Shown: positions 1 to 64,000 of the stretch, in pieces
Numbering within the stretch: position 1 is the stretch's first letter
Layout: each line of letters begins with the position of its first letter
Source of the DNA: a virus
Strand: one strand, 5' to 3'
Virus record (IMG/VR): IMGVR_UViG_3300044701_002494
Location: 32,007-96,006 of that record
DNA: 64,000 bases
The notes under the pieces: model-generated
Told to the model about the DNA's origin: nothing
The model's database searches: none
Seen by the model: the letters and a program-made list of their open reading frames with translations, nothing else
Program-made: the position numbers and the translations under genes

Positions 1-197
1 ATAAAAAAGTCATATTGCATCTTTTTTGGGAGGAAATGATATTGATTCATTTCATTCGCAAACATAATACAATCAATGTGCCCAGAGAGGCAACGATTGA
101 TAATGTAAGGTGCATATTCCTTCTCAAGTGAAGGATCTTCGTCAATCAGATGTTGCTTCGTCTGATTGATCGAGTTTAACCAGTCCTTCAATTCCAT
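1..197 (-). CDS. 62: Clamp loader small subunit gp62, N-terminal part (runs off the window)
   Basis: The minus strand from an ATG at 197-195 is open to the window edge and encodes about 65 residues beginning MELKDWLNSI. It contains EKEYAPYIINRCLSGHID, FANEMNQYH and KKMQYDFF, a pattern I recognise from the small clamp-loader subunit of T4-like cyanophages. gp62 works with the gp44 ATPase to load the gp45 sliding clamp at primer-template junctions. The start lies inside the end of the dam gene, overlapping it by 56 bp in another frame. In T4, gp62 directly follows gp44; here three genes separate them. The identification rests on recalled sequence pattern and gene position. Confidence 0.85.
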   Translation of the reverse strand, partial: MELKDWLNSINQTKQHLIDEDPSLEKEYAPYIINRCLSGHIDCIMFANEMNQYHFLPKKMQYDFF

Positions 198-1020
198 AAT
201 TAAAAAGCAGTAGTTCTTTACGTTGTTTTTGCTCACGCATATATTCACCAACGGAACGCATTGTATAAGTCAGATCAAACTCAGCAGCATTCCAGTTCTT
301 AAACCGATCCTTTACAAGTTGATCAGAATTATAACTCACTAACTGATCCATATCGTTAGAATCGCAATCAGCAGCAAACTTATCGTGATCAAATCCTTTG
401 TGCATTGATCCCTTGTTCCCATAGAGATTATCCTTAATATCATAAGGAGGATCGAGATACACAAAGGCACCCATATTTCCATCCAACAAATAGTCGTAGG
501 AATAATTAGTTATACGCCAATTTTTAATTAACGCAGAATATTCAGGCAACTTTTCAATCCCACGCATTGAGAAGTTGGAGACGGATGCCTGTTGCGAAAA
601 TGAAGAACTCTCTGTGAGACCACTGAAAGAACACTTATTGACAATATAGAAAGCCACAGCACGATCAATGCTTGGCAAATTTTTGTCATTGATATGCTCC
701 TTTGACTTGAGAAACAATTCTTTTGCCAAATCGGGAGTATTGTTTGCTGTCTTTAATTCTACCAGTTTATCTTTAAAATCAGTACCAAACATCTGGAGTT
801 GTTGCCAGAAATTTACCAGTGGTTCGTATAAATCATTTACCCAAATATTTAACGATGGATACTTCTTAGTGATATAAATCGCAACACTTCCTCCACCAAT
901 AAATGGTTCACGGAATTCATCATAGTTGCGAAGATCTGGAAAGTAGGGGTCCATTTTAGTAACCGCTCTACTCTTGCCACCAGGATATCTTAAACAGGTT
1001 TTCAGGGACTTTGTGCTCAT
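142..1020 (-). CDS. dam: DNA adenine methyltransferase (Dam-like, D12 class)
   Basis: The 292-residue protein has the order expected of D12-class N6-adenine methyltransferases: RYPGGKSR near residue 11 and FREPFIGGGS near residue 36 (AdoMet binding), then the catalytic motif LDPPY at about 189-193. The family transfers a methyl group from S-adenosylmethionine to adenine in duplex DNA; phage members often target GATC, but specificity cannot be read from sequence alone. The start overlaps the stop of the upstream 172-residue gene by 4 bp (ATGA), suggesting translational coupling, and the end overlaps gp62 by 56 bp. It lies within the clamp-loader operon, so it is probably expressed with replication genes. 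Likely roles are protection from host restriction or marking of replicated DNA. Confidence 0.92.
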   Translation of the reverse strand: MSTKSLKTCLRYPGGKSRAVTKMDPYFPDLRNYDEFREPFIGGGSVAIYITKKYPSLNIWVNDLYEPLVNFWQQLQMFGTDFKDKLVELKTANNTPDLAKELFLKSKEHINDKNLPSIDRAVAFYIVNKCSFSGLTESSSFSQQASVSNFSMRGIEKLPEYSALIKNWRITNYSYDYLLDGNMGAFVYLDPPYDIKDNLYGNKGSMHKGFDHDKFAADCDSNDMDQLVSYNSDQLVKDRFKNWNAAEFDLTYTMRSVGEYMREQKQRKELLLFNYGIEGLVKLDQSDEATSD

Positions 1021-1535
1021 ACCAATTCCTCAATCAATTCATAAAGTCTAACAGAAAAATCTTGCTTCTCTGTAGGAATAACATCTTTTGCCAAGAAAGT
1101 AATATCAGAATAGTCAACTCTAAAAGAAACGGTTGCATCCTTCATTACAGTATGCTTCATACAAGCATCCCAACTACAAATTCCAACTGTATAATTTTTA
1201 GTATCCCAAAGAAACATATAATCAAAAGTTTTTTGAGGAAGACCTAAATTCTTACCTTGAAAATTTTTTAGTGTAATTTCTTTTGTATATGGGACAGTTT
1301 TTTGAAACAATCCATCCATTCCTTTCGACTCATAAAAAAGATTATCAGTTAAACCATAAAAATCTTTACCATTTTCTTTATCTCCAATATATTTCAATTG
1401 CCCCCCACTATACTTGGCAATGGCAATTTCCTGTACTTCTGCTCGCAAAGGGCGAGTTTGATTTCTTTTAAGTCCTTCAGTAGATTTTATTACACCAAAA
1501 ATAGAAGGAAAGTCAAATAGTTCAGGATTGATCAT
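1017..1535 (-). CDS. Unknown protein, 172 aa, coupled to dam
   Basis: I do not recognise this 172-residue protein. It is mixed alpha/beta in character, with no signal peptide or membrane segment and no motif I can assign confidently. It overlaps dam by 4 bp at its end and the upstream 69-residue gene by 14 bp at its start, so the three appear to be one translated unit. Pairing with a methyltransferase raises the possibility of a restriction, anti-restriction or DNA-binding partner, but no nuclease active site is clear. Only the coding call is confident. Confidence 0.75.
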   Translation of the reverse strand: MINPELFDFPSIFGVIKSTEGLKRNQTRPLRAEVQEIAIAKYSGGQLKYIGDKENGKDFYGLTDNLFYESKGMDGLFQKTVPYTKEITLKNFQGKNLGLPQKTFDYMFLWDTKNYTVGICSWDACMKHTVMKDATVSFRVDYSDITFLAKDVIPTEKQDFSVRLYELIEELV

Positions 1536-1731
1536 AATTAATAGGATGATACTTCAAATATTCTCTAAAAGTGAGTTTCATTTCTTTCTGCGTCATACCA
1601 CAATGCTTTGCGGCAGCAGGAAGAGTCATTTTAGCACGAAAGAGACCTTCATTTGCCTCTTTCACATTCTGTGGTGTTGTTTTGACTGGATACTCTACCA
1701 GTAACGCCTTGTTGATTTTATATGGATTCAT
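1522..1731 (-). CDS. Small conserved-looking protein, 69 aa, after gp44
   Basis: This short basic protein begins MNPYKINKALL and contains AAKHCGMTQKEMKLTFREYL, which looks like a small helix-turn-helix-type segment. It starts 4 bp inside the end of gp44 and overlaps the next gene by 14 bp, the tight packing typical of this operon. It sits where gp62 would follow gp44 in T4, but it does not look like gp62, whose start is found further downstream. Its function is unknown. Confidence 0.7.
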   Translation of the reverse strand: MNPYKINKALLVEYPVKTTPQNVKEANEGLFRAKMTLPAAAKHCGMTQKEMKLTFREYLKYHPINYDQS

Positions 1732-2672
1732 TGAAATTCACACTCACACATAATTTCAGTTAAACAGGCAAGTATATTGATTTCTTGATCTGCTACAAAT
1801 GCTGACTGATACTGATACTTAGCAAGAACAAGCACAGCAGCAGGAATGCTATTGTTTTCAAGGGCATTATAAAGAGCATCGTAAATACGACGCAGAAGTA
1901 CAGTGACATCATTATCAAGATTAGATACCACCCACTTACGGACTTCAGAAAAGTTCTTTTCCCTAAGGTTTTTGATAAGTTCATTTACAGATACATCAGA
2001 GAAAGTTGCAAGGATACCAGAGTCAATTTTACCACCCGTAGAATACCTCTGAATTTCGTTTAGAACTCTTCGGAAATCAGGGAAATGTTTTGATACCAGT
2101 TCCGCAACGACTTTTTGATCATACTCAATCTTTTCCGCATCCAAGATTTGCTGGAGTCGTTTGAAGAAACTTCCTGCAAGTTGTGCTTTTTGCTTTCCCT
2201 TAATTGTGAAGTCGATGACGGCACATCGTGAGTGGAGGGGTTCGATGATCTTGTTCTTGTAGTTGCAGGTGAAGATGAATCGGCAGTTGTTATAAAATGC
2301 CTCAATATTCGCCCGTAGTAGGAGTTGAACGTCGTTGCCTGTGTTATCTGCCTCATCGATGATGATGACTTTGTGTTTAGAAGATCCCGTAAGTGAGACG
2401 GTCGAAGCGAAGTTCTTCGCTTGGTTCCGTACAGTATCCAAGAAACGTCCTTCGTCGGATCCGTTGATGACATAATAATCTGCTCCTAATTCGTTACATA
2501 GTGCCTTTGCAATTGTAGTTTTACCAATACCAGGAGGTCCAGCAAGAAGAAGGTTTGGAATCTCCCCCTTCTCCACAAACTCCTTAAATGTTTTTTTAGT
2601 TTCATCAGGAAGAATACAATCGTCAATTACTTGAGGACGGTATTTTTCCGTGAGAAGAAATTCACTTGCCAT
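1728..2672 (-). CDS. 44: Clamp loader large subunit gp44 (AAA+ ATPase)
   Basis: The 314-residue protein is a clamp-loader AAA+ ATPase. It has Walker A GPPGIGKT at 45-52, Walker B VIIIDEAD at 102-109, and an SRC-type arginine-finger segment (HSRCAVIDF) near residue 150. With gp62 it opens and loads the gp45 clamp for the replicative polymerase. The N-terminal LTEKYRPQVIDDCILP is typical of the family. It lies downstream of gp45 and one intervening gene, and overlaps the following 69-residue gene by 4 bp. Length and motifs are intact. Confidence 0.97.
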   Translation of the reverse strand: MASEFLLTEKYRPQVIDDCILPDETKKTFKEFVEKGEIPNLLLAGPPGIGKTTIAKALCNELGADYYVINGSDEGRFLDTVRNQAKNFASTVSLTGSSKHKVIIIDEADNTGNDVQLLLRANIEAFYNNCRFIFTCNYKNKIIEPLHSRCAVIDFTIKGKQKAQLAGSFFKRLQQILDAEKIEYDQKVVAELVSKHFPDFRRVLNEIQRYSTGGKIDSGILATFSDVSVNELIKNLREKNFSEVRKWVVSNLDNDVTVLLRRIYDALYNALENNSIPAAVLVLAKYQYQSAFVADQEINILACLTEIMCECEFQ

Positions 2673-2675
2673 AAT

Positions 2676-3191
2676 TTAATTTACCCATTCTGGTTTGCGT
2701 TGTGGCATACGAAGATAGTTATCAGACACCCAAGGTTTGGATGCAATGTACCTTTTGTATGCTTCAAATGTGTCAATAGTTTTGTCAAACTTCCACTCCT
2801 CGGGCATAGCACGAGCAAATGGAGTCACTTCTGTAATCTTACCCTTGGGAAACAAATAGTATGCATCCACAAGAGTTTTATAACAGGAGTGAGTTTTATT
2901 ATACCTCAGGCAGTATTCATCGGACAAGTTTAATCCCCACTTGATTAACCAGTAGGCATTATGGATACTCTCCATTGCCCACTTGGTGCAGGGATGATTG
3001 CGGAATGCTCCTTTGTCTGTCTTGTAGGGGGTCCCATCTGCCTTAGGGAGAGTGCCGTACCCGTGTCCCCACTTCTCTGATGCCACGATAGAGAGCATTT
3101 GGCACGTTTCAACTGGCATCTTCACTATTAATTTGTCCGGAAGTACTATTGCACTTTCTGCCGGAAATTGATTTGTCACAAAAATGTTCAT
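2676..3191 (-). CDS. Conserved cyanophage protein between gp45 and gp44, 171 aa
   Basis: The protein begins MNIFVTNQFPAESAIVLPDK and continues with IVKMPVETCQMLSIV, a pattern I recall from phage proteins found beside clamp genes. It is rich in Trp, Tyr, His and Cys, with a stretch (NHPCTKWAMESIHNAYWL) that looks like a conserved active or binding surface. I have seen such proteins loosely labelled as pyrimidine-dimer glycosylase-like, but I cannot confirm that from this sequence, so I assign no enzyme activity. It ends 3 bp before gp44 and should be co-expressed with the replication genes. Confidence 0.8.
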   Translation of the reverse strand: MNIFVTNQFPAESAIVLPDKLIVKMPVETCQMLSIVASEKWGHGYGTLPKADGTPYKTDKGAFRNHPCTKWAMESIHNAYWLIKWGLNLSDEYCLRYNKTHSCYKTLVDAYYLFPKGKITEVTPFARAMPEEWKFDKTIDTFEAYKRYIASKPWVSDNYLRMPQRKPEWVN

Positions 3192-3241
3192 AATAAAAAA
3201 ATTAAAGTTTAATTCAATTATATAATAGAATACTTTGGAAA

Positions 3242-3907
3242 TTATCCAAATTGACTATCTGGTTCTAATGCAATCCAATAGCACAAATCGTGGTTCTTAG
3301 ATTGGAATCGTGACAGTAGTTTTTCTGACACAACCACGTCGTAAGAACCAGGAATAATCTTGATGTTTTCTACCTTGAAGTTGAAGGTAAATTCAGAATC
3401 AGTTTCACCAACAACGATGGCATACTCATTAGAAGTATCATTCTTCTTATCACGAACCACTAGTTTGATGACACCATTCTCACCAACAGCAGAGAGGTCG
3501 GGAAGTTGATACACTGCTGCTGCCTTGACCAGTTTTTCTAGAGAAGTACTGTCCAATTGGAAGCAAACATCTTGTGAAGGAAGTTGAATGTTCTTATCGG
3601 GAGGAGAGATAATCACATTGGGGTCGGCAAAGAAATATTTTACACGACGCTTACCTTCTTTAATACTGAGATGCGATTCTTCAGTAAAGTCAAGGTCGGG
3701 GTCTTGGTGAAGACTCAGACCATTGAGAAACTGATTGAGGTCATAAATCGCAAAGTCACGAGGAAATTCTTCACTAATTTCTGCTTCAGCTAGTATATTT
3801 TTTGCCACAGAAATGGTACGAAGACGATTACCCTGCTTTACAAGAATGGAATTGTTAATGCCAGCAAAGTTCTTGAGAAGAGCAAGAGTATTATCAGAGA
3901 GTTTCAT
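3242..3907 (-). CDS. 45: Sliding clamp gp45
   Basis: This is the ring-forming processivity clamp for the DNA polymerase; in T4-like phages it also couples replication to late transcription through gp55 and gp33. From the ATG at 3907 the protein is 221 residues and begins MKLSDNTLALLKNF, matching the usual start of cyanophage clamps. In-frame starts exist upstream (ATG at 3928 and TTG at 3934); the ATG at 3928 gives MKLQDKT before MKLSDNT, so the N-terminus looks partly duplicated. None of these starts has a strong ribosome-binding site. The 3907 start is chosen by family length. Confidence 0.92.
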   Translation of the reverse strand: MKLSDNTLALLKNFAGINNSILVKQGNRLRTISVAKNILAEAEISEEFPRDFAIYDLNQFLNGLSLHQDPDLDFTEESHLSIKEGKRRVKYFFADPNVIISPPDKNIQLPSQDVCFQLDSTSLEKLVKAAAVYQLPDLSAVGENGVIKLVVRDKKNDTSNEYAIVVGETDSEFTFNFKVENIKIIPGSYDVVVSEKLLSRFQSKNHDLCYWIALEPDSQFG

Positions 3908-3930
3908 AGTTTTATCTTGGAGTTTCATAA

Positions 3931-4299
3931 TCAACGAAATTCAGAGAGACCATTATCTTTGCGGGAATAATGTTTGTCAAAGTGAAGCAATAGCATAGCA
4001 TAGTGAATGACTTTCATCAAATCACGCTTATTACGTCCATCCTTGTCTCCATAACGAGAACCATACTTTAGGATGTTTGCTTGACAAAAACCTGCTGCCA
4101 GTTTCTTTGCTGCCATCAGATCAATTGTTTGGATATCAGCATAATCTTCTTCATCACCACAATAGTGACCGTGATAGGTGCTGGTTACATAATCCTCAAC
4201 ATCTTTGAGGATTTTATCTTCGTTATATTTCCAAAGATGATTTGTTGTTTCACTCATAGTAATATTAAAAGTTGTTTCAGTCATAAAAAGAGGAGGCAC
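3931..4299 (-). CDS. DUF3310-like small protein, 122 aa, GTG start
   Basis: The C-terminal half (AAGFCQANILKYGSRYG, then KRDLMKVIHYAMLLLHFDKH) resembles the helical DUF3310 family often linked to phage nucleotide metabolism; this is recalled similarity. The GTG at 4299 is chosen because it has a near-perfect ribosome-binding site: AAGGAGG, six bases, then GTG. ATG codons at 4284 and 4257 are alternative starts without clear sites. The same AGGAGG pairs with CCTCCT inside the first codons, forming a hairpin that could act as the cobS-like terminator, as a translational switch for this gene, or both. Confidence 0.75.
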   Translation of the reverse strand: MPPLFMTETTFNITMSETTNHLWKYNEDKILKDVEDYVTSTYHGHYCGDEEDYADIQTIDLMAAKKLAAGFCQANILKYGSRYGDKDGRNKRDLMKVIHYAMLLLHFDKHYSRKDNGLSEFR

Positions 4300-4312
4300 T
4301 TTTTACCTCCTT
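4286..4312 (-). terminator. Hairpin: cobS terminator and/or ribosome-site switch
   Basis: On the minus strand the sequence reads AGGAGG, a nine-base loop TAAAAAGTG, CCTCCT, then C and five T. This is a good intrinsic terminator just after the cobS-like stop codon. The left arm is also the ribosome-binding site of the next gene and the GTG start lies in the loop, so folding would hide that site. Confidence 0.7.
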
Positions 4313-4320
4313 ATATTCTA

Positions 4321-5448
4321 TCAGTTTGCTTGCTGCTCGTCAAGGTTATAAGTTACATGTTCGCCTTCTGGCATTTGGAAATCAGCATCCACTTTATCAT
4401 ACAATTCGAGGAATGCTTGCTTGGTTTCATCATCAAAGCGGTTTACACACACTTGGATTGCCTTTGCCTTATCTTGGAAAATGCTATAGGCACGGATGAT
4501 GTGAACCAGACGGCGGGTGCTGATGATTTCTTCAATACCACCATCATAAAATGTTTTACGAATAATATCACTCCAATCAACCAAACTCTTGCAGAAATCA
4601 CGATCCTCAACACCAAGATCCAGAGCAACGCCTTCAAGGATCTTCTGCTCGGTTGCAGGGGCAGGATACTGCTGCTCAAATGTCACAGGGAAACGCTCCA
4701 GGAACGCCTCATTGAGCACGTTGGTGCCGATGAACCTACCGTCATCAGAACCCTTACCTTTAGTGTTTGCAGTGGCAATCACGTTGAAACCTTCATCAGG
4801 TTTTACAAACTTACCAATCTTTTTCAAGAATACACCCTTACCCTCTAGCACGGATTGTAGGCAAAGGATTTTGTTGGAGGCAAGGTCAATCTCGTCAAGG
4901 AGCAGGATTGCTCCACGCTGGAGTGCTTCGATGACTGGACCATTGTGCCAGACAGTAGCACCATCCACAAGACGGAAACCGCCGATAAGATCATCTTCAT
5001 CAGTTTCAATCGTAATGTTTACACGAATTAGTTCACGCTTAAGTTGAGCACACGCTTGCTCCACCGAGAACGTTTTACCGTTACCCGAAAGACCCGTAAT
5101 GAACGTAGGGTAAAAGAGACGGGACTGAATAATTTTTTTAATATCGTTAAAGTTACCAAACTTGACGAAGGTATCATCTTTTTCGGGGATAAGATTTTGC
5201 TCAACTGCAGGGAGAACAGAAGGTGCTTGATAAGAACGCTCAATCTCTTCAACACGTTCTTGAGTCACTTCCAGATTCCAACGCCCACGAGCGGTCTTAA
5301 AAGATTCCAAGCGACGGGTCACGGTCTGATAGTTGAGACTACGAGAAGCACAGAAACCTTTCAGGTCACCAGAAGTAATTTTAGAACCGTACAGTTCTTT
5401 GATAGATTCGATCAATTGAGCGTCGTTCACAGAAGATTTGCGAGACAT
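4321..5448 (-). CDS. cobS: CobS/MoxR-like AAA+ ATPase
   Basis: The 375-residue protein has an N-terminal helical region, then an AAA+ domain with Walker A GLSGNGKT at 119-126, EDDLIGGF near 151-158 and Walker B ILLLDEID at 181-188, followed by a sensor-like IATANT segment. This resembles the ATPase subunit of cobalt chelatase (CobS) and the MoxR family. Such ATPases work with a VWA protein, and one is encoded just upstream (5709-7859), with a 46-residue gene between them. True CobS needs CobN and CobT; no CobN is seen here, so a chelatase, host-complementing or MoxR-type chaperone role all remain possible. The name is used as a family label. Confidence 0.85.
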   Translation of the reverse strand: MSRKSSVNDAQLIESIKELYGSKITSGDLKGFCASRSLNYQTVTRRLESFKTARGRWNLEVTQERVEEIERSYQAPSVLPAVEQNLIPEKDDTFVKFGNFNDIKKIIQSRLFYPTFITGLSGNGKTFSVEQACAQLKRELIRVNITIETDEDDLIGGFRLVDGATVWHNGPVIEALQRGAILLLDEIDLASNKILCLQSVLEGKGVFLKKIGKFVKPDEGFNVIATANTKGKGSDDGRFIGTNVLNEAFLERFPVTFEQQYPAPATEQKILEGVALDLGVEDRDFCKSLVDWSDIIRKTFYDGGIEEIISTRRLVHIIRAYSIFQDKAKAIQVCVNRFDDETKQAFLELYDKVDADFQMPEGEHVTYNLDEQQAN

Positions 5449-5491
5449 AATGTAGTTAGGTGGTTTGTTTCAACAGACTTATTATACACAC

Positions 5492-5517
5492 AAAAAAGGG
5501 GCAACCGAGTGCCCCTT
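5492..5517 (-). terminator. Intrinsic terminator after the 46-aa gene
   Basis: On the minus strand a stem of AAGGGGC and GCCCCTT with a short loop is followed by a run of T. A TATAAT box follows at once (plus 5481-5486), so a new transcript for the cobS-like gene could begin here. Confidence 0.8.
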
Positions 5518-5537
5518 GTGACGGTTTGGAAAGTGGT

Positions 5538-5678
5538 TCAGGAGGACTTTTTCTTCTTGACTACTTTTACTGGTTTTTCATCAAAAACTTTCTCAACCTT
5601 GTCTGGTTGTGGTGCTACTTGTGGGACTGGTGCTACTTCAGGTGCAGTTTCCTGAAATAAATTGGTAAATCTACTCAT
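5538..5678 (-). CDS. Small Pro/Lys-rich protein, 46 aa
   Basis: The ORF begins MSRFTNLFQE, has a Pro/Ala/Val-rich centre (APEVAPVPQVAPQP) and ends in a lysine cluster. I recall similar small proteins at this position in cyanophages. It looks unstructured, with a hydrophobic start and basic tail, as expected of a linker or adaptor peptide. It lies between the CobT-like and CobS-like genes, with a GATAAATA late-type box at plus 5703-5710 and a terminator after it. Function unknown; an accessory role with the neighbouring pair is inference. Confidence 0.75.
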   Translation of the reverse strand: MSRFTNLFQETAPEVAPVPQVAPQPDKVEKVFDEKPVKVVKKKKSS

Positions 5679-5708
5679 TAGACCTAGTATAACTCTTTGA
5701 AGTATTTA

Positions 5709-7859
5709 TCAGGCAACCAATTCCACAAACTCACCCAGAATTTTCTTGTTCATTTTTTTAGTTTTAAGGCTCTTCACAAAGGCAGATTTGATTTGCGCCT
5801 TTGTTGCATCGTCAGCAACAGAAAACTCAGAATCCTGAGAAAGAGTGGTAGAAGACAGACCAAAATAGGAATGATACCCAGAGTTCTTGAGAGTAAATGC
5901 CTTCTGTTTCTTCCAAGCACCCATCACCTTATCATACTCAGAACCATAGAATCCACAATAACGGCGAATGAATTGACCGGCATCACGGGATTCAAGAACA
6001 CGAATACCAATAAAATTGATATCAGTAAACTTGTCCCTCAGATTGTGAAGAAGAACCTCAGTAAATTCCTGCTTCTCAGAGTCACAAGAATAAGTCATTC
6101 CAGTCTTACGGTCACGGAGGAAGGCATTAAAACCAATGTGAGCGGTACCCATATATGGTTCATCTTCCCAACGACGCTGAACCTCATGATGATATTTCAC
6201 AAGGCATCCCTCACCATCAGTCAGAACCACACACTGAACTTTCTGAAGTTTGTTCTCCTTCTTGAACTTAGGCAAAATCTGATGAAGAGAAATCAGTGCC
6301 TCATTTAAGGGAGTTCCTGAAAGACCCATTCCAAGAGGAGCAGAATAATAGCAGTGAGAATTGTAACAGAAAGACTTAGCAAGACGGAAAATATTCTTCA
6401 TATGCTCCTCCAGAGTGTTCACATTCACTTTGCTGGTGAGAAGATTCATCATAGAGAACCATTCACCAACCTGAACAAGACCATCTTTCTTCTTATAGGC
6501 AAGTTCACGAATGTTTGCCTTACCATCTTCACCATATTTCACCAGAGGATAATCAGTGGTGAAAGCATAAACCTCAAACGGAATTGAAACTTTCTTACAG
6601 AACCAAATCAGGTTGAAGAGTTGCTTGACCGTATCCAGCATCACATTAGACATAGAACCAGACCAGTCCAGAACAAATACCAGACCGTGATTTTTACCAT
6701 CAGCAAAAGTCGTAACCTTCCTGAAGATATCTTCATTATACTTGTAGGTATGAAGTTTAGAACAATCCAATACACCAGTGCGGGAAGTTGTGGCACGAGC
6801 ATAGGAATCTGCTGCCTTGCGACATTCAAACTCTTTCACCAGATAGTTGACTTCCTTCTGAGCAGAACGCTTGAATTCCACATACTGCTTATCAACTTCA
6901 CCAAAGATATCCTCTTGCTTATATTCACGCTCGGAAAGAAAAAGTTCCCAACTGATTTTACACTTGGAATGAATCTCCGAATTAGGAACAATCACCTTAT
7001 CCAAGTCAAGTTGAGGCAGTTCAAGATAAACATTCTCAGAAGAATCATTACCTACAAGTTCTTTCAGTGCCTCTTCCAGAGACTCCATCGTCTTGACTTC
7101 AGGTTCTTCATCATTCTCACCACCTTCATTTGTAGGTTGCTGTTGCTGCTGAGAATTTTCATCAGAAGTAGCAGCACCATCAGAACCTTCAGATTCAGGT
7201 TGCTCACTCTCACCTTGCTCCTGGTCAGTAAAATCAGAAGCGGGTTGATTATCATCACCACTCTGCTGCGACTCAAGATTGTCCAGAGAAGTCTTGGTTT
7301 CTTCCTGTTGCTTCTGCTTACAATACTTATAGAGTGCCTCTGCGGCAATCAGAACATCGGCAAAGGTCTCAGTATCGGCAATCAGATTGATGATTTCAGT
7401 CTCTTCACCAGGTTCAACAGGAATATCTACATAATTACCAACCTTGAACCACAGGTTTGCACGGTCGGCAAGATTATAAGTTTCTACATTATCATCTTTG
7501 ATTTGAAAGAAGTCATCATCAACAAGTTCCTTATAACCGTTATAGAAGGTCTTGGCGAGACCAGCATAACGACGCTTCATCAGTTTCTCAATACGAGCAT
7601 CCTCAACCACATTCACAAACTGCGGCGGGATCTTGTGTTGCTTCAACCAGTCCTCATCAGGCGTATAGAGAGCGTGACCGACCTCGTGACCCACCAGAAG
7701 GTCATACACAGTGTTGCTTGCCTTCTCCCACATAGGAAGCGTGAGCACACGGGTATGAACGTTAAAGCAGGCAGTCTCCACTTTCTTGTGCTCAACCACA
7801 AGGTCTTCGGTAGCAAGAAGTTTGGCGAGTTGAGACTTGATTTCGTGGCGGACAGGCAT
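5709..7859 (-). CDS. cobT: CobT-like VWA protein with HExxH motif
   Basis: From the ATG at 7859 the protein is 716 residues; an upstream TTG at 7889 lies in the terminator and promoter and is unlikely. An N-terminal domain carries HEVGH at about 58-62 and a following VVEDARIE segment, the layout of metallopeptidase-like VWA proteins. The middle is a long acidic, Gln/Ser-rich linker. The C-terminal VWA domain has an intact metal site: DWSGSMS (DxSxS), a Thr in LSGTPLNEA and an Asp in VLTDGEG. With the CobS-like ATPase it matches the AAA+/VWA pair of metal chelatases or MoxR systems. The HExxH suggests metal binding or proteolysis. Expression is probably independent, as a terminator and TATAAT lie just upstream. 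Confidence 0.88.
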   Translation of the reverse strand: MPVRHEIKSQLAKLLATEDLVVEHKKVETACFNVHTRVLTLPMWEKASNTVYDLLVGHEVGHALYTPDEDWLKQHKIPPQFVNVVEDARIEKLMKRRYAGLAKTFYNGYKELVDDDFFQIKDDNVETYNLADRANLWFKVGNYVDIPVEPGEETEIINLIADTETFADVLIAAEALYKYCKQKQQEETKTSLDNLESQQSGDDNQPASDFTDQEQGESEQPESEGSDGAATSDENSQQQQQPTNEGGENDEEPEVKTMESLEEALKELVGNDSSENVYLELPQLDLDKVIVPNSEIHSKCKISWELFLSEREYKQEDIFGEVDKQYVEFKRSAQKEVNYLVKEFECRKAADSYARATTSRTGVLDCSKLHTYKYNEDIFRKVTTFADGKNHGLVFVLDWSGSMSNVMLDTVKQLFNLIWFCKKVSIPFEVYAFTTDYPLVKYGEDGKANIRELAYKKKDGLVQVGEWFSMMNLLTSKVNVNTLEEHMKNIFRLAKSFCYNSHCYYSAPLGMGLSGTPLNEALISLHQILPKFKKENKLQKVQCVVLTDGEGCLVKYHHEVQRRWEDEPYMGTAHIGFNAFLRDRKTGMTYSCDSEKQEFTEVLLHNLRDKFTDINFIGIRVLESRDAGQFIRRYCGFYGSEYDKVMGAWKKQKAFTLKNSGYHSYFGLSSTTLSQDSEFSVADDATKAQIKSAFVKSLKTKKMNKKILGEFVELVA

Positions 7860-7886
7860 AGATTTGTTGCGTATGAAGTCATTATA

Positions 7887-7913
7887 CAAAAAAAGGAGGT
7901 CTTGCGACCTCCC
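7887..7913 (-). terminator. Intrinsic terminator upstream of the cobT-like gene
   Basis: The minus strand has GGGAGGTC, loop GCAA, GACCTCC, then a T tract. The tract runs straight into TATAAT (plus 7881-7886), the same terminator-then-promoter layout as at 5481-5517. Confidence 0.85.
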
Positions 7914-7937
7914 AGTGGACAGTTTGGAAAGTGGTTT

Positions 7938-8639
7938 CTAGTCGTGCTCACCCATTGCTTTTTGCTTACGGAGTTTCTTAGGATTCTTGGTTACACCACC
8001 AGAACCCTCTGAAGGATAATCGTGGTCTTGACGAGTACCTACACCATGAGCAGCACCTGCTCTTGCTCTTTCTCTATCGTCAGCAGTCAAACCCTTTCTT
8101 GGTGAATCATCTGGAGTTCTATTAGCAGGATTAGTTCTACTCTTCATTGCCTTAAGAAAAGGCTTTCTCTTTGCAGTCATCTTGGTTTTTGATGCTGCAC
8201 TGTATGCCTTCGGTGTAGCACCATATGAACCTTCTGCTTCATCTAGAACTTCTTCAACAATACTCTGCTTCCACTCTTCACTCATATTCGCCATAATAGC
8301 AAGAGCTGCCTTATTGGTGTCTGCGTAACCTTCGGCAACTAGGTGCTCCAAAATATGCTCAAACATATCTTTTCCACCCTTTTGCGGAACTTTTCCCCTA
8401 TCTCTGAGTCTTTCACGACCACCTTCGGATCTCTCTTCTTTAGAAGCACTTGGACTAAACTTACCTAGCATTAATCTGCCATGTGTTTCAGCCTTAGTTT
8501 CTGGTCTTCCTCTTTTCTTATCCGCTTCACGCTGTTGAGATTCCCGAGAAAGAGCACTCAAACTAGTTCTTCTACCTTCATCAAGTTGATAAACCTGATT
8601 ATATGCTTCTTGTAAATTGCGAATTTCTTTTGCGTCCAT
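7938..8639 (-). CDS. Conserved cyanophage protein, 233 aa, possible virion protein
   Basis: The protein begins MDAKEIRNLQEAYNQVYQLD, contains FEHILEHLVAEGYADTNKA and MANMSEEWKQSIVEEVLD, and ends in a basic, Pro/Arg-rich tail with AASKTKMTAKRKPFLKAMKS. I recall these segments as widespread in cyanophage proteins of unknown function. NLQE followed by A at residues 8-12 fits the (L/I)xE|(A/S/G) site of the T4 gp21 protease, compatible with a head protein but weak alone. It shares the EAYN-type N-terminal layout and an EG-rich helical core with the next gene. No catalytic motif is visible. Confidence 0.8.
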   Translation of the reverse strand: MDAKEIRNLQEAYNQVYQLDEGRRTSLSALSRESQQREADKKRGRPETKAETHGRLMLGKFSPSASKEERSEGGRERLRDRGKVPQKGGKDMFEHILEHLVAEGYADTNKAALAIMANMSEEWKQSIVEEVLDEAEGSYGATPKAYSAASKTKMTAKRKPFLKAMKSRTNPANRTPDDSPRKGLTADDRERARAGAAHGVGTRQDHDYPSEGSGGVTKNPKKLRKQKAMGEHD

Positions 8640-8666
8640 TTTTATGAATACTTTTTTTTTATTTAT

Positions 8667-9677
8667 TTATGCATAATCCCCCTCTGTTGGAGATCCATAT
8701 TTCTTCAACCAGATCTTATTTCCAAGTTCTTTTGCTTTTGCAGGATCCTTAGTTCTTAGTTCTTGATATCTTTTAATATCAGGATCAACTGATTTAGTTT
8801 TTGTTGCAACTGTTTTTGAAGTATCTTTTATAACTGGATTTGGTTTAACTTTTTTTACAGTATCTTTTGTAACTGTATTTTGTGTAGGTTTTTTCGCTTT
8901 TTGAGGGGTTGGAAGTTTAGGTGCAGGTAAAGCAACGTCTCCACGCTTCATTGCAGCAGTTAAAGTTCCATCAGCAGTTGGTCTTGGTGCCATAACAGCA
9001 GCTGCAGCGCCAGCAGGAGTAAGATTTCTTAGAGTAGCGATAGTAGATGCAGTCTTGGCAACAGGTTCTGCAATTTTTCTTCCTTGGTCAGCAAATCTTG
9101 CAAGTTCTGGAAATTTATCAAGATTCGGACCAGTTGCTCTAAGTGTAGCACCAGGTCTATATGGATTTGGTTTAGTTGTAGTTGGTTTTGCTGCTGGAGA
9201 AGAAACTTTTGTAACTTTTGGTGTTGGTGGTTTTGGTGCCTTTACTTCTACTGGTTTATTGGGATAAAGCATTTTTCTCAAACCCTGTGCAAATACTTGC
9301 GTGGGATGTGGTTTATCAAGACCAAGAATATTAGCAATACCACGAGCAACAACTTCTTGCGGATGCATTCCTTGCTCCACAACATAAGTCATAATGTAAT
9401 TTGACTCTTCTACTGTACATCCCTCATTTAAAAGAAAATTAAAAACTTCATCATAAACATCTTCAATAACAACTTCACCCTCTGGTTCATAATGTGCTTT
9501 TTGAATATTTGCACTTTTAGTTGGTTTTAAAGGAACTACTTTTCCCCCACCATACTTCGGATTACTGTCTATTATTTTTTGAAGGGTTTCATCAGGATTA
9601 TCAGTAGGAACTCCCATTCTTTGTTCCAAAATTATATTATATGCATCTCGTAACGATTTATATTCTTTAAAATTCAT
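8667..9677 (-). CDS. Unknown protein, 336 aa, Pro/Lys/Thr-rich linker
   Basis: The N-terminus (MNFKEYKSLRDAYNIILEQR) and a helical segment (DEVFNFLLNEGCTVEESNYI) parallel the downstream 233-residue protein, suggesting the two are related. The central 150 residues are low-complexity Pro/Lys/Thr/Ala sequence, probably a flexible tether, and the end (IWLKKYGSPTEGD) is compact. There is no recognisable enzyme domain. A TATAAATA late box at plus 9699-9706 lies about 20 bases upstream of its ATG, so it is probably a late protein and possibly part of the virion. Confidence 0.78.
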   Translation of the reverse strand: MNFKEYKSLRDAYNIILEQRMGVPTDNPDETLQKIIDSNPKYGGGKVVPLKPTKSANIQKAHYEPEGEVVIEDVYDEVFNFLLNEGCTVEESNYIMTYVVEQGMHPQEVVARGIANILGLDKPHPTQVFAQGLRKMLYPNKPVEVKAPKPPTPKVTKVSSPAAKPTTTKPNPYRPGATLRATGPNLDKFPELARFADQGRKIAEPVAKTASTIATLRNLTPAGAAAAVMAPRPTADGTLTAAMKRGDVALPAPKLPTPQKAKKPTQNTVTKDTVKKVKPNPVIKDTSKTVATKTKSVDPDIKRYQELRTKDPAKAKELGNKIWLKKYGSPTEGDYA

Positions 9678-9693
9678 TTCTAAAAAAATCTTT

Positions 9694-9837
9694 TTAGGTA
9701 TTTATAAAAAAAGAAGCACCTCCAGAGAGGCGCTTCTTGAGTGCTTGGCGACGTGCCTTTGCTTGTCGGAGTGCTTGCGGTTTTAGTTTCCGCTTCTGCT
9801 CCTTTTTAGAGTGGTGTTGCCAATTTGGAAGTTTCAT
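9694..9837 (-). CDS. Small basic protein, 47 aa
   Basis: The ORF begins MKLPNWQHHSKKEQKRKLKP and continues with RQAKARRQALKKR; it is strongly basic, as expected of a nucleic-acid-binding peptide. I recall similar small proteins in cyanophages. Its last codons run through the terminator hairpin and the late box, so the C-terminal tail may be incidental. The ATG overlaps the stop of the preceding small ORF (TAATG). Function unknown. Confidence 0.6.
   Translation of the reverse strand: MKLPNWQHHSKKEQKRKLKPQALRQAKARRQALKKRLSGGASFFINT
9699..9706 (-). promoter_or_regulatory. T4-type late promoter box TATAAATA
   Basis: The box reads TATAAATA on the minus strand, just after the terminator T tract and about 20 bases before the ATG at 9677. 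It matches the T4 late -10 box recognised by gp55. Confidence 0.65.
9706..9738 (-). terminator. Intrinsic terminator
   Basis: The minus strand has a long stem, AAGAAGCGCCTC with GAGGTGCTTCTT (one G-U pair), then seven T. It should end the transcript coming from gp46 and the small ORFs. Confidence 0.85.
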
Positions 9838-9971
9838 TAGTCTTGTGTTGATGGGGACAGATTACTATCTATATTTGCAGAAGTCAAGGAGTCCAGTTGA
9901 GAAAGTGTCCCTGTTCTTATTTTTTTCATAATATCACTTCTTCTTTTTCTTTCATTATCACTTATATTCAA
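9837..9971 (-). CDS. Possible small protein, 44 aa (30 aa if ATG at 9929)
   Basis: A TTG at 9971 or an ATG at 9929 opens a Ser/Thr/Lys-rich ORF that includes KKIRTGTLSQLDSLTSAN. It ends in TAATG, sharing a base with the next small gene, which supports translation, and a TATAAATA box lies just upstream. There is no strong ribosome site and I do not recognise the protein. Confidence 0.35.
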   Translation of the reverse strand: MNISDNERKRRSDIMKKIRTGTLSQLDSLTSANIDSNLSPSTQD

Positions 9972-9996
9972 TTTTGTTCCAACTTCTAGTCTAAAC

Positions 9997-10004
9997 TATT
10001 TATA
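9997..10004 (-). promoter_or_regulatory. T4-type late promoter box TATAAATA
   Basis: TATAAATAG on the minus strand overlaps the last codons of gp46 and points to the two small ORFs below it. A gp55-type late start is inferred. Confidence 0.6.
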
Positions 10005-11715
10005 TCGGTTTAATTCTAGAAAATCCTTTTATTTTTTCAAATGAAATAACATTATCAAATTTATCCTGTAAGTCTGTTTTATGAGAAATTACAAAAACAT
10101 TTGTGTCTTTTACAACATACTTAATAATTTTTAAAAACTCATCAGCACCAAATCCATCAAGAGAAGAGTCAAAAACTTCATCAAATAAAAGAATATTACA
10201 ATTTACAGAATTTTTGACTCTTGCCACTTCACGCCAGGCAAACAACAGGGCAAGGTCAATTCTTGCCTTTTCACCTTCAGAAAATGAAGAGTATGAGAAA
10301 TCTTCGTGAATAGGTGATTTAACATTCTCATTGAATTCAGAATCCAATTCAAAATTGATATAAAAGTCCATCATCTGAAGATAACGATTCACCTGCTGAT
10401 TTATGAAAGGAAGATACTTTTTAATAATCTTCGTTTTTACACCATCATCCTTGAGTAATGAATAGGCAAAATCATAATAAACGATTTCTTCTTTTTTCTT
10501 TGAAAGGTCTTCAAATGTTTTTTGGAGATTTTCTTTAAATTCTTCTAGTTTCTCATGCTCAGTATTTCTGTTTTTAAGTTTCTCGGTAATTGTTTGAATT
10601 TCAGTTTCAAGATCTCGGATTTGTCTCTGGTTGAGGGAAATCCTAGTATTGTTTTGAGAAATCTCATGGTTGAGTTTTGTAATCTCCTTAGATAGAGCAA
10701 TGAATTGACGCTCTCGTTCTTGTTCTATCTTTATAGTCTCTTCCAGGTCTTCATAACCCTTCTTGAGTTCCTTTGCTTTATTTTGAGCGTCTGTAATTCT
10801 ATTTAACCGAAACTCTTCCTCAATTGTCTGAGTACAAGTAGGGCACACCGTATTTTCAGTGAAAAACTTATGCTCTTTCGTAATGACAGATACTTTCTGG
10901 GAGATTTTACCTCTGAGATTGTTTAGTTTTACTAACTTTTCACTGGCACCAACAACTTCTTCCTGCTCCTTTGTATATTGAACAATACCCTCTTCAGTCT
11001 TAGCATTTTCAATCATATAAATGCCAACTTCTTTGTCTAAATTGGCAATCTTTTCTTTATTGGCATTTATATTGGCATTTCCACGATTCTCAAGTTCTTC
11101 GATGAAGTTTTTCTGCATCTTCATCTTCTCTTTCAAATTCTCCTTACGCAACTCAAGAGATTTCACTTGGTCTTTCTGTGTGCGAATTCTATCCTTGATG
11201 AGATTATTCATCGCAGAGAAAATACGAATATCCAAAAGATCTTCAATAACTTCCCGACGATGTGCCGTTGGAAGTTGCATAAAAGGCACAAAGGTACTAC
11301 TACCCAGAATAACAATCTGAGTAAAAGACTTATAATTTACCTTGAGAATGTTCTCCTCTAGAATTCTCTGATTGGCACGGTCGTCTGCTTCCTTGTGCAG
11401 AGGACTGCCATTTACCTCAATATCAAATACATTTGGTTTAATTCCACGACGGACAAGATAATCTCTACTATTCGTTGAGAATTCAATTTCAACTAAACAA
11501 TCTTTTTCGTTTGTAGTATTGACTAATTGTGGTTTATTGATTTTCCGAAACGGTTTATTGAAAAGAGCAAAGGTAAGAGCATCCAATACCGTTGACTTTC
11601 CAGCACCGTTTGTACCGATGATTAGATTGGTATGATTTTTTTCAAAGTCAATCTCAGTAAATTGATTCCCCGATGAAAGGAAATTCTTGTATCTAATCTT
11701 GTGAAATACTAGCAT
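10000..11715 (-). CDS. 46: Recombination nuclease subunit gp46 (SbcC/Rad50-like)
   Basis: The 571-residue protein is an SMC-like ATPase: Walker A GTNGAGKST at 34-42, long coiled-coil arms around a CPTC zinc hook near residue 290, ABC signature SFSEGEKARID near 480 and Walker B ILLFDEVFDSSLD near 515. With gp47 it resects DNA ends for recombination-dependent replication and degrades host DNA. The first codons overlap the upstream DUF3110-like gene by 23 bp, so the two are probably coupled. Length and motifs are intact. Confidence 0.97.
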   Translation of the reverse strand: MLVFHKIRYKNFLSSGNQFTEIDFEKNHTNLIIGTNGAGKSTVLDALTFALFNKPFRKINKPQLVNTTNEKDCLVEIEFSTNSRDYLVRRGIKPNVFDIEVNGSPLHKEADDRANQRILEENILKVNYKSFTQIVILGSSTFVPFMQLPTAHRREVIEDLLDIRIFSAMNNLIKDRIRTQKDQVKSLELRKENLKEKMKMQKNFIEELENRGNANINANKEKIANLDKEVGIYMIENAKTEEGIVQYTKEQEEVVGASEKLVKLNNLRGKISQKVSVITKEHKFFTENTVCPTCTQTIEEEFRLNRITDAQNKAKELKKGYEDLEETIKIEQERERQFIALSKEITKLNHEISQNNTRISLNQRQIRDLETEIQTITEKLKNRNTEHEKLEEFKENLQKTFEDLSKKKEEIVYYDFAYSLLKDDGVKTKIIKKYLPFINQQVNRYLQMMDFYINFELDSEFNENVKSPIHEDFSYSSFSEGEKARIDLALLFAWREVARVKNSVNCNILLFDEVFDSSLDGFGADEFLKIIKYVVKDTNVFVISHKTDLQDKFDNVISFEKIKGFSRIKPI

Positions 11716-11968
11716 TTTTAGGAGGAATTACGATATCGTCAGGAGTGATCACAGCATACTTGTAATTATACAATTTACAAGTCTTTATGGCAAGGTCGTC
11801 GTCAACTTCAACAACATCCATTTCTTGGTCTTCTTGGTCTTCAAGCATCAAAGCATATCGAGTAGCATCATCTTCTTCTTCAAAGAGAAATAAAACTTTA
11901 TGTCCATATTGGTCTTGGACAGCATAAGCACCATCGTCTTTTCTATCTTTGAGCGTGAGAAGAAACAT
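11693..11968 (-). CDS. DUF3110-like small protein between gp47 and gp46
   Basis: This 91-residue acidic protein contains VLFLFEEEDDATRYALMLEDQ, which I recognise as the core of the cyanobacterial DUF3110 family. It is packed between gp47 (abutting) and gp46 (23 bp overlap), a placement seen in related cyanophages as I recall. It may modulate the gp46/47 nuclease or be a host-derived gene fixed in the operon; the sequence does not show which. Confidence 0.75.
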   Translation of the reverse strand: MFLLTLKDRKDDGAYAVQDQYGHKVLFLFEEEDDATRYALMLEDQEDQEMDVVEVDDDLAIKTCKLYNYKYAVITPDDIVIPPKNASISQD

Positions 11969-13003
11969 TTACTCTACCTCGCAAGCTTGTCGATAAAGAT
12001 CTTGAAAAATACCTTTGATGATGTTTTTATCAAATTCAAACTCTGCTTCGTCAATATAACGATTTAGAATTGACATTGTATTTTCTTCTTCATCAATCTC
12101 AAAATCTTCGTTTTCCTGAATATCAAAGTTTTCTACAATCTTGAGATCTTGGATTCCTGCCGTGTAAAGTTTGTCGATAAACTTCTCAAAATCTTTTTGT
12201 TTAGATTTTTTACGAACGATTACTTTGACAATCTTGTTTTCATATTCGGTAGTGTCGAATAGTTGGTAAGGAGTATCCTCATAATAAATGTTATAGAATA
12301 ATTTATAAGGATTGTTGATTGGAGTATGCTCTAATGTTTCCGTATCAAAAATATGAAATCCCCGAGTATCGTTCACATCAGTCCAATACATCTCATAAGG
12401 ATTACCTAGATAGAAAACTTTTCCGTTATTTGATCGAGTGTGATAGTGTCCCGAGTAGACCCTATCGAACTTCTCAAATAGTTTGCTCTCCAAACCATGC
12501 TCCATGATGAGTTGTCGATTAACTCTAAATCCTTGGAGTTCAAGATGCCCCATCGCACATTTGCTAGTCGTCTTTTCAATAATTTTAAGAGTTTTTGTTT
12601 CATTTTCTTGATTAATCCATGGTAAAAATAAAATCTTTAATCCACCAATATTAACTTCAGTCGGGTCACTATAAGTCTTTATATTAGAATACGTCTGAAG
12701 GAGAAGTTCTGGAGAATTTACACTATTGGTATTCTTATAGTAAGTATCGTGATTACCAATAATCATATGGACTTCATACTTTTTAAGAGGGTCAAATACA
12801 ACCCTCTTTGCCCATTCAAGACTTTGATAGTCAATCGACTTCCGACTATCAAAGGCATCTCCCATATGAATCACTGCCTCTACATTATTTTCTTCAAGGG
12901 CAGGAAAAAATACATTCTTGTAAAAAAGTTCGAAATAATCGTGGAGATGTTTAGACCCTTTTTTGGCACCATAGTGACTATCGGTGATAATTGCTACCTT
13001 CAT
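11969..13003 (-). CDS. 47: Recombination nuclease subunit gp47 (SbcD/Mre11-like)
   Basis: The 344-residue protein carries the calcineurin-type phosphoesterase motifs in order: DSHYGAKKG near residue 7, HMGDAFDSRK near 46, IGNHDTYY near 82 and YSGHYHT near 185, which bind two metal ions. It is the nuclease partner of gp46. Its start overlaps the gp55 stop by 4 bp. All catalytic motifs are present. Confidence 0.97.
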   Translation of the reverse strand: MKVAIITDSHYGAKKGSKHLHDYFELFYKNVFFPALEENNVEAVIHMGDAFDSRKSIDYQSLEWAKRVVFDPLKKYEVHMIIGNHDTYYKNTNSVNSPELLLQTYSNIKTYSDPTEVNIGGLKILFLPWINQENETKTLKIIEKTTSKCAMGHLELQGFRVNRQLIMEHGLESKLFEKFDRVYSGHYHTRSNNGKVFYLGNPYEMYWTDVNDTRGFHIFDTETLEHTPINNPYKLFYNIYYEDTPYQLFDTTEYENKIVKVIVRKKSKQKDFEKFIDKLYTAGIQDLKIVENFDIQENEDFEIDEEENTMSILNRYIDEAEFEFDKNIIKGIFQDLYRQACEVE

Positions 13004-13515
13004 TTGTTGCGGTATTGAATAGCATCTTTAATCCCATTATACTCTGAACTGTGCCCAGAAAGCAAGCTATCATCAACAACCATAACCTCATCAAACCCAG
13101 TGCGTTCAATGATCTTGGTCTTAATATCCAGTTGCTTCTTTTCCTTTTGAATTCTTCTCAGGAATGCGTAGTGAATAATCTGAGTGAAATAAGCGAAAGG
13201 ATTCTTAGACTTTTCTGGATCAAAGTTATGAATGTACTGAACACAGTTTTCAATGCCATCAGAAATCATATCCTCACGGAACATATAATTCACAAAGTTT
13301 GGTTTATATGAAAGGTGAGTGGCAATCTTCAGAAAACACTCTCCAAGATAATTCGGAATGGGTGGTTTACCTTCCCAATGCTTGCCTCTATCTTCTTTAG
13401 TGGGGTTTCTATCGAACTTCTCATTGAATGACTTTTCGACCTTGGATCGATACACAATCATTGCTTCTAGAAGTTCTTTGTTGTTTACATAATGTTCTGT
13501 CTTTTTCTTAGGCAT
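13000..13515 (-). CDS. 55: Late-transcription sigma factor gp55
   Basis: The 171-residue protein has a sigma region-2-like segment (ENCVQYIHNFDPEKSKNPF and FTQIIHYAFLRRIQKEKK) and a C-terminal tail that in T4 contacts the sliding clamp. It directs host RNA polymerase to late promoters with a TATAAATA box, many of which occur in this window. A sigma70-like promoter (TTGTCA, 18 bases, TATAAT) lies upstream at plus 13548-13577, consistent with early or middle expression. It overlaps gp47 by 4 bp. Confidence 0.93.
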   Translation of the reverse strand: MPKKKTEHYVNNKELLEAMIVYRSKVEKSFNEKFDRNPTKEDRGKHWEGKPPIPNYLGECFLKIATHLSYKPNFVNYMFREDMISDGIENCVQYIHNFDPEKSKNPFAYFTQIIHYAFLRRIQKEKKQLDIKTKIIERTGFDEVMVVDDSLLSGHSSEYNGIKDAIQYRNK

Positions 13516-13547
13516 AGCATTGGACTTATATAATATAGGTTATGCTT

Positions 13548-13577
13548 ATTATACCACAACATAGGGGGGCTTGACAA
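13548..13577 (-). promoter_or_regulatory. Sigma70-like promoter for gp55
   Basis: On the minus strand TTGTCA (plus 13572-13577) is followed after 18 bases by TATAAT (plus 13548-13553). It points at the gp55 ATG at 13515. Confidence 0.65.
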
Positions 13578-13599
13578 GTTATAATATTGTGTGTAGAAT
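13571..13599 (+). promoter_or_regulatory. Possible plus-strand sigma70 promoter (antisense)
   Basis: TTGACA at 13571-13576 and TAGAAT at 13594-13599 are exactly 17 bases apart. The -35 shares the palindrome-like CTTGACAAG with the minus-strand promoter. Nothing on the plus strand downstream is coding, so any transcript would be antisense to the 13627-14034 gene. Confidence 0.4.
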
Positions 13600-13626
13600 A
13601 CCTTTGTTCTGGTTGAAGATGAGAGT

Positions 13627-14034
13627 TTAGCTTTCTTTAAGACCTTTGAATATTCTTTCAAGTCTTTTGCGGGCATCTTCAACGGAAGAGAGATATCCCA
13701 TCTTAGGAGACGGTTTTACTTGACCTGAAGGATTGTAAACATCAATACTATCATCATCTTCAATGTAGTTATTGTAAATATCAATCATTCTTTTATCTGT
13801 AGTTTCAGTCATAGTAATAATCTTATCAAGTTTTATAATAAAGAAATCATCATTAGATAATTCTATCCAAGGTTTAACCTTAAGGTAAGTTCCATGTTGA
13901 TTACTATAAGATTTCATAGTTACTGGATTTTGAAGCACTAAGACTGGATCTCCATCATTCTCATCAATTAAGACTAACGATAGAATTTCTTCACCAGATA
14001 TTAGTTTTATAATTGCGTAAAATTCATCTCCCAT
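13627..14034 (-). CDS. Conserved-looking protein, 135 aa, between uvsW and gp55
   Basis: The protein begins MGDEFYAIIKLISGEEILSL, with alternating hydrophobic residues that suggest a small beta-barrel (Sm-like) N-terminal half, followed by an acidic stretch and a basic helix (DARKRLERIFKGLKES). I recall a protein of this kind beside uvsW in cyanophages. It abuts uvsW with a 1-bp overlap. Neighbouring gp55 makes a role in late transcription or RNA binding conceivable, but no motif proves it. Confidence 0.75.
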   Translation of the reverse strand: MGDEFYAIIKLISGEEILSLVLIDENDGDPVLVLQNPVTMKSYSNQHGTYLKVKPWIELSNDDFFIIKLDKIITMTETTDKRMIDIYNNYIEDDDSIDVYNPSGQVKPSPKMGYLSSVEDARKRLERIFKGLKES

Positions 14035-15497
14035 TAGTTTTTAAACGGTATATTTACAATATCATAATTAAAGTTTTCTTCATTATAGACTTTGATCCTT
14101 TCAATTAAGTGATTGAGGGTATAGTTCTTTCTTGACTTATAGCTGATATCATCGGCAATGTCATATAGAGTTGCTTTTGTCTTATTATTTCCTTTTCTTA
14201 AAACTCTACCAATTGACTGGAGATTACGGATTCTAGATTTCGAAGGTGATGCAAAAATAACATTATGTAAATTCTTAATGTTAATTCCTGTACTAAACGT
14301 TCCATAGGATGCCACAATAATTGCATTATTTTCTTTTTCAGTAATTTCACGTACTTTTTCTCTATCTTCAGTATCAACACCACCATGCACAAAGAATACA
14401 TGGCGATCATCACTGATACTTTTATTTATTAATTCGTATAAGGGTTGTCCGTGACCTTCAACACGGGCAAAGAGAATTAGAGTGTTTCCTTTTAAATCGA
14501 GAGCAAGATTCTTAATAAATTTATTTCTTTTTTCATGATTAATAATATATTGAACTTCATCTTCAAATGTTTCAAAACGGTTGGGTGGGTGTTTCAATAG
14601 AAGAATGTTAATGTCTAATGTAGCAACATGACCTTTCTTCATTAACTCATCAGTTTTAATAATCTTATAAGAAGGACCAAATAATCCCTCTAAAACCCAT
14701 TTATGAGTTTGTGATCCATCTAAAGTTCCAGTAAATCCAAATCTATATTTGCAGTCAGAAAGTTTTGTCATTATAGATACTAATGACTTTGATTTAAACT
14801 GGTGTGCTTCATCTCCTACTACCACATTAAATCGTGAGAAATATTGTCGGGGAAGTTTGTAGATGGACTGCCAGGTAGTGATAATTACCTGAGAGTTTGT
14901 TTCTCTTTCTTTTCCAGCATATATTTTGTGGCAGTATGATCCCACATCAAACCCATAATCTTCAAAATCTTTATACATCTGTTCTACAAGGGATGTCGTT
15001 GGGACAACTACGAGAATACTTTGTCCTTTCTCAACGTAATATCTCACAATTGAATATATCATCAACGACTTTCCAGAGGCAGTTGGAGATATCAACAACT
15101 TTCGATTATGTTTTAAAGCGTCGTATACTCCCTCAACTTGGTACTCACGGGGAGCGTACTTGCAAATAGAAGTCATATAGTCTTTCACACCTTCCTTTGA
15201 GATGTGCTCATTTACCTCAAAAGGAAGACCATAATACTTATTGTTTCGAAACTCATAAGTGTATTCGTGCTGCTCACAGAATCTTATGAGTTTATCTAAT
15301 AGACCAACGTATATTTCTCTCGTATTAACGTTAAACAAATAAATGTAACCATCCCACCACTTATTTTTGTAGGCTGGTGCAAATTTAGCATTTGGAACTT
15401 CAAATTGAAATGCGTCTCTTAACTCATAGTAGACGTGTGGATCTGCTTCAACTTGAAGAAATACCTCGTTCTTCTTTGAAATAATCAAATGTGACAT
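14034..15497 (-). CDS. uvsW: DNA helicase UvsW
   Basis: The 487-residue superfamily 2 helicase has Walker A SPTASGKS at 137-144, a DEAH-like box (VVGDEAH) near residue 225, FGFTGTLDG (motif III region) and SIGRVLRKG (motif VI). The N-terminal domain (YYELRDAFQFEVPNAKF, WWDGYIYLF) is typical of UvsW. It remodels branched DNA and unwinds R-loops, moving replication from origin-dependent to recombination-dependent mode. It lies next to uvsY, as in related phages. Confidence 0.96.
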   Translation of the reverse strand: MSHLIISKKNEVFLQVEADPHVYYELRDAFQFEVPNAKFAPAYKNKWWDGYIYLFNVNTREIYVGLLDKLIRFCEQHEYTYEFRNNKYYGLPFEVNEHISKEGVKDYMTSICKYAPREYQVEGVYDALKHNRKLLISPTASGKSLMIYSIVRYYVEKGQSILVVVPTTSLVEQMYKDFEDYGFDVGSYCHKIYAGKERETNSQVIITTWQSIYKLPRQYFSRFNVVVGDEAHQFKSKSLVSIMTKLSDCKYRFGFTGTLDGSQTHKWVLEGLFGPSYKIIKTDELMKKGHVATLDINILLLKHPPNRFETFEDEVQYIINHEKRNKFIKNLALDLKGNTLILFARVEGHGQPLYELINKSISDDRHVFFVHGGVDTEDREKVREITEKENNAIIVASYGTFSTGINIKNLHNVIFASPSKSRIRNLQSIGRVLRKGNNKTKATLYDIADDISYKSRKNYTLNHLIERIKVYNEENFNYDIVNIPFKN

Positions 15498-15530
15498 TCA
15501 TAACATATCAGTTATGATTATTTATTTCTG

Positions 15531-15968
15531 TTAATTAAACCCTGCTTGGAAACGGTTCCATTCAATTGCGTTCTTGATTTGAAAAGTTCTATTAGAAACT
15601 GTCTTGATAATCTCCTCAAGAAACTTCAACATAATGTCATAGTATCTGATTTTAAGATCTATTTTATTCAGTCTCTCATCAGCATCCAGATGCCTCTGTA
15701 ACGCCTCTTTGTCTCTAACTTTATATGGGAATGGTTCTTCAACATAAACCTCTGCTGGTGCCTTTCCTGTGTAGTAGTTGTATCTTTCTAATTTGGCCCT
15801 ACTATAAGTTTCTCTTGCCTTTTCTCTCAGGAGAGTGATTGTATTGTATATGGTATAATATTTGGAATGAAGTTGTGGAATTTTTAAAGATTCATCGTGC
15901 AAGTTATCAGGATCAATGACAGAATCTTTCTGCCACATTTCCTGAAGTTTTTCCAAATCAATTGACAT
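15531..15968 (-). CDS. uvsY: Recombination mediator UvsY
   Basis: This 145-residue helical protein begins MSIDLEKLQEMWQKDSVIDP and has the basic, coiled character of UvsY, which helps load the UvsX recombinase onto single-stranded DNA covered by gp32. The position beside uvsW supports the call. Its first codons overlap the GIY-YIG gene by 11 bp, so the endonuclease gene abuts a functional gene, as mobile endonuclease genes often do. Confidence 0.93.
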   Translation of the reverse strand: MSIDLEKLQEMWQKDSVIDPDNLHDESLKIPQLHSKYYTIYNTITLLREKARETYSRAKLERYNYYTGKAPAEVYVEEPFPYKVRDKEALQRHLDADERLNKIDLKIRYYDIMLKFLEEIIKTVSNRTFQIKNAIEWNRFQAGFN

Positions 15969-16638
15969 TTAATAATTTCCCCAAACACCATTCTTCTCCT
16001 GGACATTCTACATTTCTTTTGTTTATTTGTCCATTATTCCACCATTTTGTTCCTTTTTGTGAGGGTGGATAATGTTTTTTATCTTTATGTGCTCTACTTA
16101 TTTTATCTTTGGTTTTTTGACTGCAAGTACCTTTTTTAATACCTATGTGAGATTCAGTTAATTTTTTCTTATGTTCTTCTGTGAGTTTTTTTCCTTTATG
16201 TGCTTTACTTATTTTATCTTTAGTTTCTTGTGTGTGAGGTTTTCCTCTTTTATTACCTCTCATAATTTGGGATAATTTTTTCCTACCCTCTTCACTTATT
16301 ACAGGACCATTTCTTCCCTTCATTTTTTCACTTTGTTTCTTTTTTTGATTTTCTGTTGCTATTCTTCCAGAAGATCCATCCCCACCATTAGTTCTGTTAT
16401 GAAGAATACCTGTTTCTAAATCTTTTCTACCAAAAACAGCAATCATATAGATCTCGTGTTTGAATGCTTGTTCTTCTGTAAGATTTTTCTTTAAAAATAA
16501 AATTCTATTTTTTGGTGGGACATATACATTATTATGGTTTTTATTATATGCTCTAGATTTCTCACCTTTTCCAACATAGTACGGAGTACCGTTTTTACGC
16601 AAATATGCGTAGGTATAGAACCTTTTTTGGTCTTTCAT
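15958..16638 (-). CDS. GIY-YIG homing endonuclease (Seg-like)
   Basis: The 226-residue protein starts with a GIY-YIG nuclease domain (YTYAYLRKNGTPYYVGKG near 8-25, an Arg in KSRAYNK and a Glu in FKHEIYMIAVFG), followed by an NG-rich segment (NRTNGGDGSSG). Several basic repeats (KISRAHK, KKLTESHIG) of the NUMOD3 type likely bind DNA. Such enzymes cut a specific site in phages lacking the gene and spread by repair. A TATAAATA box is 26 bases upstream. The gene overlaps uvsY by 11 bp and probably entered this junction independently. Confidence 0.93.
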   Translation of the reverse strand: MKDQKRFYTYAYLRKNGTPYYVGKGEKSRAYNKNHNNVYVPPKNRILFLKKNLTEEQAFKHEIYMIAVFGRKDLETGILHNRTNGGDGSSGRIATENQKKKQSEKMKGRNGPVISEEGRKKLSQIMRGNKRGKPHTQETKDKISKAHKGKKLTEEHKKKLTESHIGIKKGTCSQKTKDKISRAHKDKKHYPPSQKGTKWWNNGQINKRNVECPGEEWCLGKLLNVN

Positions 16639-16663
16639 CTGCTTCTATTTTGGTTGGCATTAC

Positions 16664-16671
16664 TATTTATA
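16664..16671 (-). promoter_or_regulatory. T4-type late promoter box TATAAATA
   Basis: TATAAATAG on the minus strand lies just after the hairpin at 16681-16698 and 26 bases before the GIY-YIG ATG. A second copy lies at 16733-16740, before the hairpin. Confidence 0.6.
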
Positions 16672-16675
16672 ATAA

Positions 16676-16698
16676 AATAGGGTAGATTTCTCTACCCA
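16676..16698 (-). terminator. Intrinsic terminator after the tube-like gene
   Basis: The minus strand forms GGGTAGA, loop GAAA, TCTACCC, then a T-rich stretch (TATTTTATT). It ends the structural-gene transcript before the GIY-YIG promoter. Confidence 0.7.
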
Positions 16699-16744
16699 TC
16701 TCTAAAAAGCGCCAACCAATTAGAGCAAAATTATTTATAAAGAT

Positions 16745-17290
16745 TCATAAAGGATTTCCATCAGTTCCTAGAATATTATATACAGTATACTTGAAAGTTA
16801 CCTCTGCTGTAAAGTATTGAATGTCAGTTTGTGTTGCATCAAATTCTAAAGATGATAAAGAAAAGGGAAATAAATCTTTAAATTTTATAATTGATATTGT
16901 ATTGAAATTACTATTTAAAATGTAAAGACTTCCGTCACTAAATGCTTCTTTTGAATCTTGAACTCCATTTTCTGTAATTAAATCTCTATATTGCTGTGTT
17001 GTTTCTGGGAAACCCAAACCAGTAATCCAATTATGTATTGACACATAATTTTCCATATTTTCATCAACTAAAAATCTAATGTTCAAATCACCATAAGTTG
17101 GTTTTGTTCCTGGAACATCAAGATCCTTAAGGTATGATGGTTGAATAACAGATGTTAAAGAAATCTCTGGAATTCTAGCTGAATTGCAAAAAAATCCAAC
17201 CTTAGGATATTTTGCAATGGTAAGTTTAAATCCTACAGGAGAAAGAAAATTTCTATTTGCAATTTGATTTGGAAAATTACAATTCGCCAT
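16745..17290 (-). CDS. Tail-tube-like virion protein (possible tube initiator), 181 aa
   Basis: The protein reads NFLSPVGFKLTIAKYPKVGF early on, then SARIPEISL and YGDLNIRFLVDE, a layout I associate with T4 gp19-superfamily tube proteins such as the baseplate-tube initiators gp48 and gp54. The main tube protein gp19 is encoded separately at 23535-24125, so this is probably a paralogue capping the baseplate or tail. The ATG shares a base with the stop of the RlpA-like gene (TAATG). Exact identity is uncertain. Confidence 0.78.
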   Translation of the reverse strand: MANCNFPNQIANRNFLSPVGFKLTIAKYPKVGFFCNSARIPEISLTSVIQPSYLKDLDVPGTKPTYGDLNIRFLVDENMENYVSIHNWITGLGFPETTQQYRDLITENGVQDSKEAFSDGSLYILNSNFNTISIIKFKDLFPFSLSSLEFDATQTDIQYFTAEVTFKYTVYNILGTDGNPL

Positions 17291-17712
17291 TATTTTTTCT
17301 TAGTTGGAACTATTTTTGGAATATTCATATTCACTTTAACTCCTAAATCAGGAATTTTTGGTTTTGGTTTTTCTTTTGGTATTGGTGTAACATCAAGATC
17401 TCTTACACCAAACTGTTTATAATCTTTATATCCAAGATCTTTTGTTGTTTGTGTAGTTAAGTCAAATTTACGATCTCCGTGATATGGACCCCTATCAACA
17501 ACAGGTGCAACAACAGATCTGCCGCTTTTAGGATCGGTAATTTTTACTTTGCTTCCCAATGGCAATGTTTTATGAGCAACTCCCCTAGTTGTGGGTGATA
17601 ATTTTATACCAGAAGCAGTTGGATTTCCATATAATCCTGGACCATAAGAACTTGTTGATACTATTGCACCAAAAGGAATTGCTTCTTTTAAAAATTCCTT
17701 AAAAGTTTTCAT
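17290..17712 (-). CDS. RlpA-like protein with T4-type capsid-targeting start
   Basis: The 140-residue protein has an RlpA-like double-psi beta-barrel: YGNPTASGIKLSP, AHKTLPLGSKVKI, and VVDRGPYHGDRKFDLT with a conserved Asp. Bacterial RlpA proteins act on peptidoglycan. The C-terminus is a Pro/Lys-rich tail. The first 11 residues, MKTFKEFLKEA, closely match the targeting peptide of T4 internal proteins and contain LKE followed by A, the gp21 cleavage pattern, so cleavage after Glu10 is predicted. I infer a head-packaged, possibly injected, cell-wall-active protein. It lies just after gp23, with a terminator between. Confidence 0.85.
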   Translation of the reverse strand: MKTFKEFLKEAIPFGAIVSTSSYGPGLYGNPTASGIKLSPTTRGVAHKTLPLGSKVKITDPKSGRSVVAPVVDRGPYHGDRKFDLTTQTTKDLGYKDYKQFGVRDLDVTPIPKEKPKPKIPDLGVKVNMNIPKIVPTKKK

Positions 17713-17734
17713 TCTTTTTTATTTCTATTTAGAT

Positions 17735-17762
17735 AAAAAAAGACCCTCCCAAAGGAGGGTCT
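17735..17762 (-). terminator. Intrinsic terminator after gp23
   Basis: On the minus strand AGACCCTCC, a TTTG loop and GGAGGGTCT are followed by seven T. It limits read-through from the highly expressed capsid gene. Confidence 0.9.
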
Positions 17763-17782
17763 GATGAGTGTGTGAATTTAAA

Positions 17783-19168
17783 TCACATAAGGTTAGCAAC
17801 CTTAACTCTTCTGTAGTAAACGTTAGCGTTGGTGGTAAGAGCACCTACACCAGCGTCAATACCCTGAGCGAATGGGTTAGCAACCATACCATAACGAGTC
17901 TTAAATCCGATCTTGGGCTGGAAGGTGTTCTCTCCAACTGCACGAACCATCTGCAGAGGAACATATGGGCAGTAGAAAATACCTGCATCATATGGGCTAG
18001 AACCCTTATATCCAACAACGTAGAACTGGTTAGCAGCAACGTTTGCAGAATATGGATCAATATAAACGCGATACTTACCTTGGAGAACACCAGCAAAGGT
18101 GTTACCAGTGTCATCAACGTTCAGGTTAGCGTTGAGAGCTGGGGTGTAATCGAGAACACCAGCCATTGCAAGTGCTGAAGCAACGTCAGCAGAGCAAAGG
18201 ATAGTGTTGCCCTTTCCTCTACGAGTTTGCTGTGCAATTGCGTTTGCATCACGCTCGATTTGGAAAATAAGACCCTTGAACTTCTCAACAGACCAACGAC
18301 CGTTAGAGTCAACGTCGAGGTCAAAAGTTCCTGCGGTAGCAGTATTTACTTGAGCACCAGGCTTAGCAACCTTATAGATTGTTCTGATAACTTCACGGTT
18401 AATTTCAGCAAGAATTTCAGTGCTGAGGATGTTAGCAAGCTCAGCTTCTGCATTCAGACCATGAATTGCTTTCAGATCCTGAGCAAGCTCAAGGCTGTAT
18501 TCTGCTTTCAGAGCACGACTCTTAGCAGTAACAGTAACCTTCTCGATTGAGAAAGCCATCTGGTTGAACTGATCAGATTCGCCAAGCGATTCTGCATTGT
18601 CAGTTCTCATACCCTGACCAACATTATATGCTTGTTGGTTGGCGTTGGTAGCATCAAGGATTGAAGGGTTGCTGCCAGCTTGTGCAGTAGTACCCATACC
18701 AACAGTGCCATTTGTCCATCCTTCGGTTTGATCGAACGATGCACTCTGACCAGAGAATGCCGAATCTACTTCATTGTAGAAGGTTTCGGTTCCAGACTGG
18801 TTGGTATAACGTGAACGCATTGCGAAGATCAGTCCGGTAGGACCGTTCATTGGTTGAACGCCACAAAGATCGTAAGCGATCAGATTGGGCATTGAGCGGC
18901 GAATTAAGGAAATTAGAACAGGGTCGAAACCTTGCATTGCGCCAGTTGAAGCACCACTTAGACCTGTACCAGATCCAGTTGAAGTACTGGTGAAGTTGGT
19001 TGGTGCCTCGTAAAGAAACTCACGCTCTTCGCGGAGTGCTCTCTCTTGGTTTTCGAGCAGAATAGCGGTTACAGCTCTACGATGAGAATCTTTGATTGAA
19101 TCAAGACCTTCATAGTCAAGGAGCGGTGCCCACTTCTCCTGCAGTTGTTCGGTATTGAACATTTGCAT
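17783..19168 (-). CDS. 23: Major capsid protein gp23
   Basis: The 461-residue protein begins MQMFNTEQLQEKWAPLLDYE and has the T4-like capsid fold pattern, including LIAYDLCGVQPMNGPTGLIF and KSRALKAEYSLELAQDLKAI. It forms the hexamers of the head shell. At residues 52-55 the sequence LYE followed by A fits the gp21 protease site, so the N-terminal 54 residues are likely removed on maturation. Upstream lies the scaffold gp22, downstream a strong terminator. Confidence 0.98.
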   Translation of the reverse strand: MQMFNTEQLQEKWAPLLDYEGLDSIKDSHRRAVTAILLENQERALREEREFLYEAPTNFTSTSTGSGTGLSGASTGAMQGFDPVLISLIRRSMPNLIAYDLCGVQPMNGPTGLIFAMRSRYTNQSGTETFYNEVDSAFSGQSASFDQTEGWTNGTVGMGTTAQAGSNPSILDATNANQQAYNVGQGMRTDNAESLGESDQFNQMAFSIEKVTVTAKSRALKAEYSLELAQDLKAIHGLNAEAELANILSTEILAEINREVIRTIYKVAKPGAQVNTATAGTFDLDVDSNGRWSVEKFKGLIFQIERDANAIAQQTRRGKGNTILCSADVASALAMAGVLDYTPALNANLNVDDTGNTFAGVLQGKYRVYIDPYSANVAANQFYVVGYKGSSPYDAGIFYCPYVPLQMVRAVGENTFQPKIGFKTRYGMVANPFAQGIDAGVGALTTNANVYYRRVKVANLM

Positions 19169-19215
19169 TTGATTTTACCTCTTTAAAAATTTAAGTTTGA
19201 CCTATGATTTAAAAA

Positions 19216-20388
19216 TCACTTTTTAGAAGCTCTGCTGAGAACTGATAGATATGCCCCCATTGAACCCTCAATTGGTTGAGGATTTAATGTAGTTTCCTCA
19301 GAAAGATTTTCAGCAGTATTTCTTTGAGTACCAGCAGTTCTGGTTGGGAAATATGATTCCCTTAGAGTTACTAGTTTCTCACGATAGTTCTCTTCACCAT
19401 CAAACTCAACATTTTCAGCAAGAGAAGCGAGTTTGTCCTTCTGAGAAAGTGCAAGACCCTCAGCGACATCTGCAAAGATTACATCAGCAACAGACTCTGC
19501 TAATCTTCTATTTAGAGCAACGTTTCTTTCGATTTGCTCGTTGAGTTTTTCTTCCATTTCATCAAGTTTATCTACCATACTCTCGATTACATCATATCTA
19601 TCTTCAGGGATTGTTACATAATGATCTTCAAAAAGTTGCTTCATTCCATTGAGGAATGACTCAGTCATTTCAGTCTTAAGACCGTGCTCAACTGCAAGTG
19701 CATTCTCTTGAATCCACTCATCAGCAACATACTCAAGGTATGCATCAACACGATCAGTTAAACTTTCTTTAATATCTTGTAGTTCTTCTACAAGAGCAAC
19801 AGCATATGATTCTTCAAGTTGCTCTTTGATTTCCGAAACTTTTGAGCGAATTGCTGCTTCAAAAATAGTGCGTGCTTTCTCTTGGAATTCCTCGGAAAGA
19901 TCTTCACCGGCAAGAAGAGCATTTACATCTTCTTCGATGTCAAAGTTTTCTTTAACTTCTTTCTCATCCTCTTCATCCTCATCCTCTTCCTCCTCATCCT
20001 CTTCCTCTTCTTCTTTCTTTTTAGCTTCTGCTACAACCTCTTCCCCATCCTCAGAAACTTCATCTTCAGAAACTTCGTCTTCGACAAGTTCATCTTCGTC
20101 TTCGACTTCTTCTTTAGCAAGAGTATGCATTGGTTCAGCAGCAGATGCCTTAGCATTAACAACATCTCTTACTTGAGCAAGAGTTGCTCCAGGAGTTTTT
20201 AATTCTGCTGAAGAATCATCTGGACGATAATTTTCTGGAGTAGGACCACCTAAATCTTCCCAACCACCAGTTTGTCCTGGAGTAGCAACTCCAGAAGCAT
20301 TTTGGGCAATGTTATGCATTGGTTCGGCAGGTGCAGCCCCTTTGGTTACTACGTTTTCCATTTCTTGTAAATTTCTACCAACGGACAT
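19216..20388 (-). CDS. 22: Prohead scaffold protein gp22
   Basis: The 390-residue protein is highly charged and mostly helical, with a very acidic stretch near residues 110-145, as expected of the internal scaffold that shapes the prohead and is later degraded by gp21. EPMHNIA and EPMHTLA are repeated near the N-terminus. It sits between gp21 and gp23 as in T4. A TATAAATA box lies 33 bases upstream of the ATG. Confidence 0.93.
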   Translation of the reverse strand: MSVGRNLQEMENVVTKGAAPAEPMHNIAQNASGVATPGQTGGWEDLGGPTPENYRPDDSSAELKTPGATLAQVRDVVNAKASAAEPMHTLAKEEVEDEDELVEDEVSEDEVSEDGEEVVAEAKKKEEEEEDEEEEDEDEEDEKEVKENFDIEEDVNALLAGEDLSEEFQEKARTIFEAAIRSKVSEIKEQLEESYAVALVEELQDIKESLTDRVDAYLEYVADEWIQENALAVEHGLKTEMTESFLNGMKQLFEDHYVTIPEDRYDVIESMVDKLDEMEEKLNEQIERNVALNRRLAESVADVIFADVAEGLALSQKDKLASLAENVEFDGEENYREKLVTLRESYFPTRTAGTQRNTAENLSEETTLNPQPIEGSMGAYLSVLSRASKK

Positions 20389-20420
20389 TTGTTTTAGATT
20401 GTGAATATTTAATCTATATT

Positions 20421-20428
20421 TATTTATA
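20421..20428 (-). promoter_or_regulatory. T4-type late promoter box TATAAATA for gp22/gp23
   Basis: TTTATAAATAAATATAG on the minus strand contains the late box, 33 bases before the gp22 ATG and overlapping the end of the gp21 leader region. Confidence 0.75.
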
Positions 20429-20430
20429 AA

Positions 20431-21081
20431 TTATAGATTTGAAAGAAATTCTTGGAACAATTGAACTTTATGTTCTTGAAGAATTCTTTCATCAACTAGA
20501 GTATTAATTCTACGCTTTGTTGACTCTACAAATTGCTCACGGAGAATTCCGCCATCCCAAATCCATTCCTTTCCTTCCATAATTCCCTGAACAAATGCAT
20601 CAGGAGCAGAAGGATCGGCAACAATATCAGCAGCAGTTGCTAACATAAAATCTTCACCAACGATCTTATGACCTTCATTGGTTATTTTAAGTGAGCCTAC
20701 ACCACGAGAAGAAACACCAAGACAAACTCCTTCACTGATAAGAGATTTTGCAATCTTACCCATTGGTGTTTCAAGAAGTTTTGCTTTTCCAATAAAGTTG
20801 TTACCATCTCTATAAAGCTCACAAATTTTATGTGAAACACGATCAAGATTTACGGTAGGTCCATCAGGGTGTCCAAGTTCTCCAAGAGCACGACCTTTTA
20901 CAACAAAATTTTCATTATAACGATTTACTTCTCTTTCCATAACAGAAAGAGGATACATTCTACCATTTCTGTTAACTTGTTCTGCTTGCAAGAAAATGCC
21001 TTTGATATAGCACTGTTTATTAGTGCCTTTACCTTCGGTAATAAATTCTACTTTTTGAATTTCTTCTGTGATGAGTTTCAT
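20431..21081 (-). CDS. 21: Prohead maturation protease gp21
   Basis: The 216-residue serine protease has the herpesvirus-like prohead protease layout: GRMYPLSVMEREVNRY near 40, His71 in LGELGHPDGP and the catalytic serine in LGVSSRG near 124. It cleaves gp22, gp23 and internal proteins at (L/I)xE sites; candidate sites are seen in gp23, the RlpA-like protein and the 102-residue protein. All catalytic motifs are intact. Confidence 0.97.
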   Translation of the reverse strand: MKLITEEIQKVEFITEGKGTNKQCYIKGIFLQAEQVNRNGRMYPLSVMEREVNRYNENFVVKGRALGELGHPDGPTVNLDRVSHKICELYRDGNNFIGKAKLLETPMGKIAKSLISEGVCLGVSSRGVGSLKITNEGHKIVGEDFMLATAADIVADPSAPDAFVQGIMEGKEWIWDGGILREQFVESTKRRINTLVDERILQEHKVQLFQEFLSNL

Positions 21082-21083
21082 TT

Positions 21084-21611
21084 TTATTCGGAAACTAATT
21101 GAACTACTTCTGATATACTTATACTTGTTGCAGTGCTTGCTGCAAGTGCAGCAACTTTTACACTTCTAGATACTGTTGCACCAGTTACTGTAATGACACC
21201 AACTACCGATGAGGTATTTGCTGCGATTGTTATTGAAGAATCAGTTGCGGATGTAATTTCTTGGTGAACTGTATTAATTCCAGAAGGTTGTGCATTTTCA
21301 ATGGTAACATAATCACCAATCAAGAAAGGATTTCCTGCATTGTTTGAAAAAGTAATTACTGTGCTTGTTCCAGTTGTAATTCCAGAAATTTGTTGCCTAG
21401 CAATTCTTTCTTTTATAACTTCAGCATTATATGGCGGTATATGAAAAGAATCTGATGTTACTGTAGGATTTGAACCAATATCTACATAAACTGATGTTAA
21501 TCCTGTAGAAACTCTAATATATCCACTTTTTAATGCAATAGGATTACTAGTCGCAGCTACAGATACTGTGGGAGAAATTGCACCTACATTTTGAACTATT
21601 TTAATTGCCAT
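21084..21611 (-). CDS. Probable virion protein, 175 aa, between gp21 and a core-like gene
   Basis: The Ser/Thr/Val-rich, beta-type protein (MAIKIVQNVGAISPTVSVAA, VITFSNNAGNPFLIGDYVTI) lacks enzyme motifs and looks like a head decoration or fibre-type beta protein. It lies in the head operon between the 55-residue gene (1-bp overlap, TAATG) and gp21. A structural role is inferred from context and composition. Confidence 0.78.
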   Translation of the reverse strand: MAIKIVQNVGAISPTVSVAATSNPIALKSGYIRVSTGLTSVYVDIGSNPTVTSDSFHIPPYNAEVIKERIARQQISGITTGTSTVITFSNNAGNPFLIGDYVTIENAQPSGINTVHQEITSATDSSITIAANTSSVVGVITVTGATVSRSVKVAALAASTATSISISEVVQLVSE

Positions 21612-21778
21612 TATTCAGCATCTCCTTCGTTTGAATTATCTCCAAACATAATATTTGCAACCTCTGGACGAAGATAATTAATTCTATCTGCCGCTTTAGC
21701 AAATAAAATATTTTTAATGCCGTCAGAAATTTCTGAGGCACTACTGTCAGTTGCAATCAAATCGATAAGATCTTCCAT
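21611..21778 (-). CDS. Small prohead-core-like protein, 55 aa
   Basis: The ORF begins MEDLIDLIATDSSASEISD and contains IKNILFAKAADRINYLRPEV, then an acidic tail. This helical pattern resembles small core proteins found between gp20 and gp21 in T4-like phages (T4 gp67/gp68 position). It overlaps the next gene by one base, and a late box lies 25 bases upstream. The core-protein role is inferred. Confidence 0.75.
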   Translation of the reverse strand: MEDLIDLIATDSSASEISDGIKNILFAKAADRINYLRPEVANIMFGDNSNEGDAE

Positions 21779-21802
21779 AAATTATTTTTACAAATATGAA
21801 AC

Positions 21803-21810
21803 TATTTATA
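21803..21810 (-). promoter_or_regulatory. T4-type late promoter box TATAAATA
   Basis: TATAAATAG on the minus strand, overlapping the last codons of gp20, is 25 bases before the ATG of the 55-residue gene. Confidence 0.65.
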
Positions 21811-23503
21811 TTTTGCCACCTTTAGGTTCTGGCAACTCTACTTGAGATACATCTACAGATGGTTCTATAGGAACTTCTCCACCAGCACCTTGCTCTATTG
21901 CTTGACCTGCACCTTCTCCACCACCGGGAGGTAATGGATTACCCATTTCATCTACTGGGGCATTTGGATCTGGAAGTATTCCTTTTGAAATTTCATCTTC
22001 AATTTGCCCATCAATGTCAATGATTTCAGAGTCAGTTTGGCGAAGAATTTTCTTACGAACGTATTCAGTTGAAAAATATTTTCCAATGTATGGTTCAGCA
22101 GTTGTCAAAAGCGTCAATCGGTTTGTAAGAATTTCTGCTTCTTTAAGTTCAGAAAAATGATTATCATACAGAAAATCATATTGAATATGATCTTCCATTT
22201 TTTCCCAATCATCTGGAGAAACAATATTCTTCAAAATAAGTTGAGTTCTTAACATATCGTTAAACATCAACGCAAATCTTTTTCTAAGTCTCCCAACAAA
22301 TTTGGAAAATTTTAATTCATCTCTTAGAATTTCTGACGATCTTCCAAGATTAAATCCATCTCCACCACCAGCAATTCTTGTTTCAGGAACACCTAATGCA
22401 CGATATAATTTTTTTTGAAAATATTCAATATCAGCAAGTTCTCCTAGATTTTGACCTCCTGGGAGAGTTGTGATCTCTGTTCCTCTACCACCCTCTCTTC
22501 TGGGCAGCCAAAAATCTTCAAGCATAGACATATATTTTCTATCATCACGAATTTCTCCAGTATTTGCGTCATAAACTAATTTGTTACGATAACGACTCAT
22601 AACTTCTTTCAAATATTGTTCTGCCTTTACTTTAGGTAGATTTCCAACATCAATGTAAAAAATACGACGCTCTGGTGCTCTAGATAATCTATAAATTACA
22701 AGAGAGTCTTCAATCATTCTTAATTGATTGAGAGCTTTAATTGCCTTGTGGAGATATGAAAGGACCGTTCCTTTATTTCTATCAACTAATCCGGAAGTGC
22801 AATATGTTATAGAGTCTTTAGCAATCTTAATGGAACCTTTTGAAGAACCACTCAAAGAACCCATTGGATAATTTGGTGCTGGTGAGTAAATAAAATACTC
22901 TTCAATTTCCGAATAAGATAAATCTGTATTTGTCGAATTAATATTATTTGGTAGTTTACTTCCAATGATATTATTACCCTTATCGTTCGACCTAATTTCT
23001 TGTCGAACGTGTTTCATTTTCATTGGATCAATATATCTCAACTCCTTTATCCCTTCTTCAGGTTTTTTAGTGTCAATTACCTTTAGATAGTATAACCTTC
23101 CATCAATATACCAATTTCTAAAAATTTCGTGCGATTTTCTATCAAAGTCTAACATTTCTTTGATAGATCTAAACTCATTTCTAATAATTGTTTTGAGTTT
23201 TTCACTAGCATTTAAATTAGTTAATTCAATTTCAACAGGAGAGTCATATAAGTCACTTACAATTGCTTCATTTACAACGTCTTCAATTGCACCATCACAC
23301 TCTGGGTGTAAAGCCATTTCACGGTAGCGGCGCATTAAATCAAACTCAGTTCTATAGACACCTTCAATATCTACATATTGTCCATAAAATCCAGATTGAA
23401 TATAATAATCAACCCCGTCCTCATCTGATGGTGGAACGGGGGAAATTATAGATTTGGATTTTTCTTCTTTATTTTCAATCGAAAAACCAAAGAGTCTCGC
23501 CAT
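21806..23503 (-). CDS. 20: Portal protein gp20
   Basis: The 565-residue protein matches the T4-like portal: EGVYRTEFDLMRRYREMALH, then AIEDVVNEAIV, RAPERRIFYIDVGNLPK and GGGDGFNLGRSSEI. The dodecameric portal is the DNA gateway, binds the terminase and nucleates head assembly. It is downstream of gp19 and upstream of the core genes, as in T4. Length is normal and no defects are seen. Confidence 0.97.
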   Translation of the reverse strand: MARLFGFSIENKEEKSKSIISPVPPSDEDGVDYYIQSGFYGQYVDIEGVYRTEFDLMRRYREMALHPECDGAIEDVVNEAIVSDLYDSPVEIELTNLNASEKLKTIIRNEFRSIKEMLDFDRKSHEIFRNWYIDGRLYYLKVIDTKKPEEGIKELRYIDPMKMKHVRQEIRSNDKGNNIIGSKLPNNINSTNTDLSYSEIEEYFIYSPAPNYPMGSLSGSSKGSIKIAKDSITYCTSGLVDRNKGTVLSYLHKAIKALNQLRMIEDSLVIYRLSRAPERRIFYIDVGNLPKVKAEQYLKEVMSRYRNKLVYDANTGEIRDDRKYMSMLEDFWLPRREGGRGTEITTLPGGQNLGELADIEYFQKKLYRALGVPETRIAGGGDGFNLGRSSEILRDELKFSKFVGRLRKRFALMFNDMLRTQLILKNIVSPDDWEKMEDHIQYDFLYDNHFSELKEAEILTNRLTLLTTAEPYIGKYFSTEYVRKKILRQTDSEIIDIDGQIEDEISKGILPDPNAPVDEMGNPLPPGGGEGAGQAIEQGAGGEVPIEPSVDVSQVELPEPKGGKI

Positions 23504-23534
23504 TTTATAATTCTAGTTTGTTATGATATATTAT

Positions 23535-24125
23535 TTAGTTAATGTCTGCACCACCAGCATTTGCAGCATTACCTTTAATCGCTTCCCACCAGTGAACTTG
23601 TAGTTCAACAGGAAACTCTTGAATACTTTCATTTCCATAATCAAGAGGAATACTTCCAACACTAGTTGGAAAAACATCATAGAAATGATATGCTCTTAGA
23701 GTTTCTCCAGTACGATCTAATTGATAAACAAAAGCATCTGCTTGGTAAGCGGCTGGATCCGTAACACCTGTATTATCGGAAAGGCGATTAATTTTATTCA
23801 TCCAATTTTCAAAAGCAGAACGAATTGAAAAATCGGTGTCATTAATGATTGTAATAGTCCAAGTTTCAAAAGTTCTATCTCCAGCAACTTTAAGAGTTCT
23901 ACCTCTAAATGCAACTTCAATTGAAGATACATTTGATGCTGGAAGAGCAGCTGCTTTGACTAGAAATCTTGATTTGTCAAGAATTTCGGAATCAACTTTT
24001 GCAATGTCTGGAAATGAGAGAACAACTTCAAAAAGATTGCTTCTTGTACCTCCACCAGTTAGCTTACTTTTGAAGTCAGTAATCTTTCTTAAAGGTGGTG
24101 GATTGATTTGATTTCTGGTTGCCAT
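23535..24125 (-). CDS. 19: Tail tube protein gp19
   Basis: The 196-residue protein contains the tube-family sequence NLFEVVLSFPDI, FLVKAAALPASN and GDRTFETWTITIINDTDFSI. It polymerises into the hollow inner tail tube through which DNA passes. It is between gp18 and gp20, as in T4, and probably co-transcribed with gp18. Confidence 0.95.
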   Translation of the reverse strand: MATRNQINPPPLRKITDFKSKLTGGGTRSNLFEVVLSFPDIAKVDSEILDKSRFLVKAAALPASNVSSIEVAFRGRTLKVAGDRTFETWTITIINDTDFSIRSAFENWMNKINRLSDNTGVTDPAAYQADAFVYQLDRTGETLRAYHFYDVFPTSVGSIPLDYGNESIQEFPVELQVHWWEAIKGNAANAGGADIN

Positions 24126-24144
24126 AGTTCTTTAAACCTCTAAA

Positions 24145-26307
24145 TTAAAAGTTGCCGATTACTTCTTGGAAATCAACACCAGTCTTAGTGGCGATGAAGG
24201 TTAGACCGATAAAGTTAATCGATCTGGATGGTTTAATATAAATGTCAGCAACAAACTCATTAGCATCAATAACTGCTGCAGTGTTGTTTGTTTCGTCGCA
24301 AACCACAACATAATCAAAAATTCCTCTCTTTGCCTGAACATCACGAAGGAAAGGTTCAATTGTGTTTACAAAATTAGTTCTAGTAATCTCATCATTAAAT
24401 TCGAAGAGTTGATCTTTTGCTGCTTGTGAAATTGCTTCCTCAAGGTATAAGAACAAACGACGAACATTAATTCGGTCAAACGCCGATGATTTTCCATAAC
24501 CTGTTCTATCACCAAATAGAATAATTCCAGCGCCAGGTGAGAAGATAACTGGATTAATTCTATTTGTATATAAACGATCTCTTTGAGATTTGGAAGGATT
24601 GTATGGAAGTTTTACTGCGTTTAAGATTGCTCCTCTTGCAGTTCCGGCTGGGGAGAACCAGGGGAAATTATTAATGTCGGTTCTAGCGCAAAGACCCGCA
24701 ATATCACCATTCAATGGAACATATCTGAAGGTATTGCTAAATCTATCATACATATACTTATAACCGGAGTCAAATACTGCATAAGTAGTTGATGCAACGG
24801 AAGCAAAGAAACTTAAAACATTCGTTGTTGTAGTTTCTGCAGAATTAATATTTACTGCTGTTTGTGATGATGTATCTGTCAATGCAGAACCTCTATAAGG
24901 TGAAATAAATGCAACTGCATCTTTCCTCAACTCCGCTACAGAAATAATTTTATTCGCAAGTTCTTGAGCAGTTTCTTTTGTATATGCTGCAGAACCCATT
25001 AATAAGAAATCAATCTGGAAGTTTTCAGTATTCTCGAATAAATCATATCCAGACTTCAGTGAAGTAAGAGTAGCAGTTAATGCTCCAGTTGAAGTAATTC
25101 CAGTTTTTCCACCATAATTTAGACCATCATTTAATTTGTAGGTAGGAGCGCCTACAGAACCAAATATAATTCCTTCAGTTGCTTGATCCCACCCATTATC
25201 AGTTGTTAAATCAAACTCCCCAGCATCAAATCCAGTTGTCGTTAATCCTGTTGGAGCACCTCCACCAAATACATAAAGCGAATTCTCTGCCAGATACTTT
25301 CTCCAATAAGATGTAGAACCTACTGAATATTCTGCATCAGTTCCTTTAGAAAGATTTAGATGCTTTTCTAAAATTGTTCCAGCATTTCCTGTAACTGTTC
25401 CTAAGTCATCAATTACAACAACATGAACTTCATCAAATCTTGAACCTCTTGATTCTGCAAATGCTGAGGTTACTGGTTTTGGAGCGAGATTATTCCAATT
25501 AATAGTAGAATTTGTTAACGTAATTGTTTGTTGGTCAAACCAATCAGTTTCTGATGTGTAACTAGTTACTCCATAGGAAACTGATTGTCCACTAGTATGA
25601 ATTGCTACACTTCCAGTTTCAGTGAAACAATATACACCATTCTTCTGATAGTCAACATTAACTTCTGTTCCTTCTGCAGAAACTCTACTTAAAATCTTTA
25701 CATCAATTAAACTTACACCAATTCCTGTAACAACTCCTTTTAAGAAATAATCTGTAAGTGCTAATCCAACTCCAGTAGTAGAGTCTATTTTTCCACTTAA
25801 AGATTGAGTTACTCCATATCCAACATAAATTCCTGTTGTAGTAATTCCACCAATAGTTTGATCTGCTTTACCATCAATGATTGCAACCTTTATACCATTT
25901 GCCCAAGTTCCAGGATTTCTTGCAACAAAAGTTACATCAGGAATAATGTTTTCATCATAACCTAACTGATTATAATGATCTAAACTCTTTATTTTTACAC
26001 TTGAAGCTGCTCCAACAAAAGCATTTTTTAGATCAGAGTCATCCGATCTAATTACTCTTAAATTTCCACCATAAGCAAGGTATGATGATGCAGTCAACCA
26101 AGTTTCATACTGCTTATCTGTTGTATAAGATTGTCCGAAAACTTGCAGTAAATCATTTTCATTTTCTACTAAGGTTGGCGAATCTACAGGGCCCTTAGCA
26201 AAAGGACCAACAATTGCTCCAGTAATATTTGCAGAGGGTCCAACTCTACCAATAGTTAGGTCAATTTCCTTTACTACAATTCCAGGAGATGCTAAATTTA
26301 GCGGCAT
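24145..26307 (-). CDS. 18: Tail sheath protein gp18
   Basis: The 720-residue protein begins MPLNLASPGIVVKEIDLTIG and ends with the conserved sheath domain (NPVIFSPGAGIILFGDRTGY, NVRRLFLYLEEAISQAAKDQ, FEFNDEITRTNF). It forms the contractile outer tail. The ribosome site GGAG lies 8-10 bases before the ATG, and an AATAAATA-type late box is at plus 26342-26349. It precedes gp19. Confidence 0.97.
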   Translation of the reverse strand: MPLNLASPGIVVKEIDLTIGRVGPSANITGAIVGPFAKGPVDSPTLVENENDLLQVFGQSYTTDKQYETWLTASSYLAYGGNLRVIRSDDSDLKNAFVGAASSVKIKSLDHYNQLGYDENIIPDVTFVARNPGTWANGIKVAIIDGKADQTIGGITTTGIYVGYGVTQSLSGKIDSTTGVGLALTDYFLKGVVTGIGVSLIDVKILSRVSAEGTEVNVDYQKNGVYCFTETGSVAIHTSGQSVSYGVTSYTSETDWFDQQTITLTNSTINWNNLAPKPVTSAFAESRGSRFDEVHVVVIDDLGTVTGNAGTILEKHLNLSKGTDAEYSVGSTSYWRKYLAENSLYVFGGGAPTGLTTTGFDAGEFDLTTDNGWDQATEGIIFGSVGAPTYKLNDGLNYGGKTGITSTGALTATLTSLKSGYDLFENTENFQIDFLLMGSAAYTKETAQELANKIISVAELRKDAVAFISPYRGSALTDTSSQTAVNINSAETTTTNVLSFFASVASTTYAVFDSGYKYMYDRFSNTFRYVPLNGDIAGLCARTDINNFPWFSPAGTARGAILNAVKLPYNPSKSQRDRLYTNRINPVIFSPGAGIILFGDRTGYGKSSAFDRINVRRLFLYLEEAISQAAKDQLFEFNDEITRTNFVNTIEPFLRDVQAKRGIFDYVVVCDETNNTAAVIDANEFVADIYIKPSRSINFIGLTFIATKTGVDFQEVIGNF

Positions 26308-26390
26308 CTTTACTCTCCGTTATCCCGAATTATTCTAAAAGTATTTATTAAAATGATTATTTTAAACGGGGAAACAATACGTGAACAAAT

Positions 26391-26627
26391 TTACCAATCC
26401 GGATATTGCCATTCTGAAATAACTACACCCTTCTTGTTAGATCTATTTCTTATAATTCTTTTCATAGTACACTGTTTACATTCATATGAATATGATGATG
26501 GATATCCTTTTCTATCCTTGTGAGTCAAATAGAAGTCATTAATAAGATCTTTAGTTTTTCCACAAACCCTACATTTTCTTTCAGTGAATAGTAAATGCTC
26601 CAGATCTATCTGATCTTCAAAGTCCAT
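26391..26627 (-). CDS. Small Cys4 zinc-binding protein, possible endonuclease relic
   Basis: From the ATG at 26627 the protein is 78 residues, with CRVCGKTKDL and, about 25 residues on, CKQC, a likely structural zinc site, and a basic C-terminal half. Its start shares a base with the gp17 stop (TAATG). Such small proteins resemble the zinc-binding parts of HNH or endonuclease VII-type enzymes, but no His-Asn-His core is visible. A full HNH gene lies at the other end of gp17. A GTG at 26642 is an alternative start. Confidence 0.7.
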   Translation of the reverse strand: MDFEDQIDLEHLLFTERKCRVCGKTKDLINDFYLTHKDRKGYPSSYSYECKQCTMKRIIRNRSNKKGVVISEWQYPDW

Positions 26628-28324
26628 TACATATAATCCCACATGTAGGAACGGTCACCATATTCATCTAAATTCCAAACCTCTAGAGGGTTATTTTGAT
26701 TTTTTAAGTCTGCAGACAACCATCTATCTCCGGTTTTATGTTCAAAAAATGTATCAATATCATCAAAACCATCTGAAACAAATCCAAAAGGTGCCATATC
26801 CTGTTCAATTTGGTTTTTTTGCTCTTCATATATTCTTTTACGGACATCATTGTCCGTCATTTCTTTAAAGTATGGTTGTGCTACTAACCAAGAAAAAATA
26901 ACCAAGCACATTGCCAAATCATCGTTACAACCCTCTTCAGCCTCAAAAGAATTGTGCCTTTGTGAAAATGTTGTAAGTTCTGATATAATGTCATAATCGA
27001 CAGTTAGTAACTTATCATCTTCCAATAAAGTTTTTAGATTAGAACATCCTAATTTTTTAACTGCGGCAGTCATTCTAACTCCAAGTTGAGATTTCTTTCC
27101 ACTAAACCCAGAACCAACTAACTGACCAGCACGACCACGCATAGCACACATTAAAACATTGTCATACTCTAAATCAAAGTGAAGAATATTTGCTACCTGG
27201 TCCCCAATATCATTAACTTCAATCAATAACCAAGAGTTATTGTATCCTCTTGCCACTTCGTTAATTATATTTGGAAATAACATTGGTTTTATTTCATTAT
27301 TTTTATATTTTGCTACAATCCTATAAGGAAAATTAGTTATGTCGAAAACAACAAATGCAGAATAATCATTGCCAAGTCCCCTTGCAACGTCGACAGTCAT
27401 TAAGTAATTGTGATCTTCTTTGGGATGTTCGTAAACATCTAATCCAGCGTTCCTCTTTATTGGATCATCATATACAAGATTTTTAAGTTTTGCTGGATTA
27501 ATAAGAGTGTTAATGGATCCTAAAAATTCACAATTAAACTCCACATTAAACTGCTGTTCGGAAGTATTAGCAATAGTCTGTGCCTTCCAATTTTCATCTC
27601 TACCTGGAACTTCAGACCAATGAACATCAGTGGGAATATATTCATTTCTACCACGCTCAGCATCGTGCCACATACGGTAGAAGTGGTTCATACCACGTGG
27701 GGTAGAAACAATAATTACTTTCGTGCTTTGTCCAGAAGAAATAGTAGGATAAACAGAGGCAAAGAAGTCATCAGCAATGTGATTCGGGATGAAAGCGAAC
27801 TCGTCAAGAAAGATAACATTATAGGATCCGCCTCGGACAGCAGATGAAGAAGTAGAGTTAGATGAAATCTTGGAGCCATTTTCTAATTCTAGACTACCTT
27901 TATTCCAGGATATAATACCCTGTTGCATCCATTTAGGCAAGTTTTCGTAAGCAAGTTGCAATCTTCCAAGAAGGTCTCTTGCAGTAGATGCTTTGTTTGC
28001 CAGAATAGCGATATTTACATTATCGTTGAATACCGCATAATGTAAAAGATATGAAACAACAGTTGTAGACTTACCCGTCTGGCGGGGCATCTTACAAATG
28101 TTGAAACGATTGTCATGGAAGTTTTGAATTAACCTTTCTTGGAATGGATACATCTCGAAAGGAACTAGACCATGATCAAGAGAAACAATCTTAATGTAGT
28201 TTCTAGCAAAATAAACAGGATCTTCTTTACACCTTAAAAACTCAATAATTTGTTCTTCTGTAAACTCAATTTGCGTATTCGCTTTTTTGAGTAGAGGATT
28301 GCCAAGATATACATCACTAGACAT
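26627..28324 (-). CDS. 17: Terminase large subunit gp17
   Basis: The 565-residue packaging motor has Walker A MPRQTGKST at 79-87, Walker B VIFLDEF at 170-176, the coupling motif VSTPRG near 207, and a C-terminal RNase H-like nuclease with Asp312 in TVDVARGLGNDY, followed by further acidic residues. It pumps DNA into the prohead and cuts concatemers, working with gp16 on the gp20 portal. It overlaps the HNH gene by 8 bp at its start. Confidence 0.98.
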   Translation of the reverse strand: MSSDVYLGNPLLKKANTQIEFTEEQIIEFLRCKEDPVYFARNYIKIVSLDHGLVPFEMYPFQERLIQNFHDNRFNICKMPRQTGKSTTVVSYLLHYAVFNDNVNIAILANKASTARDLLGRLQLAYENLPKWMQQGIISWNKGSLELENGSKISSNSTSSSAVRGGSYNVIFLDEFAFIPNHIADDFFASVYPTISSGQSTKVIIVSTPRGMNHFYRMWHDAERGRNEYIPTDVHWSEVPGRDENWKAQTIANTSEQQFNVEFNCEFLGSINTLINPAKLKNLVYDDPIKRNAGLDVYEHPKEDHNYLMTVDVARGLGNDYSAFVVFDITNFPYRIVAKYKNNEIKPMLFPNIINEVARGYNNSWLLIEVNDIGDQVANILHFDLEYDNVLMCAMRGRAGQLVGSGFSGKKSQLGVRMTAAVKKLGCSNLKTLLEDDKLLTVDYDIISELTTFSQRHNSFEAEEGCNDDLAMCLVIFSWLVAQPYFKEMTDNDVRKRIYEEQKNQIEQDMAPFGFVSDGFDDIDTFFEHKTGDRWLSADLKNQNNPLEVWNLDEYGDRSYMWDYM

Positions 28325-28802
28325 ATTCGTACCCCCTTTCTGGACCCCAATGTTTCATTCTGTATGATAATCCCTGTATAGTTATTCCCACATCATCTGC
28401 TGCTTCTTGTTGAGAAACATAAACCTTTCCATTTACAGAAACTTTTTTACTATTAGGATGTTTTTCTCCACCCTCATACTTATGACCAAAAGAACGACCT
28501 TTTAATGCTTCACTCTTTTTCTTACAAGTTTCTTTGCTGTGCTTTCTACCTATATTTTTTTGAGTTGCCTTATTTAAATTTTCCATAAACCAAGCATCAC
28601 TATGCCACCCATACTTATGTATTTCTCTACTACAAACATATAAATGCTCTGGAATATCTTTACCACCTTCGCATCTTGGTGGGAAGTGATGGGCATCCAT
28701 TCCTTTCATTTGTTCCCAAGTTAATCCCCAATTCTTACGGGCAATATTTCTTACCACCTTTGGAGATAATCTTTTGTCTGGAACTTTGATAATTGCGGGC
28801 AC
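28317..28802 (-). CDS. HNH homing endonuclease next to gp17
   Basis: The 161-residue protein has an HNH-type core (MDAHHFPPRCEGGKDIPEHL, then SREIHKYGWHSDAWF) with a likely zinc or metal site, followed by NUMOD-like segments (GRKHSKETCKKKSEALKG, and a small helix-turn-helix QQEAADDVGITIQGLSYR). The start is GTG at 28802, with no in-frame ATG nearby. It overlaps gp17 by 8 bp. Homing enzymes often sit beside terminase genes, and this one probably targets a gp17-like sequence. Confidence 0.88.
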   Translation of the reverse strand: MPAIIKVPDKRLSPKVVRNIARKNWGLTWEQMKGMDAHHFPPRCEGGKDIPEHLYVCSREIHKYGWHSDAWFMENLNKATQKNIGRKHSKETCKKKSEALKGRSFGHKYEGGEKHPNSKKVSVNGKVYVSQQEAADDVGITIQGLSYRMKHWGPERGYEYV

Positions 28803-28823
28803 ATTTCAATCCCAATCTAAAAA

Positions 28824-28831
28824 TATTTATA
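28824..28831 (-). promoter_or_regulatory. T4-type late promoter box TATAAATA for HNH/gp17
   Basis: TATATAAATATTT on the minus strand contains the late box, 22 bases before the GTG start of the HNH gene. Confidence 0.65.
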
Positions 28832-28859
28832 TAAGATAAATGTTATCACTCATAATAAG

Positions 28860-30134
28860 TTACCTTTGCTCAATCCAGTTCAATACTGCAAGTGATTTTT
28901 TATTAGTATTGGGACTTGCACAAACAAGTGTATAAGTGTCACTAATTGTTCCAATGCCACTTCTACCTAACTGAAGTGCTGCTTTAATATCAAGATCAAC
29001 TAACGCACCACTACCATTAATTACAAAACCACTCAAAAGATCACTTCCACCAGATACTGCAGTTTGAGTGATATTATACTGCATAAAAGAGTTTGGATCG
29101 GGATGATCTACCCAAGTTCCTCCAGTCAGTGTTGCATTTTGTAGAAGTTGCCAATAAACATTCGTATTGTCATCAGTTGCTGCCTGTAATGATCTCAAGA
29201 GCATTACACCAGTTAGATTATTGGATTTTAAACGAATGCTTATAATCGGATAGAATGTATTTGCTGATGTCATTGTTGTCCCTGTGATGGGATTTGATAT
29301 GCTCAAAAGAGTTCCGAGTTTTTCTGGTTCTCCTTCCTGAATAAGAGAATTAGAACCCTGATACATGTAATGAGTTCCTGCAACACCAGTTACATTTTCT
29401 ATCTCAAGTCTAATAGGCAAGAAAGGAGTGGAACACCAAACTCCTGGGTTGGTATTTGCATTATCAAAAGTATGAGATGCAACAGTCTCATTCTTCATTA
29501 ACCAAGCAAATTGAATTATACCTGCACCATACCATTCATAATTGATGGAAATCATTTGTTGTTTTGTTGGATCTGCAGTTACTCCAGTCCAACCATTTCC
29601 ATCAAACTTTTCACCATTCCAATCATCTCTGTATACTCTTGTTTCCGTAACAATTCCAGTTACACTACTGCGAATTACATAAGAATATGTTCCCCCATCA
29701 TCCTCAAAATAAACACCATTATTTTCATCGAACAATCCAAATCTTCTACGAATACCTACTTTTGGTTGTTCTAGACGAACTGCAAATGCAAGAGTTGCAC
29801 CCCTACCAGGAATGTATCTCATTACATTCTTGGTTTGACGAATTACTTTGCTTCCTGTAGTAGAACCAACTTGCATTATAATATTACTGGCATTTGCATT
29901 AAATGTTGCAGTCCCTACTCCAACTATTCTTTCATCCCATACATCAGTCTCTTTACCATACTGGAAGGTGTTGAAGAATACTGTTTGGAACGGAGATATT
30001 TTAAATCTGTTGTTGTTGGTGAATTGAGGTCTCCAGTCCGTCTGGTTTCCCCAGTGATCTGCGATATTGAAAACTTCAAATAAAGTTCTTTCTTGATTTA
30101 GAAAGTCTTGGTCATTCTTATTCCATTGTGCCAT
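28860..30134 (-). CDS. Probable virion structural protein, 424 aa
   Basis: The Asn/Thr/Gly-rich, beta-type protein begins MAQWNKNDQDFLNQERTLFE and has no enzyme motif I recognise. Aromatic-rich beta segments (YEWYGAGIIQFAWLMKN, FAVRLEQPKVGIRRRFGLF) recall jelly-roll or lectin-like virion proteins. It lies 3 bases after the 102-residue gene, within the head and neck block, so a virion role is likely but inferred. Confidence 0.8.
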   Translation of the reverse strand: MAQWNKNDQDFLNQERTLFEVFNIADHWGNQTDWRPQFTNNNRFKISPFQTVFFNTFQYGKETDVWDERIVGVGTATFNANASNIIMQVGSTTGSKVIRQTKNVMRYIPGRGATLAFAVRLEQPKVGIRRRFGLFDENNGVYFEDDGGTYSYVIRSSVTGIVTETRVYRDDWNGEKFDGNGWTGVTADPTKQQMISINYEWYGAGIIQFAWLMKNETVASHTFDNANTNPGVWCSTPFLPIRLEIENVTGVAGTHYMYQGSNSLIQEGEPEKLGTLLSISNPITGTTMTSANTFYPIISIRLKSNNLTGVMLLRSLQAATDDNTNVYWQLLQNATLTGGTWVDHPDPNSFMQYNITQTAVSGGSDLLSGFVINGSGALVDLDIKAALQLGRSGIGTISDTYTLVCASPNTNKKSLAVLNWIEQR

Positions 30135-30137
30135 TAA

Positions 30138-30446
30138 TCAATCACTCCACGATAGTCTTTCTGGTCTGTATCTTTGTGCGTTTTTAACTGTTACTGAATT
30201 TGATGTTGAAGGGTAAATATTATGAACAATTGCTCCAGGATACTCTCCTTGTAGTTGTTCAGCAAGTTCATTTTTGCTCATCATTTTCCCTTCAAGTTCC
30301 ATACGATATAATCTTCCTTGCCAGACTACATCTGCAAGAAAAGATTCGGTTGCTGTCTCTGGTTGGGATGCATTCATATAAAGATTTCCATTGAAATCTC
30401 CGGCAATATTGATGCTTTCGGAAATAAACTGTTGAAAGGATTTCAT
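30138..30446 (-). CDS. Small head protein candidate, 102 aa, with capsid-targeting start
   Basis: The first 11 residues, MKSFQQFISES, match the T4 internal-protein targeting pattern and contain ISE followed by S, a gp21 cleavage motif, so removal of the first ten residues is predicted. The remainder (VVWQGRLYRMELEGKMMSKN, EYPGAIVHNIYP) is a compact alpha/beta domain that I do not recognise. It is 1-3 bases from both neighbours and probably translated with them. I infer a protein packaged in the head. Confidence 0.78.
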   Translation of the reverse strand: MKSFQQFISESINIAGDFNGNLYMNASQPETATESFLADVVWQGRLYRMELEGKMMSKNELAEQLQGEYPGAIVHNIYPSTSNSVTVKNAQRYRPERLSWSD

Positions 30447-30447
30447 T

Positions 30448-31881
30448 TTAGTTACAGTTCCAACGACGAAGTGCTTTGTTTATTCTTGAATCTGGATCTC
30501 TTGCAGTTTTTGTAGAAGTAAGTTTTGATTTCATTCCGGACATACGACGACAGAATGAAGCACGACGTTTTGCTCTTTTACCTTTTGGTTTCTTTTCAGT
30601 TACTGCAGTTTGTAATTTTGAACCAGGATTCTCACGCCGATAAGCATTAACTGCTTTTTGACTTAATCCATCAGTTTTATCTTGGCGATTAACTTTTTGC
30701 CAATCTTCAGACAATCCAAAATCTGCTCTCCAGTTTGAATATTCTTCGGTTTTCATCTCACCACTGTCGATATAATCTGCAGCAGAATCTAAATAATCTG
30801 CGGCTTTTGTAATTTTTGATTGAACCCACGCTTCAATATTACCTTCACCCTTCATTTTTTTACGAAGTCTTTTTGCTGCGGAAATAATAGTAGAGATTTC
30901 CGAGCGAGCCATTGAATATTCATGGTCTTTCTCTTCGTTTGCGGGGTGTACCTGAGCAATATTAAATTTCATTTGATTTGAAGTAAGTGCTGGAGGTATT
31001 GAGAACATATCCCAAAACTTTGGTCCATACTTACACTCACTTCTAGTTTCATCTTTTTGACACTTTGGACAATATCTAATCATATCCACCGCTTCAGATT
31101 TTGTTCCCCAATTATCTGCACCAACTTTACGACACTTAACCAATGCTCCAGATGCATATGCACTTGGCCAAACATCATATCTTGACTTTACTTTATGATA
31201 GCAAGCATCTTTTTTACCACTACCTTTTCCAGGTTTGTCTTTTATTTCTTGTAAATCCATTTCTTCTGTTCTAACATTAGTTGGCTTTGCACCACCAGTT
31301 TTTTCTGGTTGATTTGGATCTAAACGATTTTTTCTTCTTCTTGCCGCCTCTTCTTCATCTTTGGAAAGTGCTCTTTTCATTTTAGAACTTCCACATTTTG
31401 GTGTTGAAGTTTGACCTGGTTGACGAGCACAAGGTTTACCTGCCCATTTACCACCTAATTGAACCCACCCTGCTTTTCCATCCGATGATTTAGATTTTCC
31501 AAACCAATCATGAAGTCCTTCATCTCCAGATCTGGTTTCTTCTTTCACATCCTTAAATTTTTTATGATGCTTTTTGGCATCAGACTCCATTTTTTTTAGG
31601 CGAGTGTAATAATCTGGAATTTCATCAAGATGCTGAAGAGCAATTTCTCTTGCCAATTCACGATTTTTGGTGTGTTCATGTTCAATGGGTTCACCCATTT
31701 GAAGTTGCTTTTCAATGAAAGAAACATCTAAACGATGCTTCTTTGCAATTTGCTCGGCGGTTTTAAATGCCTTTAATTGCTCTTTTAATTTTTTAATCTT
31801 ACCTTGACAATGAGCTCTTTGAGAAAATCCCTTTGGATTGTCGCAATCAATTAACTTTTTATATTTTTCCGACCAACCCAT
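30448..31881 (-). CDS. Multi-domain cyanophage protein with DUF5872-like segments, 477 aa
   Basis: The protein begins MGWSEKYKKLIDCDNPKGFS and is made of basic modules: GLHDWFGKSKSSDGKAGWVQ and CARQPGQTSTPKCGSSKMKR, then KDACYHKVKSRYDVWPSAYA, a Cys4-type site (RYCPKCQKDETRSECKYG), and a C-terminal ARDPDSRINKALRRWNC segment. Several of these resemble the DUF5872-type modules I recall in marine phages, of unknown function. The high Lys/Arg content suggests nucleic-acid binding. It lies between gp16 and the 102-residue gene, so packaging or an internal head role is plausible. Confidence 0.75.
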   Translation of the reverse strand: MGWSEKYKKLIDCDNPKGFSQRAHCQGKIKKLKEQLKAFKTAEQIAKKHRLDVSFIEKQLQMGEPIEHEHTKNRELAREIALQHLDEIPDYYTRLKKMESDAKKHHKKFKDVKEETRSGDEGLHDWFGKSKSSDGKAGWVQLGGKWAGKPCARQPGQTSTPKCGSSKMKRALSKDEEEAARRRKNRLDPNQPEKTGGAKPTNVRTEEMDLQEIKDKPGKGSGKKDACYHKVKSRYDVWPSAYASGALVKCRKVGADNWGTKSEAVDMIRYCPKCQKDETRSECKYGPKFWDMFSIPPALTSNQMKFNIAQVHPANEEKDHEYSMARSEISTIISAAKRLRKKMKGEGNIEAWVQSKITKAADYLDSAADYIDSGEMKTEEYSNWRADFGLSEDWQKVNRQDKTDGLSQKAVNAYRRENPGSKLQTAVTEKKPKGKRAKRRASFCRRMSGMKSKLTSTKTARDPDSRINKALRRWNCN

Positions 31882-31894
31882 TAGAATATTGACA

Positions 31895-32317
31895 TTACTC
31901 CTTATTATTTAGAAAACCTTTTTTTAGTAGTTTTGATAATTCTGAAGTAGATCCTACAAAAACAGCATTATTTGTCACGTTATTAGTCGTTTTAACAGTA
32001 TCCTCCTCAACATCTTTTAGTTTCTTTTGCAAATCAATAAGTTTATCAGTAACATCTCCAACACTCTTAATTAATTGTCCAGCAACTTCATATGCTCTTG
32101 GACTCCCACCCTCTCCAGCGAGTTCCATTATTCCATTAATTGCCTCCTGCCCCTTTTCAATCAATGAATATAAGTTTGCCCTCGTATATTCATAATCTTT
32201 CTTAATATCATCCGTTTTAATTGGTGTAATATTTAAATCTTCCTTTACCTTTTCAATTTCAACTACATCACTCTCAACATTTAGAGCAGAATTTAAATTT
32301 TCATACTTGTTTGACAT
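31895..32317 (-). CDS. 16: Terminase small subunit gp16
   Basis: From the ATG at 32317 the protein is 140 residues, mainly helical, with DYEYTRANLYSLIEKGQEAI and LIKSVGDVTDKLIDLQKKLK, matching the coiled-coil oligomerisation core of T4-like gp16. It recognises DNA and regulates gp17. In-frame upstream TTG codons are less likely starts because they would run into gp15. The gene lies between gp15 and the 477-residue gene. Confidence 0.9.
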   Translation of the reverse strand: MSNKYENLNSALNVESDVVEIEKVKEDLNITPIKTDDIKKDYEYTRANLYSLIEKGQEAINGIMELAGEGGSPRAYEVAGQLIKSVGDVTDKLIDLQKKLKDVEEDTVKTTNNVTNNAVFVGSTSELSKLLKKGFLNNKE

Positions 32318-32322
32318 AAAAA

Positions 32323-33123
32323 TCAAATATCAATTTGTCTTGTTGGACTATAAGATTTGGAATCTGAGAAATCCTCCCAAACTTCATTAAATCCAAAATC
32401 ATCATCTGGATCGGCATCGATGGGATCTGGAGTTACAGTGTATCTAACCTCTCTCTTAGCAGTATTTGTATCGGTAGTTGAGTACATATCAACTTGAACC
32501 TTACGAATAAGACCATCACTACTTTCTGCAATTGGTCCAAATAAGTATGTTTTTGCAGTAAAATTAAATGTATAAATTAAAACCCTTCTCGTTGAATAAT
32601 CTCCTTCATAATCATCTGTAAAAGAAACATTGTCTAAAACGACTGGAATATCTCTTTTTTCCCCTATTGAATCCACCAAATCAACGCTTAAATTAAATGA
32701 GGGTTGAAAATATGGCAGTATCTGTTCTACAGCTTGTAGAGCATCATCTTGAAGTTTTGTCATCAAGTTTAATTGAAATCCTATGTTATATGGAACAGGT
32801 AAATATACTTTCTTAATGTTTCCACCATCATCGCAAGCTTTAAATGTTTGTGTTATGTTTGATTTTCTAGTTGGATCATATTGTATAGAATTCATTTCAA
32901 ATGAAAGTCTTGGAAGGGTTATTGCTATTGGTTTATTTAACTCCGGTTGCTGCTCAAGTCTTGCTAAAAACTTTTGCATTGGACCATAAGCAAGTGGAAT
33001 TTTTATCTCACTTATTGAATCACCAGAAGAATTTTTATGCCTTATATGAATATCATTAAATAATGTTCCAAATGCAATGACAGTTCTTCTAATGATTTCG
33101 TGATAAAAATAAGTTCCTAACGT
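32323..33123 (-). CDS. 15: Tail sheath stabilizer gp15, unusual ACG start
   Basis: The conserved frame reads GTYFYHEIIRRTVIAFGTLF, then KIPLAYGPMQKFLARLEQQP and a C-terminal domain ending in SPTRQIDI. This matches gp15, which caps the tail. The normal N-terminus would begin with ATG just before LGTYFYH, but here the codon is ACG (33123-33121). The frame is stopped by TGA at 33144-33142, and only ATA, ATC or ACG could serve as start between. The internal ATG at 32979 would delete 48 residues. With ACG the protein is 266 residues, the usual length. Either initiation is non-canonical or the base is an error or mutation. Confidence 0.85.
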   Translation of the reverse strand, partial: TLGTYFYHEIIRRTVIAFGTLFNDIHIRHKNSSGDSISEIKIPLAYGPMQKFLARLEQQPELNKPIAITLPRLSFEMNSIQYDPTRKSNITQTFKACDDGGNIKKVYLPVPYNIGFQLNLMTKLQDDALQAVEQILPYFQPSFNLSVDLVDSIGEKRDIPVVLDNVSFTDDYEGDYSTRRVLIYTFNFTAKTYLFGPIAESSDGLIRKVQVDMYSTTDTNTAKREVRYTVTPDPIDADPDDDFGFNEVWEDFSDSKSYSPTRQIDI

Positions 33124-33172
33124 CTTCCTATACCCGATTATTCAAAAATTATTAATAGATTATATTTATTTA

Positions 33173-34570
33173 TCAAAATATACCAAATGGATTTTTTTCA
33201 CTAAAATCTAAAATTGAGTCCGACTCATCCTCTATTAATTTATTTTCACCATATTTATCATATAGGTCCCAATTTATATATGAATTTACAGAATAACTAG
33301 CACTAGAGATTGAACCTACTAAAACTTCACCAGGATAAAATCCGTTCTTAGAAGAATCATTTACAAAAGAAACTTTAAGTATTTTTGTATCTTGATCCCA
33401 ACTCTTAACTCTTGCAGTAGTTCCTGAAGATGAACCAGTGACAATTTCATTAAAAACATATGTACCAAATCCAACTAAAACGGGTGGTGGTTGAATTTCA
33501 ACTGTTGGCGTATCAGTGTAACCAGTTCCCGGATTTGAAACTAATATTGTAGAAATATTTTTGTTTGTCCCCAAAGATGCAATACCTACTGCAGTCTGAG
33601 CAAAGGAAATTGGTTCTGATGGTGATGAAATAGTTACAATTGGGACCGAAGAGTATCCAGTTCCCTGGTCAATCATAGTAAATCTTAATATGCCCTTATA
33701 AGTAGTTTCTATAGAACAAGTTGCAGCGGCACCAATTCCACCTCCACCGGAAATATCTATAGATGGAGGTTCGGTGTACCCAGAACCTGCGTTGGTTAAT
33801 AGAATATCAAAAATAGAATAAACTCCTCCGGCACTAGTTGTTATTGCAACTGCTGTTGCATTGTCTCCAGTGGGTGATGTCGAAATACTAACAATTGGTA
33901 TAGAAGTATATCCATATCCATCATCATTTATGAATATCTCTCTAACATAACTAGTTCCTATAGATGCTGAGGCAGTTGCAGTTCTTCCAGTTCCAACAAG
34001 TTGTAAGGTTGTTATGTACCCCTCATCTTGAATTTGAGTATCAATTTCGTCAATTGTAGTTTCAATAACTTCATCTTCATATTCAAATAATTCACATTTC
34101 AGTTCATACATGTATAGTTGCCCCAATTGATAAAAAGGTTGCTCATTTTCTACAAATTTAATTTCAAAAATTCTTTGTCCAAGGGGAAAATAAACTAAAT
34201 CACCTTCTCTGGGGCGTGAAGAAATGGTAATTTCCGAAGGACTTTCAGTCTCTAAAAATGGAGATATAAAATCTTCGAATCTTTCTTTAGAAATTACTAA
34301 ACTTAATTCATCTTTTAAATTTACACCAAATTTTGTTAAGATATCACCCTGCCCAGAATATCCATCATAGTTGTTTATATATGCTTCTAAAGCAAAATTA
34401 TCATCAAACTTTGAAGATTGTATTTCTTTGATAATAGACTGACTTCTTATGAATTTTCTAGGTATATAAACTATTTCAACACCATAAATTCTCAAATGTT
34501 CATTAATTAGTTCTTGAACTAATCTCTGCTCATTTTGAGAACCTTGTAAGAAGAAAGGATTGAGTGCCAT
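33173..34570 (-). CDS. 14: Neck protein gp14, extended
   Basis: The N-terminal half matches gp14: MALNPFFLQGSQNEQRLVQE, VYIPRKFIRSQ, and REGDLVYFPLGQRIFEIKF followed by YMYELKCELFEYEDE. With gp13 it forms the neck joining head and tail. At 465 residues it is longer than T4 gp14 (256), because the C-terminal half holds repeats of the form GxGYxxxPxVxI (GYGYTSIPIVSI, GSGYTEPPSIDI, GTGYSSVPIVTI, GTGYTDTPTVEI). The same module appears in the giant baseplate proteins. A GATAAATA-like late box follows the stop. Confidence 0.93.
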   Translation of the reverse strand: MALNPFFLQGSQNEQRLVQELINEHLRIYGVEIVYIPRKFIRSQSIIKEIQSSKFDDNFALEAYINNYDGYSGQGDILTKFGVNLKDELSLVISKERFEDFISPFLETESPSEITISSRPREGDLVYFPLGQRIFEIKFVENEQPFYQLGQLYMYELKCELFEYEDEVIETTIDEIDTQIQDEGYITTLQLVGTGRTATASASIGTSYVREIFINDDGYGYTSIPIVSISTSPTGDNATAVAITTSAGGVYSIFDILLTNAGSGYTEPPSIDISGGGGIGAAATCSIETTYKGILRFTMIDQGTGYSSVPIVTISSPSEPISFAQTAVGIASLGTNKNISTILVSNPGTGYTDTPTVEIQPPPVLVGFGTYVFNEIVTGSSSGTTARVKSWDQDTKILKVSFVNDSSKNGFYPGEVLVGSISSASYSVNSYINWDLYDKYGENKLIEDESDSILDFSEKNPFGIF

Positions 34571-34571
34571 A

Positions 34572-35414
34572 TTAACCTATAAAATCATAAGGTGGTAATT
34601 CATAATCAAGAGACATTCTTTGTCTTATATTTTCAAGTTCTCTTTCTGCATCTTCATATAACTCTCTACCATTTAATTCTATTCCACCTGGCAATTTAAC
34701 TCCTCTAAATTTAATGAGATTTTGTCCCCACTGGCGTTTCATTAATGATGTTAAATATTTTTTTAAGAAACTATCATCATAAACTTTAGTGAAATCGTTT
34801 GGATTTAAAATTCTATAACAATCAATAATTAAATATGTATCTTTTGATTTGGAAGTCCAATCAATATCTAGATATAGTCTATTTTGTCTTTTATTAAATC
34901 TTATTTGTTTATCAGTTGAAAGTAAAAAATCAATATCTTCTAAGTATGTTTTTACCATTGCATATTGTAAAAGTTCGACAGAATTAAAATAATATAAATC
35001 ATTTAAAAATAACTGATATTTAATGCTCCACATACCTGCAGATATTGAACTTGTATCAAATTTAAATATTTTTTCAACACCAATCACTGAATCCGGAACT
35101 TGAATATAATTCGAATTTTCATAAAAAGTTGAAGTTATTGTTCCAATACCACTGTTAGATGAAGATCCTGTAGTGGTTACAATACCAACTCCATTTGGGG
35201 GATCTGCCCTTCCTCTATTAATGTCAGATTCAGTTATCTTATATTTTAAATACATTCTTTCAACACCATCAAAATGGCGTTCATTAAAAAACTGTAGAGC
35301 ATCATCTACTAGGTCATCAATTTGTTCATCAGCTAGATTAATTTCTAATATAGGAGCTCCTAGTTTTCTTAAACAATAATCAATTAATTCTTGTCTTGTT
35401 GATGGTTTTGACAT
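34572..35414 (-). CDS. 13: Neck protein gp13
   Basis: The 280-residue protein begins MSKPSTRQELIDYCLRKLGA and contains VDDALQFFNERHFDGVERMY and LKKYLTSLMKRQWGQNLIKF, the T4-like gp13 pattern. It docks on the portal at the head-tail junction with gp14. It is separated from gp14 by one base and follows the repeat protein at 35419. Confidence 0.94.
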   Translation of the reverse strand: MSKPSTRQELIDYCLRKLGAPILEINLADEQIDDLVDDALQFFNERHFDGVERMYLKYKITESDINRGRADPPNGVGIVTTTGSSSNSGIGTITSTFYENSNYIQVPDSVIGVEKIFKFDTSSISAGMWSIKYQLFLNDLYYFNSVELLQYAMVKTYLEDIDFLLSTDKQIRFNKRQNRLYLDIDWTSKSKDTYLIIDCYRILNPNDFTKVYDDSFLKKYLTSLMKRQWGQNLIKFRGVKLPGGIELNGRELYEDAERELENIRQRMSLDYELPPYDFIG

Positions 35415-35418
35415 TTTT

Positions 35419-36318
35419 TTAATAGGTTCCTCCGTCTATTAAACTAGACCATACGGGTACATTACCATTAGTTGTTGTCAATATATAGTTAGTATAATTG
35501 ACTGGACTATCTGGCGAATCGGTATAATAAAGTAATCCATCATTATTAAAATATGCCACAGAATTTGTGTTGTATGTAGTATATGATATTCCATCTGTTT
35601 CTATTTGATCAACAGATATGTTAATACCAGAAGCCTCAGAAAAACTTATTCCAGTGGCGTTTAAGGTTCCAATAGTACCAATACCACTATAAGAAATATC
35701 AGTCCCCGATAAGTAATCAATAGTTCCTGTAGTTACATCAAGAGTTTCAATAGTACCAATACCACTATAAGAAACATTAGTCCCACTTAAGTAATCAATA
35801 GTTCCTGTAGTGGTGTCTAAGGTTTCAATAGTACCAATACCAGAAGTATTAAGATTAGTATTAGTTAAGTAATCAATAGTTCCTGTAGTTACATCAAGAG
35901 TTTCAATAGTACCAATACCAGATATATTAATCTGATTACCACTTATATAATCTACTACGAATTCAGTATTTGCATAAAGATTGCCACCAACATAAAGATC
36001 ACTAGAAAATGTTCCAACACCAACAAAAGTAGACACTCCAGAAACATATAAGTCACCGATAGTGGCAATTCCTAGAGTCGCAATACCACTGTAAGAAATT
36101 CCTATACCACTTAAATAATCAATAGAAGCAGAATTTGCATAAAAATTTTCTGAAAAATAGCTAGTCCCATTAAATGTAGAAATTCCAGAAACATAAAGTT
36201 GTGTAACAGATGCAATTCCACCTATAACATTTTTAGATGTATCTGAAATGTCGCCCGAAAATCCAGAAACAACCTTAATAGCATTTTGTTGTCCTATTCT
36301 TACCTTTATATCTGACAT
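35419..36318 (-). CDS. Repeat-rich virion protein (fibre- or collar-like), 299 aa
   Basis: After MSDIKVRIGQQNAIKV the protein becomes a Gly/Ser/Thr/Ile-rich series of short beta repeats (GISTFNGTSYFSENFYANSA type). The centre has about 26-residue repeats beginning GIGTIETLDVTTGTIDYL, encoded by a 78-bp tandem repeat. Trimeric beta-helix fibres use such repeats. The start shares a base with the upstream 114-residue gene. A fibre or whisker role is inferred from composition and location beside the neck genes. Confidence 0.8.
   Translation of the reverse strand: MSDIKVRIGQQNAIKVVSGFSGDISDTSKNVIGGIASVTQLYVSGISTFNGTSYFSENFYANSASIDYLSGIGISYSGIATLGIATIGDLYVSGVSTFVGVGTFSSDLYVGGNLYANTEFVVDYISGNQINISGIGTIETLDVTTGTIDYLTNTNLNTSGIGTIETLDTTTGTIDYLSGTNVSYSGIGTIETLDVTTGTIDYLSGTDISYSGIGTIGTLNATGISFSEASGINISVDQIETDGISYTTYNTNSVAYFNNDGLLYYTDSPDSPVNYTNYILTTTNGNVPVWSSLIDGGTY
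35670..35925 (-). repeat. 78-bp tandem repeat in the fibre-like gene
   Basis: The phrase CAATAGTACCAATACCA (plus strand) starts at 35670, 35748, 35826 and 35904, exactly 78 bases apart. This encodes 26-residue repeats. Three units are nearly full and the fourth diverges. The number of units could change by slippage. Confidence 0.9.
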
Positions 36319-36662
36319 TATCTAGTTACTCCTTCTCTTACCAAAGCCATTCCTTCAATGACTCTCGATTTAAGACCAGTTGGACTTGTAATTAAAATAT
36401 CATAAACATATCTTCCGGGTTTTAAATTTGCAGTTTGGGCAGGTGTTAAATATATTAAAATTTTTCCACTAGTAGGTGGATCTAATATTGAAGTTGAAAA
36501 TGAAATATATGACGTACTTCCAGACCATTTTCTTAATTGTGAAGATATAGAATAATTAGTTAAATCTAATGCCGAATTGTAATCCGCACTTTCTAGAGTA
36601 AAAGACTGACTAAAATTTGCACCAGCATTGATGACTATATTAGTTACATATACTGAAGACAT
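36318..36662 (-). CDS. Small beta-type virion protein, 114 aa
   Basis: The protein (VTNIVINAGANFSQSFTLES, KPGRYVYDILITSPTGLK) looks like an immunoglobulin-like beta-sandwich, as found at the N-termini of phage baseplate or fibre proteins (BppU-like). A TATAAATA box lies 23 bases upstream of the ATG. Its stop overlaps the ATG of the repeat protein by one base. Function inferred from fold and position. Confidence 0.78.
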   Translation of the reverse strand: MSSVYVTNIVINAGANFSQSFTLESADYNSALDLTNYSISSQLRKWSGSTSYISFSTSILDPPTSGKILIYLTPAQTANLKPGRYVYDILITSPTGLKSRVIEGMALVREGVTR

Positions 36663-36684
36663 TTTGCAAATTTTCCCTACTTTT

Positions 36685-36692
36685 TATTTATA
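36685..36692 (-). promoter_or_regulatory. T4-type late promoter box TATAAATA
   Basis: AAATATAAATAAAAAG on the minus strand overlaps the stop codon of the 58-residue gene and precedes the 114-residue gene. Confidence 0.7.
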
Positions 36693-36864
36693 TTTGAATT
36701 GAAGAGAATGAAGTTATAACCTCTTGTTGCTTTAGATATAATTTAACGTAAAGTTTTGCAAAAATTCTAAGTTCATCTTTATCTAATTGATCAATAAGTC
36801 TAGAATGTTTTTCATATTCAAATAATTTATCAACTGTATCTAAACTAATATCATTTGTATCCAT
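36688..36864 (-). CDS. Small helical protein, 58 aa
   Basis: The ORF begins MDTNDISLDTVDKLFEYEKH and ends with LYLKQQEVITSFS; it is helical and charged. I recall a similar small protein beside baseplate genes in cyanophages. It overlaps the end of the 67-residue gene by 14 bp, and its stop is within the late box of the next gene. Function unknown; possibly an assembly helper. Confidence 0.72.
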   Translation of the reverse strand: MDTNDISLDTVDKLFEYEKHSRLIDQLDKDELRIFAKLYVKLYLKQQEVITSFSSIQI

Positions 36865-37054
36865 TTAAAATCTCCTTTAATAATGACTTAATTTCATTAA
36901 TATCTTCTTTAATTTTTTGAATTTCCAATTGCTGACTACTCCTTTTTTTAACAGAAGCAATGTAATGATTATATGAAAGATTGTCACAATTAACAATTGC
37001 TCCAGTATCCTCATCTCGATATAAATTTGGGTGCCCTTCTACTGGTATCATCAT
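36851..37054 (-). CDS. Small protein, 67 aa, coupled to the gp10-slot gene
   Basis: The protein begins MMIPVEGHPNLYRDEDTGAI and has a C-terminal coiled coil (QLEIQKIKEDINEIKSLLKE). Its ATG overlaps the stop of the 2,424-residue gene by 4 bp (ATGA), implying coupling. I recall related small proteins in cyanophages. A chaperone or assembly role for the giant baseplate protein is possible but not shown. Confidence 0.75.
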   Translation of the reverse strand: MMIPVEGHPNLYRDEDTGAIVNCDNLSYNHYIASVKKRSSQQLEIQKIKEDINEIKSLLKEILNGYK

Positions 37055-40000
37055 GCTAGTGCAATAGTCCTTAAATCTTTAAATCTTGGAGCTTGTGCTT
37101 GATTTGAAGAAGACATTACTATCTTAATTGCATATCCAGTAAATGGTCCAATATTATTAACACTAAATTCATAATCTTTAAATTCTTCATCTAAACTTGG
37201 AGAAACGTAAATATCAGGAAGACCACTGTTATTTTCCGGATTAACAACATCTAAGAATCCATCATTATTATTGTCAATTGATAAATTATCATATCCTGGG
37301 AATAACTCAAAAGATTGTTCTACCTCACTAGAATCTGGTCTAATTAAACTATATAAAACTCTAAAATCAGAGTCAGCGTGTCTATAGGCAGACACTATAA
37401 CTTTCAATGAGGTTGATGGATTGGAAAGGGAAATGGTATTTGAAATATAATATGCAATATGTGGATCATCAATTAAAGAGTTGACTCTACCATCTTTAGC
37501 ATAGTTAGAAACTGGTAAATTAATTCTAGAGACTCTATAATCTGTAAAACTATCATCCAAGAAAATTTGAGGTGAAAGATAATTATTTGTGGTTGATAAA
37601 GTAATTGCAGTAATACTAGATTTATTTCTAGGCATTGAATCAAGATACTCCTCTTCGTTTACCTTGGAGCAAATAGACCTAACAGATGAAAGTTTATTCA
37701 AACTATTTAATTGAATATCTTCATAACCTTGATCTAAGAAAGAAGTTTCATTTCCATTTACGCTTGTTCCTGTGACTGTTCTAATTCTCGAAGTTAAGAA
37801 AGTAGAAGGTTTTGGAATAATAGAATTATAATAAGGAACTAAAGAATCAAATAATATATTTTCCGATGCATAAACTTTATTTCCACCTGTAGAAACTTCA
37901 CTATTAAATGAAAGTTGTGGTCTAGAAGAAGCATCAGAACTTCTATCATCTCTATCAAATTCAATATAATAACTATCGAGGTCTATGCCAGAGTCACTAA
38001 TATCGTGAGTTGTATTAATCTTTCTTAAAGAGACGCCATTCAATTCATATTTGTAAACAATCTCTCCAGTATAATGATCTATTTGCTTGGTTAAATCTTT
38101 CCCTCTACCAATAACAGTTAATGTTCCAGATTCGCCAGTTCCAGGATTAACTCCTTCATAAGATATAAGTTCATTTCCAACGAGAACATATCCAGTATTA
38201 GCAGATCCAACTGCTACACCTTCAAAAGTTGAAAATATGCTGGTATTAGCAACAGATATTGTCGTTGATGATGAAGTTAAATCTGCATTAAGAGTAGTTG
38301 GCGCATCATTAGGTAAAATTCCTGATATGGAAACCTTATTATTAAGACCATACATTCCATGATTAAAATGCTCAACTTTTGCATAATTTCCAGTGTAGAA
38401 TGATCCAACATCTACAGAACTTGTAATAGCAGTTCCTGCCAATGAAACTCTCGTTCCAGAATTATCATAATAAACTAAAGTTGCAGAACCATCATCAGTA
38501 AATTCTTGTCCTTGAACATTTGATAAGTATAGAGTATCAATACCATTATTATTTCCAAGTATAGTTATTCTTGCATCACTTCCACTAGTTGAGGAAACAG
38601 TTGATGTAACTATACCAACAACATCACCGACTGCATATCCTCTTCCTGAATTTACAACTGAAACTGAAGATATTGCTGAAGTTCCTGCAGAAACATTTGC
38701 AATATTCAATGTTAATCCAGATCCACTTCCAACAATATTATAAGTTTGAACATTGGAACCAGTTGCATAGTTTATTCCACCAGTAGTAATTCCTACACTG
38801 GAAACAGAGCATCCAGTTCCAACAATATATCCATAAATATAGTCTTTTACAGATTCTCCAACTTTCCTTCCAGAAGTTAAAATACTAATTAATCCAGCAT
38901 TGGTAGTTGTAGTAATACCTATGTTTAATTTTTTCGGTAAAGTTGTTATTGGGTTGTTAATCAGATTTTTAACATAACCATTACTTCTATCTAAAGATGG
39001 ATTTGAAAAATATGCTGTTGCTGATGTTGTTGTAAAATCTGCTCTATATAATTTGAATTTAAGATCTTGATTTTGATCTGCTGTCCAAATAGAACCATTC
39101 TGAGATTTGAATAAACTTCCATTTCCCCATTGCTGATTATATGTTTGTTGAACTGGACCTGGAAGATTTTTAGTTTCAACAGTAACTTCATTCATCTGTG
39201 CAATGAACACTTGATATTCAGTGCTTTCTGGAGATAATAAAACTAAAGCATATTCTGCATTTGGTTCAAGATAAATTGGATAATTAAATGTAAATTTAGT
39301 TGGAACAGTTCCATCATCAGAAACATTTATTTGATCTGGATTTAAAGTTACTGAATCACCAATTCTGATCAATGTTGGAGTTCCAAGTTCCATTGTTCTA
39401 ATTTCTACAGTTACTGGAGAATTTGCAGAAGATTTGGTATAAAAATAAATATCAACAGAAGTAATAAAAACTCCATTCGCATCATCTTCATCATTTCCAA
39501 CAATGAATGATTGAGCAAGTGGATCATGATAGTTAACTCTCGTTCTGGTGATTTTCTTCCTAATTCTTCTGGTTTCAATTGTCGTAGGATTTGTTATTGC
39601 ATTTTCATATAATTCTAATGTTCCTTCGGAAGTATAAGTTGTTTCTGCTGAAGAAATACTTGTATCTCCAACTACAGGTTCTTTATTTGTTGAACTTGAT
39701 GAAACTTTAAATGTTTTTGTTCCAGTATTAATTCTAACTAATGGTGCTGGATCAGTGTTAGGATCCCTTAAGAAGAATGTTCCAATTATTGACCCATTAG
39801 CATCAGTGATTAGTCTTCTTTTAGAAACGTAGGCAATTGCATTACTATTTTGACCAACAAGAACTGTTCCTTCTACGACATATCCAGAGTAAAGACCTTG
39901 TGCCTCATTAGAAAGAGAGAAAGTATCTACATTTAATGTTGAGGAAGATTGACTATATTCGTCAGGTATAGTCTCTGTCTTTTTATATGGATTTAATGAA

Positions 40001-43000
40001 TATCTGTAGGAAGGATTATTATATGGTCCTAGTTTATGGTTAGAAACTGCAACTCTGAAAGAAATTATCTCATCATTTGTCACTGGATCATATCCAATTA
40101 CTGTTTCTCCAACTTCAAAAATACCAGATGAACCAGAAGTTGATAAAGTATTATCTGGGGATATTTCTAAAAGTTTAGGGACAAAATCAACAGAAGCGTT
40201 TCCATCAATAAATTGATAGTATTCAACAAAAGATTTTAAATTAGAAATTACAAACTCAGTATTTCTAGATCTCATGTATTCTTCCGGTCTTGAAGAAATT
40301 AAAGATCTTGTTGAAGAACTTTCTGTTTCTACATATGAACTAGTAATTCGCTTTTTAACAGTTTTTATTGTTTTATCTTTTTGCGATTCTTTTGTGCGTA
40401 ATATTGTTTTATTTTTTCTTTTCCTAATAACTTCTTTATCTTTAACAACCAAATAATTTGTAATACTTACCGTCCTGTCGGGTAATTCAATAGTTCTGAC
40501 CCAAGAATCACTTGAAGGTGATAATGTAACTATTCCTCTTACAACTGAAACGTGGAATGGATTAATATTTTCTACCCTAGTCGCTAATAATTGTGAAATC
40601 CACTCTACAGAATCATATTTTAATGTAATAGAATCTCCAGTTTTTTGGACATTTGAGTCTAATAATTCATAATTTGCTGATAAATCAATGACTTCATTAG
40701 TAAGATTTTCTTTGGGAATTAGGTAATTCTTTAAACTATTTCTAGAAATAATTGGAGTTAATTCTTTTGTTGAAGGATTAACCTCACATAGGGATAAATC
40801 CAAATTAACTCTATTATTATCATTGAAATCATCAACAAAAAATCCAGTTTTATACCTGTTTAACCCTTGAGCATCTTGGATTTGAAAAGTTTCTGTTTTT
40901 AATTCTAATAATGAAAGTGAAGTAACAGTCTCTAAATTTTTAACCCTGGCTTCAATTTTTCCAATATCTCTCATAGTATATCTCTTATTATCCACAAGAG
41001 TTATAACAGCATCTGAAATATTATAAAGATATGGTGGTAATGATATAGACGCTAACTCCATCAAATCTCCAGTTTCTTCCTGAGAAGAAGGATTATCTGC
41101 AGAAACTCCAGCATTATAAACAAAAGAACCAACCTTATCTAAGAATAACTTATCAACTCTACCCAAATAATAACTATAACTCACTATGGAACTTTCATCG
41201 GGTGCCAAATTAAGTTTAATTGAGGAACTAAAGTCTCTACTGGAAAAATCAAATGGTGAAGAAGTCGTTACTGTGAATGGTGCTACTCTTGGTCTAAAAT
41301 CTAAAGTATCAGAAGCTCTTATCTCTTTTGCACCAAGAGAGGGTATGTCTTGAGAAAACCTTTCTCCATCATAACTTAATACTGTAAAAACGTCACCATT
41401 ATCATTCTGAGGAACTGTGTAGTAATCGAAGACGATTAAAAGTCTCTTAGAAGGTTCAGACTCTCCACGATTTCTAATAATACTTGAATAATCATAGTAT
41501 TGCTCTTTCTGTCCTTTATCAATAGTGAATCTATTAGTTATATTATTATATTTTCCTAAAGTTATACTCTTTAATGCAGGTTTAATACTAGACTCTAAGA
41601 AACTTATATTTTCTCCAATAATAAACTTATTACTATTTAAATAAACAATACCAATAGAAGTTGAAGTTTTAGAAACAACTCTAGCTGCCGCATTACTATT
41701 AGTTCCAAAAATATTTTCCCCAACAATAGCATTATCGCCAACATTTGATAAAACATCAAAATTTAAAGTATCTAATGTTGGATTAGAGGAATCCAGAGAT
41801 TCATAAATTGCTAAAACTTTTACCACGTCTGGATAATTTAATGAAATCTTCTCATCTTGGACTCTTAACCCATAATAATTATTATAAGACAAACCGTCAT
41901 TTATAGATTGATTGGCAGTTGTTCCAGACTCTGGGTATTTTGAATAAATTACATTGATAGTTTGACTTCTGTTATATTGTTTTAATTTACTTTGAACACC
42001 ATTTTTAATAAATGTTGCATTAACACTGGATGTTACTTTACCACTTGGCAGTTTACTTAATGTTACTAAATTATTGGATAATGAAAATTTATCTGGAGTT
42101 AAATTTTCTGTAGTCCCATCATTATAATGAACTGAATATCTTTCTTCATCAAATGGAGAAAATAGTGCAGTAGATAATCCTGAAGGTAAAGAAAAATCCG
42201 AAACAGATAAAGTTATTTGCCCCGAAGTAACTGTCTTTTCTGTAGTTGACTGAGCAGTAAAAGTTAAAATTGAATCGTTTAAATCAACTGATGAGATATT
42301 GGAATTGGGCAACTCTGCATATAAGAATCCTTTTTCGGATGACTTTATTTGAGGAGAACCTATAAAGAATGTAACACCAGTGGTTACTCCAACAGAACCA
42401 TCACAAACACCGGAAACTGAAGGAATACTACTGACAGACATTGAAGAACCTGTCTCATTTATAGAAACTACTTTATTATAAGATTCTGTAGTAGATCCTT
42501 GTTTTTGATAACGAATAATAGAACCTATCTTAATCCTATCAAAAAACTTACCCGGAGATGTTACATTACCACTACCATCAATTGATATTTGTGCATCAAA
42601 TTGCGTAAATCCTGGGGGAGTGTTTTTAGTTAAAACAGAATCTGCTAAAAACGCAGTGGTAAATCCAGAAACTGAAGTTGGTTGATACAATTGCTTAATA
42701 TCATTTGTATCATAAACTACTATTGAACTAATAATTCCGGATTTATTTTCTATTCCATTTATTAAAATTTGCTCATTTTGAATGAATGTTCCAGATGTTT
42801 GTCTCAAAGTTATAACAGAACCTGTTCCCTGATCAATAGAATATCCACTTGCACCACTACTTTTACCTTTAATTTGGAAAGAAGTGTTTATTCCTAAAGA
42901 TGAAATACTCACATTTAATGTGAGTTTGGTGTATGTTTGTATATCATATAAGTATAAATCCCAATTTGTTGTTTGGTCTTCATACGCTGAGTCTGTTAAT

Positions 43001-44325
43001 TGATAATTATAAACTCTAGCATCTCCAACTTTAGTAGTGGAAGATGGATTTCCACTTGAAGATCTTCTTTCGGAATGAAGTTCTATAGATTTATTTTGTT
43101 TTGGTGATCCATCAACATTATTAACTACAATAAGATTGCCCATTTCAAATGGAACGTTTACATTATTAACGCTTTGTGTTTGTCTTGGTTTTTGAACATC
43201 AATTATAGAGGTTGTTGTTTTTTCAATATCGTATCCTTTAACAAATGCTTTTCCAGGAGAAAGTTTTACGCACATCAAATTATCTGAAGGATCATCTCCC
43301 TGCTCAGTTTTTTGAGTATCAAAAAACAAACCATCGCTTCCAATTCCATCATTTAATGAATTGTGCAATGACACTTTAAAGGGAATTACTGCATAATTTC
43401 CAGATTCATCATATGTTCTTTGTGCGAGATAATCTCTAATTAAAGAATAATCAGTTTTTATATTTAACTTTTTAATTATACCATTTTCAACTCTAAGAAG
43501 TTCAATAAAATTGGAATCATTATCTACACTGTCTAAAGATTTTTTAACCAAAGTTAAACTTATTTTAAGTCTATCTGCACCAGGTGCTGCATAGTTATTA
43601 AATCCCTTTGCATTATCATAAAGTGAAGAGTCATCCTTAGCAGTTATAATTTCTTCACTTACATTTAACCCTACTTTATATGATGGTAAATTAGAATATT
43701 GGTCTAAAATAATAGTTTGCTTTACAACCGATACAAAAGTTCCTCTTACAAAATAAATTCCATTGTCAATTGAAGCTGCAGAACCTATTGAAGTAGCATC
43801 TGAGGATATTAGAGAAGCAAATGGTGTTCCTGCAGTAATTGTTGTATTTCCATAAACAACATTTTCTTCACAAATAATTGATTCTCCATCTTGAAATTGG
43901 GAGATAGTGAAATCAGAACTTCCACTGACATACTTTACAAATATTGTGGCATACTCTAATTGGTTACTATCATCTGGAATATCAACTTTTTGTATTTCTG
44001 CAACAATTCCCGATACTTGACCACTTATTCGTTTACCAACATATTGATTTAAGTATAAGGAAACATTTACACCAAAATTCTTAGCATTTAATTTAACTGC
44101 ATAAAATTCTGGGTCATAAGTTAAGTTTCCTGGTATAACTACAGAACCATCCTTAAATATATGTTTTCCAAAAGATTCTACTTGATTCTGTAAAATTGAT
44201 TGAATAGTATTTAATTCCCTAGTCTGTATAGGTCTTCCTGGATTGAAAAGAACTTTATAAAAATTCTTTTGCAAGTCAAAATCATCAAAATATGGACTTA
44301 CATTTAGATTTGTTTTTTGTGCCAT
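37051..44325 (-). CDS. Giant virion protein in the gp9/gp10 slot, 2,424 aa
   Basis: The N-terminal 150 residues (NVSPYFDDFDLQKNFYKVLF, GRPIQTRELNTIQSILQNQV) match the DUF4815-type domain found in large phage tail or baseplate proteins. The rest is Ser/Thr/Asn-rich beta sequence with inserted domains and GxGYxxG-type repeats. Position after gp8 corresponds to T4 gp9-gp10-gp11, adhesin-side baseplate proteins, so a wedge or fibre-attachment role is likely. No catalytic motif is visible. It is far longer than T4 gp10 (602). The ATG is 3 bases past the gp8 stop. Confidence 0.8.
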   Translation of the reverse strand: MAQKTNLNVSPYFDDFDLQKNFYKVLFNPGRPIQTRELNTIQSILQNQVESFGKHIFKDGSVVIPGNLTYDPEFYAVKLNAKNFGVNVSLYLNQYVGKRISGQVSGIVAEIQKVDIPDDSNQLEYATIFVKYVSGSSDFTISQFQDGESIICEENVVYGNTTITAGTPFASLISSDATSIGSAASIDNGIYFVRGTFVSVVKQTIILDQYSNLPSYKVGLNVSEEIITAKDDSSLYDNAKGFNNYAAPGADRLKISLTLVKKSLDSVDNDSNFIELLRVENGIIKKLNIKTDYSLIRDYLAQRTYDESGNYAVIPFKVSLHNSLNDGIGSDGLFFDTQKTEQGDDPSDNLMCVKLSPGKAFVKGYDIEKTTTSIIDVQKPRQTQSVNNVNVPFEMGNLIVVNNVDGSPKQNKSIELHSERRSSSGNPSSTTKVGDARVYNYQLTDSAYEDQTTNWDLYLYDIQTYTKLTLNVSISSLGINTSFQIKGKSSGASGYSIDQGTGSVITLRQTSGTFIQNEQILINGIENKSGIISSIVVYDTNDIKQLYQPTSVSGFTTAFLADSVLTKNTPPGFTQFDAQISIDGSGNVTSPGKFFDRIKIGSIIRYQKQGSTTESYNKVVSINETGSSMSVSSIPSVSGVCDGSVGVTTGVTFFIGSPQIKSSEKGFLYAELPNSNISSVDLNDSILTFTAQSTTEKTVTSGQITLSVSDFSLPSGLSTALFSPFDEERYSVHYNDGTTENLTPDKFSLSNNLVTLSKLPSGKVTSSVNATFIKNGVQSKLKQYNRSQTINVIYSKYPESGTTANQSINDGLSYNNYYGLRVQDEKISLNYPDVVKVLAIYESLDSSNPTLDTLNFDVLSNVGDNAIVGENIFGTNSNAAARVVSKTSTSIGIVYLNSNKFIIGENISFLESSIKPALKSITLGKYNNITNRFTIDKGQKEQYYDYSSIIRNRGESEPSKRLLIVFDYYTVPQNDNGDVFTVLSYDGERFSQDIPSLGAKEIRASDTLDFRPRVAPFTVTTSSPFDFSSRDFSSSIKLNLAPDESSIVSYSYYLGRVDKLFLDKVGSFVYNAGVSADNPSSQEETGDLMELASISLPPYLYNISDAVITLVDNKRYTMRDIGKIEARVKNLETVTSLSLLELKTETFQIQDAQGLNRYKTGFFVDDFNDNNRVNLDLSLCEVNPSTKELTPIISRNSLKNYLIPKENLTNEVIDLSANYELLDSNVQKTGDSITLKYDSVEWISQLLATRVENINPFHVSVVRGIVTLSPSSDSWVRTIELPDRTVSITNYLVVKDKEVIRKRKNKTILRTKESQKDKTIKTVKKRITSSYVETESSSTRSLISSRPEEYMRSRNTEFVISNLKSFVEYYQFIDGNASVDFVPKLLEISPDNTLSTSGSSGIFEVGETVIGYDPVTNDEIISFRVAVSNHKLGPYNNPSYRYSLNPYKKTETIPDEYSQSSSTLNVDTFSLSNEAQGLYSGYVVEGTVLVGQNSNAIAYVSKRRLITDANGSIIGTFFLRDPNTDPAPLVRINTGTKTFKVSSSSTNKEPVVGDTSISSAETTYTSEGTLELYENAITNPTTIETRRIRKKITRTRVNYHDPLAQSFIVGNDEDDANGVFITSVDIYFYTKSSANSPVTVEIRTMELGTPTLIRIGDSVTLNPDQINVSDDGTVPTKFTFNYPIYLEPNAEYALVLLSPESTEYQVFIAQMNEVTVETKNLPGPVQQTYNQQWGNGSLFKSQNGSIWTADQNQDLKFKLYRADFTTTSATAYFSNPSLDRSNGYVKNLINNPITTLPKKLNIGITTTTNAGLISILTSGRKVGESVKDYIYGYIVGTGCSVSSVGITTGGINYATGSNVQTYNIVGSGSGLTLNIANVSAGTSAISSVSVVNSGRGYAVGDVVGIVTSTVSSTSGSDARITILGNNNGIDTLYLSNVQGQEFTDDGSATLVYYDNSGTRVSLAGTAITSSVDVGSFYTGNYAKVEHFNHGMYGLNNKVSISGILPNDAPTTLNADLTSSSTTISVANTSIFSTFEGVAVGSANTGYVLVGNELISYEGVNPGTGESGTLTVIGRGKDLTKQIDHYTGEIVYKYELNGVSLRKINTTHDISDSGIDLDSYYIEFDRDDRSSDASSRPQLSFNSEVSTGGNKVYASENILFDSLVPYYNSIIPKPSTFLTSRIRTVTGTSVNGNETSFLDQGYEDIQLNSLNKLSSVRSICSKVNEEEYLDSMPRNKSSITAITLSTTNNYLSPQIFLDDSFTDYRVSRINLPVSNYAKDGRVNSLIDDPHIAYYISNTISLSNPSTSLKVIVSAYRHADSDFRVLYSLIRPDSSEVEQSFELFPGYDNLSIDNNNDGFLDVVNPENNSGLPDIYVSPSLDEEFKDYEFSVNNIGPFTGYAIKIVMSSSNQAQAPRFKDLRTIALA

Positions 44326-44328
44326 TTT

Positions 44329-45903
44329 TTAGAATTCCAGGATAATTTTAACGTCTTCTTTTTGTCTAGTGTTTCGGGCAATCAAAGGTCTATTATCAAT
44401 ATAAATGATATCCCCGCTCTTTTTATTTATTTCAGGATTTGCCAACCCATAAACAAAATTTACACCTAGATTAATTATTTTAGTATTTACTGTAGTTGTA
44501 ATTCCACTAAATCCAGTATCTATAGTGTATACAAATCCACTTGTTTGACCAGTAAGAGACCCACCATTAGTTGTAATCCCTACATTTGCGTTAGCAGAAG
44601 AAGAAACTCCTACGTAATCTGTTTGATCGTGTGAAGTTTGGTTATAGTATAAAGATCTATCTTTAAAATATTTTAAAACTTTAGTTTCACTATCATACGA
44701 TGCAACATATCCAACAGCAGATGTATTTTGTTGTATAAATTTTTCACCTACTTCTGGTAAATATGCATTGGTTCCTAAAATTTTAACTGAATATAACCCA
44801 GTAAAACTACCATCAGTATATACTTCACTTGAATCAAATTTTGTTGGATTTTTAACAATCCCTATCTGGCAAAATTTAGTATCAATTGGAAAATCTCTTG
44901 TGGAATCGTCAAATCTAGCATAGATTAATACTTTATCGGCACCAAGTTCTTTATATAAATCATATCCATGTCCCTTAGATGGTGGGATGATAGGTATGAG
45001 TTTTGCTTTTGTGAAGCTTCCGCCCGGTTGAAGTGATCCAAGATCAACTATCCCATAAGTATAATCTTTACCACCATTTGAAACGGTTGTATTAGTTATA
45101 TTACCTGCACTATTTGTTTCTATCAAAACAGTACCACCAGTTCCATCACCTAGAATATCAACTTCTATTCCTCCAGAAGTTGTTGCACTATATCCAATTC
45201 CCTGTGTTTCAATATAAACAGTTTTTATTTGATTCTCAGTAATCGAAGAATTGCCGTTTTCTCTAACCGAAACTATTTGACTGTCCGTAGAAGTATCCCA
45301 ATCATTGGGTAAAGTAATATACTCTGTAGAATCAAATTTTACAATATCTCCGGGGGAAACTGTAAATAAGTATTTCCAAATATATCCATCTTCACCAGTT
45401 CCCGCCGATGAGGGTTCTAAGTCTGTAAATGTTGGTTTAAACTCTGATGGATTTCCTGTAGTCTTTATGCCACTCGAACCATTTTCAATACATATGTAAA
45501 CTTTATACTCATCAGTTATAACATAATAATTACTATCATATAGTCTAGGCGTTTGTGATATTGGACTTAGATTTTCAATATTATAATCATGGCGATACAT
45601 ATCGTATCTTGTTTGACTTACCCAATCAACTCTTTTAATAGCTCTTCTTACACTTGAAGATGTAATTCTCTTTCCAAACAATAAAGTATCTTGATATTGA
45701 GTTGAATAGTCAAGATTATCAGTTGGATTTGGAACAATCCCATTCGATACTCCTGGACCATCCCATTTAGTATCTCTAGCAAAACCAGTATATATGCCCG
45801 GATTGGACAATCCAACCCAAACATAGTAAGAATCATTTTCAAGAGACTCTATGAAATTAGAAGCGTTTAAAATCCTAAATTGATCTGAAACAAGTGCAGA
45901 CAT
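44329..45903 (-). CDS. 8: Baseplate wedge protein gp8
   Basis: The 524-residue protein contains RRAIKRVDWVSQTRYDMYRH and DGYIWKYLFTVSPGDIVKF followed by STEYITLP, close to the conserved core of T4 gp8. It joins the baseplate wedge. A TATAAATA box is 22 bases before the ATG. The C-terminal half carries Gly/Thr-rich beta repeats longer than in T4 (334 residues). Confidence 0.92.
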   Translation of the reverse strand: MSALVSDQFRILNASNFIESLENDSYYVWVGLSNPGIYTGFARDTKWDGPGVSNGIVPNPTDNLDYSTQYQDTLLFGKRITSSSVRRAIKRVDWVSQTRYDMYRHDYNIENLSPISQTPRLYDSNYYVITDEYKVYICIENGSSGIKTTGNPSEFKPTFTDLEPSSAGTGEDGYIWKYLFTVSPGDIVKFDSTEYITLPNDWDTSTDSQIVSVRENGNSSITENQIKTVYIETQGIGYSATTSGGIEVDILGDGTGGTVLIETNSAGNITNTTVSNGGKDYTYGIVDLGSLQPGGSFTKAKLIPIIPPSKGHGYDLYKELGADKVLIYARFDDSTRDFPIDTKFCQIGIVKNPTKFDSSEVYTDGSFTGLYSVKILGTNAYLPEVGEKFIQQNTSAVGYVASYDSETKVLKYFKDRSLYYNQTSHDQTDYVGVSSSANANVGITTNGGSLTGQTSGFVYTIDTGFSGITTTVNTKIINLGVNFVYGLANPEINKKSGDIIYIDNRPLIARNTRQKEDVKIILEF

Positions 45904-45924
45904 TTATATAATTCTTTTTTTTTC

Positions 45925-45932
45925 TATTTATA
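45925..45932 (-). promoter_or_regulatory. T4-type late promoter box TATAAATA for gp8
   Basis: TATAAATAG on the minus strand lies between the stop of the 3,400-residue gene and the gp8 start. Confidence 0.7.
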
Positions 45933-45937
45933 TTATC

Positions 45938-48900
45938 TTATGGATCATTTTTCACCAATGCACCCGTATATCTCAATCCATTTCCTCTTCTCTGAATAAT
46001 TGGATATGTTGTCAATCCCGCACTATAACCCTCAGAAGTTATTCCTATACTTGAAGTATATCCACTAACTCCAATGGAAATTGGGGAACTTGATCTAGTA
46101 AATCCAGAAAGTCTCCCCCATGACAGTTTACCCACGGGGGCATTTGAAGTTCCAGTTGTTGCAATTCCAACAATTGAAGTATTTGATGCTATGTTGCAAG
46201 TTACAATTCCCGAAGAAGATGCATGGACATAATAGACGTTATTGACAAATGAAGTGCTAATAGAAACAATATTACTATCATTACTATCAACAGAAGTTAC
46301 TCCACTTCCAACCCCAGTGCCAGAAACGTAGATTGCATATCCAACGCTTAATGATGGATTTTCAGAAACTGCGAATTCTAAAGCTAATGGATGACCACCA
46401 ATACCTGTTGTTGTTGCAATACCGACAATATTAACAACTTTACCTTGAACAGATGTAATATCTTTGATAATTTCTACATTACCAGATGCTTGTTGTGCCG
46501 AATGATTAATTATAATTGCATTTAAATTATCAAGATCATTTTCATAATCAAATAATTCTGAATTATCTACAAATATTTCTGTAGATAAAGTTGTAATGTC
46601 TTTAATAATATTTGCTGTTGGGTAAACTTGACCCTCTAAAGAATCTCTAGATTTAGATACTGAGTCTCCGAAGATAATTAAATCTCTTTTTTGTTTTTCC
46701 CAACTAATAGGTTTATAATTAACTTCATCAATTCCCTGTTCATAATATAAATTAGTTTCAAGGGTATCGGTTTTAGTGATGTCGTAAACTATCCTTTTCT
46801 CTTGAGTTGTAGTATTTTCAATTAAATTATTATTACTAAAAACTTGTATAGTATCTCCAATTTTTAAACTTTCTTCAACACTAACATTTTTGCTATCAGT
46901 TCCACTAGTTCCCCTATAGAAAAATACTTGAATCTCATCTTCTTCTTTTGGTGACTCTATAAAACTAAAAGAAGTTCCACCCTCAAAAGTATATGCTTCA
47001 TTTGGTTGTTGCAAAATACCATTTATAAAAATAACTAATAAAGATGAAAAATCTATTAGAGCAGAATCTTCGTTGGTTTCATCAATTTCAAAACTCAGTA
47101 GTTGTGAATTATAGTAAAGTGGGAATCTTTTTCTAACACCATCTTGATATTCTTTTATAGAATCAATATAATCTAGTTCACCAAATTGCCAAGAACCGAA
47201 AGAATCATTAAACTCTTCAAGAACTGTAATTTCAAATTCACTTACTGGAGAAGATAATCCTTTATCAGTAACTAATCCGACCGGTTTAAAAACATCACCT
47301 CTTTTAAATCCATATCCATTTCTTACAATATTAAAAGATTTAACTTCAAATAAAGTTGATCCAATACCAACTGATGTTGAACTTGCCCCAACTTCAACAT
47401 TTAATAATAATCCAGAACCAGTTTCAGTAGTCGCTCCAACACCTAATCTTGAAACACCAATGACAGGAAGATTTTCATAGGATGGTGAAGGGATAGAAAT
47501 AATCGGATTTGTGTACCCAGATCCACCACTAACTAAGTTAAATGATAATGTACCTCCTACACCTACAGTAGCAGTAATTGAACCTACAGAACCAGTATGA
47601 CCAGATTCAGTTACTGTGATAGGGACAGGAGATCTATAACCAGAACCAATATTAGATATCCCAATGCCAATAATTGTGCCACCAGAAACAATAGCAGTTG
47701 CAGATGCTCCAACAAGTGGTGCATATCCCAGTCCAGGTGTCGATCCATAAGAAATAATAATACCACCTCTAGGGATTTGATTTAGGTTTACATCTGTTAT
47801 AGATGTGTATTGATCACCATTACCTAACTTAACACCAGTAAAGACTATTGAAGATATACCGGAAATAGTGTCTTCTTGAATAGAGAAATTATTTCCAGAG
47901 TTATTTTGAGTTGTTGGTGCTTGAAAAACTCCATTAATAAAAACTATTCCATTTGAACCATCTGTTCCAATACCAGTAACATCATTTCCTTTATTCTTAA
48001 GTGTAAATGTTTGTCCGATACCATTAAATTGATCCGAAACATCATCGTAAATTAAATTCGTAGAATAATTATTCCTTAAGAAAACTCTTCCATGGAATTG
48101 AGATTTTTGTAAAGGTAAATTGGATGAAGTAGAAAATCCAGATGTTTCTTCTGTTTCACCATATGGTGATTCGGTAAAGAAAATTTTGTTTCCTACAATG
48201 TTATAGGATCCTCTATAAACCCTCGATTCTGTAGTGTCGGTATGTGCAACCGCAACAGAACCTAAAGCGCCCCTAGTAACCTCTACGAGAGGAACTGATC
48301 CAGTAAATGTAATAGGACCTATAGAAGTTGTTCCAAATCCCACATTTTCAACAACAACGTATTCATTTTCAATCTTTAATAAATCATTTGGTATAATAGA
48401 GGTAATGCCACTTAATGCAAAAACAGTAGTTCCTATTCCAATTTGACCACCATTTCCAGATAATGTGTATAACAATGATGTGTATGCTATTGGGTACTGA
48501 ACCATATTATTCACTGCTATCAAAGATTTTTCATTCTTATTATACATTTCAATTTGATGTTCAGTTCCAACTCCAACAGATGTAAAAGACACTGCTATAC
48601 CTTGAGATGCATATTCTGGTCTAGTAGAAACCTTAAATGAATTTACATCTGTTTTAATCGCCCATAATCTATTTGGTAAGATTGTGGTTACTATTCCAAG
48701 ATAATCTGATGTAGCACCAATTCCCATAGAAGTTCCGCCATTACCAGGGGAATATGTTAGTTCCTCTCCTGTAACAAAAAAGTGATTGTCAATGTTAATT
48801 GTACCGGTATTTTCAGCACCAACTGAATCAATAATGGTATTGTCTGATGGATCAAAAACTTTTGAAAATATTGGAATTCCTTTATAAAATGTTTCAAATT

Positions 48901-51900
48901 CGATAGTTTGATTATCAAACTCGGAACTTATGTCATCAATTGGAAGAACCCTATTCGTTAAGTTAACAATATAATCAGATAATCTTAATTTTAAGAATTC
49001 TAAAAACTTTGATTTGTCATCTAAAACATCAACGTCTCTTGCAAGAGCAAAATTATAAATTGTGTCTATTCTAACCGATCGAATATAATTATTCAATAAT
49101 GTAATGGTAGAAGTCGTTCCTATTCCCACACCAAAACTAGCATTTCTTAATAATTGAGTGTCTGCAAAATTTTTCAATCCACTACTGTGCAGTAGATTAT
49201 TTACTGGAGTTACAATTTCTTCCCATGTTTTACTACTCTTCACAGAATACGATAAATTTTGATAATAATCATTATCGGAAATAAATTGAGTATCATCACT
49301 TAACTTTCCTATTTCATTTTTCCATCCGTAATTTTGTAAAGCAAAGTGATCAATATTATATTTTCCTGAAGTTGATTCTTGAGAACTAACGGTTGCCAAG
49401 TTGTATGAACTCAATCCTTGTATTATTTCACCTGCAGATAAGTCATAAGTACCGTTAACTCTAACAAAGTTTTCATTAGAATTTGTTACTATTAAATCCG
49501 TTTCAATAAGATTAGATCCATCATATAGAGAAATCTTTTCACCTACAAAAAATGGAGAAAAAATTTGATTAACTTTAAATTTAGGATAATCTGAATATCT
49601 AACTATTGTTGCATATCCATTTTGCACTTCTATAGGAGTACCTGGATTATTAGATGGAAGATCAAATATAACTTTTGCTGGATTTAAATTTAAATAATTC
49701 TTAACCACAAAAAAGTCATATCCATAATCAGAAGAATTGAATCCATCTCCTGCTGAAGTTTGTTTTTGAATATTTTCTACGAAAATTTTATCACCAATTG
49801 AAAATTGTGGAGTATTAAATCCAGAAAGTGGAGTTACTAATGTGCAAGTAACTTCTGATCCGCTTATTTCAACTTTTTGAATTGAATATCCATTACTATT
49901 ATTAACTGCTCTGATTGTAACAGGATTATCAGGCAATCCTTTCGGATTAGACTCAATAATTGTAGATTGAATTGAACTTCCAGATAAAACTGCTTTAATT
50001 ATAGAAGATTCAATTAATTCGCCGGTGTCTGAATTTATAACGACTAAATTTGGTGGAAAATCATAATTTTTTCCACCATCTAATATAGAAATACTATCAA
50101 TAGTATTTGATGAAACTATTGAGATTATTTTAGGTATAGAAGTAGTTGGTCTAAGAGTTTTGTCGGAAGCATATTCAAATCCTTCATTTACAATTCTTAA
50201 CTCTTTTATTTTTCCAATTGTATTAGATAATGGTAAAGCAACAAAACCATAACCTGTTTCAGAATCTGTTCCCACAAACTTAGGTAAACTTTCATATCCA
50301 AATCCAGAAGACTCAATTTCAACCTTATAAACTCCTCCAGTTTCTCCTACTTTTTTGGTTGAATATTCCAAAAGATCACATTGACTTTGAATATAAGATA
50401 ATCTTTCGGGTATATTTTTTAAGGAGACTGTAAATGTTGTTTTTGAAGTTCCAACACTAGTTATAGTATATGAACCATTATATACACTATCTCCTAATAA
50501 TATTTCAGAGTAATTATTGACATCTTTGTCTGGGGAAAGAACTTGACCAGAGTATTCTAAAGCATAATATAAAGATTCTGGGAAGTTGTCGGAATAATTT
50601 ATTACCAAATATCCATCCACTCCGGGAGTTCCAGTAGTATAAATGGAAAATTCATTAGAATTTCCTATGGAATTAAATTCTTTTGTGAAATTTTTATCAT
50701 AAAAAATCTTAAGTTTGTATCCAACTAAAGAAGAATCTGTAAGGTTGAATACTAAATTATTATTCCTTATAATAGAGATTCTTGGGTTCACCGAAGATAA
50801 TGAATGAATAAATGTTCCTGTTCCTGTGATATCTACAGTTAAAGGTGGCGAACTAATTGGATCTAAGTAAGTTTCGCATAGACTAATATTATTTTTATCA
50901 ATTACATAAACATAGTAGAATCCAGCAGATAATCCTGTTGCAACTATTCCTGTTGAATTGTAATATACTTTATCACCTGTTTTTAAGTTATGTGATGTAA
51001 TATTAATAAGATTTGTTTCGGTATTAATTTGAGATGGAGTGAAAGATATTGGATTTGTCAAAAGAGTATTAGTATTACTTTCTCTCTTTACATAAACAAA
51101 ACTAGACGAACCTACACCAACTGAAAGATCTGGTTTAACCCTCAATATAATATTATCATTTTCATTTAAATTATGTGCGGTTGATACTGATACAACACTC
51201 TCAACTCTAGAAACATCTGCAGTAATTTGATTTAAAGAAGTTTCTATTGAATATCTATAGTTATTAGATCCAGATGAAAGTAAAAATAGACCATTTGTTG
51301 TTGTTGTAAAACCAACACTGGTAACAATTCCAATCAAGTCCTTTGATTTTTTAATTACATATAAAGTTTCAAAATTTCCATCTAAAATATTAAAAGAATT
51401 AGACGTCGATGTGTTGGCAACAGAAATGGAAGAAGCACCTTCAGGTTTTCTAAGAATAACTTGTTGATTTGTAGAGAACTTGTGATTTGGCAAATATATG
51501 CTTTGAGTAGGAATAAAAACAGTTTGAGAACTATCTCCTATTTTGAAAGTTCTTTCTACACCTACTCCGGATGTTGTTCCCACACCAACAGATTGTGTGG
51601 GATTAAAATATGTCTTATAATTATTCTTAGATTCAAAATAATCTATTTTTTTATTAACTGTAAATGAATTAGGTAAGAATTCTATAGGTGAAGACTGAGT
51701 ATGAGCAACTCCTGAAGAAGACCTATAAACTTTTAAAATACCATTTTCTGGATAAGAATTCAAAATTGAAAATAGTTCATTTTCAATCTTTATACTACTA
51801 CCTGCAGAAACATCAGATGGAATTGAAGATACATAAATATCGGTCACAATACCTGTCAAAGCATATGCTGGTATTTCTTTTTCTAAAGAACTATTATAAG

Positions 51901-54900
51901 TGGTTACACCAATTTTATAAGATCCATTTATTTTCGATATTTGTGTTGATAATCCAGTAATGTTTATATTATCACCATCAATAAAATTATGATACGGTGA
52001 AACATAAACTTTTACTAAATCATTAGATTCCCAAGTAATTAAAGAATTCGTATAAGAAGATACTGAAGTTTGTATGTCAATGATTTCTTTTCCTTTTATT
52101 TCAGAAACTTTTACAGATAATCCCTGCCCACCAGTATTAGTATTATCAAATAGTATTTCATCCCCAACAGAATAGTCATATCCAGACTCTAGAATATTAA
52201 CCTTTGAAATGTTTCCTTTACTTACAGATTCAATAAGAGTTTTTTGATTGATAATTTCATTAGATTCTGTTATAAAATCATAATTTGCATATCTTTCATT
52301 AACTTTATATGGGAAAGTATTTCTAATTAAAGGCGAATTATTGAAATCGAAAGAGTGATCTAGTTCTTTATTTTCCTCTAAAATTGATGAGCGATATTTA
52401 TTTCCTATGAAATATGGAAATTTTCCATAAATTTGCCCATCAGTTATTTGAATAGAAGCAAAATACGCATAAGTTCCGTTGGGAAATTCTGGTGTTACGC
52501 AATATCTTCCATTACACTCATCCAAATCTCCGTTTCCAACATAAGAGAAGTCTTCAACAAAAAATCCTAAAGGGAAAGAAACTAAATCTAAACCATTTGT
52601 TCTAGAAGGTGAATATCCAGACTCTAATAGTTTAACAAACGATTCGGAATCGCTAGGGTTACTGTAACCAAAAGGACCATAAATTGGATTTCCATCATAA
52701 GCCCACCCAATAATTGGTGAATGTGTTTGATTTTGCTGACCATCGTCACCAAGATAATCTTTTATTTTTTGAGAATAACCAGAAATAACATATTGCAAAT
52801 TCTTTTTAGATGGAACTAGTGCCTCTGAAGCAAATATTCGATCAAAAATATCATAACTACCAGAAGATCCGTATAGGTAAGAACTATTTACAATCCAAGA
52901 CTTGATATTGGATTGAAATACTGATTTTTCTCCGGCAGATTTAACAAAAATTGTGGTATCAGTTTCCAAATATCCTATACCAGAATTTATTACAACAACT
53001 CTAGATATTTTATTATTAACAATAATTGGTTGAAGAATTGCACCAGAACCACTCCCATTAACAATTAAATCTGGTGTCGAATAATATTCACTTCCACCAT
53101 TTAAAACTATAACCTTAGAGATAGAACCATTTATTATAATGGGAATCAACTGAGCATTTTTTCCAATTTTAACTTCAATTTTAGGTCTTTGGTGAACATT
53201 TATTGAAGAAACACCATAACCAACTCCACCATCATAAACATAAACTTGTGATATTTTTCCTCTGACTATGGGAGTTGCATTTAAAGTCCCTCTTACTTGT
53301 GTACTTCCCAATCCAACTACAGAATAGTTAATAGACAATGATATATCTGGATACTTGAAAGTTTGATATCCGGTTCCGGAATTGTTAAATTTAACGTAAT
53401 TCTTTCTTTCATAATTTACACTTATTGTTCCTCCAACTCCAGCATTGCAAAGTCTAAAGGAATCTTCATCAACTTTTAAAACGTAATACTGATTTGAAGT
53501 GGAAAGACCCGATATTACTGAAGTCTCATAACTATAATTTACCAACTCCCCATCAGAAAATCCGTGATCGATATAATTAATAGCATTTTCACTTGTAGAA
53601 ACTGCAGAAGGAGAAACTCTAAGTTTCCTATTAGTATATCCTTCTCCACCATTAACTACTTCAATTTCGGATAAGTTATTTTTTACTTCCGTTTTAAACT
53701 TATGAATACCTGCATTACCAATTGTTGTAAATCCAACTGTATTAATTCCACTAATATAATCGGAGAAAGATTGATATAATCTTATTGCACTATCATTAAC
53801 AACTTCACTATAATAAATTGCGTTATTTTTTAAACTTTTTGATTGGTTATTATTAGATCCATTATAAGTTCCAATACCAATTTCAACATTACCATTACTA
53901 TCATATACGATTGGTTGACCATTAACTAAATTATGCTTTTGTGAGAAAAGTATATACTCATCAGTGTAACTTAACCCCCCACCAAGTGAAATATCTCTAG
54001 CATTAAACTCTATTTCTCTCCTATATTTTTTAATGATAGGTTTAAGTTGACATCCTTTACCATTTCCACCACTTAAAGAAATTGAAATTACAGAATTTAA
54101 ATCAAAATCTTGCGGTTCAACATATACCCTTTCAACAGATCCTGTTACAACTGGTTGTAAAACAGCATCTCCAAAAGAAGGTTCTATATAAGGGGGATTA
54201 ATTACATCAAAATTTCTACCACCATTTAAAACCCTTACATTGTCAATAGGTCCATAATATACTTTATCATTAGTCTTATAGTTATAAATTTCTACACCAT
54301 TTTTCAACATACCAGTTGTTCCTGGTAGAGTTTCATAAACTATATTATCATCTAAATTATTATCAAGTTTAAACTTTTTAAGAACTTTTTGCGGTGATAT
54401 TAATCTATTAGTTTGAATACCAATATCATAAGAAGGTAAAGAATTTGATGCAACATACATATACTCAGAATTTTCATCATAAACGTTCAAAACATCTGAC
54501 ATAATAATATTGTTTCCAAATTCTATTGAAGACACAGAACTTGATGCTGTATTTAATTTTCTTCTAATGTCATAATCTTTTAATGGATTTAAAACATTAG
54601 TATTCGTATTAATTTCAATCGTTTTATTACCTACATTAACTACGGTTGCAGATGAAATTGCAACAGTTTCATTATTTCTTTCTAAAATTTCAATAGTATC
54701 CCCAATTTTTAAACTAGACTTATCAATATCAGATTTGACAGTTATTCCAATACCAGAATAAGAATCTATTTGATCTCGTGTACTTGTATTATAAAACCAA
54801 GAATTTGCAAAAATTTCTTTTTTATTAGATGAAAGATTCTGAATTTTTTCACCTACATTTAATGGGTAAAATTCATCATTAACCAAGAAATTAAAATCAT

Positions 54901-56140
54901 CATCATCCAAAACAACATCGGAAATAACTCCAGTAATTCTAAATTCAACTTTCTTAGTTTCATCTCCATTTTCATAACCATAATAAATTTCATCTGAACG
55001 AACAATATCAGTTTTACTAATAGTTGTAGTTGCTATTCCAACATAACATCCTAAAAATTGATTAACTGTTTTATCCGAATAGATAATTTCATTATCTCCA
55101 CAGTAAATTTTTCCAGATTCTGGAAATCCGATTGTTGAATCAACACTAATTACAGTTTCTCCAATTCCAAGAGGTTCAATAGTAGCATTTTGTGTAACTT
55201 TTGAACTACCTGTTATGTTAAATGATCCAGTAATTGATGAAAAAGTATCATCATAACCAACAAAAAGTAAAAGTTTGTAATATATTTTTCCCTTTCTAAA
55301 AATAGTCTCAACTTCAGAAACTGCTGCACTTGTAGAAGTATCATTATTCTTATAGATTGTTTGACCACTAAGTAAAGTTGGATTTCCTGAGATTAAATCT
55401 ATGACTGCAACTTTTCTTCTTAAATATTCTGCATCTGATGATTTTGATAAAAACTTCTCCAAATCAATGACAGATGCATTTTCCCCATATAAAACATTAA
55501 AAAGAATTCTAAAAGACTCTGGTGTTCCTTTAGTTTCATAAAGGCTTCTAGATTCTTTTATAAAGTTACCAACATTTAAATCTGAAACAAAGTCAACAGA
55601 TTCTAAACCTGGAGTTATTGTATATTTTATTTTTTTATAAAATTCTTGTAAAAATAATGAACTAAGATTTTCAACTCTAGTATCAGAGACATGTTCTGCT
55701 GAAGTGGATTTTGAAAAAACTAGTTCCCCAGGATCTAATTCACTATGATAATTTGTAATTCCACTAAATCCACGAATGCAACCAGTAAATGATGCTGTTG
55801 TTATTCCAGTGTACGTAATGATTTCATCATCAATTTTTAGTAAACCATAAGATTTTGGAAAACCTTTAGTACTAGTTACTACAATAGTTGTATCATCAGT
55901 ATCAATATCAGAAGAAAGAGTTGTTGAACCAACAATAACTTCCGGTGTTAGATTATCAACCTTCAAATATTGATCTAAGTTTTCTGCAATATCAATCGGT
56001 CCAGATTGATATTCTTGAGAAATATAATATTGTTTTAAAAACTCAGAAACTTTAGGACTCTCATCAAATAAAAATTCTGGAATTTGACTTTCAATAATTT
56101 GTTGAATTTTTACTCTAGATTCAAAACCAGTTTGTATCAT
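45938..56140 (-). CDS. Giant baseplate protein in the gp7 slot, 3,400 aa, with a YHYH-type domain
   Basis: The N-terminus (MIQTGFESRVKIQQIIESQI, FLKQYYISQEYQSGPIDIAE) is wedge-like, and the position between gp6 and gp8 corresponds to T4 gp7 (1,032 residues). Much of the rest is repeated beta modules (VVLNGGSEYYSTPDLIV, VVINSGIGYLET and similar GxGY repeats). Near residue 1140, GWAYDGNPIYGPFGYS followed by a Cys-containing stretch is a YHYH-type domain, usually found in secreted or surface proteins. A baseplate wedge or adhesion function is inferred. It overlaps the gp6 stop by one base. Confidence 0.85.
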   Translation of the reverse strand: MIQTGFESRVKIQQIIESQIPEFLFDESPKVSEFLKQYYISQEYQSGPIDIAENLDQYLKVDNLTPEVIVGSTTLSSDIDTDDTTIVVTSTKGFPKSYGLLKIDDEIITYTGITTASFTGCIRGFSGITNYHSELDPGELVFSKSTSAEHVSDTRVENLSSLFLQEFYKKIKYTITPGLESVDFVSDLNVGNFIKESRSLYETKGTPESFRILFNVLYGENASVIDLEKFLSKSSDAEYLRRKVAVIDLISGNPTLLSGQTIYKNNDTSTSAAVSEVETIFRKGKIYYKLLLFVGYDDTFSSITGSFNITGSSKVTQNATIEPLGIGETVISVDSTIGFPESGKIYCGDNEIIYSDKTVNQFLGCYVGIATTTISKTDIVRSDEIYYGYENGDETKKVEFRITGVISDVVLDDDDFNFLVNDEFYPLNVGEKIQNLSSNKKEIFANSWFYNTSTRDQIDSYSGIGITVKSDIDKSSLKIGDTIEILERNNETVAISSATVVNVGNKTIEINTNTNVLNPLKDYDIRRKLNTASSSVSSIEFGNNIIMSDVLNVYDENSEYMYVASNSLPSYDIGIQTNRLISPQKVLKKFKLDNNLDDNIVYETLPGTTGMLKNGVEIYNYKTNDKVYYGPIDNVRVLNGGRNFDVINPPYIEPSFGDAVLQPVVTGSVERVYVEPQDFDLNSVISISLSGGNGKGCQLKPIIKKYRREIEFNARDISLGGGLSYTDEYILFSQKHNLVNGQPIVYDSNGNVEIGIGTYNGSNNNQSKSLKNNAIYYSEVVNDSAIRLYQSFSDYISGINTVGFTTIGNAGIHKFKTEVKNNLSEIEVVNGGEGYTNRKLRVSPSAVSTSENAINYIDHGFSDGELVNYSYETSVISGLSTSNQYYVLKVDEDSFRLCNAGVGGTISVNYERKNYVKFNNSGTGYQTFKYPDISLSINYSVVGLGSTQVRGTLNATPIVRGKISQVYVYDGGVGYGVSSINVHQRPKIEVKIGKNAQLIPIIINGSISKVIVLNGGSEYYSTPDLIVNGSGSGAILQPIIVNNKISRVVVINSGIGYLETDTTIFVKSAGEKSVFQSNIKSWIVNSSYLYGSSGSYDIFDRIFASEALVPSKKNLQYVISGYSQKIKDYLGDDGQQNQTHSPIIGWAYDGNPIYGPFGYSNPSDSESFVKLLESGYSPSRTNGLDLVSFPLGFFVEDFSYVGNGDLDECNGRYCVTPEFPNGTYAYFASIQITDGQIYGKFPYFIGNKYRSSILEENKELDHSFDFNNSPLIRNTFPYKVNERYANYDFITESNEIINQKTLIESVSKGNISKVNILESGYDYSVGDEILFDNTNTGGQGLSVKVSEIKGKEIIDIQTSVSSYTNSLITWESNDLVKVYVSPYHNFIDGDNINITGLSTQISKINGSYKIGVTTYNSSLEKEIPAYALTGIVTDIYVSSIPSDVSAGSSIKIENELFSILNSYPENGILKVYRSSSGVAHTQSSPIEFLPNSFTVNKKIDYFESKNNYKTYFNPTQSVGVGTTSGVGVERTFKIGDSSQTVFIPTQSIYLPNHKFSTNQQVILRKPEGASSISVANTSTSNSFNILDGNFETLYVIKKSKDLIGIVTSVGFTTTTNGLFLLSSGSNNYRYSIETSLNQITADVSRVESVVSVSTAHNLNENDNIILRVKPDLSVGVGSSSFVYVKRESNTNTLLTNPISFTPSQINTETNLINITSHNLKTGDKVYYNSTGIVATGLSAGFYYVYVIDKNNISLCETYLDPISSPPLTVDITGTGTFIHSLSSVNPRISIIRNNNLVFNLTDSSLVGYKLKIFYDKNFTKEFNSIGNSNEFSIYTTGTPGVDGYLVINYSDNFPESLYYALEYSGQVLSPDKDVNNYSEILLGDSVYNGSYTITSVGTSKTTFTVSLKNIPERLSYIQSQCDLLEYSTKKVGETGGVYKVEIESSGFGYESLPKFVGTDSETGYGFVALPLSNTIGKIKELRIVNEGFEYASDKTLRPTTSIPKIISIVSSNTIDSISILDGGKNYDFPPNLVVINSDTGELIESSIIKAVLSGSSIQSTIIESNPKGLPDNPVTIRAVNNSNGYSIQKVEISGSEVTCTLVTPLSGFNTPQFSIGDKIFVENIQKQTSAGDGFNSSDYGYDFFVVKNYLNLNPAKVIFDLPSNNPGTPIEVQNGYATIVRYSDYPKFKVNQIFSPFFVGEKISLYDGSNLIETDLIVTNSNENFVRVNGTYDLSAGEIIQGLSSYNLATVSSQESTSGKYNIDHFALQNYGWKNEIGKLSDDTQFISDNDYYQNLSYSVKSSKTWEEIVTPVNNLLHSSGLKNFADTQLLRNASFGVGIGTTSTITLLNNYIRSVRIDTIYNFALARDVDVLDDKSKFLEFLKLRLSDYIVNLTNRVLPIDDISSEFDNQTIEFETFYKGIPIFSKVFDPSDNTIIDSVGAENTGTINIDNHFFVTGEELTYSPGNGGTSMGIGATSDYLGIVTTILPNRLWAIKTDVNSFKVSTRPEYASQGIAVSFTSVGVGTEHQIEMYNKNEKSLIAVNNMVQYPIAYTSLLYTLSGNGGQIGIGTTVFALSGITSIIPNDLLKIENEYVVVENVGFGTTSIGPITFTGSVPLVEVTRGALGSVAVAHTDTTESRVYRGSYNIVGNKIFFTESPYGETEETSGFSTSSNLPLQKSQFHGRVFLRNNYSTNLIYDDVSDQFNGIGQTFTLKNKGNDVTGIGTDGSNGIVFINGVFQAPTTQNNSGNNFSIQEDTISGISSIVFTGVKLGNGDQYTSITDVNLNQIPRGGIIISYGSTPGLGYAPLVGASATAIVSGGTIIGIGISNIGSGYRSPVPITVTESGHTGSVGSITATVGVGGTLSFNLVSGGSGYTNPIISIPSPSYENLPVIGVSRLGVGATTETGSGLLLNVEVGASSTSVGIGSTLFEVKSFNIVRNGYGFKRGDVFKPVGLVTDKGLSSPVSEFEITVLEEFNDSFGSWQFGELDYIDSIKEYQDGVRKRFPLYYNSQLLSFEIDETNEDSALIDFSSLLVIFINGILQQPNEAYTFEGGTSFSFIESPKEEDEIQVFFYRGTSGTDSKNVSVEESLKIGDTIQVFSNNNLIENTTTQEKRIVYDITKTDTLETNLYYEQGIDEVNYKPISWEKQKRDLIIFGDSVSKSRDSLEGQVYPTANIIKDITTLSTEIFVDNSELFDYENDLDNLNAIIINHSAQQASGNVEIIKDITSVQGKVVNIVGIATTTGIGGHPLALEFAVSENPSLSVGYAIYVSGTGVGSGVTSVDSNDSNIVSISTSFVNNVYYVHASSSGIVTCNIASNTSIVGIATTGTSNAPVGKLSWGRLSGFTRSSSPISIGVSGYTSSIGITSEGYSAGLTTYPIIQRRGNGLRYTGALVKNDP

Positions 56141-58053
56141 TATTGTTCCTCTTTGATAATTCTATTTAAAGTCCCGTTTGAATAACTCGATGTATAATAA
56201 TCTCTAGTAAATATCACTCCAGACGTATCTTCTCCAGATGCTATTACATCCTTTACCATATTTATTTCACTTTTTGAAATATCAAGAGAAACATAAAGAT
56301 CCTTTAAACCAATCACATCATTAGACTCTGGAAATGCTTGAATTTCAATAATATCATTTCCTATTTCAGAAGATGTAATAATAATGGAATTGATGATGAT
56401 TTCACCTTTTTCATAGTTTACAGTTCCAACAGATCCAGAAATAAAGTTTGCAGGTGAATTTGGATCGGTTGTTTTTTCTGCAAGAAGCAATAAACCAGTT
56501 TTCCCATCAGGATTTGGTTTATCTGTAAAGTATAATGTATCTGGATAAGATTCTATCGTAAATCCTGTCGATTTAATATTAAATCCCGATTGATTTACAT
56601 GAAACTTATTTCCAAAACATAATTCATACTGTGTCTGCCTGTTTAATAATACTTTTAGATCTCTTCTAATTCTAATTCTTGTGATATTTGAAGTTATTGC
56701 TTTATCCGTATTATCAATTATTTGTAAGGATTTACTATACTTGAATCTTCCTCCAAATTTATTTAAATCTAATGATTGAGAGTATTTTTGTAAATTTGAT
56801 TTAATTTTTGTTTTTAAGTCAGAAACACTCCCAACTTTAGCATAATCATAATAGATGTAAGAGACTAACTCAACATAAAGAATTTTAAGATCTACAATTT
56901 TATGATTAATCCCCGCCATACTATACTGTTTTAATTTTGTTGCAATTTGCAACTTATCAAAATCTGAAACAAAAGTTCCATTTTTTGGTTTAATGCTAAT
57001 CAAAACCGTCCCAAATTGTGGCGGATCTAGTTCTTCACCACCAACTACTGCAACAGATTCTGTATTTGGGTAAACTTTATTTTGAATAATTGCTTCATAA
57101 TCACTTGAAGTAACTGCTCTAAACTGAGAAGAATAAAGTCTTGGGGCAAAATACTTGATTGAACTTATGGATTCTGCATCTCCCCCATTAATTGATTTTT
57201 GAACAGTTGTGATTGTAGAAACTGTTGGGCTAACGGCAACATTATTTTGATTTGTAAACGTTCCCTGGAACGCAAAATTAGTAGCATTATTTCCATCTTT
57301 ACCATCAGTGACTATGTACCTAACAGTGATTTGAGCCCCATTTTCTAATTTTTTACCAAAATACCCATCACCAAATAAGATTTCATATTTCTCATCTTGA
57401 ACTTCTTGTATTAAATAAATTTCAGAATTTGAATTTACATTTACAATATTTTCAACAAGAGAATATTTTTTACCAAGACCACTGTCGGAGGATCCTTTAA
57501 CATAAACAACGATGGAACTGGTATCAACATAAGAATTATCAATAATAAATCTTTGATCAAGAGATCCATCCACAATGAAAGACTTAGTTAAAAACGTTCC
57601 CTGATATACTGTTATATCACTAAAAGATGCGACACCATCTACAACTGGTTTTGTAATGCTTTCCGTAATTGCAAAGGTATAAGAAGTCTCATCAGCATCT
57701 CCTACACAAACCAAGTTTGGTTCTAATGTTAACTGACTAACTCCTTCTGTTGGCGTTGCAGTAAATGATATGACAGCTTCTGACGCTTTTCTAGATCTTG
57801 GCACGTAACCTATATTTCTTGCAAGAGAAACAACGTTTTCTCTTACGGTTGCAGAGTCTAAAAATGACTCATTAACCGTCATATTAGTGTTGTATGCAGT
57901 AATATAAGTGTTATATGCAAGAAGATCGATTAAAATAGAAAAATTAGAACCTTCAAAATCAAAATCTGTAAAATTAGAATTTGCACGAAGGTAATCTTTA
58001 ATTGATGTTCTTATTTGATCAAAGTCTAGATTAGTAAATTTAGTGAAAGGCAT
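56140..58053 (-). CDS. 6: Baseplate wedge protein gp6
   Basis: The 637-residue protein begins MPFTKFTNLDFDQIRTSIKD and contains FSILIDLLAYNTYITAYNTN and LARNIGYVPRSRKAS, the conserved gp6-type sequence. gp6 forms the ring that holds the baseplate together and changes shape on contraction. It follows gp25 as in related phages. Length and layout are normal. Confidence 0.96.
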   Translation of the reverse strand: MPFTKFTNLDFDQIRTSIKDYLRANSNFTDFDFEGSNFSILIDLLAYNTYITAYNTNMTVNESFLDSATVRENVVSLARNIGYVPRSRKASEAVISFTATPTEGVSQLTLEPNLVCVGDADETSYTFAITESITKPVVDGVASFSDITVYQGTFLTKSFIVDGSLDQRFIIDNSYVDTSSIVVYVKGSSDSGLGKKYSLVENIVNVNSNSEIYLIQEVQDEKYEILFGDGYFGKKLENGAQITVRYIVTDGKDGNNATNFAFQGTFTNQNNVAVSPTVSTITTVQKSINGGDAESISSIKYFAPRLYSSQFRAVTSSDYEAIIQNKVYPNTESVAVVGGEELDPPQFGTVLISIKPKNGTFVSDFDKLQIATKLKQYSMAGINHKIVDLKILYVELVSYIYYDYAKVGSVSDLKTKIKSNLQKYSQSLDLNKFGGRFKYSKSLQIIDNTDKAITSNITRIRIRRDLKVLLNRQTQYELCFGNKFHVNQSGFNIKSTGFTIESYPDTLYFTDKPNPDGKTGLLLLAEKTTDPNSPANFISGSVGTVNYEKGEIIINSIIITSSEIGNDIIEIQAFPESNDVIGLKDLYVSLDISKSEINMVKDVIASGEDTSGVIFTRDYYTSSYSNGTLNRIIKEEQ

Positions 58054-58054
58054 T

Positions 58055-58456
58055 TTATCTTGTTGCCTCTACGATAAATGTAAACTGTTGTGTTGGAAAT
58101 TCTTGTCCTATAATTTCAAAAGAAACTGTCACTTCAAATTCATTTGTATCCGGACTTGGATAAACATTTACAGAAACATTTTCAACTCTTGGTTCATAAT
58201 TTTTAATTGTAACTTTAATTTGCTCTTGAATTGTTGAAGCCGTTGCATAGTCAACAAAATTAAACAAACTTGAACGAACTTCTGAACCCAGATTGGGGTT
58301 AAAAAACCTTTCTCTGGGAATTGTCTCAACTAAATTCCTAATAGAGCGAATAATTGCACGTTCATTCTTCAAAATTGGCAAATCCTTTGTCACAGGATGT
58401 GGTTCAAAGGATAGACTAATATCTTTAAATGATCTAGATATCCTTTTTTCGACCAT
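58055..58456 (-). CDS. 25: Baseplate wedge protein gp25
   Basis: The 133-residue protein has KNERAIIRSIRNLVETIPRE and RFFNPNLGSEVRSSLFNFVD, the gp25-like core shared by contractile injection systems. gp25 nucleates sheath assembly at the baseplate. It precedes gp6 by one base. Confidence 0.96.
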   Translation of the reverse strand: MVEKRISRSFKDISLSFEPHPVTKDLPILKNERAIIRSIRNLVETIPRERFFNPNLGSEVRSSLFNFVDYATASTIQEQIKVTIKNYEPRVENVSVNVYPSPDTNEFEVTVSFEIIGQEFPTQQFTFIVEATR

Positions 58457-58486
58457 AAAAAATTAAATTTCCTGATTTATTTAGGT

Positions 58487-58738
58487 CTATTTCCAAGAAA
58501 TACCATAATTTGGCTCAGTTCCATATTGCCAATCATCATAATCTTCTTGATTTCTAATTTTTTGATGCAATTCACTCTGCTCTTTTAAATGATGTTTATG
58601 CTTTGGAACATCATCGTGCATAATTTCCTGAATTGTTTGTTTTTGAGATTCTATATTGGAATAATCCGTAATCAATTTTGTGGTCCCCCACATTTGATAC
58701 ATATAATTTTGATCTCTATCGACGGGTAAATTAGACAT
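58487..58738 (-). CDS. Small His-rich protein, 83 aa, before gp25
   Basis: The ORF begins MSNLPVDRDQNYMYQMWGTT and has a His/Lys-rich centre (HDDVPKHKHHLKEQSELHQK). AGGAG lies five bases upstream of the ATG, next to a strong hairpin. The protein is not recognised. It may bind metal through the His cluster, or be an assembly factor for the following baseplate genes. Confidence 0.72.
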   Translation of the reverse strand: MSNLPVDRDQNYMYQMWGTTKLITDYSNIESQKQTIQEIMHDDVPKHKHHLKEQSELHQKIRNQEDYDDWQYGTEPNYGISWK

Positions 58739-58746
58739 TTTAACTC

Positions 58747-58767
58747 CTGTTTTAATGAATAAAACAG
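58747..58767 (-). promoter_or_regulatory. Hairpin immediately upstream of a ribosome-binding site
   Basis: CTGTTTTA, a five-base loop and TAAAACAG form an 8-bp perfect stem. The final G abuts GAG of the AGGAG site, so the stem could limit ribosome access or shield the mRNA end. Confidence 0.5.
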
Positions 58768-58777
58768 AACTTTTATA

Positions 58778-58797
58778 AAGGAGGTTTCTATCTCCTT
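58778..58797 (-). terminator. Possible weak terminator after speD
   Basis: On the minus strand AAGGAG and CTCCTT pair across an eight-base loop, followed by TTTAT. The short T tract makes termination uncertain. Confidence 0.4.
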
Positions 58798-58805
58798 ATT
58801 TCTAT

Positions 58806-59132
58806 TTAACGATCGATTTCACGGAGAGAATAATTATCAGAATTTAAGTATTTTAGTATCTCTAAAGCGATTAATTTTGGATTTCCATCACCGCAAGTGT
58901 AAACATCCACTGCCAAACACCCATTTTCAGGCCAAGTGTGGCAGGAAACGTGACTTTCTGCGAGAGCAATGACGACTGTACATCCTTGAGGTATAAAACA
59001 GTGCGAAAACACGTTTAAAACGGTCATTTTTGCACGCTCAATACCCTTTAACATAATATTTTGAAGCGATTCTACATCATTGATTGCTTCAAAATCAACA
59101 TCATACACCTCTAGGAGCAGGTGTCTGCCCAT
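58806..59132 (-). CDS. speD: S-adenosylmethionine decarboxylase proenzyme (SpeD)
   Basis: From the ATG at 59132 the protein is 108 residues; a TTG at 59162 would add ten more. It has GRHLLLEVYDVDFEAI, the self-cleavage site LAESHVSCHTWPE (Glu59-Ser60, where Ser becomes the pyruvoyl group), the acid-catalyst His65 and Cys80 in VYTCGDG. The enzyme decarboxylates S-adenosylmethionine for polyamine (spermidine) synthesis. It is a common cyanophage auxiliary metabolic gene. All key residues are present. No spermidine synthase is in the window, so it probably feeds the host pathway. Confidence 0.95.
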   Translation of the reverse strand: MGRHLLLEVYDVDFEAINDVESLQNIMLKGIERAKMTVLNVFSHCFIPQGCTVVIALAESHVSCHTWPENGCLAVDVYTCGDGNPKLIALEILKYLNSDNYSLREIDR

Positions 59133-59171
59133 TGAAAAGAATTTCAATTCAGTTTTACGCAAAAAATATAT

Positions 59172-59771
59172 TTATTTTATCCAAAAACCTTTTCTTTTAT
59201 GGTCTACATCTTTAATATAAATGCAATCTTGATAAATTTTATCATTATCTTCTTCCCAGATTGGAATCGCTACTGTATTTCCATATCTAAAATCAGGATT
59301 TCTTCTAAATTGAACCTCAATCAAATGCCCATCAATAAATTCACAATTAATCCATTCATATTTTTTCTTTAAATTCTTTAAAATGTCAGGAAATTCTATT
59401 TTTTTATCAATCTTTTCCCATCTATCCCACTTATAGATGGGATTCTCTTTATTTCTAATTCCTAATACTGTCATATCATGCTGTTGATTATGATAATCGA
59501 CACTTAAATGTTCTCCTTCAAAGATTTCACACCAAAATTCTGATGGATGTATATTATCTGTTCCCTTTTCAATCCATTCCCGACGAGCAAAGCGGCTCAT
59601 TCCAAATAAATTAAAAGAAGGACGGATAATATAAAAGTCGGGTTTGGGAACTGTGGTACCAGCAGGACCACATGTATAACCCAAAACCCGACTCAAAAAC
59701 AATTTATTGTAAACCCAGAGATCTGATGGATGTATTTGATTCCATTCATCATTACACTCCAAGTAATACAT
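59172..59771 (-). CDS. Conserved cyanophage protein, 199 aa, ATP-grasp-like end
   Basis: The protein contains DFYIIRPSFNLFGMSRFARR, HPSEFWCEIFEGEHLSVDYH and ECNDEWNQIHPSDLWVYNK, with Glu/Asn-rich stretches near the end (WINCEFIDGHLIEVQFRR). The order recalls the ADP-binding and catalytic end of ATP-grasp ligases, but the family is not certain. It starts inside the stop of the 49-residue gene (TAATG) and lies just upstream of speD. A peptide or amine-modifying role would fit the neighbours but is only inference. Confidence 0.75.
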   Translation of the reverse strand: MYYLECNDEWNQIHPSDLWVYNKLFLSRVLGYTCGPAGTTVPKPDFYIIRPSFNLFGMSRFARREWIEKGTDNIHPSEFWCEIFEGEHLSVDYHNQQHDMTVLGIRNKENPIYKWDRWEKIDKKIEFPDILKNLKKKYEWINCEFIDGHLIEVQFRRNPDFRYGNTVAIPIWEEDNDKIYQDCIYIKDVDHKRKGFWIK

Positions 59772-59920
59772 TATCCTTTACCTTGACCTCTATACTTCTT
59801 ACGTGCTCCATTACGAGATGATGCAGCATACTTAGTTCCACCACCAGCTCCTTGACGAGACTTTTTAGGTGGACCAGGAATATAAGAACTTTTATTCAAA
59901 CCAACTTTTGATTTAGACAT
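59771..59920 (-). CDS. Small basic protein, 49 aa
   Basis: The ORF begins MSKSKVGLNKSSYIPGPPKK and ends KKYRGQGKG, very rich in Lys, Arg, Ser and Gly. I recall closely similar small proteins in cyanophages. It is probably disordered and nucleic-acid-binding. TAATG couples it to the next gene. Confidence 0.75.
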   Translation of the reverse strand: MSKSKVGLNKSSYIPGPPKKSRQGAGGGTKYAASSRNGARKKYRGQGKG

Positions 59921-59922
59921 AG

Positions 59923-60081
59923 TTAATCTCCTATAATTTCAGTTTCAAGATCTTCTGGTTTTGGAGAACCTGTCTGATAAAATTCTATCGCCAGATCCTC
60001 CATAATATTGAAATATTCTTCTTCTGTAAGTGAGGAATAAATTTTTCTTCCTTTACAAAGAATATTGTATGTATCTGCCAT
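59923..60081 (-). CDS. Small acidic protein, 52 aa
   Basis: From the ATG at 60081 the protein begins MADTYNILCKGRKIYSSLTE and contains EEYFNIMEDLAIEFYQTG. It is helical and acidic. An upstream ATG would give a longer form overlapping the glycosyltransferase gene by 80 bases, which is less likely. Function unknown. Confidence 0.7.
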   Translation of the reverse strand: MADTYNILCKGRKIYSSLTEEEYFNIMEDLAIEFYQTGSPKPEDLETEIIGD

Positions 60082-60085
60082 CCTA

Positions 60086-60844
60086 TCAAATAATTCTTGT
60101 TTTTTCGTGCCCAACTCTAATACGTGGATCACACCAGATTTCAAATCCTGCTTCCTTTGCATCAAGGCAAAAACTTACATCTTCACCACACATGTCTTGA
60201 ACCTGACCTGATTCAAAAACTTGCATCTTGGGGGCAAACCAAGGATATTTCATTTCAGAATGTTCGAAAACACCATTCTTAATGAGAAGCCATCCAAATC
60301 CAGTATAATCAACCGTAAAAGGTTTTCTCCTCTTTGAAATACTATCTACAGTTTCGTGGTTCATTACACCACCATTATTTCTAAAATCATCTTCTTCTAA
60401 CCAATGCGCCACAGAGGTTGTTCTGCCATCTTCTGTACAATACCATCCAGCAGCAATATCTTTGTCTATTAGAATTAATTGCCAGAATTTTTCGGTATTG
60501 AAAACAATATCCGAATCAATCCAAAGTTGCCAATCGTATTTGAGTTTTCCATCCCACGGAATTTGATCAGGTCCTCGCAAAACGTTCGCACCTAAACATT
60601 TGCATCTTGCAAAATTTACCATTGATGAATAATCTTGCGAGATTTGAATACTAGCTCCGCTTTGAACAAGGTCAAAACAAAGTTGAACAAAGTTCTTAAG
60701 GTAAGTATATGAAACTCCCCTTCCTGGTAAACAGAATACGATTGATTTTCCTCTTACCATTTCTCTTGCCTTTTCATAATCCCATTCAGGTTCATTTGTT
60801 GGGACTGATGGCGCTTTTGCTTTTACTGTAAATCCTTTAGCCAT
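60086..60844 (-). CDS. Glycosyltransferase-like protein (GT-A fold)
   Basis: The 252-residue protein has a DxD-type metal/nucleotide site (WIDSDIVF, Asp110 and Asp112), an N-terminal nucleotide-binding stretch (IVFCLPGRGVSYTYLKNFVQ) and, at the end, CGEDVSFCLDAKEAGFEIW, then GH before the last few residues, typical of GT-A enzymes. Such phage enzymes may modify DNA bases, lipopolysaccharide or virion proteins; the target is not evident. A strong sigma70-like promoter (TTGACA, 17, TATGAT) lies just upstream, so it is probably expressed early. Confidence 0.85.
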   Translation of the reverse strand: MAKGFTVKAKAPSVPTNEPEWDYEKAREMVRGKSIVFCLPGRGVSYTYLKNFVQLCFDLVQSGASIQISQDYSSMVNFARCKCLGANVLRGPDQIPWDGKLKYDWQLWIDSDIVFNTEKFWQLILIDKDIAAGWYCTEDGRTTSVAHWLEEDDFRNNGGVMNHETVDSISKRRKPFTVDYTGFGWLLIKNGVFEHSEMKYPWFAPKMQVFESGQVQDMCGEDVSFCLDAKEAGFEIWCDPRIRVGHEKTRII

Positions 60845-60866
60845 AATTGAATGATTTTACTTCAAT

Positions 60867-60895
60867 ATCATACAGTATTATCTAGGTGATGTCAA
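60867..60895 (-). promoter_or_regulatory. Sigma70-type promoter for the glycosyltransferase operon
   Basis: TTGACA (plus 60890-60895) and TATGAT (plus 60867-60872) on the minus strand are exactly 17 bases apart, close to the bacterial consensus. It starts one base after the stop of the AbrB-like gene. Confidence 0.8.
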
Positions 60896-61066
60896 CTAAT
60901 CTATTTCTGAGAGGATTATTTCCTCCCCTTCAATAATCATTCTTATCTCAGTATCTTCATACCAAGAAAGTTCATTCACAATCTGCTCAGGTATTGTGAT
61001 ATAATAGTCTCCACTAATTGGATCGACTTTAAGAGATTCAAAAATTTCTCCGGAATTTTTTTTCAT
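60896..61066 (-). CDS. AbrB/MazE-like small DNA-binding protein, 56 aa
   Basis: The ORF begins MKKNSGEIFESLKVDPISGD and continues YYITIPEQIVNELSWYEDTE then IRMIIEGEEII, the swapped-hairpin pattern of AbrB/SpoVT domains. I recall similar small proteins in cyanophages. It may autoregulate: an inverted repeat (AAGTGTTA, 17 bases, TAACACTT) lies just upstream. It stands between the GC-rich gene island and the glycosyltransferase operon, a good place for a switch. Confidence 0.75.
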   Translation of the reverse strand: MKKNSGEIFESLKVDPISGDYYITIPEQIVNELSWYEDTEIRMIIEGEEIILSEID

Positions 61067-61116
61067 TCGGTGTATTTTATTTTTGAAATTATATATACCC
61101 CCTTTACAAATATTTT

Positions 61117-61149
61117 AAGTGTTATAATTAGATGCCTTTCGTAACACTT
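61117..61149. repeat. Inverted repeat AAGTGTTA / TAACACTT (possible operator)
   Basis: AAGTGTTA (61117-61124) and TAACACTT (61142-61149) are perfect inverted copies with a 17-base AT-rich spacer, upstream of the AbrB-like gene. A second, imperfect pair (gatgcc...gtaa at 61131 and ttac...gcatc at 61180) overlaps it. Confidence 0.6.
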
Positions 61150-61202
61150 TATAGTTTAGGGTAGTTATGCGTTTTTATATTACGGGCATCCTTATAACAT
61201 CA

Positions 61203-61220
61203 CGCCCCCGCAGGGGGGCG
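61203..61220. terminator. GC-rich hairpin at the end of the island
   Basis: CGCCCCC, loop GCA and GGGGGGCG form a stable stem with no T tract on the minus strand. It probably separates the small-gene island from the AbrB-like gene, as a terminator or mRNA end. Confidence 0.5.
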
Positions 61221-61230
61221 GCGGAGGGAT

Positions 61231-61268
61231 GGGGGCACTGCCGATCACGAACGAACGCACGTGCCCCC
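61231..61268. terminator. Second GC-rich stem after the last island gene
   Basis: GGGGGCAC (61231-61238) and GTGCCCCC (61261-61268) pair perfectly across a 22-base loop. It lies right after the stop of the 80-residue gene and may help end its transcript. Confidence 0.45.
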
Positions 61269-61276
61269 CACACGCC

Positions 61277-61519
61277 TTAGAAGCGAACTGCCAGGTGAGA
61301 GTGTCCCACACGATCTGCCAGGCGATCACGGGCGGCTGCGATGCGGTCGGCACGATGCTGTGCCTTTGCTGCAGCGATGGCAGCGTCAAGGTCTGCCACC
61401 ATACAGGCACCCAACCCACGGGCACGGGTGAAGGTCATCCCACCGCCGCTGCTGCAACGAAGCGCCTGCCCTTTGCCGTTGCTGTCGGTAGAACGAATGT
61501 TGCCGATTGCCTTTGCCAT
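61277..61519 (-). CDS. Island gene 12, 80 aa, helical
   Basis: From the ATG at 61519 the protein reads MAKAIGNIRSTDSNGKGQAL, then GLGACMVADLDAAIAAAKAQ and a helical, Ala/Arg-rich end (RADRIAAARDRLADRVGH). A longer frame exists upstream but ignores the promoter at 61533-61550. It is likely a small DNA- or protein-binding helix bundle. Function unknown. Confidence 0.68.
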   Translation of the reverse strand: MAKAIGNIRSTDSNGKGQALRCSSGGGMTFTRARGLGACMVADLDAAIAAAKAQHRADRIAAARDRLADRVGHSHLAVRF

Positions 61520-61532
61520 TGTGGTGTGGTTG

Positions 61533-61550
61533 TGAACGATGGAATCATAG
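61533..61550 (-). promoter_or_regulatory. Island promoter element, diverged
   Basis: The minus strand reads CTATGATTCCATCGTTCA: a TATGAT box then a diverged copy of the shared CTCAGTTCA block, before the ATG at 61519. Confidence 0.55.
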
Positions 61551-61586
61551 CACGGGGGCAGGCGGTGCCCACCCCCACGAACGGGG

Positions 61587-61769
61587 TCACCCCCACTGAA
61601 TGCCACGAACGTCGGAGGCGAAGCGATCGGAGTAGATGCCCGCCAACCACCAACCCTCAGAGGGGTTGATCTGTCCAGCGAAACGAAACTGGGGGGCATC
61701 ATCGGTCTTGCGGGCAACCCACATGATCTCACGGGTTTCCAGGTTTGAGCAGGCGGAGTAGATTGCCAT
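61587..61769 (-). CDS. Island gene 11, 60 aa
   Basis: MAIYSACSNLETREIMWVAR is followed by KTDDAPQFRFAGQINPSEGW and WLAGIYSDRF; mixed, with one Cys and several Trp. I do not recognise it. A TTGACC-18-TAGAAT promoter lies directly upstream, and the ATG follows CCGATCCG. Confidence 0.65.
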   Translation of the reverse strand: MAIYSACSNLETREIMWVARKTDDAPQFRFAGQINPSEGWWLAGIYSDRFASDVRGIQWG

Positions 61770-61793
61770 CGGATCGGTTGCGGTTGCTTTGGA

Positions 61794-61823
61794 ATTCTAC
61801 AGGGTCAGGGGGCGGATGGTCAA
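61794..61823 (-). promoter_or_regulatory. Island promoter TTGACC-18-TAGAAT
   Basis: The -35 is plus 61818-61823 and the -10 is plus 61794-61799. The downstream TCAGTTCA block is missing in this copy. Confidence 0.6.
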
Positions 61824-61838
61824 CCCGCCCCGTAGGGT

Positions 61839-62027
61839 TCAGCGGATCGGAACGTAAGCGACGCTCACCTCAACGTAGAGGGGTTCGTCGGTATTGAAGT
61901 CGTCCATCCGCTCCCGTAGCACCGCTGCCTCTGCCTCTGCCTTCTCAGCGGAAGCGTAGAGGGCGAACAGTTCGGGACGGTCGTAGTAGTCGTTGCCCGT
62001 GGTGAAGATGGCGTATGCTTCGGTCAT
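61839..62027 (-). CDS. Island gene 10, 62 aa
   Basis: MTEAYAIFTTGNDYYDRPEL is followed by ALYASAEKAEAEAAVLRERM and a beta end (YVEVSVAYVPIR). A small alpha/beta protein of unknown function, with its own promoter at 62044-62085. Confidence 0.65.
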   Translation of the reverse strand: MTEAYAIFTTGNDYYDRPELFALYASAEKAEAEAAVLRERMDDFNTDEPLYVEVSVAYVPIR

Positions 62028-62043
62028 CGGTTCAGGTGGGGGT

Positions 62044-62085
62044 GTGAACTGAGAGAATTCTACAGGGTCAGGGGGCAGGGGTCAA
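62044..62085 (-). promoter_or_regulatory. Island promoter TTGACC-17-TAGAAT with CTCAGTTCA block
   Basis: The -35 (plus 62080-62085) overlaps the stop of the next gene up, and the -10 (plus 62057-62062) is followed by TCTCTCAGTTCA. This is one of the clearest copies. Confidence 0.7.
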
Positions 62086-62264
62086 TACCCCAGCCACACC
62101 AGGAACTCACCAGCATCGACCCCACCGAAAGCAGAGGTCGTGCCATAGTCGGTGCGGAAGTCATCCCACAGACCGTGCTGCTTGGCAGCGTGTGCCGCTT
62201 CAATCCAATAGATGGTGCCATTCTCAGGGTTGGTGATTTCAGCGATCAGGTCGGGGAAGGTCAT
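62082..62264 (-). CDS. Island gene 9, 60 aa
   Basis: MTFPDLIAEITNPENGTIYW then IEAAHAAKQHGLWDDFRTDY and GVDAGEFLVWLGY: helical, Trp-rich, acidic. Unknown. Promoter at 62276-62316. Confidence 0.65.
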   Translation of the reverse strand: MTFPDLIAEITNPENGTIYWIEAAHAAKQHGLWDDFRTDYGTTSAFGGVDAGEFLVWLGY

Positions 62265-62275
62265 CGGGTTCAGGT

Positions 62276-62316
62276 GTGAACTGGAATCAGTATAGCAGGT
62301 CGGGGGCAGGGGTCAA
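62276..62316 (-). promoter_or_regulatory. Island promoter TTGACC-16-TATACT
   Basis: The -35 is plus 62311-62316, the -10 plus 62289-62294, followed by GATTCCAGTTCA. Confidence 0.7.
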
Positions 62317-62331
62317 CCTGCCCCGTAGGGG

Positions 62332-62493
62332 TCAGCGCCCGTCAGTGTAGTCTCCGATGATCACTCCATTGCAGCGGACCTGAGCGTATCCGTATTCCTC
62401 AGAGAGGTCAAGGCAGAGCAACCATGCACGGTCCTCATCAGTGGTGGTGTTCTCCCAAGGGGCGGAGGGGCAGATCACGTCGTAGCGGGTCAT
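62332..62493 (-). CDS. Island gene 8, 53 aa
   Basis: MTRYDVICPSAPWENTTTDE then DRAWLLCLDLSEEYGYAQVR and a short end. Acidic with two Cys. Its leader and start (TCAGTTCAGACAAAGACCG before ATG) are identical to those of the 65-residue gene, part of a 40-bp repeat. Unknown. Confidence 0.62.
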   Translation of the reverse strand: MTRYDVICPSAPWENTTTDEDRAWLLCLDLSEEYGYAQVRCNGVIIGDYTDGR

Positions 62494-62504
62494 CGGTCTT
62501 TGTC

Positions 62505-62523
62505 TGAACTGAGATCAGTATAG
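62505..62523 (-). promoter_or_regulatory. Island promoter element CTATACTGATCTCAGTTCA
   Basis: Exact consensus copy, 12 bases upstream of the ATG at 62493, with a GATC site just after the -10 box. Confidence 0.65.
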
Positions 62524-62562
62524 AGGGTGAGAGGGGGCAGGCGATGCCCCCGATGTGCCAGT

Positions 62563-62760
62563 TCAGAGTTTGGCAAGGAGTGCGTTGGCGATCTTATCAG
62601 CAGCGCCCTGCAGGTTGTCACGGACGATCAGGCGAAGGATCTCAGCGCCGTCAGGGGTGGAGTGCATTTGGCGGATCATGCTAGGGGTGAAGCAGTCCCA
62701 CGTGATCACGTCAGCAGTCTGCAGGAGTTGGGCTTCGGTGTTAGAGATGGTGTGGGTCAT
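62563..62760 (-). CDS. Island gene 7, 65 aa
   Basis: MTHTISNTEAQLLQTADVIT then CFTPSMIRQMHSTPDGAEIL and LQGAADKIANALLAKL: helical and moderately acidic. Unknown. Shares its promoter and leader with the 53-residue gene. Confidence 0.65.
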   Translation of the reverse strand: MTHTISNTEAQLLQTADVITWDCFTPSMIRQMHSTPDGAEILRLIVRDNLQGAADKIANALLAKL

Positions 62761-62771
62761 CGGTCTTTGTC

Positions 62772-62790
62772 TGAACTGAGATCAGTATAG
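62772..62790 (-). promoter_or_regulatory. Island promoter element CTATACTGATCTCAGTTCA
   Basis: Exact consensus copy upstream of the ATG at 62760, within the 40-bp direct repeat. Confidence 0.65.
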
Positions 62791-62830
62791 AGGCAAAAGG
62801 GAAGGGGTGTCCCCCTCCGTTGTGCCACTA

Positions 62831-62965
62831 TCAGAATTGGATTTCCTGGTCGGTGGGTTCGCCTGCAGGGGCAGTATCATCGGCGGCGATCGTTTCCAGG
62901 ACCTGCAGCAGTTCGGTGCCAGTGGTGGCACGGTTCAGCAGGGAGGCAGCGAGGTCAGCAGTCAT
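62831..62965 (-). CDS. Island gene 6, 44 aa
   Basis: MTADLAASLLNRATTGTELL then QVLETIAADDTAPAGEPTDQ: acidic, helical, with an unstructured end. I recall a similar small protein in cyanophages. No good promoter copy is seen upstream; a weak CATAAC box is possible. Confidence 0.62.
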   Translation of the reverse strand: MTADLAASLLNRATTGTELLQVLETIAADDTAPAGEPTDQEIQF

Positions 62966-63024
62966 TAGAGTCAGAAGGTTATGGTTTGTTGGGCGTCTTT
63001 AAGGGCGCACCCGCTCCCATTGTA

Positions 63025-63153
63025 TCAGTCAGCGATCAACATGTCATCATCCCACTCGCAGCAGGTCTCCAGATAGAGATCGATTTCCTCTGCAGTCCAG
63101 CACTCAGGCATCTCATCGATCTGAGGGGCATCGGTGAAGTAAAGAGCGGTCAT
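63025..63153 (-). CDS. Island gene 5, 42 aa, acidic
   Basis: MTALYFTDAPQIDEMPECWT then AEEIDLYLETCCEWDDDMLI: very acidic with three Cys near the end, which could bind metal or form disulfides. Short acidic proteins can mimic DNA or block host enzymes. Promoter element at 63167-63185. Confidence 0.62.
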   Translation of the reverse strand: MTALYFTDAPQIDEMPECWTAEEIDLYLETCCEWDDDMLIAD

Positions 63154-63166
63154 CGGGTTCGGGTGG

Positions 63167-63185
63167 TGAACTGAGAGAATTGTAG
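63167..63185 (-). promoter_or_regulatory. Island promoter element CTACAATTCTCTCAGTTCA
   Basis: TACAAT box followed by TCTCTCAGTTCA, before the ATG at 63153, close to a palindrome at 63194-63213. Confidence 0.6.
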
Positions 63186-63193
63186 AGTAGCTT

Positions 63194-63213
63194 AGGGTCC
63201 TGATCAGGACCCT
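63194..63213. repeat. 20-bp perfect palindrome with a central GATC
   Basis: AGGGTCCTGATCAGGACCCT reads the same on both strands. It lies between two island genes, so it may be a terminator-like stem or a binding or modification site. Confidence 0.7.
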
Positions 63214-63225
63214 TGTGCCAGTGCC

Positions 63226-63408
63226 TCAGGCGGTTGCTAAGGCGGATTCCATCTTAACTTCTTTGGTGTCGATTAGAGCATAATCAAAGTCACCTTCTTC
63301 CAGTTTCTTGGCATATGCTTCGGCAGCAGACTTACAATCAAAGAGGCACAGGGAATCGAAGGATTCACCTTCATAATCCCAACCACCGATCACTGCGTAG
63401 ACTTTCAT
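63226..63408 (-). CDS. Island gene 4, 60 aa
   Basis: MKVYAVIGGWDYEGESFDSL then CLFDCKSAAEAYAKKLEEGD and YALIDTKEV: an alpha/beta protein with two Cys. I recall a very similar cyanophage protein, unnamed. Promoter element at 63421-63439. Confidence 0.68.
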   Translation of the reverse strand: MKVYAVIGGWDYEGESFDSLCLFDCKSAAEAYAKKLEEGDFDYALIDTKEVKMESALATA

Positions 63409-63420
63409 CGGGTTGCCTTG

Positions 63421-63439
63421 TGAACTGAGATCAGTATAG
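63421..63439 (-). promoter_or_regulatory. Island promoter element CTATACTGATCTCAGTTCA
   Basis: Exact consensus copy before the ATG at 63408, with AAGG and CCCG between. Confidence 0.65.
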
Positions 63440-63452
63440 GGGGTCAGGGGGG

Positions 63453-63641
63453 TCAGATGGCGGCGATCTGTTCCAGTTCCTCAACTGTCACAGGGTTCCA
63501 GGTGCTGAACAGGGTGACGGCATTCAGAACCCGCCCCATCGTCTCAAGATCGGTCTGGGGGTCATCCAGCACGTGATCCATGCCAATGCTCATCAGGCGG
63601 TGAATCACGGCGTAGGTTTCCTTACTGATGGTGATCTCCAT
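63453..63641 (-). CDS. Island gene 3, 62 aa
   Basis: MEITISKETYAVIHRLMSIG then LDDPQTDLETMGRVLNAVTL and VTVEELEQIAAI: helical, acidic. Unknown. Promoter element at 63657-63670. Confidence 0.65.
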   Translation of the reverse strand: MEITISKETYAVIHRLMSIGMDHVLDDPQTDLETMGRVLNAVTLFSTWNPVTVEELEQIAAI

Positions 63642-63656
63642 AGGGTCCGTTGCGGT

Positions 63657-63670
63657 TGAGATCAGTATAG
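63657..63670 (-). promoter_or_regulatory. Island promoter element (partial copy)
   Basis: CTATACTGATCTCA is present, then the block diverges (ACCGCAACGG) before the ATG at 63641. Confidence 0.55.
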
Positions 63671-63674
63671 AGGG

Positions 63675-63842
63675 TCATCGGGCGATCAGGTCGCCTGCAG
63701 TGTACAGTGCCTGAGATGTCACAGTGCGGATGGGTTGCATCGGACCCCAGAACGTGTAGAGCAGAGCACCAACGATCACAAGACGGAACATGGTAGCACG
63801 ATGGAAGTCTGGGGTCCGGGAGCGGGTCAGGGTTCGGATCAT
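63675..63842 (-). CDS. Island gene 2, 55 aa, one membrane segment
   Basis: MIRTLTRSRTPDFHRATMFR is followed by a hydrophobic run, LVIVGALLYTFWGP, likely a membrane helix, then a polar end. Its ATG overlaps the stop of the gene above by 4 bp (ATGA). Membrane-bound small phage proteins may act at the host membrane; this is inference. Confidence 0.62.
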   Translation of the reverse strand: MIRTLTRSRTPDFHRATMFRLVIVGALLYTFWGPMQPIRTVTSQALYTAGDLIAR

Positions 63843-64000
63843 CGCTCTAACTGTGCCAGGGAAGACGGAGCGATGTGAGAGGGAGAACCACAGGAGCGGT
63901 AGAACTCTACCATACGGTCAGCTTCCTCCTTGGTGGTAAACCACTGAGAGCGCCACTCACAGGAGTTGTAGGGGGTTTGGTAACGGACTTCGAAGCGCAT
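63839..64000 (-). CDS. Island gene 1, 53 aa (may begin outside the window)
   Basis: MRFEVRYQTPYNSCEWRSQW then FTTKEEADRMVEFYRSCGSP and a short end. The ATG is exactly at the window edge, so a longer start or its promoter may lie outside. The sequence is mixed with two Cys. Unknown. Confidence 0.6.
   Translation of the reverse strand: MRFEVRYQTPYNSCEWRSQWFTTKEEADRMVEFYRSCGSPSHIAPSSLAQLER

Follow-up and report, generated by a model that had tools for sequence, protein, structure and literature searches.

The gp15 gene of an uncultivated T4-like phage carries ACG where its relatives carry ATG, and we consider it on balance probable that a mobile element brings with it a small initiation module and that translation of gp15 starts at this ACG, the exact start codon being the one predicted from sequence comparison. 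The stretch analysed here (the window, 64,000 nt) belongs to a 96-kb record of an uncultivated virus, a T4-like phage. In it, gp15, encoding the T4-type tail sheath stabiliser or tail terminator, occupies positions 32323..33123 on the minus strand (266 codons counted from the ACG). On the same strand it is flanked by the gene for the gp14 neck protein (head closure; 33173..34570; PF11649, phrog_460) and, as the next gene, that for the terminase small subunit (gp16-like; 31895..32317; PF11053, phrog_445). These neighbours, together with a whole-domain match to PF16724 (295 bits, residues 5–252), place the protein in the T4-type gp15 family. It also matches phrog_227 (E 1.9e-99) and, over nearly its full length, the homologous tail terminator T4 gp15 (PDB 4HUH/3J2M, E about 1e-29), the alignment beginning at residue 5 of the window protein and at residue 4 of the T4 structure. 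Its closest matches are the gp15s of Synechococcus phages.

Read on the minus strand, the frame runs NF*IIGYRK-T-LGTYFYHEIIRRTVIAFG, where T is the ACG at 33123-33121 (33121..33123) and the asterisk marks the in-frame stop, TGA, which bounds the gp15 frame on its upstream side (33142..33144). The initial annotation had read an open gp15 frame with ACG in the place of ATG, and reading the frame and comparing relatives bear this out: at exactly this codon, relatives have ATG. It was also right that no in-frame ATG, GTG or TTG occurs from the TGA as far as residue 49, that the 49-base gap between the gp14 stop (33175-33173) and gp15 contains no ATG in any frame, and that the internal ATG at 32979 is residue 49, a start at which would leave 218 of the 266 codons. 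A TTG at 33145-33143 lies out of the gp15 frame and reaches a TAG after five codons; initiation there followed by a +1 frameshift was rejected because the TTG is not conserved (CTG in loci L116 and L275). A ribosome hop from gp14 was rejected as well, since neither the distance nor the sequence upstream is constant and, in some forms, a 530-base gene intervenes.

Among the viral contigs scanned, ACG precedes the conserved gp15 N-terminus in 54, and the cultured freshwater cyanophage S-SRM01 (MW015081) likewise has ACG at gp15 codon 1. All sequences are metagenomic except S-SRM01, and several loci share contigs, so that counts are given per contig (54) or per distinct sequence (35). In the 54 contigs and in S-SRM01, the ACG is always preceded by a near-identical block, TTGAATAAWCGGGTAYAGRAARACG. 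Two IMG/VR contigs (L091 and L127) match the window exactly around the start, and the full record of the window has the same sequence there. A single assembly does not by itself exclude a wrong base, a misassembly or a recent inactivating change confined to one genome, but other contigs are identical and the ACG is common to 35 distinct sequences and an isolate; error and recent mutation are therefore both refuted, and we give them practically no credence. Of the three options raised initially, the rare non-canonical start is thus the best reading, and the other two fall away.

What had been missed is where the ACG comes from. Judged by sequence match, the ACG together with the preceding 22 bases forms the 3′ end of an HNH homing-endonuclease element that was inserted here and is mostly deleted in the window. 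Between gp14 and gp15 of S-SRM01 and several contigs lies an HNH homing-endonuclease gene, the 3′ end of which is the conserved block; the end of this gene (..KKCFE*) in S-SRM01 and other loci is the same block as the 25-base sequence TTGAATAATCGGGTATAGGAAGACG of the window (33121..33145, minus strand), a scar of the element that we propose to be an initiation module. In filled alleles, the last HNH codons and the tail TTTGAATAATCGGGTATAGGAAAACG lead directly into gp15 codon 2, and HNH genes stand ahead of the ACG in L082, L085, L090, L094/L077, L117, L126, L131, L134 and L286. In relatives without the block, the gp14 stop overlaps the gp15 ATG as TAATG. Comparison of close pairs reveals an exact exchange of TTCTAATGCTTGGAAC (empty) for TTCTAAGC...HNH...GAATAATCGGGTATAGGAAAACGTTAGGAAC (filled); gp15 is 96% identical between filled and empty alleles in L077 and L080, and about 90% identical when L082 and L010 are compared with L013. 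The endonuclease of the filled allele matches the phrog_655 homing endonucleases (E 7.9e-18) and carries an HHIIPKHMGG..N..L..EH motif, read by eye, while a Pfam search of the HNH protein gave no match. A late-type TATAAATA stands in front of the HNH gene or the scar in relatives, and the window has the similar GATAAATAAATA at 33163..33174 (minus strand), read directly, which may serve as a T4-type late promoter. The window itself represents the scar state, in which the HNH gene is gone and 25 bases of the element's tail are kept; its whole 96-kb record, possibly a fragment, contains no match to the endonuclease gene.

Occupied and empty alleles in close relatives and a scattered distribution across the gp15 tree are both seen, as for a homing element. 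On a tree of 185 gp15 proteins, the state of the block changes at least 12 times, also in the very distant gp15s L286 and L287; this is a minimum on an inferred tree on which gain is not separable from loss, and recombination among gp15s makes such trees approximate and may blur the exact number. A distant gp15 (L303) has the block and the ACG beside a broken, degenerate HNH gene 58% identical to the S-SRM01 copy. The block was found only in front of gp15, two chance hits aside, and the pattern hits L281/L282, L288/L289, L256-L257 and L290-L294 were dismissed as chance. The pattern looks as if one element had repeatedly homed to a single site, homing being the mode of spread that we infer from it. 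Several lineages lost the HNH gene separately, with differing upstream boundaries, yet all keep at least TTGAATAA...ACG; that separate deletions stop at the same end point suggests that the 25-base module is needed. A relative of the HNH gene (47% identical) lies directly behind a gp13-like gene in L305 and L306, without the ACG block, and marks another insertion site nearby.

The ACG is constrained at the level of its bases. Across the 35 distinct sequences (tree length 5.24), no change was found at any of its three positions, whereas 24 conserved fourfold codons of the same gp15s underwent 2–15 third-base changes each (mean 7.7). Given this difference from comparable codons, the ACG does not behave as an ordinary Thr codon, of which ACG is a rare one here (55 of 846 Thr codons). 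In a scan that did not constrain codon 1, copies of the block carried ACG, ATG or, once, ATT, and never another Thr codon. ATG occurred only where the spacing is shortened to 16–17 bases, and in these copies, on a tree of length just 0.44, the block is already drifting; no block copy showed a C-to-T change giving ATG at unchanged spacing. The ATT belongs to a scar (L275, IMGVR_UViG_3300009504_000187) and is another candidate for a non-standard start. Since the alternatives at codon 1 are start-like codons, the pattern fits a start codon. S-SRM01, whose contractile tail is documented by microscopy in its genome paper (PMC8557907), is a cultured phage, and a functional gp15 must therefore be made from an ACG allele. 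Starts at ACG are very rare in bacteria. Against the ACG stand its weakness in E. coli, where initiation reached 0.1–1.5% of that at ATG in one reporter set (PMC6925171), and the absence of the single C-to-T change that would yield ATG with the spacing kept.

The same block offers one other in-frame start-like candidate, the AUA at 33139..33141 (minus strand), 18 bases upstream of the ACG and overlapping the former HNH stop UAA (as AUAA). By termination-reinitiation or direct initiation, gp15 might begin there with six additional residues (M-I/N-G-Y-R-K), which would make the ACG an internal Thr codon; the N-terminus would be MIGYRKTLGTYYYH, as against MLGTYYYHEIIR for a start at the ACG. As a weak start, AUA is better known than ACG, and in the 35 distinct sequences it is invariant and always in frame at 18 bases, with no indels in the interval. 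The leader codons −3 to −1 (TAY AGR AAR) show 6, 9 and 2 third-position changes against 3 elsewhere, and no other of the nine sites is as variable as these third positions (expected by chance once in 84); this variation looks like that of coding sequence and would weakly favour the upstream AUA. However, a start at AUA leaves unexplained why the ACG never becomes ACA, ACC or ACT when comparable codons change 2–15 times, and why GGG at −4 shows no third-base change. In addition, the ATA sits inside a wholly invariant stretch, TGAATAA; a scan permitting ATG, GTG or TTG at its position found only ATA and never ATG; and the six-residue extension is absent from phages without the insert. We regard initiation at the AUA as doubtful and the ACG as the preferred start.

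A consistent Shine-Dalgarno sequence is absent before gp15, which counts against a start at the ACG, though one is present for only 10 of the 37 window genes. A conserved RNA fold at the start was rejected, single-sequence folds being weak and inconsistent (−4.5 to −9.8 kcal/mol), as was a third-base constraint on codon 2 (YTA), for which relatives with ATG also prefer TTA or CTA. A special tRNA with a CGU anticodon was discarded too, as the window has no tRNA and none of the 12 of S-SRM01 is of this kind. The 'translation initiation factor 2' of S-SRM01 (L253:14515-15273) is a NUMOD3 repeat protein by Pfam, and a phage initiation factor was rejected on this basis.

Initiation further downstream, at an internal ATG, GTG or TTG, would deprive gp15 of 20–80 N-terminal residues. 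Annotators of both S-SRM01 and S-T4 chose internal ATGs in the GenBank entries. In S-T4 (L084, MH412654), though, an ATG overlapping the gp14 stop is present at the normal N-terminus, so that this annotation is merely wrong. The first internal start varies among the sequences (residue 21, 35, 40, 49, 53-56, 62, 68 or 73), and the first common to all lies at about residue 81. The N-terminal residues of gp15, moreover, stay the same through synonymous changes at third bases, and they can be aligned with the T4 protein from residue 4 of its structure. Internal initiation is not supported and is largely refuted, its probability being very small indeed.

Only slightly less improbable is the restoration of AUG in the RNA by C-to-U editing, or a start reached through splicing or frameshifting around the insert. 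We know of no C-to-U editing of start codons in bacteria or phages. An intron is disfavoured by scar forms that leave no room for one and by the filled site, where no Rfam group I or II intron matched the junction in L082, L085 or L092. Precedents do exist in plant chloroplasts, where ACG is edited to AUG start codons (PMC9845219), and S-SRM01 has a psbA gene that is split and accompanied by an endonuclease ORF (PMC8557907).

Based on these observations, we propose the following scenario, in which (i) a free-standing HNH element consisting of a putative late promoter, the HNH gene and a 25-base tail has inserted repeatedly, probably by homing, at the gp14/gp15 junction of T4-like cyanophages; (ii) its tail, ending in ACG, has overwritten the gp15 ATG; (iii) the tail would act as a compact initiation module on which ribosomes begin gp15 at the ACG with initiator tRNA; and (iv) the window, like most relatives, has lost the endonuclease gene but retained the module and the ACG. 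T4 gp15 is a hexamer and a low-copy tail part, and for this reason a low output of gp15 may be enough. As to why the ACG persists, one idea is that weak initiation suffices or is even favoured, another that ATG is harmful, for example by recreating the endonuclease target. A bolder version, which we hold to be rather unlikely, would make the ACG an immune allele: a homing-dispersed, mobile 25-base initiation module would cause ribosomes to start an essential structural protein at ACG, and because the endonuclease would need an ATG in its target, the ACG would protect even phages that lack the endonuclease gene.

The arrangement resembles that of the free-standing homing endonucleases seg and mob of T4-like phages (Edgell et al. 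2010, PMC2988022), with an HNH gene between genes and beside an essential virion gene, a late promoter, presence or absence in close relatives, and repeated spread. In T4, such insertions push aside regulatory signals of the essential gene that follows, as with the gene 32 promoters inside segG (PMC2988022). In contrast to seg and mob, the insertion described here removes the very start codon of the essential gene that follows and puts in its place a non-AUG codon, which is conserved after loss of the endonuclease. In the literature searched, we found no described case of an inserted element replacing a start codon with a non-AUG codon that was then kept, and nothing on point about ACG starts in bacteria or phages. 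S-SRM01 shares the block, the ACG and a gp15 83.5% identical to that of the window but has the full HNH gene where the window has only the scar; the passages searched in its genome paper (PMC8557907) do not mention the gp15 start.

In T4 itself, gp15 begins with an ordinary Met and there is no insert. Bacteria have starts other than AUG, GUG and UUG, for example the AUU of infC. In such starts, as in the present case, selection retains a near-cognate codon at the head of an essential gene, and L275 even has ATT; here, unlike there, the codon is ACG, the gene encodes a phage structural protein, and the proposed start appears to have spread horizontally with a mobile element. Two further gp15 genes show frameshifts: that of S-SKS1 (L083, HQ633071, 2498-3303) begins with ATG, is split over three frames by two frameshifts, perhaps sequencing errors, and is unannotated, and that of L124 (IMGVR_UViG_3300046804_002714), with the block and ACG, shifts frame after about residue 104, through an assembly error or in reality.

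In one public genome, gene finders, which assume ATG, GTG or TTG, have cut about 40 residues off gp15. A phage gene with a naturally conserved ACG start would offer an unusual opportunity to test start-codon choice by the bacterial ribosome. A selfish element that captures the start signal of such an essential gene may also have made itself, or its scar, difficult to eliminate.
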